Origin: Mesaphorura yosii
Lineage: Eukaryota; Arthropoda; Collembola; Poduromorpha; Tullbergiidae
DNA: 64,000 bases
Direction of reading: 5' to 3'
Assembly (NCBI GenBank): GCA_009869945.1
Contig: WIXG01000098.1
Coordinates: 124,001-188,000 of the forward strand
This document shows positions 1-64,000 of the stretch, one piece after another. The notes beneath the pieces are model-generated. The model had not been told where the DNA came from and made no database searches. It saw only the letters and a list, made by a program, of their open reading frames with translations. Numbering within the stretch: position 1 is the stretch's first letter; each line of letters starts with the position of its first letter. Position numbers and translations under genes: made by a program.

Positions 1-7
1 TTTCGAG

Positions 8-13
8 TTTATT
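8..13 (-). terminator. Poly(A) signal of RTEL1
   Basis: AATAAA on the minus strand, about 145 nt after the RTEL1 stop. An equivalent AATAAA is kept in the duplicated copy at 20650-20655, so the 3' UTR was copied together with the exon. Confidence 0.6.
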
Positions 14-157
14 CTGAGTACAAAAGTAGTAGAAAATCTTAATTGCTAGTCAGTCTTGTCAGTTCATTGAGTTTGGCGGACCGTAAAAAAATACAAAAGA
101 ATTGTTCCGCAGATATGACCAGCCGCTTTGCAGGAGACCGACGAAAAACGATGAGAT

Positions 158-3100
158 TCACTCCTTATTGTCACGAAGGTAACAGCGGAGGTGTTCGACG
201 TCGTCGATCGAAAGAATTCCTTGCAGACCTGCAAGGAGTAGGCCAATTTAATTCACTTGAACGTGGACACGACGGGCGGGGATTTCTCTACTCACCACGC
301 ACGCACTGTGGCACTTTGTCCTTCTCGAAGCAAATTTTAATCATGTCACCCAAATCCTGCAGATCCTTTGTCTTGTGGTATTCCTTGATAGCGTCACGAA
401 ACACGCGACCCATGCCAATGTCAACGTTTTCCTTCACCTGAGCACAGACAGCGCTTTGATTAGCCTCAGACAGCGATATTTCACTGGCCACAATTTCTAC
501 AGATATCGAGGAGCTCACCCACTCCCAAAAAACCGCCACTGGAGAAGGACCTGGAGTTGCGGGCGGCGTGTTGCGCGGCTGCTCGTCCACAAATTTGACC
601 ATCTTTTTCGCCGACGGACGCGCTTGGTCCTCCACGCGCCCTGCCGACTTGGCGAACGCCGCGAAGGACTTCGTGAAAACGGGAAGCTGCGAGTTGAAAC
701 CAACAGCGTTGTACGTCGCCTCCAGCTGCGCCCTTGCCTTAGGACTCAACATCGACCTGGGCACCTTCGGAGGAGGAGGGCGCTCGAACTTAGTCGGAGT
801 CGTCGGAACACCTCGTCCAACAGCGCCACGGTTGTTATCGAGATCCAAGTCCGCCTCGGAGAGCTCTTGCAAAACAGTCTTCTGGCGACGGGCCGGTCGA
901 GCTGGCGGGTCGCGGTTGAAGAACGAAGGCCTGGGAGAGTGCGCAACGATGGCTGCCTTTCGCTCTTCCTGCAGAAGCAAACGAGGATCCGTGAGTCAGA
1001 TGTACCACACTTTAGCTAACCAGAAGAGAGTGAGTACCTGAACGGAGCCGCCAAAGAACTTCGTTAGTTCATTCATGGTAGCCTCACACGAGTCTGAAGG
1101 CGTCAGGCGTCTGCGAACCCACTCCGACAGATTGTCTTGGAATTGCGGGCCGCTGCAGCGATCGTCACACAACAAGATGGCTCCATAGTCCCGAGCGTGG
1201 CGAATGATTCGTCCGATGGCCTGATTGATTGCTCGGGACGCCTCCAGCTGGTACCACTCCGCCCCACTAACTCGCTGTAAAGCAAGTCAAACGGAAACAG
1301 TGATGTGGGACACGCTTAAGCAAGTGAAAAGTGATCGAGTTCATTCAGATGGGCGTACCTCCTTGGCGTCGGAGGACCCGTTCTCGTCAAGATACTTTTT
1401 CTTTGCTACCACGCGGAGGTCCCTCGCAGGTGCATACGGAATTCCGGCAACGATGACCGCCCTGCCATTGTCATCCGCAAAGTCAAGACCTTCAGAAATC
1501 TGCAATTCAATAATCAAGTCAGCTCTCGTTGAGTTGACAAGCACAGGAGAAATTTGGGGCAATTTGTCACCTTTCCACGGCAGACGGCGAAGAGGCAAGC
1601 GCCGTTCCCCGATGCCTTCACACAGTTGTAGTAAAGATTCATGACTTCTGTGAATGCCTCCTTTCGCTTAGGCTCCGTAAGCAGTTTCTGTCAAACGGAA
1701 ATGATTAAAACAGGCCGTACGCAAGGTAGTTATTTTGTTATTTAGTCGGTTCTGTTCTGCTTACTTTGTGCTTTGCCAGGTCACTCCAAACGCCGCTGTC
1801 CATCCACGCTTTCGTGCAGATTTCCAGCATCGTATATGAAGGAAAGAAGACGAGGACACCCTTCGGAACAATGGAACACACTTTCACGACGACCGCCCCC
1901 AGAGCAGCGAGATAAGCGGGTTGGTTTCTGTTGGCGAAGGACGCGCAAAGCCGCACGCCATTCGGGCCCTGCCGGACAACTGTTGCAAAGAGCTGACTGT
2001 TGTCAATAATGTGAGGATTGCTCAACGTCACTGGAAAGGGCGTCTGTAGTTCCCTCGCCAAAAAGGGTATCGGCGACAACGTTCCACTCGACAGAATGAT
2101 GCAACGAGGACGTTGACACATCAACGTGTCAAGTCTAAGAGAAGGTGACAAATGTGTAACCCTTTTAACTCTACTGCAATTTAATTAAATTAAGGCTGAG
2201 GTTTAATGAGTCTGAACTCACCCGATTGATGGATTGAAGCACCAAAAGCGAAAGACCTTGGCCTGTGTCTTCTTCCCTGCGGCCGAGGCTCGCTCGGACC
2301 TCGCCTCCTCCAGCGTCACATTCACCTGCGAAAGAAACGCGAATTTTGTCAGGAATCGCCACTCAGAATTCGCTCAAAGGCAGACTTACTTTGTACGCCC
2401 CGGCGAGTTTTTCATCCGACAAATTTCTCGAGTTCAGGACTCGCAGCGCGGCTGTCAGCTTGTCGCAGCCGGAGCTGTCCTTGTTATTGGCGGACAGGTA
2501 CGTGGAAATGGCGTCAAGGTCCCGAATTACTCGAGTCATGCTGTTCCGAGTGAAGCCCGCTCGCGTCAACGGATCCATGAGGGCACTGATCGGAGTCAAC
2601 ACGTCCTCGCTCGCATCCACCTGCACCCGGTCCAGCCCCTCCTCCAAGTCGAGCAGGCTCTTCTTCAGCTGAAGAAGCTGCAGCAGTGAAAGGTCGCCGA
2701 TCAGCTCACCGCCCGTCCCCTCCGAAAAGTCACTCGCCGCATTCACTTCGTTGTACTCCATAGAAACCTGATTCATAAGAAAATAGGAAATTTAATTAAA
2801 GAGAGATGGGGCTGTGTAGTAAATCAATTTAAATGTAAATTACTAAATCAGGGAGAACACTCACTTGGGTAACTTCCTGGATGCATGCTGCAATCAATGA
2901 ACTGGTGAGCTCGAAAGACACCGCCTCCTCACAAATCTTAGCAATGTTATGACCTTCATCCAGGATTATGATGGCGTTCTGTAGTCACAAAAGAGGACAG
3001 GCTGTAGTGATGTAATCAGAATTTAAGTGTGTGGTTGTAATGTTTGTGGTGCTCACATTTAAATCGATTCCGTGTGAGGATCTCAGTTTTGGGTCCAGCA

Positions 3101-3957
3101 AGTAATTGTACGGCATGAACACTATCTCAGCCTGCTTCACGAGCTCTCGCGACATGTAAAACGGGCAGAACTTCCCGGCCCGACCCTTCTTCACTATGTC
3201 TTCGATATCCACGACCGGAGGCTCGTGCAAAGTAGGATCGTCCATCCTCTTCCCGACGTTATTGTAAAACTTGCAGGTATGAGTGTGTACTTTCGAATGA
3301 CACGCCCTAATCTTAGCAGACGAAGTCGGCAGGCGCGCCACTTCTTCGTGCACACACATTAGATCTCTGGAGCCCAGAACAATCGTCTTTGCTCTCCGGT
3401 AGTGAGAGCGCTTCAGCTCACGAGCCGCCTGGGAAAGTTGTGAATGAGTACGAGAAGCGTAGATAATCACTGGAACCCCCATCAGCCCCTCCTCCGGATC
3501 AACCCCTGCAAAACACCAGCCCGTGAGCAACCAATCACTAATCAAACCTAAACAAGGCTGAATACTGCGCACCAGAATTCTGTGGTATCCGAAATGGTCC
3601 TCTGTGTTTGGCACTCTCCACCCGCAGCTCAGCGACCTTGTAACGCCTCGCCGCCTTCTCCTTCCTCTGCCAGGCGGCGGCCGAGCATAGAAGCGACAGC
3701 GTTTTCCCCGTTCCTGTCGGCGATTCTAGAAGCCCATTCTTCTTCTACAGAAAGACCATCAACGAATTAGCTATAATTAATACTTAGGAGAACCGCGATT
3801 CGTTCAGTATGAGTTGACGAGTCGGACTCCGACTCCTTACCTCTTCAATACACTCTAACACCTTGGCCATCAAACTCTTTTGGACTTCATACGGCTGAAA
3901 GGGAAAATGAATATCCAAGCCTCGAACCCCCACCACGTGATCCCCTGACGTTCCCAT
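158..3957 (-). CDS. RTEL1: RTEL1: regulator of telomere elongation helicase 1 (Fe-S, XPD-like)
   Basis: ATP-dependent 5'-3' DNA helicase of the XPD/FANCJ family that in animals unwinds D-loops, T-loops and G-quadruplexes in the nucleus. I join 12 exons, high to low coordinate: 3957-3841, 3744-3573, 3505-3057, 2978-2865, 2767-2390, 2325-2222, 2134-1765, 1687-1571, 1499-1359, 1274-1038, 968-296 and 228-158, giving about 1080 aa. All junctions keep frame with GT-AG sites. The start matches the family N-terminus (FPFQPY near residue 15). Walker A is ESPTGTGKT (46-54). Four Fe-S cysteines are at 147, 165, 174 and 210. Motif II reads DEGH (253-256) instead of DEAH. Motif VI is QAIGRIIRH (672-680). 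The C-terminus carries one harmonin-N-like domain (about 1000-1078), completed by the last exon. I see no second harmonin-N-like domain, RING-like C4C4 cluster or PIP box, so it is simpler than human RTEL1. A poly(A) signal lies at 8-13. Confidence 0.93.
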
Positions 3958-6900
3958 CACACTTTCTAACGCAGATCGGTCAATGCTTTTCAACCTTTTC
4001 CTCTACAGTTCAGCAAATCTGAAACACACAGTGACTTGGATAATTATGCACCAAATGCAATCAATCATTCATTGTAAACACAATTACTTGAGCCTCTGAC
4101 TCTTTATTGTCTTTATGCTTGACTGCAATTGACTGCAATCTGAGTTAAACGTTGACTTAACTTAGTTCGGTGCAATTGGTTCAATCGGATATTATCGTTC
4201 AGGTCTGGTAGAAATAAAGCAGTCGGATTGCAATTGCTTGAAATGCTGGTGAACGCAACTGATAGGAAACACAATTAGGATGGGAGCGCGCTGCATGAAC
4301 GTAGCAATTTACTGATTAAATTAAGAGCACTTACCAAAGTCCACACACAGCACAAAGCTCCAACACTTCCAACACACCGACTGACCTTCAGCTACTTCGC
4401 GGTTCCCTTCTGCAATTTCGTTGAGAAGAGACAACTGCACTCGATGAACACCACAACTCAACTGAAGTGAAATCTCTCTCGCTCTGACAAGAGAAGAGCA
4501 GGCAACGTGCACTCGGCTGGCTAGGCTCGTTTCCCTCAGCTTTTTTGAAATGAACAAAGCCAAGTCTTTGTTCAGGACGCGCATGAGACTGCAACTTGCC
4601 TGAAACCTTGTCGGAGTAGCCCAACGGATCTTTCCAGGCCCTCCACCACCACACAGTCTCCTCCAAAGGTCCCACCAGTCACATTCCAGTTCCCCATAAG
4701 GCATGCACATGGAAAACGTGACTTGGAGTGCGATTTTCATTTTTCGTTGGGCATGCAATACTGAGAAATCGGGATTGACAGTCGATGTATTCATTTCAGA
4801 GTGCTGCTGGCATGCTGCTTTTCTTTCCGAAACCCGGTCGTATGCATAATAGCAATTTCTCTCCGAATTCTTCATGTGGGGCCACCGCGCTGGGGTTTTG
4901 GACTCTCGTCTGCATTTAGCATTTGTTTTGTATGGAAAGTGGATATGTTCTATGCTGTAACCCAGTAGCCCAGAGAGAAGAGACGGCTGGCATGGCAGTT
5001 GTCTCGATTGGCCGCGTATCCTTTGGGAAGCGAACGAGGGAGATTCGTCGGCCAATCCCGCGCAGCGAGCGGACTAGATTCCAGTTCCAGCTTCGCCAGG
5101 CAACGTGAGCGATCAGCCTGCTAACAACACAGCGAGTCAGGGTTCCGAGCTGGAACCGCATTTCTAAGTGCATCGCAAGCAAGCTTCGTTTAGCTTGGCG
5201 AGCGAGAAGAGGAGGCTTCGGAGCACTGCTCTGCCTGTTCTGTGCTGTACTGTGCGTTGGTCGCATTGGACCGTTGTTGAATGGTCGTGCAGTGGCAGAG
5301 CCGCTTGATGCGGGAGAAGCTACAAGCGAGTTCCCTTCCACCGCACACAAGCGAGTGCAGAAACCAAGCCCCGCTTGAAGTACGCTGCTTTGCTGTACGT
5401 ACGGCTTGGCATCGCTTGGCTTGGGTATACGAAACCAGGAGCAGCATTGGCTTGGTGGCTTGGCTGTTGTTGCTGTGACGCTGCCGTTGGTTTCGTCGCT
5501 TGTATTTCTACACACAAGCCTCAACGAATTCGCATTTGAGTGTTTGTCGTCTCAGAACGCAGCAACTCTGCACTTGGCTCCATTGAATTCTGCATTTATT
5601 CTGTGGCTGACTTTGGTGACCACTTCGACCCCACCAGACTCGTAAGTCCGCAACCAATTAATTAATTAAAATAGCCAAATCCTCGGCCCTTCACCGCGCT
5701 TCACGGCTCCGTCGGCCCACGCCCCACCTTCCATTTGGAATTTCCGAGAATTAATTGGTTTTCTGGGACGCTAAAATACAGGCAATCCAATATAACGAAT
5801 GCAGCACAGAAGCGCCTGCACTCACAGTCAAAAGCATACGCGCTTCCAGTGTAGTGCACAACAACCGCTCTCAGACTCATTCGTTTAGTCGTTGATTGTC
5901 GGGGACGCGCAATTAGCGAACCAATTAATTAGCAACCGACAACCCCACATGACAGGCAGGGCATACCTTACGGGATAGGGGCAGCCCTGAGCAGGGGGCT
6001 CGGGATTCATGTTGGTGTACTTCAGCGCGGGTAAACATCGAGTCCAGGGCCGGTTGGCGTCTTCACATTTTGCATTGCATTTTTTCCTTCGGGGGTCTGG
6101 CGGCTCCGGGCATCTGCACGTCCACTTGCATGGCCACTTCTCTCCCCTCCCCTTCAACCCCGAAACTGCCGAAATCATTAAATCATGGGAGTAACGGCCG
6201 ACGGAGCCCCAAAAGTTGTCACTCGAGTGCAAGAGACAAAGTTGAGACGACGCATTTTTGCATCTACTTTCATCTCAACTCTTTGGCTTTGCATTACATC
6301 GCATCATTTCGATCGCATTCAAATCGCAGGCTTTTCATTTGCGTCACTTTCATCGACTTAATTCAAAGAGGCGGCATCCCAGTCCGACTCTGAGCGTGTA
6401 TTAAAAGTCAGGCGAGTGTTTCGGTATTTCTCAGGCCGTTGAGCATTTGTGTTTTCTGTTTGCATCTTCCGACTTGCGTCTTCTCTTCGGTTTGCATATG
6501 CAAAACAGATTAAATTTCTCTGTTTCAAATTATCAATTGCAATAGATGTCAGATTTTCATTTACCTATGAGAAGAGTAACGCTCGATTCCAGGCCGGCCG
6601 AGCCTGTGGGAATTCAGCTTAAGCCAACGCTCAGAGCACTGAAAGTGCAGGAGAAATGCAGTCCAAGTCGGATGCAAATCCACCAATGCATTCTGAGAGC
6701 AGAGGCAATGAACACAAGCATCTCAGGCTTATGTGGAAGGTGGACGTTGGCTGATGGCTGATTAACGGTGAATGCAAGGGAGCATTTCTACCTTCGTCTC
6801 AATACACTCAAGTGCACTCACTGTACGAAGGGAGCGAGAGAGCGGGCCCTGCATTTTACGTACGCGTACGTTGAATGAGTGAGACAGAGAAGCAGAGTCA

Positions 6901-7005
6901 GTCTTGCTTTTCTTTGACGCGCGTCCAGAGTCGAGTCGAGATTGCACTTGCACTTAATTTGACTTGGCTCTGATTGTTCCATTGTTACGTTTTTGGTGTT
7001 TGCAG
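3958..7005. promoter_or_regulatory. Divergent intergenic region and 5' regions of RTEL1 (-) and HMGB (+)
   Basis: About 3 kb between the RTEL1 start and the HMGB coding start. On the minus strand an acceptor just above the RTEL1 ATG (near 4005-4010) suggests an upstream non-coding RTEL1 exon. On the plus strand a strong donor (CTC|GTAAGTCC) at 5641/5642 and an acceptor at 7005/7006 suggest a non-coding first HMGB exon ending at 5641 and a 1.36-kb first intron. A minus-strand open frame of 244 codons at 4321-5055 and another of about 200 codons at 4916-5524 show no recognisable domain, and I do not call them genes. Exon boundaries here are inferred from splice sites only. Confidence 0.5.
6491..6504. 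promoter_or_regulatory. Perfect 14-bp octamer-type palindrome
   Basis: TTTGCATATGCAAA is a perfect inverted repeat of two ATGCAAA half-sites, the core recognised by POU-domain factors. It lies in the predicted first intron of the HMGB gene, about 530 bp upstream of the ATG. A regulatory role is inference from the motif alone. Confidence 0.35.
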
Positions 7006-7027
7006 ATTCATTAATTGACTCGCGAGA

Positions 7028-7794
7028 ATGCCGCGTGGAAGCAAAAGCGACAACAAGCCGCGTGGTCGGATGACTGCGTACGCGTACTTTGTGCAAACCT
7101 GTCGCGAGGAGCACAAGAAGAAACACCCCAACGAGAGCGTCGTTTTTGCCGAGTTTTCGCGCAAGTGCGCCGATCGATGGAAGGTAACATCTAAACTTTC
7201 TAAAGTAATTAATTGACGGACTAGACTAATTAACGACTCAATTTTATTTATTGTACAGGTGATGTCTGACAAGGAGAAGAAGCGTTTCCAGGACATGGCT
7301 GACCGGGACAAGAAGCGCTACGAGAAAGAAATGCAAAATTATGTGCCCCCGAAGGGCGACAAGGGCAAGAAGAAGCGCCGTCACACGAAGGACCCCAACG
7401 CGCCAAAGCGTGCCCTGTCAGCCTTCTTCTGGTTCTGCAACGACGAGCGCCCGAAGGTCAAGAGCATCAACCCGGAATACGGCGTCGGAGACGTCGCCAA
7501 GCAACTTGGCAGGCAGTGGTCAGAGGTCAAGCCAGACGTCAAGCGCAAGTACGAGGCCATGGCGGAGCGAGACAAGGCTCGCTACGAGAAGGTAAAGAAA
7601 GCAAAGACCAAACTAGAAACTACGAACTACCCTTCCGCCTATTCGCAGGATCCACTGACCAGATTAATTAAACCTGCATCTCTTCCTTTTTATAGGAAAT
7701 GGCAGCGTACAAAAAGCGCGGTGGCGGAAAGGCTCCGGCCCAGCAGGACGACGACGACGATGATGATGATGACGAGGATGACGAAGACGAGTAA
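7028..7794 (+). CDS. HMGB: High mobility group B protein (two HMG boxes, acidic tail)
   Basis: Abundant nuclear protein that binds and bends DNA without strong sequence preference. Exons 7028-7183, 7259-7591 and 7696-7794 join in phase 0 to give 195 aa. HMG box A starts after a short basic leader (MTAYAYFVQ near residue 15) and spans the first intron. Box B begins at the typical [12 protein letters not shown] and runs to about residue 165. A short Lys/Gly linker leads into an all-acidic C-terminus of nine Asp followed by mixed Asp/Glu. Order and length match vertebrate HMGB1-3 (about 200-215 aa) and arthropod HMGB/Dsp1 without the Gln-rich N-terminus of fly Dsp1. The start has a good context and an upstream acceptor at 7005. 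The 3' UTR probably ends after AATAAA at 8251-8256. Confidence 0.95.
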
Positions 7795-8594
7795 ACGCCC
7801 GGCGGCGGGAGGGAGGACCTCAGCTTCGTGGAATACTTTAATTCATTTAGCCTCTTTGCATCTGTTAAGCCCTTCTTCCCTTAACGATAATTTTAGTCTC
7901 CTTTAATCTGTACAAATCTCTAATTTTAGGAGAAGCTTCGAGCTCCAATTCTCAGTGTTTTGTCTGTTTGTGTTTTTAGCATGCATGTCTTATTTTCTTA
8001 ACATTTTTAGTTGTTGTGTGTTGTGAGTAAAGCAAGTAAAGATTTTCGTAAGTTAATTCCTAATTATAAGTGTGTGTTAATGAGTAACGTACGAGGAGTT
8101 GAGTATTTTAAATAGTTGCAGTCTGTCTCGTGAGTGTCAATTCAAGTTCTGTACAAGTAAGCTAATCTACACTCTGGCATTAATGCTAAATTTAATCTTG
8201 GATGTAAACACGAGTGAAAATAAGAATGTAGTATCTCAAATCTACTGTGAAATAAACATTAACGTACACTCAACTTTCTGCCTTGTGTTCGGCTACACTG
8301 CGACTGCATTCATTTCAGCCATTTACCATTTCGTGTCAGGTCGCCCCGCAAAAGCAAAGCGCAATCAGCACATGTCGAATGAACCATTGAGAAATTTAGA
8401 TTGAATGCATCACGGAGATTGCGGTCAGTTGGCCGGATGACATGAATGCCAAAGAAGTGTCGTTCGTGACAGATGAGAGCGTTGATCGTGTCAGTGAGAT
8501 AAGAGGCAGGACAGAGAAAGCGAGAGGAGGTCATTCGAATTGAGACGGAGAAGGACTCTCAATTGACACTATTAATAAAGTTCGCGTGATAAGG
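7795..8594 (+). other. HMGB 3' UTR, poly(A) signal and short spacer to AMDHD2
   Basis: AT-rich transcribed tail of HMGB with AATAAA at 8251-8256. About 330 bp of spacer follow before the next gene on the same strand. I see no further gene. The spacing is long enough for a separate promoter, so co-transcription is not implied. Confidence 0.5.
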
Positions 8595-8744
8595 ATGACC
8601 AATGACCAGCACGAAACTTCCACACTCATTCGCCGACTCGCCTCTCCCATAGTCCCACACGCAGACGGACAGCCGCACACGACAGCCGGGAACTTGCCGA
8701 TCTCCATCGCTCGACTCAAAGCGGAAACCGAATCTCCAGTCGAA

Positions 8745-10880
8745 ATGTCTCTCATGCCCGGGAAGAAGCGCCTCTGCTCGCCGTCTCTCATCTTCGAGGC
8801 CGAGCACCGGTCCAGACTCCAGCAGGGCTCGAAGGAGGAGGTCACTCGACTTCTCCGGCAGGAGTGGGTCGAGAGCAGTCTTGAGACGAAGCGAAAGTAC
8901 GTCATCCTCGCCACGCAGGCCGCGCAACAGCAACAGCTGAGCGGCGAGAAGCAGAAGAGGAGCGAGCAGGAGCAGCAGAGTGCTGCGGGAATTCTCGGAC
9001 AGGTTCCAAGGGCCGATCTGACACTGCCCGGTCGCCTCGCCATCTCGAAGTACCACAACTGCCTCGTGCTGAGGAACCATCAGCTCTTGAGGGACGAGTT
9101 CTGGACCTACGGCTCCATCATCATCAACCCCGAACCCCATTTCTTCAACGAGAAGGTCGTACCGGACTTTGTGGTCGACTGCCGAGGAGCCCTCATCGCT
9201 CCTGGCTTCATCGACGTCCAACTCAATGGTCAGCCACAGACACACAAGCAAAGAGCCAGAGAGAGTTTGATTTTGACTGTAAATAACTTAATTGGCTGCT
9301 TTGGTTGGCTCCTTAGGTGGATTCGGAGTGGACTTCTCTTTCGAGATTGACTCTGTCGAGGAGGGACTGGCCAAGGTGGCTAAGGGCGTACTGGCTCACG
9401 GAGTCACCTCCTTCTGCCCAACCCTCGTCTCCTCATTCCCAAAAGTCTACCAAAAGGTAGGGCAAATCTAAATCAGGAGCAGCACATTTGTTCCTTTCTG
9501 ATCAGAAGCGACTCTGACTGACCCATTCCACTGAAGGTACTTGCGAAGCTGAGGGCCACGCCCGGCGGTGCGCATGGAGCCCAGATCCTTGGGGCCCACG
9601 TTGAAGGACCTTTCATCAACGCGGAGAAGAAAGGCGCCCATGACCCGAAAACCCTCGTTCCAGGGTTCGAGAAGGTACCCTTAATTTGTACGGGCCAGGT
9701 GTACGGTGGGGGATGCCATTTTACCATTTGAATTCAGGGGCTGCAGAGTGTGGTGGACATGTACGGTCACCTGGACGCCTTGGCCATCATCACCATCGCT
9801 CCGGAGCTGAAGAACGCACTGGCTGTGATCAAGCAACTCGACGAGATGGGCATAGTCGTCTCCGTCGGTAAGAACCTTCAAAAGCATTTCCCACTGCTGA
9901 GACTTGGAGAAGTGGTTATTTGTGGCAGGCCATTCCGTGGCGACGATCGTAGAGGGGGAAGAGGCCGTGGTGCAGGGCGCCTCCTTCATCACGCACCTCT
10001 TCAACGCCATGCTCCCCGTGAGTCTCCTCTTCAGTCACTCCATTCCAGCCAAGCCTACATTATTTTGGGTATACATTTGTTTCAGTTCCATCACCGAGAC
10101 CCCGGCCTGGTGGGGCTCCTGGGCTCGAGCAAGATCCCGGCGGAGAGGATAATTTACTACGGCCTCATCGCCGACGGGATCCACACGCACCCCGCCACCA
10201 CGCGAATCGCCTACCGATCCTACCCGAAAGGCGAGTCTCCTGCCTTCTCTTTTGCTGCGATTCTATGATAGTTTATCACGGCCCGAATTTCGCGAGAACA
10301 GTTTATCACAACTTAGTTTATCGCCGGACAACATTATTGCAGAGCACAGTTTATTGCAGGTCAAATTATCGCTAGTGAGGGGAGTTCATTGCGGGGTGGC
10401 CCCTCAGGTTATTTTAGCCCAGGTAGTCCCGAGTCGGTAATTTGGTTTCTTTTGCGCAGGCGTAGTTTTGGTTACTGACGCCTGCTCGGCGATGGGGCTC
10501 TCCGACGGGACGTACCAGCTGGGGCAGCAGGTGATCGACGTGCAAGGTACAAAGGCCTTCATCAAGGGCACGAGCACATTGGCGGGGAGCGTGGCGACGA
10601 TGGTCCACTGCATCCAACACTTCTGGAAAGTCACCTGTGAGTACCTGCCGCTTTACCTACTTTCTAAGGCTTTGTTCTGATGTGGGCTCTCCTCGCAGCC
10701 TGCTCGCTCGTGGAGGCGCTGGAGGCCGCGACGCTCCATCCCGCCAGGCTCCTGAAGATCGAGGCGCAGAAAGGCACCCTCGACTTCGGCTCTGACGCAG
10801 ATTTCGTGATGCTCAATCCCGACAAGCTGAACGTCCTCTCGACGTGGATCGCCGGAGAGTGCGTCCACACAACCGCCTGA
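8745..10880 (+). CDS. AMDHD2: N-acetylglucosamine-6-phosphate deacetylase with N-terminal HMG-box-like extension
   Basis: Cytosolic amidohydrolase that converts GlcNAc-6-P to glucosamine-6-P plus acetate in amino-sugar salvage. Exons: 8745-9228, 9317-9456, 9537-9674, 9738-9867, 9929-10017, 10086-10230, 10460-10636 and 10699-10880 (494 aa). The frame is also open upstream to an ATG at 8595, which would give 544 aa. The enzyme proper starts near residue 88. Visible active-site elements are HVEGPF (Glu231), GHS (His299), [16 protein letters not shown] (His320) and VTDA (Asp382), matching the metal ligands and catalytic Asp of NagA. Intron 6 has a GC donor. Animal AMDHD2 is about 410 aa. The extra N-terminal residues contain an HMG-box-like stretch (about 7-60) and a Gln/Glu/Lys-rich linker in one uninterrupted exon. 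The deacetylase call is firm; the extension's start and function are not. Confidence 0.93.
10231..10459 (+). repeat. GC-AG intron 6 of AMDHD2 with degenerate TTATCGC-type repeats
   Basis: The flanking exons join only if the intron begins AAAG|GCGAGT, a GC donor. Inside, short related words recur between 10265 and 10400: TTTATCAC twice, TTTATCGC, TTTATTGC, TTATCGC and TTCATTGC. A 7-bp perfect stem, TGAGGGG with CCCCTCA, surrounds 10375-10410. It looks like a small decayed tandem repeat. Confidence 0.5.
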
Positions 10881-10932
10881 ACCTGAATTAGCCTTCCGGT
10901 TTCCAAGACTCCAGTCACAGACCAAATAATGA

Positions 10933-10950
10933 AATAAATTACGGAATAAA
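10933..10950 (+). terminator. Poly(A) signals of AMDHD2
   Basis: Two AATAAA hexamers at 10933-10938 and 10945-10950, about 55-65 nt after the AMDHD2 stop. The facing RpL31 gene has its own signal on the other strand at 11009-11014, so the two genes are tail-to-tail within about 60 bp. Confidence 0.65.
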
Positions 10951-11069
10951 TTTCGACCGTCTAGTCCGAGCTTAGAACAATGCAGAAAATAATTAATAAC
11001 AATTATAGTTTATTCGAGCCGACTCTTCCACAATTTAGAAATGTTGTAAAACATTAAGAGGAGGTGTGC

Positions 11070-11702
11070 CTATTTGGACTCTGCGTTGAGTGTCTGGAGT
11101 CCTTTGTAGCTGGCCACGGGCACGTATGTGACGATGGTGTACAGCTTGTGCACAGAGTCCTCGTCGTCGTTCCGCCTCCGCTCCAGCTTCACCCGCAGAC
11201 GGAATGGAACATTCCTGCAACCAGAAAAATACACACACATCAGTAAAGCGAATAAAAAGTAATTAAATTGGGAAATGTTGAAGAGCAGCGACTGTGAAAC
11301 TTAATAAGAAGCAAGCGAGAGAGAAGAGCCTCAAGTCTGCAGGGTTCAAAGTTTCAGCTTAATTTTGGTGTCATTTCAAGACAAAAGATTCAGGGGAACA
11401 AATCCGAGTTCTGCCATGTACACCATTGCAAAGAATAATCGTAGTTGCAGTTGCATTTAAGGTTATATGACAACTCACCGAACTCCGCGGGACCAGACTT
11501 GTTTGTTGACGCCCTCGTCGATCCGCACGTCGACAGTGCCCATTTGCTGAACAGCAAACTTCCTGATTTCGCTGATGGCTCGTGGAGCACGGCGCTTGAA
11601 CCGAATTCCGTGGAGTCTCTTGTGCAGGTGAATCGTGTACACGCGACTCAGCACCTCGTTGATCGTCGACTTCTTCTTCTCGTCCTTGGTTTGCTTAGGC
11701 AT
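11070..11702 (-). CDS. RpL31: 60S ribosomal protein L31
   Basis: Component of the large cytosolic ribosomal subunit near the exit tunnel. Coding exons 11702-11479 and 11214-11070 join within a codon (TTCG|GAAT) to give 122 aa, the family's usual length. Recognisable blocks are [48 protein letters not shown] and the C-terminal [19 protein letters not shown]. The 5' UTR is split: an acceptor at 11725/11726 gives a short leader (11724-11703), and a donor at 11950/11949 ends an upstream non-coding exon beginning somewhere near 12.0 kb. The poly(A) signal is at 11009-11014 (minus). It is divergent from SAP30, and the two probably share the 12.0-12.5 kb promoter region. Confidence 0.97.
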
Positions 11703-11951
11703 CTTGACCCGACTATTCTTTACCCTGCAAGGCAAGAATAAAACCGCAATTAGTTAATCGATCCGAAATTAATCAGTCCCTCCACAGGCAAATGAGCACT
11801 GCACGTGAAGAGACACACAAATGAGACCAAAGTAGCCATGTGGAGGCGAGAGAAGGACCACAGGTAGCCAAAGACCCCTAAATCACTGACAGATGTCAAA
11901 TGGGGCACTGCCCAGAGTAAAGAGCCACTGAAAAGAGGTTGGAAACTTACC

Positions 11952-12832
11952 TTGGAAGGATCCCGACAGTTGACTGGAGCAGGAATCGCTGATTCGAAGT
12001 GAGTTGGACTTCCGACCCGGTGCGGTGTTGGAGTGTTGGAGTTGCAATATGAGTACAGTGCAGGCAGGCAGAGGAGACAGCGTGCGTGCAGAGCAGATTC
12101 AAATAATGGCGACTCCGTATGGCAAGGTTTCGCTTAGCATGAGCACAGTATACAAGAGCACAGTCAGTACAGAATAGTATAGAGCTGCAGCAGTGAGGAG
12201 TCGGACAGCCGCGTGGTTCTTCTCGGTTGCGCACTCGGGGGAGGAGCTCCCTTCCAATCCACACAGGCAGCACTGTATGCAATGCACACTCGCCTTGGCT
12301 CACTTGGCTTGCCCGCACAGCCGAGTCGTTCCTTTCTTCTTCCACTACGCTCGCGTACACAAAAATAAACAAAAACAGATTCGAAAAATCGCACTCGTCG
12401 CAGTGAAGCAATGCACGCAGTCAGTCTGTGAATCAGGACAAAAGAAAAGAGAGATTCAGACCCTCTCAGCCCCAAATCAGCGACTGTAATGACTGCAGCC
12501 CTCGAGGACTCTCCGCCAGCACAGCACAGCAGACAGCAGTGAACGGTGAACGATACTCTACAAATCCCGGAACAGCCCCGTCGTGGTTGGAAACCTCACT
12601 GCTGGAATTCCGCCAGAATTCCATTGTAGCCACTTGCTGCTCGGAAAAGGCGAGCCACAGACTAGACTTCACCAAAGTCTTAGACGCTGATCCCACCGAG
12701 GACGGTACCACAGAGCCCCAGACTCGAGTAAGGAAAGGGAGAGAGCTAAGATTGCTGATCTGTCTGAAGTTGACGTGCTTTGATTTGAATTGCAGGCAGA
12801 GGTTGGTGAGTCATCTGCCTGAGGAAGGAAGG
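11952..12832. promoter_or_regulatory. Putative divergent promoter region of RpL31 (-) and SAP30 (+)
   Basis: About 0.9 kb between the RpL31 first exon and the SAP30 ATG. A donor-like CTCGA|GTAAGG near 12726 and an acceptor TTGCAG at 12790-12795 suggest a non-coding first SAP30 exon with a short intron. The plus-strand frame is also open through this region back to 12428, but that part has no recognisable protein features and I treat it as 5' UTR. Transcription starts cannot be placed from sequence alone. Confidence 0.45.
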
Positions 12833-13836
12833 ATGAATGGGTTGGGTGTTGGTGGTGTTGGGGTAGCGTACCATAGCGAGGACGACTACGACGATGGGAT
12901 GTATGGGAACGGGGGCGGGATGATGGCCAGCCCAGGGGGGATGATGGGCACCAACCTTAGCAAGCTGAGCTCCGTGATGCCAAACTATGCATCCACAGTG
13001 CCTCCTGGCCCCCTGTCCTCCCTCCACGGCATGGCCAGCCAGGCCCAGCTCCTCCCTCCCTCCCATCACCACTCGCCTTCCGCAGTGCCCTCCGCCTACG
13101 TCAGCAGCAGCAGCGTCGGGCCTGGTCTGGGTGGCCTGCACGCAGCCCCCTCCGTCGCCTCCACGCCCAGCAGCGCGGGCGGGAGGAGCCAAAACACCTG
13201 CTGCCTCATCGACGATGGACGCAAGTGCGGTCGCAACGCGGGCAACGCGAGCTACAGCAAACGAGTGCAGAAGACCGTACTCCACAAGCGACTACGCCTG
13301 GAGACAGACTCAAATGTAAGGAGCCTAACCTGGAGGTAGTGGATGTGCCGTCCCCAACTTTTAATTGTGTCTTGTGTTTCAGGTGCAGCACATTTACATT
13401 TGTGATTATCATAAGATGATTATTCAAAACGCGCGGACGCGGCAGAAGAAGGAGTCGGACGAGGAGCTGATGGACGGGAACCCGGACGACGTGCCCGAGG
13501 TGGACCTCTACCAGCTTCAGGTCAACACCCTCAGGCGCTACAAGAAACACTACAAAATCTCCAGTCGCCCAGGTCTCAATAAGGCCCAGCTGGCCGACGT
13601 AAGCGCCCACGCAACAAAGTGTCAGAAACTCCTCCTCAGCTGCGATGCTCTCATTCTTCTTTTAGATTCTGATGCGTCACTTCAAGACGATTCCAGTGCA
13701 GGAGAAGGAGATCGTGACCTACTTCATCTATATGGTCAAGGCCGAGAGGAACAAACTGGACAATACCAGGCCCGAGCCGCTCCAGCAAGCGGCCGGCCAC
13801 GCCATGGCCGACTACCAGTCGGTCCGCTACAACTGA
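12833..13836 (+). CDS. SAP30: SAP30 / SAP30L: subunit of the Sin3-HDAC co-repressor
   Basis: Nuclear protein bridging Sin3 and DNA or phosphoinositides in the class I histone deacetylase complex. Exons 12833-13315, 13383-13598 and 13666-13836 give 289 aa. The first 115 residues are low-complexity (Gly, Met, Ser, Pro, His). The atypical zinc-finger module has CC at 123-124, Cys132, and CDYH at 168-171, with the family's NASYSKR segment between. The C-terminal Sin3-binding region has [23 protein letters not shown] and a helix ending [13 protein letters not shown]. The core matches vertebrate SAP30L closely; the long Gly/Met-rich N-terminus makes it longer than human SAP30 (220 aa). The start is the first Met that does not depend on the implausible upstream frame. 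Poly(A) signal at 14526-14531. Confidence 0.93.
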
Positions 13837-14525
13837 TAGTCAGACTCAAAACGAAAAGCGGAGGGCAAGCAGCACGCCTGCCTACCCTCCCACCCAATCA
13901 CGACAGACCACAGAGATTCCCGCCACACGGCAATTCAGCAATGTGGAAGGGAGCAAAACACGCACACAAAGCCGCCTTCGAAAGAAGACGAGGGCATCAG
14001 TGGCACCGAACGCTGGGGCCGCTGGCAGTGGAGACAAAACGAGAAACTTGGCTGGGAATGCCAGCAGGGCGCTTTCCTAGTTTTCTTTCACTTCCTTTTT
14101 CATGGCAATGCAATAGTTTGTTCTCTTGTGATTTGACGGGACGGACGACGAGTGGCTACGGGACTCCTGGCTCTGACCACTCCGTCAAGAGTCCAGGGCA
14201 CTGCGAATCAGAACAATCCAGATTTCATAAATTTTAAATTATACATTAGAAATAATTCTTGTTTTCCTGTGCAGTATTTTCTTCTTCCCACTTTTTTCAG
14301 AGTCGCTGTGGAGTCTGGCGGCTGGGAAGCGTCTTCATTTTATTATTTTAGTTGCCCAAATGCTTAGAAGTATAATTATGTGATATCCAATATCATAATT
14401 CTATTTCATATTTTTGACTCGAGTCCACTTGTCGATGACTTTTAGCGTTTCACTTTTACAGTAATTCCAATCATTCATTGACTTGGTTGCTTCAACTTGG
14501 CATCAAACTTTTTATACGCTGGACA

Positions 14526-14579
14526 AATAAAAGTCGTGCATTTAAGAAATCAAACGAATCCTTCATTTCGTGCTTTATT
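14526..14579. terminator. Convergent poly(A) signals of SAP30 (+) and MICU1 (-)
   Basis: AATAAA on the plus strand at 14526-14531 and on the minus strand at 14574-14579. The two genes end tail-to-tail, and transcripts cleaved 10-30 nt past each signal would be nearly contiguous or overlap slightly. Confidence 0.6.
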
Positions 14580-14680
14580 CGAAGTAAATCAATTTAGGCG
14601 AGGGACTAGAAAAAAATTCGTCGGAAGGTGCGAGTGTGTGAGGAATCAGGCTTATCAGGAGAATCATTTCGTTATTTGCA

Positions 14681-17543
14681 TTATTTGGTTGTGGGGAGTG
14701 ACTCGCGGGCGCATCTGCCGATGGAGCCGAGGAGCTTGAAAAAGCCCGTGTCCTTCGGCTTCTCGAGTCCCCGCATCAGCCGGTTCTTCATCACAGCCAC
14801 AAATTCCCGGTTGCTCAACTGCCCGTCCTCTGCAAGCCATAAATAAATGAGAAATGACGAACGAGCATGCTTTTTCGATTCCCAATATCTCAAGCGCTGA
14901 TGAGGTTTTCGGTTTTCACTCACGGTTTTCATCAAATAGCGTGAAGACGACGTCGATTATATGCTCGCTCAGGTGCACGTGCGCCACCGTCTGCCCGACG
15001 TGCTTCAGCGTCCCTGCAGAAAAAGGCATTGAAAGGTGACCGGGGGTTGTTTGTTTTGTTGTAGTTGGTGAACTCACGCGGGTCGATGGCGGCCCCGGCG
15101 ATGTGGTAGAAAGTGAGTGCCGTGTCCACGTCGTTGATGTTGTTCAGCAGGTGGAAAAACTGGAGGTAGTCATCCAGCGACACGCCAGTCGCGTACTCAG
15201 CATCCTTGCACCTGCTCAGAAAACAAAACACTGTCAATACTTATTAAAATTGTCAATACGAAAGGATTTGACTCAATCGACGCGACGCACTTCTTCTTCA
15301 CGCGCTTCAGCATGCGCGCCTTCTTCTTCGAAGGGTAACCCGCGTACGCGAGCAGCAACTCGGCAAACTCTGCCTCTGTGATTTTCCCCTCCGCGTTCGG
15401 CTCCTTCCGCCGGAACTCCAGATTAAGAATTTCGCTCTGCAGCTGCTGCTGGAAGTCCAGAAACTTTTCAATTGTCAGTTTGTTTCTCCGGTTCGAGCCA
15501 AAAAAGAAGGCAGTCAACGCCGAATTCATTCCCTGCAATTAAATTAAATTAAATTTCGGGTCACAAAGCTAAGCGTTCGTTATGTTTACCTTGAGGGTGT
15601 TTCCGGAGACGGCGTGGTCGCGGTGTCGGGCTCCGAAAGTCGTTCGTTGCCGGATCAGGGCGGTCACCTTTTCAAACTCCTCGTGGTCGACGTCTCCGTC
15701 TCCATTTAGGTCAAACATCCGAAAGGCAATCTCAAAGTGCCGTCTCGACGCTACAAACCACGAATAGAGTCAAGACCAATAAACATTTAAAGGAATTTAA
15801 ATATTGGCTTACTGGAGAGGACGGTGAGGAGGAAGATGTAATCCGAGAAGCTAATCAGCCCGGCGCTGCCCAGCTTGTAGAAAATAGAGTCGGGGTCGAG
15901 TTCCAGCTCCAACCTCCCAGCCAACTGCAAAGAACGCATCTCCATTAAATGTGCTAAGTGAAGAGCTTCAGTGAATTCAGAATAAATCGACTAGAATTTA
16001 GGACGACGGGTCATTCGCATGCAAAAGCACGACTCAACTACGAAAAGAGCAACAAAGGCGTTCGAGAGGCGAGCGTGTACAGAAAGCCAAAACTGATCGG
16101 TGCTGAATTAAACTTGGTGGGTTGACTGGTCGGCTGCAGTGAGAAGTCGCGATTGAATTGAATGACTACGAATTCGGGTTCAGCTGATGCCCGACTACTT
16201 TCGTGCCCAAGTGCGAGACCGACTCGGAGAATTGAGAAAAGTGCGGAGGTCAAAAGTGGGCAGAGAAGGGGAGTCTCAGAGAAAGCTGGGGCTTTTACCT
16301 CTCCGTAGTTCTGACACGAGTTTCGAGTCGTGTGAGTGGTTCAGAGACACAGTGGACAGAGAAGACAGAAAACACAGAGTCACATGAGAGCACAATTCCA
16401 GGGGCATGGAAGAAGCGAGCACGACATGGAAGCCGCTTCCACACAGAATCGTCAGGATCGAGGGGAAGGGCAGGTTAGCAATTAAATTACGTGGAACAGA
16501 GGACAGAGCCAAACACACCACTCAGAAGGAGCAACGAGTTAGAAGGCGGACACTTACTTTCGGGTCGTATCTCTTGAACTGGTCTAGCCCCAACCCTGAA
16601 AACATGCAAACGAAATCACGTTAAAGTAATTCGGCCAATGTTCGTTGTCACTCGCAATTCCAACTGACCGTCCGGCTGTTTGACTCCAGGCGTGATCGAC
16701 CGCAGAAAGTCGTCGGGAGTCATGAAGATCTCCGACTCGTTATTCGGATGGACCACCTGGAGCGTCGCAAAGTAACGAAACGTCTTGTCGGGAGTCGAAT
16801 ACTGCCGGATCCGGTTCTCGTACTCAATTATCTGTAGAGGGTGAATAAGACAGCTGTGAGCTTAGCCTAAGGAAGCAGAATACCAGAAGGCTCGTGTCTT
16901 GTTGTTGGCTCACCTTTCGATCGCGAAACCCGACTTTCTTCCTCTTCTTCTTCTCAACAACCTCCGTCGAAGTCGACTCGGCAAGCGACTCGCCGGGGGT
17001 TTCCGCCTTGTCCAGAATCGAGGCGGCTTCCACGACGCCCACATCGAAGCCCTTTTTTCTCCTGAACGAGTACACCATCCTGACAAAAACAAAGAATTTA
17101 GACATGGTCTGCTCAGTGGATTTCGGAGTGGGGACTCACCCTTCGATGTCCACAAAAAATCCAACGAAAAATCCGATTGGGAGCAGGAGCATGAAGAACT
17201 GAAGTACTTTGGTATCCGGGGGCGGCGTCTGGTGCCCAAAGTCACTGTACGCCGCACCCATTTTGTGACGCACAACTAGTCCAGGCCACACGCTCTTTGG
17301 TTTCTGCCTGGAAACTCCTTCTCCGAGGAAAACATGTGGGGGCGGAAGTGGCCGGCATTCGGAGCTCGTGCTTGATTGGCGCTTAGTAAGCTGTGCATTG
17401 TAGATGGTGATAGTTCGCCGATTGGAGGAGCAGACGACGGAGTGGTTGGAAGTCAGCGTATTCCACGTCGAGCAGGGCCAAGCCTGTGCTGCCTTCCTGG
17501 CCACCCCTTCACGGAGCGCCCTCCACCCAATCATCGTCAACAA
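14681..17543 (-). CDS. MICU1: MICU1: mitochondrial calcium uptake protein 1
   Basis: EF-hand gatekeeper of the mitochondrial calcium uniporter, facing the intermembrane space. Ten exons: 17543-17140, 17079-16914, 16831-16669, 16595-16558, 15924-15813, 15750-15590, 15532-15291, 15211-15078, 15013-14924 and 14829-14681, all in frame (552 aa from the first ATG). The N-terminus is Arg-rich, fitting a mitochondrial presequence, followed by a hydrophobic span (about 113-130) that would be the membrane anchor. The polybasic KKKRKK precedes the family signature GFRDRK and [13 protein letters not shown]. Two canonical EF-hands are at 308-319 ([12 protein letters not shown]) and 501-512 ([12 protein letters not shown]). 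The C-helix has [10 protein letters not shown] and a Cys near the end, as in human MICU1. An alternative start at 17261 would give 458 aa and lose the presequence. Divergent from the C19orf12 homologue, another mitochondria-linked protein. Confidence 0.94.
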
Positions 17544-18035
17544 CTAACAAAAGAAGGAATGATTTCACCTTAAGCATGAAATAGGTCAAACGGCTTTGCT
17601 TTACATAACTTTTCACTTTTTACCTGTTCAGTGATTGTAGTCCCAAACAAGCATCCTGTATTGACCTCGGCAACTGTGGTATTGGAAATCAACTGCCCTC
17701 TTCACAACGAATAAATCTTTGTGAGCAATTCCTAAACAAATGACAGTTTCGGTTTGACCTTGGCCACTACTTAGAGAACGATGGAAGAGAATCAATATCG
17801 ATCGAACATTTATTCGTTTGAAAGTCAAAGTTGGCTCTTCCTCTTCTTCACGCTGCATGCAGTCAATGCAGCAATGTTGGTCCCATGCATTCTGCTGTTC
17901 GTGTTTCATGCACGCTTTGTTAAAGTCGAAAGTCAGCGATAACTCAGTTACACTAATTAAGCCTGCCGTTATCTTTTGACCAATTAAGATGAGGTCACGG
18001 CGTCGTGCTGCAGGAATGAACTAAAGATAGAATTG

Positions 18036-18110
18036 GCATGCTCAGGATTGGATGGGCGAACTCAAGATTGACCTGACGAACACCAGGTTGACTTGGCGAA
18101 CCCGGTTAAT
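18036..18110. repeat. Short 20-bp tandem repeat (about 3.5 units)
   Basis: Successive units begin at 18036, 18055, 18075 and 18095 and share the pattern GGCGAACTCAAGATTGACCT with substitutions (for example GACGAACACCAGGTTGACTT). It lies just before a second, differently patterned degenerate repeat, in the spacer between two divergent genes. Confidence 0.6.
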
Positions 18111-18159
18111 TAGGGACTCATGGTAGTTGTGGTGCACCTTGCCAACTGGCGGCCCACGC

Positions 18160-18460
18160 GCTGGAACCGCCAATCCAATCGGAAGCGACTCCTCAATCGG
18201 CAAACGACTCATAATCTACAAATCTCTCCAACCAGCAAACAGCTCCCGAATTAGCAAATGACTCCCCAGTTAGCAAGTCCAATCGGCAACGACTCCAGAG
18301 TCAAATGCTTCCCCAACCTTCAAACGACTCCGAAATCGACAAATCCTCGATCCAATTGGTAAACGACTCCCCACTCCTCAATCAGCAAACTCCCGCTCCA
18401 ATCTGTAAATCGTGAATAAAATCGGCAAATCGCTGATTCAATTGGCGAAGCGATCCACCA
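18160..18460. repeat. Degenerate minisatellite of the AATCGGCAAACGACTCC type
   Basis: Roughly 17-22-bp units recur about 12-14 times across 300 bp, with variants such as CAATCGGCAAACGACTC, TTAGCAAATGACTCCCC and AATTGGTAAACGACTCC. Unit length and sequence vary, so this is an old or imprecise array, not a recent expansion. No coding potential is evident. Confidence 0.6.
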
Positions 18461-19173
18461 CATCATCATCGGGGGCCATGAGTCAATTGGAGCTCCAGGC
18501 TGGTTAATTGAGGTGACACGTACCAATTGGAGCCCCACACTGTTTGATTGGGGGGGGGACACAGACTCGAAGACTCCCCTCGTGACCCTGCTCCACGAGG
18601 CCCCATACCTAATTCTTTCACCCGCGGCATCAACCATCGTTGACGAAGCGGCAGTGGATGCTGCACTCTCAAAAATTTGAGCTGAATTGCTCGGTGATTA
18701 GTTTTTGTCAGCATCGGGCGACCCGATTACCATAACGAAGCAGCTCTCCTAGGGGACTACCAGCAGACAAGCCAGATCCGAGGTGGTCTTCGGCTTCTTT
18801 GTTCGCCCTTCAACAACACGTCAAGTCCACGTCGACTTTCTTGCTTGTGTGAATCTTCCGCGAACCAAAACAGAGATGATTTCATCCCGTTCTCGAGTTG
18901 AATTTCAGCTGAGCCAGCAAAGTTTTACATACTCGGCCTTGAGCTCCTTGAAAAGTGAATCTGAAACGCATTTAACCTTTCATGCTCAGTCCAACTACAC
19001 ATTAGAGTTAGCAAAGGTAAGCACACATTTGCAAAGTGGTCCTGCTTAGCTTAATTAATTAATTCGCAATACTGCTACTACTACCTTGTCGTGTAATTTT
19101 GCAGAAGAGCGAGACTTCATCAACCGTTCGTTTTCTCGGGTCACCTGCACAGCGGACTTTATTCGCCAGGGAA

Positions 19174-19647
19174 ATGGTCATCAGCACGGGGGACATCATG
19201 GACGCCTGTCGCCTCATCGCTCGGGAAGACGAACTCAAACTCTGCGTCTACGAGTCTATGAAGGGCGCCGGCATCGCGGGAGCGGGCGCGTTCGTGGGAG
19301 GCCTCATCCTCGGCCCCGTCGGCCTTGCCATAGGTAACTTCATACAAGCAGTTCAGTGGGTGATCGGGTGTTGCATTTACAACTTGTGTTTCTTCTATCT
19401 CTTAGGCGGTGCAGTTGGCGGGTTGGTGGCGGCATCGACCAGCAACTCGTACACACCGCTCATCCACCACCTCGATTCCATGACGGAGGAGGACAGGGAA
19501 AGACTGCGAGTGCACCTCTTGCGAGTTGTGTCCCAACTCGAGGTAACCGACGCCGTCATGCTCATGGCGCTCGTCAGCAGCCCCAGCAGCGCCGCCAGGC
19601 AAGCCATCACCCGAGGAATGGGCTCCTTCTTCGGACAGAGCTGGTGA
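19174..19647 (+). CDS. C19orf12: C19orf12 homologue (mitochondria/ER-associated membrane protein)
   Basis: Homologue of human C19orf12, mutated in MPAN neurodegeneration. The family's molecular role is not settled; it is tied to mitochondria, ER contacts and lipid homeostasis. Exons 19174-19333 and 19406-19647 join at a glycine codon to give 133 aa (human about 141-152). The start MVISTGDIM matches the family's DIM motif. The Gly-rich hydrophobic hairpin typical of the family is seen as GAGAFVGGLILGPVGLAIGGAVGG (about 34-58), with the intron inside it. The C-terminus has LEVTDAVMLMALV, the family's other conserved block. The frame is open upstream to 19099, but that stretch is most likely 5' UTR after a splice acceptor at 19104. 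Poly(A) signal at 19786-19791. Confidence 0.92.
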   Translation: MVISTGDIMDACRLIAREDELKLCVYESMKGAGIAGAGAFVGGLILGPVGLAIGNFIQAVQWVIGCCIYNLCFFYLLGGAVGGLVAASTSNSYTPLIHHLDSMTEEDRERLRVHLLRVVSQLEVTDAVMLMALVSSPSSAARQAITRGMGSFFGQSW

Positions 19648-19951
19648 ACAAGGAAGAGGACCTCAATCCGGTGCTGCAAACCTGCAAATAATTCACTGTG
19701 AGCTGTCTCCAGATGTTCAGAATTTCTTAACTTTTATAATGAAAATCGGAAATGTTTATGCATATCGAAGACTCACGAATCATGAAATAAAAGTTTTCTA
19801 GGTTTATTAGAAATACGTAGTTTTCTCACTTATCACCGGGTATTTTATTCACCTCCAACTCGCCCTTTTCCACCAGTTTTTCAGTTCCACTAAATTACTC
19901 AGTACAATTGTGTTTCAATATAGACGACTGTTAAGTTGAATTGTTTGCTCT

Positions 19952-20413
19952 TTGGAATTTGGAAACATTAGGCCGAATTTTGAGGAGCAAGAAGAGAATG
20001 TGGGTATATGTGGGGCGGATACGGTAAAAACATCCGGAGCATCTCGACATTTACACTTTGGTCTCTGCAATGCACAAATTAAAATGCCACTTTTCATCGG
20101 CACTGTGATGAATGGTTCCATCGTGATCATTTGCATGACGAATACGCAAGGAAACAAAGTAATACTGACAGAAATTGGGACATTTTGGCCTGTCCGACCT
20201 AATCAAAGAAGATCAGTTGCTATTGTAGACTATATGGATTCTGTTATTGCGAGTACGACAACCTGCGGATTTCTCAACGAAGCCAACTGTATGGACGCAT
20301 TTGACAGATATACATGGCCTCTTATTCTCATAGCTGGTATAATATCCGCTATTATCAACAGTATTCGAGTCGATGTGAGATTGCCCGTCGTGTCCACATG
20401 CAAGCGAATTTAA
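19952..20413 (+). CDS. Unidentified open frame upstream of the RTEL1-derived fragment
   Basis: A 153-codon frame with no domain I recognise. It has several Cys, and a hydrophobic stretch near the end (WPLILIAGIISAI) could be a membrane segment. Its last part runs into the intron-derived portion of the RTEL1 duplicate. A donor-like GAT|GTGAGATT at 20372/20373 could splice it to the acceptor at 20431-20432. In that case it would read the duplicated exon in a different frame from RTEL1, for 37 codons up to a TAA near 20546. It may be a chimeric gene or a chance frame. AT content is higher than in the flanking genes. Confidence 0.25.
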   Translation: MEFGNIRPNFEEQEENVGICGADTVKTSGASRHLHFGLCNAQIKMPLFIGTVMNGSIVIICMTNTQGNKVILTEIGTFWPVRPNQRRSVAIVDYMDSVIASTTTCGFLNEANCMDAFDRYTWPLILIAGIISAIINSIRVDVRLPVVSTCKRI

Positions 20414-20660
20414 TTCGCCTACTCCTTTGCAGGTCTGCAAGGAATTCTTTCGATCGACGACGTCGAACACCTCCGCTGTTACCTTCGTGACAATCCCCAG
20501 TGAATCCCATTGTTTCTCTGGCTGGTCATATCTGCGGAACAATTAACTTTTATTTTTTTATGTCCCGGTAAACTGAATGAACTTGTTAGAAGACTGATTA
20601 GCGGATTCTGATTTTTAGTTTTCTATTACTTTCGTTTTTTAAAATGCAGAATAAACTGGA
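20373..20660 (+). pseudogene. Duplicated 3' end of RTEL1 (last intron, last exon, 3' UTR), inverted
   Basis: This segment aligns with the reverse complement of window positions 1 to about 280. It includes the donor region, the intron word GCCCGTCGTGTCCAC, the acceptor, the whole last RTEL1 exon (20433-20503, with the stop at the same place) and the AATAAA at 20650-20655. A 68-nt block, 20427-20494 against 234-167, is identical. The 3' UTR is diverged by substitutions and has a deletion of about 19 nt. Upstream of 20373 there is no similarity to RTEL1 exon 11. It cannot encode a helicase; it is a partial duplicate or the 3' part of a chimeric transcript. Confidence 0.85.
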
Positions 20661-20801
20661 AATAAAAAGAAGAAAGGAAAATGCGAGATCACTGGCTTTG
20701 GTTAGAATGACGTGGTAGTTTAATGATTTCAACAATGCGTGGTTAGAATTTTAAAGTTTGGGAAGTGCGTAACTAAAATTGCTGGATGCGTGGTGTTGAG
20801 T

Positions 20802-23521
20802 TCAGTAGGAGGTGGTTTCTGCCTCGGAGCCGGCACTGCCGACGGTCGGCGGACGCTGAAGGGTGCCTTCACGAAGAAGCTGCTGAACCTTTTCGAACTC
20901 GGGGTCGCTCGCGCTCTCGTCAAAGACGGTGAGGGGTCCGACCTGGTTCTCAAGGATGGCGGTGTAGAGCGGGCCGTAGACGAGGCGGTTGTGCGTGACC
21001 ACCTGCGCCAGCTCCCGAACCACCGGCAGCACGTCGCCCCGAACGGAATACAGTCCGGCCGGAACAGGCGGTGGCAGCTGAAAACGCCCTCCGAAGATCT
21101 CCTCCGCATAGTCCAGAATGCGACGGTCTGAAGAGCAAAGCAGAGTTCAGACAAGTGACAAACACCCGGAACAAGAAGTGGCAGTGGCAGGTCGTGACTT
21201 ACAAATGAGGCCGCGAACTTTGTTATGTGGGCTGTCGATCTCTCGAATGCACTGCTTCAGGCTGCTGGCTTCCGTAGCGCTCATCTCCCGCCCCAGCTTC
21301 TCCTTAACGAATCCACTCATGACCTTGAGCACCTCCTCCGAAGCAGCCGCAACGCGGTCCCTCAGTTTCCTAACGAATAACCAGCAGCAGTGACCAGCAG
21401 TGAGGCGAGGACTAAAACATAGGCGAACTTACTCGGCGTCGAGGACATCTTCGTCTCCGATAATGACTTTGACGTGGTTGGTCAACAGCTCGCGAAACTC
21501 TTCGGTCGTGTCGCCAACCATCGTGTGCATGTGCCCAGAACCTGCAAGTGAAAAAGGAAACGTGTATAAGTTCCCACTGGTAAAATATTCTTGCATTAGT
21601 AGTTTCTCCTGCTCACCCGTGACGCAGATGGCGCCGATGATAGCCAGGCGGAGAAACTTCTGAGCTGCTGCGCGGAATCTTCTAATGTCCAAAGCGAGAG
21701 TCTGGTCGACAAACAAACAAGGAGCGGGTTAGGAAACGGGGCGATTGTTCGAGTGGATAAATTAAGTGATGTTTGGGCTTACCTCTGGCGGGTGTTGATC
21801 CAAGGTGGGTGCAAGGAGTTCGGAGAAAGCCTTGGCGAACACTTCGTGGGGGGAGCGGTTGTTGAGGGCGTGGCGGGCGAGCCAATTTCTGGTGGCTCGG
21901 AGGCCGTCCTCCCCGAGGCGTCGCTCGACGGCGAGGAACTCCGCGAATTTTACTCTTTCGTACTGGGCGGCGTGAGCGACGATCTTCGGACGAAACTGCT
22001 GAATGTAGAAATTGGCAATGTCCAGCTTCATTTTCTCAGCCACCTCCAGAATTCCCTCGAACACCAAGGCGGGATCGTCAAGCTCTTTCAGCGCCGCCAC
22101 GTCGCCGTCCCGCGACGGACTGCACAGCTGCGCCAGCGTCTGAATGATAAACTCAGAGTATGTCTAGCAAAGGAAATTACAGCAAAATAATAATTAATTA
22201 ACTCGAGTTTGTAGATTGTGGCAAGTGTTGGTGGTCAATCACTTTGAAGTCTTCGTGTGTGAAGGCGTCGTGCTCGATGCGCTGCGAGATGAGCTCTACG
22301 TCCAACTCGCGGTCGATCATCTCGCGGGTCTTTGTGTTGTGCGGCAGAAGAAGCCCCAAAATGCTCTACAAAATAAACTCATCTCAGTTAATTGAGTTAC
22401 CCATGAGCCAATAGAATTGTGGGGTTTTACCTGTTTGACTTCCTTGAATACTTGGATGGCTCGTTTGTACTCGGGCGGCTCCCGTCGGATCTCCTCGTTG
22501 AAGAGGTCCCAGTAAGCACGCTTCAGCTGCACCTGAACGCGACCCTCAATTCTTTACGAAACAAAGACAACCAAGTTGAGATTGGGTTGAGATATGATTG
22601 GATTTGGACGGTGGCTGCTTACGATTCTGGGGGCGGGGTGTAGCGCTCGACGCGGAAGTCTGGACTGAGGGAAATTTCGTGGGCGAGGAACATGTTGCTG
22701 AAGCCCTGAAACGCGTTGAACAGCTCGTCGTGCGGGACGCGGGTCGGATTGGGGCCCGGAATGATGAACTCAGGGTCGTGCTTAATGAACTCCTGAGACT
22801 CCGTCGTCCGCCCAAACTTCTGCTCCGCCGCCGCAGCCTTCACGTCCTCCGCCCGCACCTTCGTAGCGTTGACCTCTCCAAACTCACTCCGATCCAGCAG
22901 CGGCTTGCTCATGTTTTCCAGCGTTGTGGGTGACAGTCGAACCGACACCTCCCGGCTCGCTCTCTCCGTCGTGCAGCGCGAAGCCTCGGGCGCGTCGTGC
23001 CCCACGGATCCCGGCGCAGCGTCAAACAGCCACTCGGGGTCACTCAGTCGCGGAGTGGCGTCCACTCGGCCGCCGCCCACAGACGGAACGCTCTCCACCG
23101 ACTGCAGGGATCCGCTCCCGAAGGTTGCCGCCTCCGACGAAGCGTCTATCTCCCCATCGGGAAGGATCGGGCCGTTGATGAGCGCATCGTTGATGATGGC
23201 GTTGTTGATTTCGGAGATGGGCTTCTGGTCGCACGCACCGCAGAGCTCCAAATCCGCGAAGTCTTTCGAGTGGGGAAGTTTCGTCCTGAAATGACAAGCA
23301 TGAATGAGCACTCACGTCAGTTGAGCCTCACACCAAAGTTCGGTTTGAACTACTCACTGGGCACGGTCGATCTTTTCCTGGAGGAGCTGTCGGGTGACGG
23401 TATTCTCATCAAAGCTTTCCTTCTTCCAGTGGAAGCGCGAAGGAGGGTCAGATTGTGGCTGGGGGTGCTCCGACGTCTCGACGTCCTCCGGGACTGCAGT
23501 CTTCTTCTTGTCTGACTCCAT
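20802..23521 (-). CDS. TCP11L1: T-complex protein 11-like (TCP11L1/2 family)
   Basis: Member of the TCP11 family, known from sperm function (TCP11) and of unclear role in the broadly expressed TCP11L proteins. Nine exons: 23521-23358, 23285-22623, 22551-22431, 22365-22243, 22163-21783, 21701-21617, 21541-21433, 21369-21203 and 21127-20802, in frame (712 aa). The TCP11 domain starts near residue 235 (NMFLAHEISLSPDF) and includes KRAYWDLFNEEIRREPPEYKRAI, LLLPHNTKTREMI, EFIIQTLAQLCSPSRD and MKLDIANFYIQQFRP. The first 230 residues, mostly in the 663-nt second exon, are acidic and Ser/Pro-rich with no domain I recognise. Human TCP11L1 is about 509 aa, so this is an extended form. Start chosen as the Met at 23521; the frame is open further upstream. 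Its 3' end faces the RTEL1-derived copy. Confidence 0.9.
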
Positions 23522-26500
23522 CTCGTCACTCGATTGAGGCAGGCACTGCGATTTAAAAACCAGCATACTCATAACCAACTGTAAAAGCGAACAGGTCTCT
23601 TGCGTGCGTGAAAAACCGCACTCGTTTCCTATCATTTCAGCCTCTGCGGTGACAACCGACTGGGAAACTGTCGTCGGAGAGCTGGCTGCGGTTACTCCAC
23701 CGACCCGGCCTCAACGCTTCACTTTAATCGTACCCAATTAAAAATCAAGAGTAGATTAGAGTCTACTCGCTACTCGTTAGCATAAACATTCGGCCTACTT
23801 CGGCTTGCCCTCCGAAGGCTCTACCGGAACCAAATTGGAGGCTTGCCAAGGAGGTTCTTCACCTCCCGCAGAGTGAAATGACTATATAACTGCTTGCGGA
23901 AGGCGGAAATCGGTTTCTCTGCCCGTACAAGGAGCAAGTGCACATCGGTGCTTAAGCCTGATATAGATTAAGATCCCTTGGCCAATCCAATGGGGGCCCT
24001 GACAGTTCAGATCGTGCATTAATTACCAGATGACACAGATTTTACCATTCTGTCATGAATTATTTCGCTATTTTTTCGAGTGTAAATAACTATTGACTGT
24101 ATGGTGCAGATTGATTGTGGTGAGTGGCCACGGACTGATGAGGATGTCAACAAGGAAAGAACTGCGTCGTTCAGGCACGACGTCCAGCGTGGGAGGCGAC
24201 TCGCACCCACCTCACAATCACAAAGAACGAGATCAAAAGATCAAACCTAGAGCATTGACCCACCTTCAGCAAAACAAAAACTAAATAATCATGTACGAGT
24301 CTAATAGATGCACAACTAATAACTACTAACCAACTAGATTCTATCCAACCAGCCCCTGATAGGAATCGGTGACTGATAATGGCAAGAGGGCTTACGATAT
24401 CTTACGTTTTCCACCTGGGCAGTAATTTAGTCTTCAATGCAGGGTTGACCACTTGAATTTGGCAGTTGGTTGGAGTCCGGTCAGTCAATTCGTGGTCACT
24501 GATAGGAAGAATTCTTGCGGAATGAGCAAGTTTGTCCGATTGCTCTGTAAATGGGTCAGCCAACTCGAAGGTGAATGTTTCGTTGCGAAAACAGTTAAAC
24601 TGGCACTTATTTCACTAACTAGCTGTCTAACTGCTAGGATAATGCTAATTTCACTCTTAAAGCCTTGTGTTGAGACTAATTTTGCTGTTCAACTAGAATT
24701 AATTGTTCCAGAACTGGGGTTCTGGTTAAAGCAGGGAGAAGACTAATTTATTTTGCTGACTCGTAGCTTCGCAATGTTATTGTTTACTCGACCAGCTGAC
24801 TACGCGAAAGCACCTTCGCTCTTCCTCGTCCTCTTCTCGATTTACTCTTCTTGTACTGTTGTACCTCAAACTGCATCTCGACTCGACTCGTGTACATGAA
24901 AACACGGATCTCCCCTCGCAGTCTGCATTTTGCATTGCGAATGTACTACTTTTGCTTTGTGACGTCTGTCCTGCAATAAATATTTGCAAGGCTGCCTTTG
25001 TTTCGAGTTTATGGCTGCCATCCGCAACGCAGTTGCCCAAAAGCGGCACGCAATTCGACACAGCACTCAAATTCGCAATTCGCTGAGGCCTCTTGTGGAA
25101 ATTAACACTGTTTTCCAATGCTTTAAGCGGAGTGCAGCGTGAAACAGGCAATTCTTCCAAATTCCACACGAATAGAGCTGTTTAACAAATTGGTGACGGA
25201 GGACCCCTGCTGCATGGCCACAGTTTCGCGGAATTGTAGGCTTCGAATGAGTGGACGAGGGAGTCGCCTGAAGTTAACAGAATCCGAACCCGAAAGAAGT
25301 CGAGCTTCTAAGTTTCCACCGAATCCACAGCTGAAGTGGCTGGAGCATTGATATTGGCAAAGGACGTGTGCGAGTTTCGCCGTCAGCATCTCAGACTCTC
25401 CAAATCCACTTCTTTCCTCTTTCCTCTCCGAATGAACTGAAAAGAGACAGTTACTCAATGACATTGCAAGACTACTATGAGGCTGTGCCTTTCGCGGTCA
25501 GGCCCTCAATTCTAAATTGACATGGACCGCCAAGTATTGCCAAAGATAAAGATTAGGTCCACGGGGCGCATAACTCACTGCCGCCGTTACATTTCTCACT
25601 CTTTCCTCTTGAAATGAACGGAGAAGAGTCAGTTTTTGTGAATTTCCTCGGAGGTCTTCACAAACAAACCCAGACTTTTTTCTGCCACGGTCGGTCATCC
25701 GATTTTGACGCAAGATTTCGCCGGGATTGTTCGGAGCGCACCTCGTCAAGCCATGGCTTTTGTGTGTGAAGCCTGCTAGTCTGGCATTCTGCTCTTCGAT
25801 TGGGTCAGTCAGTCGGATATTCTGAAGAGACGGGTGCTGAATGAGGGCAGCCTGAACTGATGAAGCGAGCGAGTGAGTAGTTCGTATTACCCAATCAAAT
25901 TCAAATTCTGACATTCGCGAAGGTTAATGCAAGCACACTATGACGTGGCCTGCTCGATGGTTTTATCAGCCATCTGCCAAACTGCCAACAATGCCGCGGC
26001 CCACACACGACCACTTCGCTTGAGTTTCGACTCGCCTCGTCCGCTCTTCGTCAGTCCAACTCTGCGCCTCGTCCACCACGCATCGCACCGTCTCAACGAA
26101 CAACTCTCGTTTGCCATTTTTCATTTTCACACCGAGCTTCAACTGACACAGGTAAGAATCAAACCTTTCGATTTCCCATTCTCAGCTCCCCGAAAATTGA
26201 AAAGCAAGCCTGAACTGGGCTGCTCACCTGCATAATTCATGGCTGCGTATCGGAGAAGCGTCGTTCAATCGTCTCCTTTCTGTCTTTGTCCGCTTGTCTC
26301 TGACAAATTGAGAGTGAGTCGGCTGTGCTCAAAGAACGAGACTGCAGCGAGTGCGAAGGAATGTAGTGCAGAATTCCAGCAAGCCGGGCGAGTTTGTGTT
26401 GGTGACAGGCGGGGGCAGGCACGAGTAGAGCACGAGCCACTGCACTGCAGACTGGAGGAGAGTTGGCTGCGTGGAGTGTACTAGAAGATTCGCACTCTCG

Positions 26501-27712
26501 CAAGTCACAACAATAAACTCGTGGAAAGGCAGGGCAGGGCATTCGCCCATTTGCATTCCACCACGCGAAAGTGAAACTTCGCGACAAGTGGCATTCTGAG
26601 GGTTTTGACCTCCGGTCGTCGTCGTTCGTATAGAAAACTTCGCCATTCGCCACAGTGGCGATCGGTTGGCAAGTCCGAATAGGAGTCCACATACATGTAA
26701 ATCTCGTTAGAGTTGTCAGTGGACAGAGAAGATAGTGGCGTAAGAGTTCCCTTTCCCCGTGTTTCAAACGGCATCGGCTGAAGCAGCAAGCAAACCTCTT
26801 TGAAAAAAAACGAATTTGACTTTTAGTGATTTCTGCATCTTTTCGTGTCCAAAGTGAATTGACGCAGGTCAACTAGAAATTAGATGGCCAGTTGCCAAGT
26901 GTTTGTTTCTTGAGTTTTTGGATTATGCCTGAAAATGGTCAGTGGTAAGGTGCAAGCAACAATCCACCAAAGCATAGCAGCGCGTGAGGCGGTTGGAAGG
27001 TCGATCAGCGTGATCGTCTGACGTGAGCTGCACAGCACAGGACTTTTTGCAAGTGACATGTATGGGCATGTTATTTCAGCTCGTAATTTCTGTTTTCTAT
27101 ACGCCCACGGTCCTTTGTGGCAGGAGCACAAAAGAGCTAAATGGCAAATGCCAAAAGACGCTTCTCGAACGAGTGCGCGAATACGCGAGCCAAGCCGTCT
27201 TTCTTGACGTTTGAGTTCGAGTCGTCGGGTCGAATGCAGTTCACGCGTGTTGCCTCGCATAGCATTGCAAGAACAATTTCACCAGACGCAGCGCAGACGC
27301 TAATTTTTGATTTCTGACCCGAGCTGCGCCGCGTCTGCGCCAATTACGTAACGCCGATTCTTGGACCCTGCTGCGCTATTTTTTTTCTGCCGGACTCCCA
27401 CGCGACGACACCGACGACCACGAATTTACAAACCGATCGCCAGACGGGCCTCGCTTTCACGATCACAGCCTCGACTCGACTCTGATAATTCGATTTCAAC
27501 AGGCCCAAAAAAGGAAGGAGGCGAGATTTGCTTGATCGCAATCACTCTGCTTTGATCCAAATAACATGACATAATGAGACGTAATCACGGCATGGCATGG
27601 CATCAATTATCAATGCGTTATGCGTTTTGAGAGTAGAAAAGAGTTTTTTGGCCTGTTGCATAATCACCCGATTTTTTAATTAATCTGACTGAATCTTGCA
27701 GAGGAGAGCGAC
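23522..27712. other. 4.2-kb intergenic region between TCP11L (-) and ODF3-like (+)
   Basis: No coding gene recognised. Open frames such as the minus-strand one at 26237-26872 (211 codons) have no domain signal. A donor CACAG|GTAAGAAT near 26151 could end a non-coding first exon of the ODF3-like gene, whose first coding exon follows an acceptor at 27700. A cluster of short hairpins and a TATATAA word lie at 23798-23889. The rest shows no repeat or RNA gene that I can support. Confidence 0.4.
23798..23889. other. Hairpin cluster followed by a TATATAA word
   Basis: Stem CTTCGG/CCGAAG (23798-23803 with 23812-23817), the palindrome CCAAATTGG near 23830, and stem GGAGGT/ACCTCC (23850-23855 with 23861-23866) fall within 70 bp. 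TATATAA follows at 23883-23889. It does not match U1, U2, U4, U5, U6, 5S or SRP RNA as I know them. It could be a structured RNA or only promoter-proximal sequence. Confidence 0.25.
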
Positions 27713-28931
27713 ATGGGAGGGCACCACGTGACGCAGCGCGCCTGGACGCCCACGAAGCGGAGGGGCCCCATCGCGGCCGAGTTCAACTCGCCCGGACCGG
27801 CGTGGGTCGCGCTCCCGCCCCTCATCGGTGAGTACAGCAATCATTCTCCGTAACCGATTTTCCTAACATGGCGCTGGAGCTGACTGATTTGACTGTGACT
27901 GTATGAGACTGTGTTTGGTTGTGGTTGCTTGTGGTTGAGCAGGACAAAAGCCGTACGTGTCGGGGAAGAGCACGTCGCCGTGCTTCACGTTCGGGGCCCG
28001 CCACAGCGACCTGAGCGACACCGCCGGCCCCGGCCCAGGCACTTACAACGTCCTGGGCATGGGAAGCAAAGGTACCCTCGCCCCTCCTTCGAGATTCGAC
28101 TCCTTCCCTTGTTGCTGTTGCCTCTTAGGACATTTAGAAGTCGTTGTTCTTGTTGGCTATGATTGAATGCTTGCGCTTGTGTACTTGTGTCGTGTTGGTT
28201 GTTGATTGTGTTGTTCCAGCATTTATTTGATGTGGAGATTAATTACTTGTTTGTGGCAGGCAAGTCTTCTGCTCCGGCTTCGTCTCTGCACTACCGCCAC
28301 TCTGAACCGAAGCCGTTCGTGACTCCGGCCCCTGGGACGTACTGCCCTGAGAAATCGGAGAAGACGATCCTCGACACCTCGCCAAAGTACAGCTTCGGGC
28401 TCAAACCCAAATCGGACGTGAAGAGTAACACTCCAGGTAAGATAAAGGCAGCAGGCGCAACGCGAGAGATGACCCGGTGTTAATTTTTCTGTTCTCTGTT
28501 CTGTCCAGCGCCGAACGTGTACAACATTCCGGCGGTGCTCGGAGGGAGTTGCCCGGAGGGGACGAAGCAAAAGGCGCCCGCCTACTCCATTTCGGGGCGC
28601 GGGAAGGAGCAGGTCGACTTCCGCGTGGCGAACCCAGGGCCCGGCAAGTACGACTCGGGCAACCTGAACGCGGTGCGGACGAAGGCGCCGAGCTACTCGC
28701 TCAGCACGCGCACGACCCTCCCCTCCGACGACACCAAGAAACCAGGGCCCGGGCAGTACCAACCAGAACATGTAAGTCAGAGTCGGAGGCAGTCGATGCA
28801 ATTTAAGTGAGTTCGCTCTGAGATTCTGAGATTCTTTTTTGGTTGTTGGGCAGGTGAACGTGAACGCGCTGGCGCCGGCCCACACCTTCGGCATCAAACA
28901 CTCGCCGTACACAGCGCCCCTCAAAATATGA
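27713..28931 (+). CDS. ODF3: ODF3-like / SHIPPO sperm-tail protein (CIMAP1 family)
   Basis: Structural protein of outer dense fibres and axonemal microtubules in sperm flagella and cilia. Exons 27713-27827, 27943-28071, 28260-28436, 28509-28771 and 28854-28931 join in frame to give 253 aa, close to human ODF3 (254 aa). The N-terminus has RRGPIAAEFNSPGPAW, like the human protein. Spaced Pro-Gly-Pro (STPGR-type) repeats follow: PGPGTY, PAPGTY, PGPGKY and PGPGQY. The C-terminus contains TFGIKHSPY, a family signature. Presence of this gene implies a motile flagellum in the life cycle. Poly(A) signal AATAAA at 29238-29243. Convergent with the BTB-Psq gene. Confidence 0.93.
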
Positions 28932-29398
28932 ACTACATTACAATTTGGAGAAATTCAACTAACCACGTAACGACTGTAACGAAAAGCGTAGTGTACACTC
29001 GCTTTCCCTGCACACTCGGACTGCTTTGCGAATAACACGACAGCGACTGCACTGACAACCCTTCGTTGCTCCTGCCCACACGCGACATCGCTCCAAGTAT
29101 GGACGCCTTTTCACGGAGGAGTCGTCAGCCCGTCCATCTTCCATCCTCGTCAACTGCTGCTGCTGCATCTTCTCTGCACACTCACAAACAACAGCATCAG
29201 CAACAGTGTCATCCTCATAATTAAATCGAATCTGCTAAATAAACTCTTTTGTTCTCTAACCAAATCGAACCGTTGCGTGTTTTTCCGCATTTGACGACGG
29301 CGACGTGTCACTCACGAGCCCAGTTTGGTCTGCAGACTAGCAACGAACGATGAAAATAAAAGATGCTCGGTTAAATTGTAAGATTGCAATATAGAATA

Positions 29399-31254
29399 TT
29401 TATTCAAGATTTAAAGAGGGGCAGGGACAGAGCAGAAGGAGTCAGACAGGCGGCAGGCATCGCGTTGCAGATGTTGAGGAGGCCACATGTCGCATTCGCA
29501 TTCGTGGAATGTTAATTACAATTAGTACAGAGATGCTGATGCTGACGCTGATGCAGCTGAATGCCTGAGACAGAGTTGTTCAGAGTTCGGAGGAAGGACA
29601 GACGAAGACTAGGCGCCTGAGAAGTCGACAGTGGACAGCTTAGCGCGAGCGATGGCGATATTCTAGTCCTCTGCTTTACTTCACTGCTTTACACGTTACT
29701 GCTACGTCAGTCTCAAAATTATGAAGCAGTTATGATTAGTATTTACGATTTACGAGTGTTCATTGCACTTAATTAGGACAGCATTAACCTACTACACTAC
29801 GACGCTCTCGTCTCGACGACTTGTCTTACACGCTATCGTACAGTACATTAATAATTCTACAGAAGGGCCAGGCGCCAGGCTTACTCTTACGCAACTCAAC
29901 TTAAGCAGCGACAACAAACGACAACGGCAACTTAACGGTCAAACTCAACACCGGGCTCATAACACAAACAACAATGTCACTGCCGCCACTGCCACTGATT
30001 CGGACACGACAAACGCTGACGCTGCACGCCCACTGATAAGGCTGGCTGGCCCATTTACGCTACGCTATTTTGTACAGTCAAACACACTTTGCACTCGCAG
30101 TCGCCTAATTTAATTAATAATTATAGTTCCAACACTACTACTCTGATTGCATTAAGAGAAAGTCGACCCGTGCGCCGAGAACTGAGAACAAAAAGTCTGT
30201 CTGCAGAATTCTGCTCTGATCAGAAGCGGCTAAAAGAGGAATCTATACACACGCTCGTAAAGCTCAAACTAAAATGTCCTCAGAGTCCTAGAACTATTTG
30301 CAGAAACGAAGGAGGTCTTCTATTAAGCTATTAAGCAGCATTTGTTTTTTGGTTTGGCTACGACTGGCATCTCGCTATCGCTATTGCTAGACTTACGAGC
30401 TATTGCTAGTTTCTATATACAGCGGAGGTAGGTTTTTGTTATTTTTTTCCCGCCGAGCCGAGCCGAGAATTGAACTATTGAACACATGCGATTGCCTTCC
30501 CGGCAGCGGAGGTTTGTTAGTCTTATCGTGGAGATGAACACATAATTGCAATTGTCTAAGTCTAGATTACGATTACAGTAACTAGTTTACTTTTGTTTAT
30601 GTTTAGTGAACACATGGATTGATTGAACACATTTGGTGGTTCCCAGCGTTGTTCGGAGTCTCCGAGCAGTCTTAATCTTTGGGCGGGAGACCCGAGCTTT
30701 GGTTTCGCACTCCTTCGGAGTTCAGTACGTGGCGTCAGTCTTCTCGAACAGCTTTGTACATTCGGACTTAAGCTTAGTTACCCAAAAATAAATAAAATTA
30801 GTCTTACACACAAAATTAGTCTTATCTCAATCTGTAAAGATAAATCTCCCGTACAAAATTACGCCTCCTTTTCAAGTATTTCTCCTCCCGACTAATAAAT
30901 ATTTTAATCTGCTTTGCTCCGAGCTCGGCGGACTCCTCGCCAACTAATCAGTCTTGCGGTGAGAACGGTCACGAGAGTAAAATCAAGCTCAGCCACGCCC
31001 TCGGTTAGAAACAAAAAGTGGATAAGAAGTATTGCACTGATAAGACGGTCGGTCCAAGTATAAAATGGCTCGAGACAGGCAACGAGAAGACGGAAGGAAA
31101 ATAAAGAAAACTCTTTCCTCTGCAGTCGGTCAGTCTTGCAACTCAGTACGAGGAAATGAACGTAGGAACTGCGGGGTCTCGTTCAGCGGGCTCGTTCTGC
31201 GTTAAGGCACTTGCCCCCACTTGAGCCATCAGAACCCGTGCAAGGGGTTCGTGG
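29399..31254 (-). other. Long 3' UTR of the BTB-Psq gene
   Basis: About 1.85 kb between the BTB-Psq stop and an AATAAA on the minus strand at 29399-29404. No conserved frame on either strand. The length fits a post-transcriptionally regulated developmental transcription factor. The assignment is inferred from the absence of another gene and the position of the signal; internal cleavage sites are possible. Confidence 0.45.
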
Positions 31255-33263
31255 CTAGTCGGAGTGGGAGCGCATGTCTTCCGGCTCGAGCTGGTCCCTG
31301 GGCGAGGTGGAGCTGCAGGGCTCGGAGCCGTTCTCCGGCCGGGGCTCCGGCCGGAAATCGTCCTTGAAGTCAAGGGGCGGGGACGCGTCGCGCTTGGAGC
31401 CGGGGTCGGAGTCCATTTTGTCCGAGTCACCCTCGGGGCCGAGGCTCAGGTGTCCGTTGCCCGTGGCAGAGATGTCGAGAGGCAGCTCCTCGGGCGAGTA
31501 GCTCGAGTTATCATCTTTCAGCCCCAGCCCCTGGTAAGGCGACATGGGGAAGCTCCCCTTCCGATACGGCCGGTTGGTGGTGATCCCCAGCTTCTTGACC
31601 TTGTCGTAGAGCGTCCGAGAGGGCACGCCAAACTTCCGAGCCGCTTGTAAGGCACTCATCCCCGCACGAACCGCGTCGATCGCCGCCATGATGTCGTTCC
31701 GCGTGTACTGTTTGTAACGCTTCCACTCAGGCTTCTGCGACGGCACGTACAGCGCCAGTCCACCTGTAAAGAATGTCCACAGTCAGCATCTTGAATACCT
31801 AATTAAAAAATAGCGACCAACACCCGACGCACCCTTTTTGTCGTCGCACTCCGTTCCAAACGAGTGATTGTCGTCCTGAGCCTGCACAATAAAACAAAAC
31901 ATAAACTCAGCGTCAGCCTCCAATAAATTCATACAAATCAGTCTAGTTTACACGAGGGCCTACCCTGTCGCTGTCGACGCTTCTGGCCGAGTCGTCCATG
32001 AACAAGTCCACTGGTGAGTCCCTCTCGCGCTCCCGCTCCCGCTCCCTATCGCGCTCCAGGCGAAGCTGTTAAAACGAGATACATTGTCATTGATTCGTTG
32101 ACAATCACACGGTCGAGAGTTTGGATTTTTACCTGTTCCGAGTTGTCAATTGGTCCGTTGGTGGTGATCGGAGCGGAGCTGACGGCGGAGGCGGCGAAGG
32201 GGTAGTGTAGGGTCTTGTGAGGCTGCTCGATGGAGTTCAGCTGGTGCGAAGATGAGGAGCCGGTGTGGCCGAGCACGGTTCTTAGAATCGGCGTGTCCTT
32301 GTTTGCGATGACGGAGGAGGACGGCGGCGCGGTGACGGCTGTCATGAAGCGCTTCTTCTTCAGTGGCACGGGCTGGTCGTTGGCCAGGAGGAGCCCGCTC
32401 TCGAAGCCCCCGCTGTTGACGCTTACGGCCCCGCCCGAGTTGGTGGTGCTGTTGGCGGTGACGATGCTCGAGGCCCCGTTCCCGTTCTTTGGCGACAGAC
32501 TCAGCTTGTTGGGCCAGCCGGGAAAGGGCAGCGCGTTGTGGAGTCGCTCTGGCGGAGGCCCGCTCCCGTTGCCACCACCACCACCGCAGTACGGCGACGA
32601 GGCTTCGTACGAGTCGTTCGAGAGGCCGCTGAATTTACTGGGGGCGAGGAGGCAGCTGCTCGTTTTTCCATTGCCGTTTCCATTCCCGTTGCCAGGCGGG
32701 GCGTTGTTGGAGGCGCCGTTGTTGTTGTAAGCGGTGGCGTTGGGGACAGGGGCGTGATTTGCTGAGGTGGCAGAGTAAAAGTGCGGCTGTTCCTGTTGAG
32801 CAGAGGCTGAGGATGTTGGTGGCTGGAGCTGCTGCTGGAGGGTGGGTGGGTGGTAGGGTGAGGAGGCAGGCGGTGTGGGGCTGTTGGCGGCCATTCTCTG
32901 GTTGTTGTCCTCGACGAGACCCTTTACCTTGAGGGTCTCCGCAGCCTTTAGGAGCCCCGCGAGTTGGTCCTGGGCGACATTGACCTCGCCCTTGTACATG
33001 TACTCGAGGATGGCGCGGATCTCCGACTCGCGGATGTCCTTGAGGATGACGATTGGATGGCGGCAGGTGTTCTCCATGAACAGCTGCTGGAAGTAGGAGG
33101 AGCAGGCGGCGAGGACCATCTTGTGGCACTTGATCGACTCCCCGTCGCACGCCAGCGTCACGTCCGTGAAGGCCTCCGTCTGGAAGAGATGTTCAAAGAC
33201 CAGGAGCAGGTTCGAGCGGTGGTTGTTCCACCGCAGGCAGTACTGCTGTACCGAACCACCCAT
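31255..33263 (-). CDS. BTB/POZ - pipsqueak (Psq) HTH transcription factor
   Basis: Nuclear DNA-binding regulator of the arthropod BTB-Psq group (bric-a-brac, pipsqueak, BTB-VII and relatives). Exons 33263-32133, 32065-31964, 31881-31833 and 31763-31255 give 596 aa. The BTB dimerisation domain (about 6-118) starts QQYCLRWNNHRSNLL and includes CHKMVLAACSSYFQQLF and EYMYKGEVNVAQDQLAGLLKAAE. A long Ser/Pro/Asn/Gly-rich linker follows. Exon 2 encodes an alternating Arg-Glu stretch. The Psq helix-turn-helix (about 444-490) reads KRYKQYTRNDIMAAIDAVRAG and SRTLYDKVKKLGI. The tail is acidic and Pro/Ser-rich. I lean to a BTB-VII-like orthologue but cannot separate it from other BTB-Psq paralogues without a tree, so no symbol is given. 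An acceptor just above the ATG (near 33274) points to a distant 5' UTR exon. Confidence 0.93.
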
Positions 33264-36200
33264 CTCTTCAGTCCTAAACAAACAAACACACGTGAACATA
33301 TAGAACACAGAAACTACAGAGCCAGCTTTACTAAAATTAAGTGATGCTCACTGCCGGTTAGAACGTAAGAAGAGTAGCCAAACTCGAATGCGAATACGAA
33401 TTAATTAAATCACGAGAATAGGAATAAAATTGCGAATTGCTATTGCAAATTCTGGAGAAATTCGCATTAAGGTTAAGGGTTTCTGGAGTCAGAGGCTGAC
33501 AACTGCAGACTTGAGCACGGCACATTCAGTCTTTCAGTCGCGACTTTGTGAAGGGAAATGCGAATAAAGTCAAAGTAAGACGGTGGGACAGCAGAAATTA
33601 TTGCAAATGCAAATGAGGATGTAGAAGACGAAATTGATAAGCAGAGGGAGATAAAAGCCCAGGGTCGTGAGCAAGTCATTCATCCATTCTCCTCCGGTTT
33701 GCAATTTGCATTTTAAGGGTCTTTGCGAAACGCAGCCGTTTGATCGTATCGCCACCTTTTCTACTTTGAATCTACCCTCATTTTACATGCATGTTGGAAT
33801 TTCGAGATGGAAATTGGCAAGCCAGACAGGCAGTGCCTTTCAATCGCTCCTGAAGGGAGGATGTTTGCTCTTTCGCTAATGATCGGAATGCCCTTGTCTC
33901 TTCGTAATTACTCGCATTCTTTCTCTTGCCGCTGCTCAGGTGTACAACTTCCAATGCAATTTGCTTAATGCCGTTTGCTATTCAGCGCTGATAACGGCAG
34001 ACTCAAATCCACACTGGCGCTCACGCGGTCCTTCTCGTCTTAATGACTCGTTACAGTTTTTAGTGTTCCCAGCAAATTCTTGTGCCTTCTGCTCTTTGCA
34101 CGCAATTATAATAATGAGGCTGCTGATGGCTGCTGCCGTGACCGTGAACTGCGAGGGCAGTGGCAGGCGCGGCCGAGGACCGAAAGAGAAGTCAAAAAGA
34201 AGGAAGGAGGAAGCGAGGAGCATGCGAAGCTCTGCTCTGGATCGACCGATGCGAGTTTGAAACGCGATAAGGCCGTGCGGTGCGGTTATGCAAGAGCCAA
34301 AACAAACAGGCATAAGCGAATGAGTCTGGCGAAAGAGTTGCGTTATCGCTCCGCGTCCGCGTCGAGTGCAAAGTCAAAGTCAATGTCTGAGTGCGTGCGT
34401 GGCGAGTGCACTGCGACGACGACGACGACTGCGGATTGCGCAACGCAACTCCACAAACACTCACCCGAGCAAACACGGTCGCAGATGCGAGTTGGAAACG
34501 GAACGTGGCACACAAAAGCCAGAAACGCATAAACATAAACGCAGTACGCATAAATTCTAATCTTGAATGAAATGTGAAATTCAGAGTGCGGAATTGTGGA
34601 GAATGAAATTGTGTGAATGAAAGTCTTTACCCGTTGATGAACATGCTGGCTGCTGCTGCAATGCAACTGGTTTTCGCAACCTGAGAAGTAGTGTTTGCGT
34701 TTGTTGGAGGCACGAAGCGAGCGGCGGAGGCACGAGCGGATGGACTCCGAAAATACAACTCCAATCGATAGTCTCTCTCTGCAGCGCACAAATGCACAAT
34801 GCGCTTTCCCAATCAAAGCGGTGGGGGCGGCGGTAGGGTCATCACCAGAATTGCCAATGCACTCGTTGCGAGGCAACCAAATACGACACGCAAGTAGAAA
34901 GTCTCCTTTGTGTTTTGAGCTCGTATCAGTCGCTTATCAGTCTCTTGCGTCTTCGCTCTTTCACTCGACAGAAGTATGCGTTTCGCGAGTTCAGTCTGTG
35001 TCTCTTCTCCTCGACTTGCGTTTTGCCAGGCGGGTCTGCTGCGTCAGTCAGACTTTGCGAGCTGTGCGTGGAATGGCGACTGGAGGCTGGAGAAGTGCGT
35101 ACGCTTCCACTGTGGCCGTGTGCAATAATAATCCGAGCCGTGAGTGAATTTGGTTGTGCTGTTGTGGAGCCCCCACTTTGGCATGCGAACACACCCCGGC
35201 AGAAGCAGCGCAGTGAACAGACGAAGGGCAGAGCAGAAGAATGGGCGAAATATTGCACAAAGTGTGGAGGCTCAACGCGAATGTGAACGACGACTGCGAC
35301 TACGACTGTGGCTCTTTTCTCCTTCCATTTGCCCGTGCTTCTCGCTTTCTATGTCAAGTACAAGTAACCTTAAACCGAGTGCAACAACAATGCAATAACA
35401 TAGCGAAATTCTCTGCCGCTACTGCCGTGGAGGGGTTCCAGCAGCAGTGAACGCTCCGTCCGTCGGTCCCTCAACAAACCCCACACGCACAAACGCATAA
35501 ATGCACGCACTCTCTTCACTGTACGCAGAGTGCGTAGGGCAAAATTGAGTTGGGTTTCTCGACGAGGGTCGCTCGCTCGGAAGTGCAATCACGCTGCTGC
35601 TGCACTCCAGTTCGTATAAAGCCAGTATTCAACCAAGGAGTTGGCTATACGCTCGATGAGTCGCTATGCGTTTCCCCGCAATGGCACTGCACTTCTGCTG
35701 CCCTCGAAACTTTCCATCCCCTCGCGTCGTTGCGTTGCCAAGTCGAGATGCGAACAAGAATACGCACGTACGCACACATTAAAGTCAAGACGACTCGTTC
35801 TCGCACTCGGCTGCCATGCCCAAGGTTCATGTTTGCGCTGTTCCAAGTTCAAGAGTCCACAGAATCGCATCTCCACAAACAATCGCACCTCGCACGCACT
35901 TTTGCCCATTCGCCTCATTCACATTGCCTTGCCTTGCCTTGTCTGACGACGGACGAGGAAAGGCAGGCAGGCAGGCAGCATGACACGTCAGCAAAATCCA
36001 CGACCGATTCGCAGCGCAAAAGAAAAAGCACGGAACGACATTTGCGAGAAACGAGAACGTAAACGTGAGCTGAGGCCTTTGCTTGTGGTCCTTCGAGCTG
36101 AGATTTAGGTTCGGTTCGGCCGATTCCGAGAAGAGCGTATAGAAAGAGACCTTTGCTCGCTCGCGAGAAGAGATTAAGGGTCCTTTCGCGGAATTCTGAG

Positions 36201-39200
36201 CTCTGAGCTAAGCTGCTGTTGCTGCTGCGCAGGCAAAAGCAAAGGTCGAGTGCGTTCAGCGTTACTCACGCGACAGAAATAGAATTCGACCCAAATCGCC
36301 TGTGCCTTTCGAAACAACCAAGCACAAAATTGCACGATGTAGGCTGCTAATCGAATTTATCTGCCTCTCCGTCCCTTCATTCACGATCCCGTCACGTGAC
36401 GAACCCACGAAGGGCGAATTCCAGCCCGACTACTAAATTCATCACAGCTTGGCCTGATTTCCGAAATTCTGAAATCAGAATTCTCTGCACTCTGAATTCT
36501 GCGCTCTTTCATCGCAGCCCGTATCGGGCGGCTCTGCTTTGCTTTGATTTACGGACGCCGCTCTGTGCCGAATTCCTGGTGCTTTTGTCAGAAAATCACC
36601 CGCTTTCGCGAGCAAGCCACTTTGGGTAGGTGTGCTGTCCCAGTTTGCCTGGTTCATGCCAAAATAATGAGCAGCCTCTCAAAGCGAGCCGACAACGGGC
36701 CAGCACTCGACAAACACGAATTTGAATCAGGTGCAGGTGTGACACGAAATGCTGACCGTAAGCTGAGCGAGTAACTGAATGAGCTAAATGCTGTGTGCTG
36801 CCATGAAAATAGCCCATGAAACCCGAGACTATGACTCGTCACGACGCCTTGCCCGTGCTTTGGCTTTCCCAAAGCACGGGCAAGCCAATGGCAATAGCCA
36901 GGATGATTGTGATGTATGACTCAACGAATGGAATGGTATGGGTCTTATGAAGAATTAAACAGGGCTTGCTTACCGTTGTCCGTTCAGGTGTCTGAATCCG
37001 CCGGGCGGAGGGGCGAGGCGGCGGTGACTGTTCGGCTGCTGCGGACCGTCGAGGCCGCCCTTCGCCCAGAAACCCAGCTTGGCCACGGCTCCAACACTAG
37101 CAATCGCAACTCAACAACTCTCGACGGTTGGCCTGGCGTGTCGAGTCGCGTCACAGGTCGGAGTCTCCGCTCCGAATCCGAGTCACAAAGGCTCACTGCG
37201 GGCACTTCTGCACTGGTCGGTTGGCGGTGAAAGTTGACAGTCGGGCTTTCACCGGGCAGTGTGCAGTTATTCGGGTTGGGTTTCGATTGCAGTGGCGAGT
37301 GACCAAGTCAGGCAGACGAGACGAGACGGTATTTGTTGAGACTGCGTTGTTGAGTGTGGTTATTCCGACTCCCACATGAGCAATAGCGAGGCTGCTCGGG
37401 AGCAGCAGCGGCTGAAATATTGCATTCTCGAGGAGACATGCACTCGAAAGTATGAAAAGTATGAATTGTGCATGAAAAGTATGAATGTCCCTTTGCGTCC
37501 AGCTGCATTGCGCGAGTCAAGTTGCAGTTGCCTGCTAATGCTCATTTCCTTGCTCATCAGGACTGAATGTATCAGTTTGTAATGCATGCGATGTGATGTG
37601 GTGATGAGATCCGCTGCACTCTGCACCGATCCTTACCTAGGCCAACCCCTTCACGGACACTGCACCGAGTCTACCCCGCAGGGCTCCTCGCAATATTCTT
37701 ATCCCACCCTCACAGCAGCTCAGGTAACAAAGACAAACCGTAACGACGCAAGCAACTCTTCGTGTTCGCTCATTTTGCTCATTAACCGAGTCTCGATCTC
37801 GGTGCGAGAACAAAGAAAGGGTAACAATAAAAGATGAGCATCAAGTCAAGTCTCAGCAGACTGAATGAAGAAAAGACGCTCGCTCTGACTTTCTCATCTG
37901 AGGAATGCAATCTCTGCCAATAAAAACTCCACCTGACCGCCAATGCAGTGCAGCAGTGCTTTGAATGCGATGGTACTTGCGTCTTCGTCTTCGTCTTGGA
38001 GCGGTGTTTCATTTGCCTGTGTCTGCTTCGCGTCTCCGCGAAACTCGTTTTGTGCAGAGAGGCAGCAGTGGAGCAATGCGAGGCCCTTCCTCAAGCAGAG
38101 AAGCAGAGAATCCCGCATCCTCAATTAACCCACTTACACTTTCGCTCGCCAGATGTTTCCAAAATGCTTCGCAATTCGGGGCCGGGTCGGACAATTTCCC
38201 CGTGCGCCACGCGAGAAGCCGGGTTCCGTGAGAAAGTGGCCTGGCGGAAGCCGCCCTGCCTCGGCCACCCCACCAGTCGCCCGCCATTCGGGGCCTCGTC
38301 AAACAGCCGCCACTCAAATGCATATTCTCCTTCGTATTCGCTTAAGCCCTGCAACTGGAGATCAGTGGGCCGGCCAGGCCAGAATCACGAAGAGTGCTGC
38401 GAAGAACGATTTGCCTGCCCGCTGAAGATGCGACGAGCTGCAAGACGCGAGCGACAAGGCAGATAAGACGGGCTGGAATGGAAGTCTCCAGATTCACAAA
38501 CTCCAAAGCAACGCAACGCAACCAAACAGGCATCATCGTTTGAGAGCATTATCGCTGATAAACTCATAACTCTTGGAGAGTCGTATTTGTTTAGGCTTCG
38601 TCTCCAGAATTTCGCTCTGCAAAGTCTCAACGCGAGTTACGCAAGCGAGTGCGTGGCCGTGGAGAGAAATTGTTCCTTCTTCCCCTCGTCGCGTCTTTGC
38701 GGACGTATTATCGAAGCTTTACTTTGCGTTGCGTTGCGTTCATCGCATTGCTTACTTTTTACTGCGTGGTCGTGGCTCTACGCGAGTCATCGAAACTCGA
38801 GAGTTGGAGGTCTGCTATTTTTATGTGTGTCTTTGGGTTGGAAGAATGTATGAATTCTGACGATGTGATGCGATGCAAAGCGAGTTAGAGGCGAGGGTGC
38901 ATGCAGCAGCAGATGAGATGAAACACAAGAAATTCACGAGCAAGACGGCGCGACGACGGGGAAGGCAGAAAGAAGCAGCGACGACGACGCCAAATGCCAG
39001 TGGAAGTAAAAGCAAGTGTGGTCATTTCAGCCCGTTGGCGTTGGCAAAGACGAGCCGTCGTACACCACAACGCAGCCCGGGAACGAAACCCGTCGCCGGG
39101 CGTCCGCGGGTCAGTCAGCGTCCGAGCTCATTGGATTTATCGCACTGAGACATGCGAGTGCGACTGGAAATGAAACAAGCTTGCAATTGACGGCAGAATT

Positions 39201-41064
39201 AAATCTTGCGTGCACGGAGCAGCAAATGTGAGCAAGTGAGCTCGATGAATAAATGAATAAATCAATTCCCTCTCGGTTGCCGATTCACGCGAGCATGCGA
39301 GAATTGGCATTGGCATGAGGGTAGGCTGCAGGCTGCGGCTGCATTCGATCGGGCAGGACTTCAATCAAGCTAGGGCCAGCATTTTAAAATGCACAGGTGA
39401 TTCATGCAAAGGCGGTGGAGCTTTTCTTTTCTGCTTTTCTCGGGACAGGTTGAATTTGACTTGTGTTTTCTGGATTCCATGGCTTGATTCCCAATTCGAG
39501 GAGCCAGAAATGCATAAGAAAATTGGGCAACGCAAATATTCCAGAGTCCACGACACGGCGTAAAAGTGGCGAGCGCGTATCGCGAAGGATGCGTTGAGTT
39601 GAGTTGAACGGAACGTGTTTCACAGTCAATGTTGCATTGATGTTGCTGTTGAGAGTCTGTGGCTGTGATTAACATAAAAGTTTTCAAGGTCAAGTCAATT
39701 ACGCAGTGGTTGTTAACTCGTCGCATTTCCACTTTTCCATCATGCATGCGTACAGTGCGGTTGCGATGCGATGCGATGCGTGGCGTGCTCAGAGTTTGGG
39801 CCCCTTCTTCGAGGCTGCGGCCTCTGATTGGTGTACGAATCATAAAACGCGTCGTGAATTACATAAGTCGAAATTACGCAGAGTATTTTTAAGTGAGGGG
39901 ACGCGGACGCAGGACGCGTCTTCGTCTTGAAGATTCAAGATTCCAGCGTCGTCTCGGGCTCCGAGGCATACTGACTGACTTGTATGAAAGAGTTGAGATT
40001 CACACACTGCGCTCCGCTGTTGATATTGTTGTTGCATATTTTCTTGACCATGCGCATACACATACGCATAACACGAAGCTCGTCTTCTCTTCCCCAGTGC
40101 ATCGAGTTGCAGGAGACGCTTACGCTTACGTAACGCGGCTGAGAAATTCCGAATTGGCTGCGAGTCAAGTCAACTCTTTCTTTTACTCTCGCCATTCGCC
40201 CTGGCGTGCATAAATGCATAGTGCGTGCATTGCATGAGACGAGAGAGAGGGTTAACTCGTTCCTCGGTCTCCACCTTCACAATACAGCCAAGAAAACCAC
40301 AAACGCATCGAGCGAAAGGCAAGGCGAAAGGCGAAAAGCAGCGGAGCTCGAAACGAAAGGGCTCCAGGCAGATGGAAGAAGAATGCTGAGAAAAGTTGTC
40401 TGTTGTCTGTGCATTTTCCGTAACCCTTTCGCATCGCATCGCTTCTTCCTCTCCTCGGATTTTTTGCATGCAAAGATGTCTTGGTTTTTGGTCTTGGTTG
40501 TTGATGCCGCAACAGAATACAGAAAGTCGCTCCACGCACTCTTCCCAAGCACAGACAAGCAAGCCACGCAAGACTCTTTCTCTTTGGGCCACTAGTGCGA
40601 CCAGTTTTTTACCCTGCATTCTTCCAAAACGCAGCATCATCCTCCAAATCTCTCACAACCAGCAACGATGCAACGCGAGACGACGTTGATGCGATGCAAT
40701 ACAAGGCAAGTGAGGAATGCGCACTTGGCAGATTTGTGCTTTGTTAATCAATTTATCACTACCAGGCCCGGCGAAGAAAAATCTTCGAGCTCCAGAAAGC
40801 CTAAATTAAGGCCTGGAGTTTTCTTATGCTCGGCAAGAAGCTAGAGTTTCAAAGCTGGCAACTTGAGCCGATTTTCGATTGCATCCGAAGGGCCAACGTG
40901 TTGTCGGTCGCAGTCCAGAATTCCAGGTGGTCAGAAGTTGGGGGGATTCTGTCCCAATCATGCAAATGCGCACAGTACGAGAGTAATCGGGCAAAGTAGT
41001 ACAGGCGGCTGAGGGAGCGAAAGAGAGAAGCGGACCCTTAAATCAGTGCAAGAATTCACCTGCA
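33264..41064. promoter_or_regulatory. 7.8-kb gene-poor region upstream of the BTB-Psq gene
   Basis: No coding gene recognised on either strand. It probably contains the 5' UTR exon(s), first intron and promoter of the BTB-Psq gene; a minus-strand donor at 36970-36971 (CAACG|GTAAGC) is one candidate exon end. The sequence is rich in short recurring words (GAGTCG/CGACTC, TGCATT/AATGCA, GCGATGCGATGCG near 39765-39780, GGCAGGCAGGCAG near 35963). A perfect hairpin lies at 36848-36884. Confidence 0.4.
36848..36884. repeat. Perfect 16-bp inverted repeat with 5-nt loop
   Basis: CTTGCCCGTGCTTTGG at 36848-36863 and its exact reverse complement at 36869-36884 flank the loop CTTTC. A stem this perfect is unlikely by chance. 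It is too short for a normal pre-miRNA and has no flanking terminal repeats that I can see. Confidence 0.7.
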
Positions 41065-41070
41065 TTTATT
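41065..41070 (-). terminator. Candidate poly(A) signal of the CARP gene
   Basis: AATAAA on the minus strand about 790 nt after the CARP stop codon, giving a plausible 3' UTR of about 0.8 kb. It is the first such hexamer I noticed downstream. Confidence 0.4.
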
Positions 41071-41855
41071 TGGAGCGCACTCAATGTAAATGTGAGAGAC
41101 CTGGGCTTCAATTTCTAGTGTGAGCGTGTGAGGGTCTAATTTTTGCACTTACAATTCGAATAATTGCCGACACCCTCGTCGCCCTGTCTTGATTATTCTT
41201 ATTTACTCCCTGAGAGCATTAGAAAATTCCACCTGGCGACAATCACAAGAGCGAAGAGCACTGAATTGGGAATTGTGGAATGAAATTCGCGAGCTTTGCG
41301 AGGCGGAGTGACTGGCGACCAACTCGAACTTTGTTGTTCCATGCCGCCATCTGCGAGCACTGAGCAAAGCGACTGCAACGGCAAGCGATGCAGGCGAGTT
41401 GGTTTCCGCTCCGTACACGGATGGCGCCACGAGCTCACCTGGAAACCCGGAAGCAACCGGAGAATGAGACGAATCCGATCTCAAAGGAGCTAGTAACGTA
41501 GGCAAGTGTAAGAACGGTTTTAATTACGTGCAAAGTGGCAATACATCGAGTGGCAGGTGGGCAATTAAGTGCAGTGTACAAAATCGTGCTTGATTCATAT
41601 GAATTGACAATTCGTCGTCGCGGCTGGCTGCGACCTGAGCAAAGTTTCCCTGTCGACTCCTGGAATGCATTCGTATCTACTTCTACGCTCTACAACGAAA
41701 CGGGTGTCCCCACCAGGTCAAGCCGAGCGGAGCGGGTCGGTTGGGTCGCGGAGGTCGGGCGGAGCGGATCGGGACTTCAAATTCGTGCAGTTTGCAGTTT
41801 GCAGCTTACAAATTCGTCTTGTCTCAGTTCCTGAACTATTTTGAAGTTCTGTTGT

Positions 41856-44800
41856 TCACGGCATCCGGGGTCTCCAAATGTTGGCTGAGTAGAAGGTAGT
41901 CCTGTACATGTTCGGGCACTTTTTGGCCTGCGGAGGAGTTGTAAAATAAAGACATTGTTAGTGAGAAAAGAAAGCGATTTCAATTGATGTGATTGTTATT
42001 GTTGTGGAATGAGAGAAGGGAGAAGAACAAACGCGGAGCTCCATGCTCTTCTCGAAGATTCCATTACGACTGACTGCCTGAGCTCCTCCGTCGTAATGGC
42101 CGCATTTACAAGAATTGGTTTCGAAATACAGCGCAATTGCAGGCGGAAACGGTCAAGAATGACTCCCAAGTGAAATTGGATTTCCACAGCTCAACCGCAA
42201 CCCAAACTCGCTTTTTCGCTGCGGGGCACGCGTGAGACGCGTTGCGTTCGCACTTTCACCGCGCGGCCACGACCTTTCAACTGGGCAGAGCTCGGCTCCT
42301 GCTCCTCAGGAGAAAGCGCACTTTCCATTTAGAGATCGGGAAGCGCTACTCTGGCTGTGGACTTTTATTGTTTCTGCTCGCGTGCTCGTTCCATCCGTCT
42401 TTCGATTAAGGAGAATTTATCTGCACTTGGGTCCTCTAAAAACGGAAGCCGTTGCTCGCTTTATTGTGCCTGGCTGAGGTTGCAATGTTGCAAAGCAGAA
42501 TGCGAAGAAGGTGACTATCATCAGCCTCTCCACAAAACAGGGCGGCAGAGTGGTCTTCTTGCGTAATGGGCTGCGATGCAATCAAGAGGATGTGTGCGGT
42601 TGTGTGGTTGTATCGGACCGGAATGGCTAGTTGTTTCGGTGTTTCAGATTGAAAGCAGGTGATTCGGAGGCGAAGCATGGTGGCCATAACTCCCGCGTTT
42701 AATTAAGGGCGACACTCACCTGCGCCTGTGGGAAGTTGATGTTTGTGCGTACGGTGCGGTGGTGCAGCTTCTGCGGAGGCCGCACGTTCCACAACGACGT
42801 CTTTTGCGACTCCGAGTCGCGGCCTTGCTTCAGCTGACGAAGCGCATACATCTGAGACAAAGAAGGCAATCAGAGACACGTTCACAACAGGCCAGTGCTT
42901 TACTGCATTCTCTTACGGTCTGTCGGGAGATGTAGACGGGTTTGTTGAGGATGACCCAGCTGACCGTCTCCCAGCAGCCCGGGTGCGTCGTCGAGCCCTC
43001 GTACGTCATGTAGTAGTCAGTCTCCGGAAGCAACCCCGCCAGAGAAATCGGCTGCACCACCGCCGACTGGTCTGAAATACGTACGTACGTACAAAGGAGT
43101 CTCTTTAAAACGTGGAGTGGAGAAGGTGGAGGGTGCCTGGGAACAGCAGCAGACTCGAGTGGAGTGCCTTCGCCTGTGCCTGTGCGAGGCAGCTCACGCC
43201 AGGAGCCAACCCTTCACGAATTATCTGGCAAAGCAAGACTTCGAGATTCCCTTCTTATCTCGACCTCTTCTGATTCACAAAGTCAAAGCAATGCCAAATC
43301 CGTAGTTGACTGAAGACTAGTGTCGGATGCTCGTGTTTTCATTGGAGCACGTACTCGACTGATTGAATCTGTACACAATCTGTCGTCGTGTCGTGTGGTA
43401 CGGGACGGCACGTCACTTGAATCACAATGTCATCAGGCTCGACTTTGACTCCTCACCGCAATCAGCGACACATCTCCGTCGCCACTTCCTCACGTAAACA
43501 CAAGCAAGGAAAGAAAGGTGGCAGCGCACCCGACTCGCATCTGCATCGGCATCTCGAGCATCTCGAATACCTCGAATAACTCAGATTCAGCTCGTTCAAG
43601 TGGCCTGGCGGCTTAACAAAGACAAATTGCGGCGAGTTGCGAGTTACCCGCTCGCTCGCATTGATTTCGAGTCAATAATTTACGAGTCTGCATAATAAAG
43701 ACGCATTGTCGGCGTTGCCCCGCAGGAGAGACCGCACTCGAGTGCTGTTCATGTTGTGTGGAGAAGTGAAGTGATGCATGCGGTCAGTGGCTGAACTTGG
43801 CAGCGCGTGCCTTCCAACTGCCCACTGCCGTGAAATGGCCTAGTAATGGCCTGGCAATGGTCAGCCACGTCCTCAATTCGATTACGTTAATGGGCAGCCG
43901 GAGCAATTTATTCCAAGAAGAACAAAACGATTCTCTTGCAGATTCTCCACCGCGATTCCCTGTGATTCTCTGCCTTTTCATTGCAGGCAGCGCAGAGCGC
44001 AGAGAAAAGAAGGAGTCTTGAGTCTTGTGCTTTGTGCATTCTTGTCTTGTCTCTATCAATCATAATTTGTAAGTTGAGAGCAGCGCAGCAGCGCGCCGGG
44101 CCGAGTGCAGTGCAGGTGGAAGCGCGTGTCAATCCAGACAAATGAGAATACAAATGCGAGACAGCGCACGGAGGATGAATAACACATGACAACCAACTTT
44201 GGGAGCAGTTTTAGACTGGCGTGGCATGGCGTTTTGAGAATGCACGAAGTTGGAAAGAAAGTGAGCGCAACTTTTAATGAAATTAGAGTTATTATTGCAT
44301 TAAAACAAAGACTCTGCATTTCCGCGATCGCAATCGATGGCGATGCACCGCCAGCCAACTGCCACTGCCAACTGGCAGCTAATTCGTTTACGACTCGGAG
44401 TCTGACTCCATCGGATGATTCAGCGAGCGTGCCCTGCATTCTGAATGTCATTAGCATTATCATTTGTATTTTGCATTCTGCTGTGCGGAAGTACGGTAGC
44501 CGAATCAGATCAGTGCGATTAATCTGGGCACTCACTCCGGTATTTGATTTGGTTGAGGACGCTAGGGTTGGTGAGGATGTGGAGCTGCGAGTTGGGCGAT
44601 TTGGGCATCTCCTCGTCCGCCGACACGCGCAGCATTATCGACACGGCCACCACGCCGTTGGGGCGCTGCTGCGCGTCGGAGAGGTTTGCGTACAGCTCCG
44701 CGTTGAAGCCGTACAGCTGCAGCTGAGAAAACAAGAAATAGAAATGCATAAATTCATGAAGGGTTTTCGGCCGGCTGGGCAATTTAATGGTATGGCTCAC

Positions 44801-47800
44801 TTCTGCGGGGAAGGGAATGTTTTCCACAAGGTGCTCCGAGCCGTAAAGGTCCTCCGGCCCGTAGTGGATGTACAACTCCTCAAACTGGAAGCGGTACGCC
44901 AGCGAGGCCCCCGAAATGTTCACCCGCACACCCTTCTCGGCCGTGAAGACCACCGTCTGGCCCGTGTTTCGCAACACTCCGCCAACCTGTAACAACACAG
45001 GCACAAAACAAGCTAAACATCGGAGCCAGAAAGGATTACGCTGTTCGACTCGACCCTCGAAAATCGTCTCGGCTGAGTGAAAGCAGTCCAGCCGGTTCAG
45101 CTGATAAAATATGAGGAGAAAGGAAGATTGAGACGACTAATAAATACACTCTCCTCTCTTTCAAAGAGCAATAAACTGAAAATTGGATTTAAAAATAGAA
45201 AGAGAAAGTTTGGGCTCATACAACAGCCTCGCACTCGACTCTCGCTGCTTTCTCCGGTACTCGCGAAGTGTTCGACTTGAGCACCGGCAGCAGTTGCAAT
45301 TAGCACCAGATTTCGAGTCTTTAACGCGCTCTCAGCCGATGCTGCACGCCTCGTAAAGGAGCCAGCCGTATCCGCATCAAATCTCGACACGACGGGATTA
45401 AGACGGTCTCAGCTTTGAAAGGTCTCTTGTTTTCTCATCCTCTCATTATGGAAATTATGAGCGGAGAAACAACTTTCTTGTCTCGTCTTGTCTTCCGTGC
45501 CGTGTCTCAAATCCTTCTCGCCTTTGTGAGGAGGCGCCTGCTTGCTTGAGCAGCCGAGTCGGTCGTCAGACTGCCGGCAAATTCGGGTAGGTGCGCGACA
45601 GCGGGTGGAATGATCGAAGAGAGCGTTTTTATTGCGTGAGGAAAGTGCGAATTGTGTCGGAGTGTAAATAAATGCATTACAGCAATTTCTCGCTTCTTCT
45701 CGTGACACATGTTTGTCGCGACACACAACACAAAGGCCGTGGCCGAGAAATAAATCGTTCGCTGTCTGGCTTCCTCGCGACGACGATCTCGCACACCTCC
45801 AAACTGCTAAACTGCAGGCGAGACACGTTCGTCGTTCTTCTTTGTTCTGCTACTCCTGCCCGTCCAGTAATTCAGTTTCCGATAAAGAACTGTGGCGATA
45901 ATTCTTAACCTTTTTAAGCAGCTGCACTTGGCCGGGCTCCACGCCACGCCAGCCAGGATTACGCCGTCTTTATTTACTCTCGCGACCCACCTTTCCAACA
46001 GCCTCGTTTCCTTGTTTCGCGGCGGCTCCTGACGAGAGGCAGCCGGTTCCCAGGGGACGCACACCTTGGCACCTTTCTCGCTCTTTGTTTTGCTTATCAG
46101 ATTCCAACACTCCTCGAATTATCAACCACACTCTGTCACATTTATTCCTGGCGACACGCTTGCAGCAATGAATTTGCATCAATTCGGTTGTTATTTGCGC
46201 CCGCATTTGTGTACTTGTGTGCAAACTCACTGACAATGCCGAGGCCGTTTGCTGTTTGCGCGTACAATTTCCCAGATTTCCCATACGCCGACTGTTTGCG
46301 TTGAGATTGGAATCTCCACCTCATTCGTCGGGAGCATCGCACCGTCGTCGCTTATCGCTTTTCGATGATGGAGAGACGATAGTGCGATGGAGGAAAGGCG
46401 ACGACAAATTTAATAAAGCTGTGCGTCGCGTCGAGAAAGTTGTTGCAAAGTACGAGGACGACGCACTTGTTGGATATTGAGCAATAAATAAACACTCAAG
46501 AGCTCCTTCCCGAGTCTGGAGCTGGCAGACTGGAACGCGCGTGCGAATCTCGCCTCCAGAAATTAGTTCCGTGCAATTGATCGCTTATTGGTGACTCACG
46601 CAGCCATCCAGCCACCTGCAATCTTTCTTTCCTTCCAGCCGGCAGCCGGTTTGTAAGGTGAGGATGAGCAGCGACCGAGCGACTGCGACCCTGCTTTGAT
46701 CTCTGCTCTGCGAGTCATTAACGCGTTATTCCGGAGCCCGGCCTCATTAACTTTTATTAATTCGACTGCTTTGAGGCCGAGATACTGCCGTGTTTATGCC
46801 CTCGTCCCGTTCGCGTTCGTCAAAATCCCAGCGGCCGCAGTAACAATTCACATTTCGGGCGATGGGCAGCCCGATTCTCGTGCATGCGTGCGCGGGCTGT
46901 TTGTATTGTTTCTTGCTGGCAGGGAAATAACAATAAAAGGAATCGGGCGCTTCGTCGATGGCAATGACGATATTTCACTCGGTCGAATTATTTATGGGTG
47001 GTTTGAGGCTGGAATCGCATCCGGCAGCCGAGCAGCCAGCCAAAGAAAAGAGTACATCGCGAATGAGCTTGAAGTCTAAGGAAATGAAAATGAAGACTGA
47101 AGTTTGGAAATCTGGAACAAAGCGGTCGTTGTTATTAAAAGCCGAATTTGGTTTGGACATCAAAAGTTGGCGACTTCCTGCGTCGCGTCTGCTCGACGAA
47201 CGAAACTGATATGATACGATGGAGCGAGTGGGCGATAAGCGGGCAGTTGCGTGCGCGGCCCGGGCGGCTGATGCGTTTCGTAAACACGGGGCAAGTCGAG
47301 CAGAAAATTTCCTCCCCAAAGAACAAGACAAACAAGAACACGAGCGGAGAAAGCGACGGCTGCTGCTCGACGACTCGCAATGACTCGCTTTATTTCTTCT
47401 CCTCACGCAACGGCATGGCGTGGCCTGTCTCTGCTGTCTTTCTCTTTCTGCCTCTCTCTCTCCGAATGCTCTCCGCATGATTTACAGCTTCCTCTTCACA
47501 TTTGCATAATGGCCAGTAACGCACAAAATCTCACTCGTCCAATTCTGGCTTGATTCTAGACTTGACGAATTCGAAACTCTCTTTAAAATCAATCACCAGT
47601 CGTAAAGAACTTAAAGAAGTACGGAGGAACCGAAGTTTGAAGTTTGTGTCGCATTAAAAATCGGTGAGTTTTTGCCGATTCGCGGGTGAATAGGTCTCTA
47701 ATGAGCTGGATCGGGACGGACACGCGACATGTGAAAGGTTTAAACGGTGCAGAGAGCGCTGTGACACGCAGTTGAAAAGTTGAGTTGTTGAGCGGAAAAG

Positions 47801-50800
47801 ACAGATAATCTATTTTCTCTTGTGCGCGCACGCACGGAGACACGGAAGAGGCGATAATGCAGTGACGACGACGGGACGGGAAGGAAAAGTATTTGTCAGC
47901 AAAACGCCCGTCACTCGCGAATGTTTACACGACGCACTCACATTTTTCAAATTCCAACGGCGCATTTCGCACACACTCAAAATGCATGCACGTGTGTGCA
48001 TTACAAACTGCATGCAGGCTTTAAGTTAATGAAGAAGACACCGCCGCCGTCGCCGACTGACCGGCGGAGAAAGCAAGAGAAAGCCAAAGTTTCAACGCGA
48101 AGGCATACCAGACGACACGCCACACCAACAAAGACATTAGAGCTTGATTAGCATAAACTTTGTGGCTGTCGTGTTTGTGAGACGAAATCATCAAAGAGAC
48201 ATACAGTGCAACAGCGAAACTTTCACTCGAAAAACTTTGCATGAACTTTGCATGGACTTTTTGAGTGTTTGCGGAGTGCGAGTCGAGTCGAGTTGGGGTC
48301 ATCAGATTAGTTCACCCTTGACTTGACCCCGTCCGTCTCAATCGAAAGGTGGGAGTGCAGTGTGCAGCAACCAAAACTTTTCCCACAAAATGAGCAAACT
48401 CTTCCATTCACACTCAGCCACTTTGAATTCATGTGTTTTGTTTTCCAATCTCAGTCGTCGAAGAGACGACGCGACTGAGGAGACGCGTTTGCGAGACGCG
48501 TCGCGGGTGCGTCGCGATTCGAGTTTAATTTCACAAATGCACAAATATTTTATCGCTGGAGAAGAGGCAGAAAAATAAAAGTCGGGATCAGAGAAGGTTT
48601 TTCTACTGCATACATGGGGAGTGCTGCAGAAGTTTCCTGCTCGATGTAAGTCATACTTATCGGGATCTCATCTTATCGCCCGTCTCTTTCTCCTCTCTTG
48701 TGCGTGTGACTTATTGGAAAACGTGCCCGTGCCCTGCCCGTGCCGGGCCTTTCGCGTCGTCAGCCATTAGTCTCCGAGCGGAAGTGCTCTCCGCGCACAA
48801 ATGATTAAAATAAAGATAATAGGATTCCAGATAAGACGAGTACTGCACTGCAATGCCAACTCCAATGCCAATGCATTCATTATGAACCTGACTTCCTGAG
48901 AAAGACAGATGCTCTGCCCTGCTCCGTCCGGTGGCCCGAGTCGATTTGGACTCTTCTGCCTGCAATAATTGCAGTTTCAGTTTCTTTCAAAGCTCCCTCG
49001 GCCAAGTGACATTGAAACGCTTAAAAGTAAACACCGCCAAATGTCAAATCCGAGCCGAGAGCAAACATCAACGCTCGCGCTCCTCGGAAGGATTTGTGAG
49101 AATCTTCCGCACAACACAGGAATTTCGTAGGAGTCGCATTTCACTGACGTGGCGTCATTTTCAATCGGCTTGCGTTTCTCTGCTTGCAGTGACGCGTGTG
49201 TTGTGGGGGCTCAGAGATAATCATGCAGAAATATCGACTAAGAAGGAAAGAGCGGCTTTTCGAGCGCATGCAAAAATTCAGATTTATCTTAATAACATCT
49301 GCGCAGTGCATTCGCAGAGTGGCTCGGCTTATCAGCGATTGAGTCGTAAAATGCCGTACGGCCTTCGTGCGTGTATGCGGGAATTTGCATGGTTGGCGCC
49401 GTTGCGGCGGCGGCGCTCCGCTTCAGCGAGTCGGGTGAAAGCACTCGTGGCTTATTTATTGGGCGAGTTGCGAAGTGGAATTGGAAAGTGTCTCGCTGAT
49501 GATGATGAAGGAAAGAAAGCCAAGTGGAAGTTGCACAATGAAACACATCTCGGCTCCTGGCGGCCTGCCAGCAGACAGACAGACGGCAGCGCACGCAGGA
49601 AAATCGAACGGAAGATGAAGAAATCTGACTTGTTTTTGTTCCCATATCGCTTCAGATCTGCGCTCCTCTGCTCCCACGACTGCATTCTGATGCGATTACA
49701 ACCAGCTTCATCTCAACAATCAACCGAGTCTCGAATCAGTCGCTCGTTTTGCATTCCGCCACCGCAGCGCAGCAGCAACACGGATTTTTGGTATTCACAG
49801 CAAATTAGCGTCGGCTGACTGCGAGATCAGCCACGATCTCGAGTTGAGCTGAACTGAACCGGGATCTCCTCAGTCGGGTGAAGGAGTAATGGAATCAGAA
49901 GATGACTTCCACTTTCCGAATTATGTGACACAGCTCTCGGCCGAGGCCTTGTCTTTGCGCGAGATTGAATATAAAAATTCCAGAGTCGAGTCGGGCGATT
50001 CGCGATTGAAAGAAGACAAGACATGAGGCTCTCCTCGCGTGGCCGGAATGACAAGACTTTGCCTTTACTCGCTTAATTGCCCTCGAGCCTGAAATCAAAA
50101 CAGGAGCGTGACAGCGACCGCGAAGAGGCGTCTCCGGCCTTTGTCCTCTTTCAAATTGCCTTGTAAACGATAATGACATTTTTGTAAACTTTGTTTCGCC
50201 CTCTCCTTTGTCCCACTTGCGAGGAGAAAGAAGAGCCTCTCATCTCGGCTCTCACCGCCAATTTGCGACGCAGATTAATTCATTAAGCAGGAATCTGCCG
50301 AGGAGCGCTCGAGAGGAGTGCGTTTTCATTGCTGTTTTGCTGTTTCTCGTTCATTAAGCACTTTGGCTTTGGCTGCTGAATGATTTTATGAGGGTCGACA
50401 GCTACGCTGGGCTGGCTGGCTGAGTGATTGTTGATGGGTGAAATGGATCGCGCTGTTTATTCGTGCTAATGGAAGAAGGGAGTGGGAGAAAGTTGAGACG
50501 GTGGGCAGCCGAGAGAGAAACGACTTACTGGGTTTTTATCGATGTGGATGGGTCGGAGTTGCGGGTCGTAAAGGAGTCTGGCGGGTTCGATGTTGATGGG
50601 CGACTGGCGCCGACCCTTACTGCAGAGGTTCCACTGCGGATTGATCAGCCCCCAAAATGCTGGGCCTGCAAAAAAAAAAGAAAAATCTTAGAGACAAGAT
50701 TACGCGGACGGACGGACGGCGCCGCGGAGGCTGCAGCCCGGAACTGCAATAATAAAAGGGAATGAATGCATTGGTACAATGTTTGTGAGGTCATAATAAC

Positions 50801-53800
50801 CGGCTCTAATGCGCGTTTTATTCTTCTGCTCCCGAGATTTATCTCCTCATCCACTTTTTTGTCATTCCAACTTTCCCCGGCTGAAAATAGTTTCCAGCAG
50901 AGTAGCAGAAGCAGCAGGAGCAATAAAGCGAGATTCTTTTTCTGCGTCTGTCTTTGAGGAGCATGATTGAGGTGAGTCAATAGTAATAATAGTAATAACG
51001 CCAATGATATCCTCAATTCCTCAACGGTGCAACCACGCAGCTCTCCGTGCTTACACGTGTACTTCCTCAGCACGAGAGCAGCATCTCCCCGTTTTGCAGG
51101 AAGTGGAGATTAAAGAGTCACATTATCGTTCGTGTGAATGACACGCTGGCAGCCAGCCGCCTTGCCTGCCTGCCTGACTGACTGACAAGCCATCAGCCAA
51201 ACTCCGCCACAAATTTGAGCTCAGACGCGCCATCGCAATAAAAGCCGGCTTGGAAGTGACAAATTGTAATGTGCGCAGATTTGCGTGTCGACTGCACTTC
51301 TTAATAGAATGCAAATACTCGGGCAAATACTCGAGCAGTCGGGCATTCGCGTCATTGGAGCCACCACACGCACTTGTGGCCGTGGCTGCGGTAATTTAGA
51401 AGGCTAATAAGGCCCATTTGTGCTGATGGGCGATGAGCAAAGGAAACTAAAGCAAAGCGGTTCGTTCGCTCGCTGTCGTCTCACCCCAACAGAAGTTTAC
51501 ACGGGCGCCTGCACGCTGTTATTTGAACAGCTTACAAGGCAGGTTCATGAATTTTTCATATTTATTATTTTTATGTCGTCGAGCCTCCACCGCCACGACT
51601 TTCTCGGTACGCATTTGCATTTACGCCTTACGCGTGTGTTTGCATGCAATTTACACTTTTCGTAGGGGCTGCGATGAATGTCGAGAATTGAAGAGCCAGT
51701 CGCTAAACGGTCGAGTGCAGATTTGTGAATGCAGGCGTCTCCGTCTGCGTCTTTTGGGAAATGATGAATGAGTGTATGAATAACGATGATGACTTTATTG
51801 ATTCGGCGTGCTGACAAAGACAAATAAAGGAGCCAAAGTCAAGGAGAGACAAAAGCCAGAATGACGGGCTCGTCACCTTCCACACGGCCGCCGCGCCCGA
51901 GTGAAAGTCGGCAGAAGAAAGTTGTCGGGTCCCGCGAGGGGCTCGCGCGTCTCTTCGTCTCTGCTGCCTGTAATTATGATGGATGCTGCTCGTATCGCTC
52001 CGGTGGGAGAAGCAGCAATTAATTTGTGAGCACTCATCAATGCTTAAGCTCATCCATGAGAAGCCGCAAACGAGATACAAGAGTCAGAATTCAGTAATCA
52101 AGCACAAAAGTGCATGGCACGAAAGTCGAAAAATCTCAGGTTCCCGGTCCGCGTCTGGATCGAAAATGTTCTGCCTGTTTGAAAATGCCCTAAATCCTGT
52201 TAACTGCTCTTCCATTGTCCGAGACCGGCCGCTGAAGTGTTGCGGGCCGTAAAACGAAACAGAAGGACGTATAAAGCGTATAAATGCAATAATAAATACA
52301 AAGTCGTGCTGCTGTTAACTTCGTTTCACTCGCACCTCTGCCACTTCAGCCCGAGACGAGAAATCAAGAAGAACGACTCGAGTTAATCTCACAAGTCGAC
52401 TCAACACTCACGGCGAGCAACTCGTGAAAAGAAACTCAAACTTTGAGGCGCAATAAAGTGGCGAAATTTCTCATGCCGGGACTCATGTTTTTATGTTTCT
52501 TGTTTCTACGCTGAGTGTTGGCGTTGGCGTACTGGCGGAAGGACAAAGTGTCACGGGAGGCCATTCACATGCAAATCGGCTCTGAATGAACAAAAACAAA
52601 ATGAACACGAGTGATAATCGCGCATCAGCATCTTCCTTTCATTTCTCGCCCCGTCCACTTCCGTTCAAAGTCGTAAAATGCAGGCAGGCAGTTGTCGGAC
52701 CTCTTCTCTCAATAAATCCGGGCTTTTTCTGAGCGGGTGATTATGAATTTGGAATCAATCACTTTCCTCTACGCGCGGGTTGCTTGTCTGTGAGTTCTTT
52801 ACGAGGCGAGGCGAGGAGAGAGTGGTTGTGGCTGTGGCTTAAACGAGGCGACCGCGACGGCCGCAGCAGCCACTCGAGCGATTCGCTCGTTCACATGGCA
52901 AAATGGCAATTGAGACTTTTATCCGAGCGAACTTGACTTTGAGTAAGACAAAAAGCGGAGTGGATGCGGCCGCGTAATCCATCCGGAATGATTCCTCTCC
53001 TAAATTAATGAGACAGATCGCGTCGCTCTCGTGCTCGCGCAGCGCAGAAGGATTTGTGCTCGACACTTCATCTTCGCCCGCACACGCGGAAGATCCCAAC
53101 CGGCTTAATCCTCAATCAAAACTGTTTGCCGGAGCCAAAGTGCAGTCAAAAGTCAAAGTGAAACTCTGGAGATGCTTTTTTGAGCATTACAACGAGCTGC
53201 GAGCATTGCGATGAATTCCGAATCGCGTTTTGAGTTCTGACGACTTCAGCGTTTTTCACTCGTCCCGATTTCACTTTTGGTTTCCGATCGAGGAATTCCC
53301 TTCCCGCGTAATCGTTCTGATTTGATTAACAGACGCGGTCCGGGAAGTGCGAAGCGAATGTAAAACGAGCCGGGCTGATTTGTGATTTCGAGTGCCGTCT
53401 TTGCTCTTTGCTGCCTCGAGTCGTCGGATTTCCAGGCAACGGGAGGTCGAACGTGCTTCGCCGTAACTCAATAAAGCCTGGTTCTCACGTGCGTGAAGAG
53501 TCCGGCAGGCCAGGAAGACAGAATCAAATTTTTCCATCGTTTTTGCTGAACCAACAAGTAAAAGTTGTCCTCTTTGAAAGGGAAGACGACGACGAGGAAC
53601 ATAAATTCGGAAGCTGCCCATGAAGAGGTCCGACGAACTTTTGGCCCGTCGGCGCCTCTGCTGTGCCTGCTCTTTGCCCGTGCTTACGCTTGCCCGAATG
53701 TGGTCCGGTGCTGCTGCGATTGCGATTGTCTTGGCTCCTCTCATAAAAATCGGCCTCCTCAAGTGACGGGTGCATAACAAAAAGATGTGAGAAACTTGGA

Positions 53801-55901
53801 TTTTCAGAATTTTCACTCTCCGTCCCGCACTCTGATTTATGGGCGAAAGAAAAACTTGTCAGATATGTTTGAGTATCATTAAACGAGCTCCCTCAATGCA
53901 CTCTCAAATAAAAATTCAATTCTCCGTTTATCTGCCTCCATCTAACTCCTTGCCTTGCTTCCTTCGCGAAACTTGTAAACACATGTACGGGCGGCGGCGG
54001 AAGTGCGCACGAAAAGGAAGACGCAGCAAATCTCCCAAACTGCAACTCGTACGACTCGTATGAGCGAACTCGTTGCATTGCAAGTGCGATTTGCGATTAT
54101 GCGACTGCGAGTGAGCCCTGCCAAAAGCGAGTGCGATCCAGCACGGCGTCTCATTTCGAGGAAGCGGAGGTCGTCTAAATTGGGCCATGGGATTAAAATG
54201 GCAGAGTGCTCCACGGCGCAGTCAGTCGAGCTGAGCACATGCCATAATTCCTCAACGACGAAAAAGAAAGAAAGTTGGACAGACGGACAGACGAGAGAAA
54301 GGAAAGAAAGAGTGCAGAAAAACTTTGATCCGGGCCCTCGCTCTCTCTCGCTGGCTGGCTAGCTTCTTGGCTCGGAATCCAATAACGCAACAAAGTATGA
54401 TTCCATTTCCTCGTAATCCGAAGCCACCCTGCCTCAACCCCGCACACGTTCGCTGGTCCTCGTCTCAATCCAAATTGATGACAAAATCCACTCTGCCATT
54501 AACATCCTCTTCTCAATTATACAAAAGGAAACAAATATGACGTCCAGGGCTCTTCACCAGAAAAACACAAACACAACTCACCAACATCCTCTCATCTCAA
54601 CCACTTTCTCCAATTGCCTTTGTTCTTGTTCTACATTTCTGAATTCCTGCATGCATCTGGCTTGCGTCGCCCAATTTGGGCCCATTTGGCCGGCCTGCCT
54701 TCCAAAAGAATTCGCAGCGTAACTCCGCGCCGTGCCTTGCTTTTATCTAGCATGGTGAAAGAAAGTGGTCGAAGCGAAGGTGAAAAGCTGCCGTGATTGA
54801 AAACCGAGTGCAAATGCGAGTGCGGGTACACATGCGACTGCGACGAGGGAATTCCTCAAGAATTCGCGTCGATGTTGCTTTTAGCACGTTTGCCTTTTGT
54901 TTCCGCGATTTGTAAGCCAAAGCAGGAGCCGGCGAGCGCCGTGCGGACAGCGCAGCGCGCTTGGAAATGCGTCCAGTCGCGTCGCGGCACGCACATCAGC
55001 AAAAGATGAAAGATGACCTGCTTTATTGTGCATCGTATTTTTTGTGAGGACGCGTTGCATCACTGCGCGACGACCGACAGGACAAAGAGCATCAAAAAAC
55101 TTTCTGGAGAAAAGCAGCGAAAGCCGGACAGTTGACGCAACGCCATTTCGAGTCATTTACTTTGTGAGAATGAAAAGCACTTTGCATACTTTTCACTTTT
55201 CACTCGATCTTCGGCGCGTATTTCGGATTCGTGAGCTGAGATCATCAGAGATGGTCAGATAAGCACAAACATGACGAACGTCTCGCGTCTCGCGTTTGAT
55301 GTCGCGGGAGAGTTTTAGAATTTGGAAGGGAATATTTTCTTTTCTTTATGGAGATCCGCACTTACCCGAGATGCCGTCGTACGTCCACCATTCATCCCAG
55401 CTGGCCAGCACGCCTGCCAACACACACGAATAAATAATTTATTACGCTGTCATCGCTTTCTGAATAATGCAACCAGATCCGCTAGCCTTTCACTGCACTG
55501 CGCCCTCAAAATAAAGCGGATCCAGCACGGGATCACAACTCGATGTTTATTTTGCGTCATTAATAACTCGAGCGGAGCAGGCCGAGGCAAAGGCCGAGTC
55601 AAACTCATTAGAATAATGAAACGGGCACGAGTGTAAGCGCGGAAGTGTTCTCATGGAAAGCGGCGAAAGTGTCAAAAGTTGGCATCAAAAGAGTCGGTGG
55701 ACAAAACAACAAAGTTTGACTCTGTCGCGCCCGTTATTCGCACTCGAAATTGATTTCCTGGCACACAAACACAAATCTCGGCCTAACTAATTCGCAGCAG
55801 CACTCACCTGAGCTCGTCAACTGGAGCAAAAGGAGGAGCAGCGTGGCGAAAACAGACGGCGAGGGTCTCCGCGACGGCGACGGCAGGCCGGCAGGCGACA
55901 T
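41856..55901 (-). CDS. CA10: Carbonic-anhydrase-related protein (CA10/CA11 type), secreted, acatalytic
   Basis: Extracellular alpha-carbonic-anhydrase-fold protein; vertebrate CA10/CA11 bind neurexins. Eight exons: 55901-55808, 55413-55366, 50665-50529, 44986-44801, 44722-44536, 43071-42917, 42851-42720 and 41927-41856, all in frame (336 aa; human CA10 is 328). Exon 1 encodes a signal peptide with a poly-Leu core (about 19-27). Family landmarks: SWDEWWTYDGISGPAFWGLINPQW, GRRQSPINIEP, VNISG, GSEHLVENIPF, PPCYE-like HPGCWETVSWVILNKPVYIS, and RTVRTNINF. Of the three zinc-binding His positions, two are changed: Tyr132 (His94) and Gln157 (His119); His134 (His96) remains. It should therefore not bind zinc normally or hydrate CO2. 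Introns 2 and 3 are about 4.7 and 5.5 kb. An upstream in-frame Met at 55937 is possible. Confidence 0.92.
43078..43092. repeat. (TACG)n microsatellite next to a CARP splice acceptor
   Basis: TACGTACGTACGTAC lies 5 nt upstream (in transcript sense) of the exon 6 acceptor AG, where a pyrimidine tract would normally be. The repeat is its own reverse complement. Confidence 0.7.
44987..50528 (-). other. Intron 3 of the CARP gene (5.5 kb)
   Basis: No exon of the CARP gene or recognisable nested gene. A 295-codon plus-strand frame at 48931-49818 has no domain I know. Composition resembles the 33-41 kb desert, with repeated GAGTCG-, TGCATT- and GCGA-type words. No transposon ends or long repeats seen. 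Confidence 0.4.
50666..55365 (-). other. Intron 2 of the CARP gene (4.7 kb)
   Basis: Separates the signal-peptide and WDEWW exons from the main domain exons. I see no nested gene, RNA gene or mobile element. Open frames on both strands are below about 185 codons and without domain features. Confidence 0.4.
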
Positions 55902-58900
55902 GTCGGCCGCTTTGTTTCGCAAACACTCAAAACACACGCAAACAGCAAACCGACTGCGACTGAGACACGTTCAGAGTTTCAGTTTCGGAGAAGAGGAGAA
56001 AGTGAGACGAGGGTTGTTTTGTTTCAGAGACGACGCGACTTTCCTGCTCCGCACTTTCTTCCGCGAGAACAAGAATGAAACAAAGTTGATCTTTCGCTGG
56101 TTTGGTTCTCTCACGGACTCTCCACGAGAAATTTCCACTTTCCACCACCACACAAAACTCCACAAAAGAGACTCACTGGTTTTTCTTGTCGGAGGGCATT
56201 TCTCAGCAGCTTCGCGGAGGTGCGTCACTGCTCAGCCCGAAGCAGAGCAGAGAATGACGAGACGAGCATAGGCGAGCTGCCCGTCCGTCTGCAGCCGTCG
56301 CTCAGGCTCACTTTTCACTCGCATGAAAGTCTCGCAAGCGGAGTTCCACCCCGCCCGGGCAGACGGCCAGGCAGCCACCCGCTCGAGTTCCTTCACTTCT
56401 TAGAACGATTCAGCCAACTTTCTGCGTTTCTGCGTCTGTTTAATCGCTGCGTGGAGCGGCGCATGACCTAAATATGAAGGAGTCAGCGGAGGGAGCTAGC
56501 GGGTTTGTAAGCTTGCGCCATCATCGACGTGCCCCGCAGAATTCGACACGCAGACAGGAAGGCAGGCAGCCCTTCACGCGGAGCGGTCTAGTTGTTTGTG
56601 TACTTGTGTGTTTGCCTTTTGCGGGTTGTGAGGACGAGACCGGAAGGGTTGCGACTTCCTCCTCGCCGTCTTGAAATGATTAATATTAATACTCGTGCTA
56701 ATCCCTTTAATGGACTCACGAGTCTTAGCCTGTGCTTAGATTGAGCTTGGGCTCCTCTACGCCACGCGTTGACCGACCGCGTCGTGGCCGTGACTAATGC
56801 AATAATTGACAATTACGACTGACGAGCTGGCGATCCGGAAGTCGGCAGGTGCGCCGTTTCTCAGCCGCGCGCGCGGCTCATCGCAAGCGCAGCGCAGGGA
56901 GGAAAGGAGGATTGAGCCATTCAGATTCCGTCTCCAGTCTGCAGGCTTTCTTCGTTCCGTGCCCGTCGCGGCATGAAATCCGGTCTGAATATTCATGGCG
57001 AGCGAGAGTCATAAGCATCTGGACTTCATTTTTCGGGAGTACACAAATCTCGTTTTATTGAATGAATCCAGATGCAAATTAATTAAAACTCTGCCTGCCT
57101 GCCTCCACCTTTCGCCCTGCTGCCAGAGAAAGTAAAATCGCCATAAATTCCCGTCTTCGCTCGCAGCCTCGCTCTTTCCTTCGTTCTTCTCGATCACAGC
57201 CAGTCTCTGTGCGCACTCGGAAAATAAGGCAAAGTTCAGTATTTATGGCTCCATTCTTCTCTGCGCTTCACGGTCCAATTCCAGTCTCACTGCCTCGCAA
57301 ACGCAAAGAAATCAATTCATCGAAATATTTACGAGTAATTCATCTAAACATTAAACACCAAATGTTTCGGAATAAAAATCAAAGCTCTCATTTGCGAACG
57401 AAAATGAGAAGGCTTTGCACGTAATTTCTGAGAGTGGCAAGTGGCAGGCGAAGAAAGAGAAAAGAAGGCGCCACGCCCAAGGAAGAAGGCTCTCGTGCGT
57501 TCGATCAGATTTCGTCTCCGTCGAACTTCGCGTCCGCGTAATGGAAGGCAATGAAGGGGCAAACAGACGGCAAGCACTCGCGAAGAGATTGGAAACAATT
57601 TGCAGGGCGATTTATAATGGGATTCGTCGTTTGGAGATGATGGGCAATAAGAAGAGATGGAAAACAATAACACGAGAACGCAGATTCACGAGATAAGACG
57701 CATAAAAGTAAATCAAATCAAACGCTTTCTTTCGCTTTCGTTTCTCTCGCCTAGCTCGGTGCGGTGCTCCTCGACTCTTTAGTTCAGTTCAGTTTCAATT
57801 TGCATTTGATCAGTCTGCGGTCGGCCGGACGGCCGAATTAAACACAAACTTGCGTCTCAATCCAAGCGAGGCTGATTGGTCAAAGACAAGACGAGTTTCT
57901 TTGTTTCGAGTGATGGATGCCTCGTTGTCTCTGCCGAAGGCCAAAGCAGGACAAAGCCCAGGACAAGGCGTGTGGGGATTCGCATACGCAGACGTAGAAG
58001 CAGCCACAGAGAAAGTTGTTGGGTTGTGGGCGGCAGCGTGCGGCAGACAGAAATTAAAAATGTTATTCGTGTACACTTTTATTAACATGTCTTTCATTTC
58101 CTTCATACTTTTTCCATTATCGGAAGAGATTTATGGCTAGCTCCTTATTTACACTTGCAACTCGCACAAAGCTACTTGACTCGCCGCAGAGCCCTCGCGT
58201 GCGTGTGTCTGTCTGTCTTCCGCTCAGGCTCGCGTCTCCACTCAAAAGAAGAAGAAATCTGCTGCCGAGTTTACGCCGAGAAAGTCAAAAAGTTGGGGCA
58301 AACTTTCCGGTTGCTTCTCAGCGCTCTGATTTCTGCTCGCTCTCGTTTTGGCAACAATTTACTCAAATGCTTGCATAAACGGTGCGGGCGACGACGGCAT
58401 TGACATTGGCAGTGCTCTTCTGCTTCTGCGATGCAGCCACGTAATAAATGAAAGACGCAAAGATGCACGCACGTCGTCGTGTCGTCGTCGACTCTTCTTG
58501 CGATGCTGCTGGCTGGGGCACGCGCTGATCGCTTTCTCACGGCGTCATGACACCGGAGAAGATGAATGCGCCCGAGTCTGTCGCCCATGAATGCGAATGC
58601 GAATCATTGTCAGGCACTAAATCTCCTGCCTCCGTACTCGCACTACGCGACTCGCACACTACCTCGGTCGCTGGATCCTTTCCTCCTCCTGCTTTCTCCG
58701 TGTTTGTAACTCATCTCGCCTGCCTTTTCAATAAACTCGGCGTAATGGCAGTGAATTATCGGGTCCCCGATCAGCGATCTCCGTTTATGAGCCACATTAC
58801 GAGAGATTGTAAAATAGCAAAAATCGACAGCCGCCTACACTCGCCCTCCGTCGCCCTGCATTGCGTATCGGCACTCGCCTCCACTGCATACCACCTCAGT

Positions 58901-61900
58901 GCAGTTAATTAAGGCAGCGCGCTGATGAGAGGAGCATTTTTCAATTATTTCGGGTCATAAACGCGATCGAGGTCGTAAACAAGCCACCATGCCTGGGCGG
59001 GTCGCCGTCACGCCATGCTCGCACTCGAACTTTTGCATAGCAATGAGTTCCAGTATTTTCAGTTTCCTTTGTTGTCCGAAATGGCATCTTAAACATTTTA
59101 CGCAAACTTGCAAAAGTGAATGAGATTTTCACGGCGATTCGAGGGAGTTGACTCTCGAGTTTATTAAATTGAATCGTGTGAGGCAGGTTTTCGTTTATGA
59201 CGTTTGGAAAGCACACTTTTGGGAGGCTGGGCTCTTTGGACCGACGACGCTGATGCGGTCGTTACAGGCCCGGAGTGGGAAAAACGTGTCCCTTGCAAAT
59301 ATTTTACGGCGTGTTCTCTGGTTTGTGTGAAATGATGAATGGAGTCGTTGGCGGTGCTGAATGCTGAGTCGCAGGAGAGTTGGTTGGGCGGCCGAGAGGT
59401 CTCCGGTCGTAATAAAAAGCAAAGATTACGTCCGACATTATTTGCTATTTGCATTGAGAGGAATGTGGCCCCGAGGAGCAGAAGAGGGTCGGAGGAGCCG
59501 ACGTTTATGGGTCCGCATTCACTCATTCATTCACTGCGACGGGCAAAAGTTTGAATATGCGCTCGTTCACAAAAAGTGCGTGGAAGTTGTGCAAGTGTTT
59601 CTGCACCTCATTAATCTCTGCCCAGATCCTCGTGATTGGAAGCCCTGCCTGCTCGGCTTATGCGACATTTCGATTCCTTTATTTTTCAACTCTTTCTCTG
59701 AAACGGGTGCAGGCCATGAAAGTACACGAAAGAAAAGTGCAGCGAGTCGACTACAAATATTTCAGTCTCATTTTCACAGTCTCGCAGTCTTTTCCAGTCT
59801 CAGTCAGTCGAGTAAAAAGTTGACTGTGAGTTTGTGAATTTGACTCCGTGAGAAGATGAGGCATGGTGGGGTCTTAGCAGTTGGTTAATTAAGATAAGGA
59901 GATGAAATGGCATTTTAATGGTGTTTTCTCTGCTGAGCTGTCGCCACGCAAGCCCTTGTCGGCCTTGTTTGTGTAATCCCACCGATCCGAAATTACAATT
60001 TCCTCTCTGCTCGCATTTTCATTTTAAACAAACTTGCGACTGCCGAGTCGCGACTCGGCCGCCTGACAGCCGACAAAAACAAACTGTCGTCTGCTCAGCG
60101 GCCTGCGCCCGGACAGCAGCGACGACGAGAAGGACGAGCAAATCAGCCTCGCTAATCACTTAATCAATTCCACGACCAGAACAGCATTTAAGCAGTTTGC
60201 TTGCATTTTCGCACATGATTGCGTGCAAATGGCAGAAAGACAGCTGCTCACTGCCGGCCATCGGCCGTCAGCCAGGGAAATGACCGCTGTCCAGTCGAAG
60301 CGCGTCCGTGCGTGCCTCGGACGAGCGCCTGCCCGCTCCGACTCAATCAGTGCGCCTCGTTTATGCACACGACACGCTTTTTATTGTGTGTTGACAAATG
60401 CGAGTGATAAACAGAAGAGTTCACATAAGTGGCATTAAACTTTATGCCTTCTCTTCTCCCGACAGGACAGCAAAAGAAAGCGGGACGCATGATGAATGAA
60501 CGAGTCTGTGAGTCTGCTTTCACCGAGTCGACCTACGCCTTTTGTCAGTCGACACAAGCGTCGTTTCCCATTTTTATCCCTTCGCACAACGCGGCACACA
60601 AGACGGCAAGACGTGTGTCACTCCCACAAAACAGCATAATCAATCCTCAGAGACAAAATGTAATATTAATCATCTTCTCCTTAGCAAGAGCAAGTCGGCG
60701 GCTCAGCTCGCCTTGCCGTAGCGTATTTGCCTTGCAAATGTGCAAATGCCCACCGAGTAGTTTAATTTTGATGGCGGGTGTAAATTAAGCAAGTGGTTTA
60801 CAACAGTTTGATAGCTAATTGGAGCTTGACTTCACGCCACGCCACGCAGGGAGCAAGCGAGAGGAAATGGAAATTCTTTGCCTCCCGGTGCTGCCCGCCG
60901 CCGCGAGTCTTTCAAACAACAGGAATTTGATTCCAGAAATTGAGTCAAAGCCTCAGTCAGTCTTCATTCGCATGCATGGGCTAGCGGAAAGCAAACCCAA
61001 ACTTTCTCTCCGGTGAAGAAGAAGTTGTCAACTTTTCTAATTTTATGATCTCCTCTTCTCCACCGCCCCATAAAAGCATGTTACGACATTTTTATTCAAA
61101 TTCCTCCTGTCTCGTTTAAGAATCACGAGAATCACGACGACTTGGCGTGGCGCAGCCCCGCCGGTCCGGCGCTCCTGCTTAAATCCAGCCGGCAGTTGCG
61201 CGGCTTAAATGGGCCGGAAACAATCTGCAGACCTTCGAATCCGAATCCGACCTGCACTCGGCCCGCCCCAATTTGATTCGCGATCAGAAGCGACAGCTTC
61301 GCATTTCGCATTCAACGGCTTTGTGTCGGAATCCTCGTGACTCGTGCTCGTAACTCGTCTGAAACGACAAAAGTTGTGCTTGCGACTGACGCTTCGATTC
61401 CGGCTCGCTTTTAGTGTTGTGTCAGTTCGTGCACGATCAGACGATTATTGAAGGGGTTGGCACGGGGCACGGCACGCGTGAGCTGACCTTTCCGAGGCCT
61501 GAGTTGTCTGCCCTCCGGGCCGCGCGAGCAGTAAAGAGAGCCAAGCCGGACTGCCAAGGCCTGTCTCTTCAAAAGAGAGGAGAAAAGCAATCAAAAAGAG
61601 AAAGTGGAAGTTAAGCTGTGGATTGAGACTGGTGGACGAAGGAGAGTGTTGAGAAATCTCCAAAGTGAGCTGTCCAAGTGTCTCTGCACGAACACGAATT
61701 TATCATCGCTGAGAACTGCGATGCCATTTCACGCGACGCGTGACGAGATCGCTGGCACTCCACGCCACGACGCCACAGGGGGCAGTCGTCGGCCGCCGAT
61801 GAGCAGATCCGCTGAGAACTAAGCCGATGACACCAGCTTATGAACTCTCAATCCCCAAAGTACGTATCAAAGCTGAAAACTCGGGCCCGGCCCGTTCGAT

Positions 61901-62609
61901 CATAGCACGAGATGGAGAATTGGAATGGCGCAGTGAGCTGATCGCGAGTTGCTCGCCGAGTACAGCCTTTATTAGAAAACCTGGCTTAATTATTTGTATC
62001 ACATTCGCACCGATGCTTAATTCAGTTTGTTGCCAATCAGAGTCTCGACGGAACGTTACTTTGCCGGGAGTTGCGTGTTGCGGCCTCGTACAAAATGTGG
62101 CACAGGCGTTGGTTTCGTATTGCGATTCGAATTAAACACGTTAGAAATGTCAGTTCTGGGCTCCGGCTACGGCGCTGCGCCGCCGGCCGGAGGGTTTTCA
62201 GGAGGCAGGCCACGCAGACACAATCAGATTGACGGAGCTCTCCACGCAGCGCACGCCGCCTTGCTAACATACAACAAACTTAGTCAACTACTACACAAAG
62301 TACACGAGGTCTACAGGCGGGAGTCGCCTAGGAAGCCTTTCACAACCACGTGATACTCCTACGCTAAATATTTGGCTTAGTACAAATAAAAGTAAGTTAA
62401 AACTCTGCAACACCATTTCGGGTTTGATTAATTGACGCCCTGGCGCCCAAGAGAGCGCGTTCGCAGGCTCCCACGAAGAAGAAGACAGTTTAAGACAGAC
62501 AGCGAGGATGCCGAAGGAAGTCTTGCATTCTAGTCTATCGGTTGAGTAGTAATCTTAGCGCGTAATACTTGATCTCTAGAGGCTAGCCCACTGGCTAGTG
62601 CAGTAATTG
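55902..62609. other. 6.7-kb region between CARP promoter and AFF/lilli 3' end
   Basis: Contains the CARP 5' flank (just above 55901) and, at the right, the probable AFF/lilli 3' UTR. A minus-strand AATAAA at 61968-61973 would give a UTR of about 640 nt. No recognised coding gene lies between. A 68-codon plus-strand frame at 62148-62353 followed by AATAAA near 62385 is noted but unsupported. Word composition is like the other long non-coding stretches. Confidence 0.4.
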
Positions 62610-63832
62610 CTATGAAATTTCAGCGTTGTCTTTCAGGAGTTTGACGCCTCGCTTCACGTAGCGGACGAGATCAGTCAGCGTGCTGTGCAGCGTCAGCGGA
62701 CCACACACGCGGTCAATCGCGATGAAGAAGTCTGCAAAGGGTGAGAAAAAGACAAATTGACAATTAATTAATGGATTGATTAAATAGCACAATTTTTGCA
62801 TGGGTGGATTTGGGACTCGCCTTCGATGTGTGCTCTGTTGACGAGAGCGTCACCGGCCTCCCAGACCTCGTGGGCGTTCATGAGGTTCATGGCGTGGGTG
62901 CAGTGTTTATACATCTGCGCGTGGAGGTTCTGCGAAAGGAGGAGGTGCGGATGGCTCGAGTGCGGGTGGTTCTGATACGGATGCACCGGCGACGGGTTCA
63001 GTCCGCTCAGCAGACTCGACGCTGGCGAGGAGGTCGGCGAGCGGGGTGACGGCGTGCTCAGCTGCGGGGAGTTGGCCAGCTCCAGCGGAGTGGGCGGCGT
63101 CTTCTGAAAGTAGGCGCTCAGCACCTCCGAAATCTCCTTCGCCTCCTTGCACTTCATCTTGTACAGCTTCAGCGCCAACAGCGCCTGACACCGCAGCCTA
63201 GAAATTAACACATCGATCAGCCCAATTAATCCACCCAGTCGAAGTCAACTGAATTGCACTCAAGCCCTTTTCAGGCGTTGTTGTCCACTCACCCGAGGAC
63301 CATGACTTTGGACTCGGCGTAGCAGTCTGGTCGACTCCTGAACCGATTTCCGATATAGCGGATGAGGTGAAACGTGTCCTTGTACATCGTGTGGGCCTCC
63401 TTCGACGGGGAGCCGCGCTCCTTCTCAATGGCGATGCCCGTGAGGATGAAGTACAGGCCGGACTCGAGGTACGTGAACACCTGCCTGAAGGAGCCGCATT
63501 CTTCCTTGTCCGCCTTGTGCTTCAGCTTCTTGGCCATCTCCAAGTACGTATCTTGGTCCCTGCAAACAAACTCGGCGGGTCAAGAGGGAGAAAATCACGA
63601 AATGAGGTCAACTAATTGGGTCACAGTCAACTCACAGAATCTCCTCGTCCTCCGGGTGCTCAATCTTGTCGAAGTAGCTCATGTACGCCGGCTGGGAGGG
63701 CACGACGGGCGAGAGGAGGTGCGAGGAGGGGTGCAGCGACGAGTCGGGCGCCTGAACGAGCTCCGCGTCCACCGGCGGGCTGTAGCCGGGCACGTTGGAG
63801 GAAACTTCCGTCGTGCCGTACTCCGGCTCCAC
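62610..63832 (-). CDS. lilli: AFF/lilliputian family, C-terminal homology domain (5' part beyond window)
   Basis: Scaffold of the super elongation complex that recruits P-TEFb to promote transcription elongation (AFF1-4 in vertebrates, Lilliputian in flies). Only the last exons are inside: 63832-63636, 63559-63293, 63197-62821 and 62731-62610, in frame. The conserved C-terminal homology domain is complete: YLEMAKKLKHKAD, YLESGLYFILTGIAIE, MYKDTFHLIRYI, LRCQALLALKLYKMK, then a Ser/Pro-rich insert, the helix MYKHCTHAMNLMNAHEVWEAGD, and the end VCGPLTLHSTLTDLVRYVKRGVKLLKDNAEIS, matching human AFF4. The last intron uses a GC donor. Domains for P-TEFb, ELL2 and ENL/AF9 binding would lie upstream, outside the window, so the exact family member cannot be judged; arthropods usually have one. 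Symbol follows the fly orthologue. Confidence 0.9.
62732..62820 (-). other. GC-AG intron in AFF/lilli
   Basis: The last AFF intron begins GAAG|GCGAGTC on the minus strand. Only this junction gives the reading frame that joins HIE to DFFIAIDRVCGP, the family's conserved sequence. The same GCGAGTC donor is used in AMDHD2 intron 6. Confidence 0.75.
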
Positions 63833-64000
63833 CTGCGTTCAAACGAGAAATACGGCTCAGTCATGGCTATGAGTTCAAATTTACCAAAGGTCAAGGGAAC
63901 TTCCTAGGAAATCGTTTTCTTTTCGTTCTTTCCTAGAAACCGTATCTTCCCGTGCGTCGTGCAATAAGCCATAACGTGCACTTTCTTCTTTCATTTTTCG
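63833..64000 (-). other. Partial intron of AFF/lilli at the window edge
   Basis: Sequence upstream of the 63832 acceptor shows no further exon; the gene continues beyond the right edge. Confidence 0.6.

Follow-up and report, generated by a model that had tools for sequence, protein, structure and literature searches.

In the Drosophila literature consulted, inversions produced by staggered breaks or with repair synthesis are described as leaving breakpoint sequence inverted at both ends, with subsequent decay of the genes that were truncated (PMC3355041, PMC5080602, PMC7584159). The D. mojavensis inversions 2h and 2q (PMC3355041) carry partial gene copies within duplications of about 1 to 7.2 kb, with deletions in one 2h copy, and have been dated from duplicate divergence; their uninverted order is known from D. 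virilis, whereas at the locus described here the order is one that we infer and the repeat measures 0.76 kb. In the D. subobscura inversions O4 and O8 (PMC5080602) and O7 (PMC7584159), truncated genes decay and the opposite end keeps a functional copy; the retained pieces in O8 are only 380 and 128 bp, and some inversions, O8 among them, have no duplicate at the second breakpoint (PMC5080602). Those inversions are polymorphic and were compared with an uninverted chromosome, whereas here a segment of ~20 kb was studied in one genome, and the doubled stretch covers the last exons of two convergent genes. The parts of the literature consulted name no example in which a doubled stretch preserved two convergent genes intact.

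Here, we describe an inverted repeat in Mesaphorura yosii that fits the published pattern and is probably the footprint of a ~20 kb chromosomal inversion through staggered breaks, reaching from an RTEL1-like helicase gene to a C19orf12 homologue. The window, meaning the whole 64,000-nucleotide stretch that was analysed (C98:124001-188000; C98 is contig WIXG01000098.1), comes from an assembly of 93 Mb in 1127 contigs. Across ~0.76 kb, C98:123549-124277 matches window 20383-21145 (C98:144383-145145) on opposite strands. The left copy comprises 452 bp left of the window (C98:123549-124000) and window 1-277 (minus strand), and weak similarity may extend it to window 293 and the right copy (plus strand, sure from 20383 in the alignment) to window 20367, near the 5' splice site of the RTEL1 last intron. 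At the far end the match fades ~15 bp inside an intron of a TCP11-like gene; the two ends of the repeat fall in, or close to, introns of genes that are unrelated to each other. The alignment has 782 columns (79.9% identity with gaps counted), of which 710 are aligned sites (87.7% identical, 87 differing), with 12 gap events, and the homology is far above chance (BLASTN 2e-61; genome search E 3.5e-71). Self-comparison of C98:74001-228000 yielded three pairs at 1e-10, with this repeat by far the longest, and a genome search with window 20340-20700, in which the best candidates are scored, found 2 places in the 93 Mb. Otherwise single-copy DNA standing inverted at both ends of one segment is a feature of staggered-break inversions, and it is found here. 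The segment between the two copies (window 294-20366) would be the part that turned, judging by the arrangement of the copies.

Read in the RTEL1 sense, each copy holds the end of the RTEL1 last intron, the last exon and the 3' UTR with AATAAA, followed on the opposite strand by the 3' UTR and last exon of the TCP11-like gene. The repeat is thus made of the convergent 3' ends of both genes, inverted at both ends of the 20-kb segment. An earlier note on this DNA, made from the letters alone, had reported an inverted duplicate of the RTEL1 end at window 20373-20660. The inverted copy is real, but it is a joint RTEL1/TCP11 tail and not RTEL1 alone, and its extent was underestimated: it runs past the RTEL1 poly(A) signals into the TCP11-like 3' UTR and last exon, which was missed because most of the left copy falls to the left of the window. 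The note's central observation is exact, in that window 20427-20494 (plus strand) equals the reverse complement of window 167-234 at 68 of 68 positions, and around this block the intron and 3' UTR similarity is gapped, as also reported, with AATAAA in both copies.

The RTEL1-like gene lies on the minus strand at approximately window 158-4002, with exons joined by eye from open reading frames and domain matches to PF06733 (DEAD_2, 1.8e-38), PF23109 (ARCH_RTEL1, 6e-11) and PF13307 (Helicase_C_2, 1.4e-38). The coding part of its last exon is predicted at 158-228 (minus strand). A long exon just upstream of that last exon has one place in the genome, beside the left copy, and comparison of window 293-4200 with the rest of the window gave a single 20-bp match and nothing more. 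The orphan copy of the last exon, at 20433-20503 (plus strand), retains frame, splice acceptor, stop and AATAAA, and ends NPQ-stop where RTEL1 ends NKE-stop. The earlier note's proposal that this exon completes a harmonin-N-like domain found no backing: the joined RTEL1 C-terminus had no Pfam match up to E 10 and chance-level matches only in a PDB search (best E 0.41), and PF23116 (HHD_RTEL1) had no match on C98 and one below cut-off on C246, in a search run one exon at a time, by which a split domain could be overlooked.

The TCP11-like gene lies on the minus strand, with PF05794 matches (5.9e-25) spanning window 20952-22553. Matches to this family occur only at C98:144952-146163 and 146428-146553, which form one gene. 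Its last exon gave three matches, intact within the right copy (window 20802-21131, minus strand) and in two pieces in different frames, marking a frameshift, in the left copy. The left fragment no longer has the AATAAA that TCP11 carries at 20554, and an ATTAAA is kept in both copies. A genome search with the 2001 bp of TCP11 that directly precede the repeat recovered no place but their own; C98:74001-124000 contains no relic of window 21146-23800, and left of C98:123549 there is no trace of TCP11 upstream exons, though the last exon is still 90% identical. The only full RTEL1 found therefore stands next to the left copy, which has just the frameshifted last exon of TCP11, and the only full TCP11 found stands next to the right copy, which has just the last exon of RTEL1. 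Genes that span a break are expected to be complete at one end and truncated at the other, and this is seen for both RTEL1 and TCP11. Decay of the truncated copies is clear in TCP11 (frameshift, lost AATAAA), and the orphan RTEL1 exon has kept its frame. A copy of the RTEL1 tail alone does not produce this pattern; after a simple copying, both genes would stand complete at one of the sites. If the segment between the copies is turned back, RTEL1 and TCP11 become convergent neighbours sharing one copy, so that an inversion of about 20 kb through staggered breaks would explain the complementary truncation in one step.

Under such an inversion, RTEL1 and the TCP11-like gene would originally have stood tail to tail. 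One of the two breaks would have been staggered, with its ends parted ~760 bp from each other by two cuts, one within or close to the RTEL1 last intron and one within or close to that of TCP11; alternatively, repair may have copied the ~760-bp stretch, and either way both ends would have carried the joint tail. Rejoining of the RTEL1-C19orf12 segment in reverse would then have left the tail inverted at both ends, with the left end supplying the last exon of RTEL1, the right end that of TCP11, and neither gene broken. Both would stay complete because the cuts fall in or near their introns. The spare exon at each end, with no gene attached, would drift, the copy at 20433 being presumably idle. 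Three points weigh against parts of this account. The comparison covered a single genome, and the uninverted order is a reconstruction from it. The orphan RTEL1 exon, whose differences merge into one event, is somewhat too conserved for an idle copy. The second breakpoint has no matching scar, with only 11-12-bp chance matches between the left flank and the C19orf12 side; O8 and other inversions likewise lack one (PMC5080602). With the non-coding distance of 0.177 between the copies, the inversion would be about 8 million years old at the rate of 0.0111 that PMC3355041 gives for Drosophila, a figure that we assume to be per site per million years per lineage and that may not hold for this organism.

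The main rival is an inverted duplication of the TCP11 locus: a reversed copy of TCP11 and the RTEL1 tail would have arisen beyond C19orf12, after which the first TCP11 disappeared apart from its last exon, and the 20-kb segment would never have turned. This course, unlikely but credible, yields the same two inverted copies and the decayed left last exon, and the missing scar at the second breakpoint poses it no difficulty. Yet it requires two events, a duplication and a loss, and, with no upstream TCP11 exons left of C98:123549, the loss would have to be a deletion ending just beside an exon. The inversion and the duplication with loss are not separable for certain because a single genome was compared.

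How the 68 identical bases arose is a further question, and gene conversion between the copies, refreshing the RTEL1 exon, would be an overlay on any rearrangement and not an alternative to it. Computed by segment, differences number 52/329 in non-coding sequence (16%), 31/311 in the TCP11 exon and 4/70 in the RTEL1 exon, and coding and non-coding sites differ from each other in this respect (Fisher P 0.008). The smaller difference in the exons would follow if, of each exon's two copies, just one can vary. In a model that keeps the working exon constant and lets the orphan diverge by half the non-coding distance, with an assumed 25% silent change in the working copy added for the upper figures, 27.6-34.5 differences are expected in the TCP11 exon (31 seen) and 6.2-7.8 in the RTEL1 exon (4 seen; P of four or fewer 0.11-0.26). 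The TCP11 exon differences fall 11, 6 and 14 by codon position, a pattern compatible with drift plus silent change. The earlier note was thus right that the block is more conserved than its surroundings, and the causes that it offered, conversion, constraint at nucleotide level or a functional RNA, are not required by these totals. Conservation of the exon is real but mild, and the 68 bases are largely what is expected from an exon kept intact at one end.

Conversion may account for the 68-nt identity, as an option and no necessity, because the four RTEL1 exon differences are adjacent and count as one event, against 4.6-5.7 expected (P 0.02-0.06). Clustering of the differences also speaks for it: the 68-nt run has P = 0.002 under uniform placement and 0.018 with adjacent mismatches merged, and a second run of 50 in the TCP11 exon, at the opposite end of the repeat, has P 0.0006 and 0.008, respectively. 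Slower divergence of the exons, however, lifts the P of the 68-nt run to 0.01-0.10 in a two-rate model with exons diverging one-sidedly, and the exon totals agree with drift in a single copy. Within the repeat the 68-nt run stands out only moderately, and we consider it doubtful that conversion refreshed the exon. Still less likely, exchange between the breakpoint copies may be ongoing, with recurrent conversion keeping the orphan RTEL1 exon identical and the scar serving as a lasting spare template for both last exons.

An inversion in two steps would begin with a reversed insertion of the copied joint tail close to C19orf12, and the two inverted copies would later recombine and turn the segment. 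Such a course would give the same present structure, and the inverted repeat that it needs exists. It takes one step more than a staggered break and there is no sign of an intermediate state, and we regard it as improbable. It is very improbable that the 20433 copy has a role at the nucleotide level, whether it acts as a functional RNA or has been captured as an exon by a gene upstream, even though frame, splice acceptor, stop and AATAAA are kept and the fragment upstream is open up to the exon. The total exon differences need no such constraint, and by our reading of the letters, joining the upstream open frame at a GTGAGA-like donor would leave RTEL1's frame unused; a functional RNA family is rejected, since window 1-26000 has no hit to Rfam at gathering scores. 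A mobile element, which the earlier note would have recognised by many copies genome-wide, is rejected on the two places found among the best candidates scored and on ends that fall within or close to introns of unrelated genes, and an assembly or haplotype artefact is unlikely given the 16% non-coding difference and the finding of no second full-length copy of the flanks.

If the inversion through staggered breaks is true, the locus adds one further case of a described mechanism, at small scale. Two convergent genes that lie close together can both survive a break between them, since the doubled stretch carries both last exons, and an inverted duplicate together with complementary truncation of two genes provides a single-genome test for small inversions. 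It also carries a warning that striking exon identity can arise from only one of two copies being free to change.

The C19orf12 homologue near the right junction is represented by two matched stretches within window 19174-19644 (plus strand; PF20721, 5.5e-18). Window 19579-19983 resembles C67:217414-217797 on another contig, a truncated copy of the last ~25 codons of C19orf12, its 3' UTR and a downstream stretch, which presumably sits between tropomodulin-like and HDAC6-like genes. This copy was considered as part of the inversion event and rejected, its non-coding differences (22/306) being fewer than those of the breakpoint repeat (52/329; Fisher P 0.0008), and it looks separate from and younger than that repeat. 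Several scars in one intergenic space may mark a fragile site.

As regards transposons or repeats that could have mediated the exchange, the breakpoint repeat is the only match that joins the two ends; a three-place repeat lies ~85 bp outside the left copy, and the right copy is directly adjoined by a piece of a multicopy, membrane-protein-like family. This fragment (window 20000-20383, plus strand) spans ~120 residues out of about 620 and is truncated at either side. The family, which has no Pfam match and for which we do not adopt the name ionotropic-receptor-like, gave 21 matches at E 1 or better, the query fragment included, and has open frames of 609-643 aa at 5 of the 7 loci examined. 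A split gene of this family as the second breakpoint was rejected, with no remainder at E 1e-3 on C98:74001-228000 and a best E of 0.039 on C67:198001-228000. The repeat outside the left copy occupies C98:123310-123464, with partners at C98:93640-93794 and C131:186084-186159. Genome searches with queries up to 2001 bases recovered the query's own place; those with ~15-kb queries (15.3 kb, 15 matches; 14.9 kb, 2) omitted it, are of doubtful sensitivity and were not relied on. One of these ~15-kb searches placed a dispersed repeat of ~170 bp at window 10257-10426, with 14 further genomic matches at E 1e-10. The left neighbour of the breakpoint repeat is a set of minus-strand open frames at C98:120376-122111, which may resemble a Neverland-type Rieske oxygenase.
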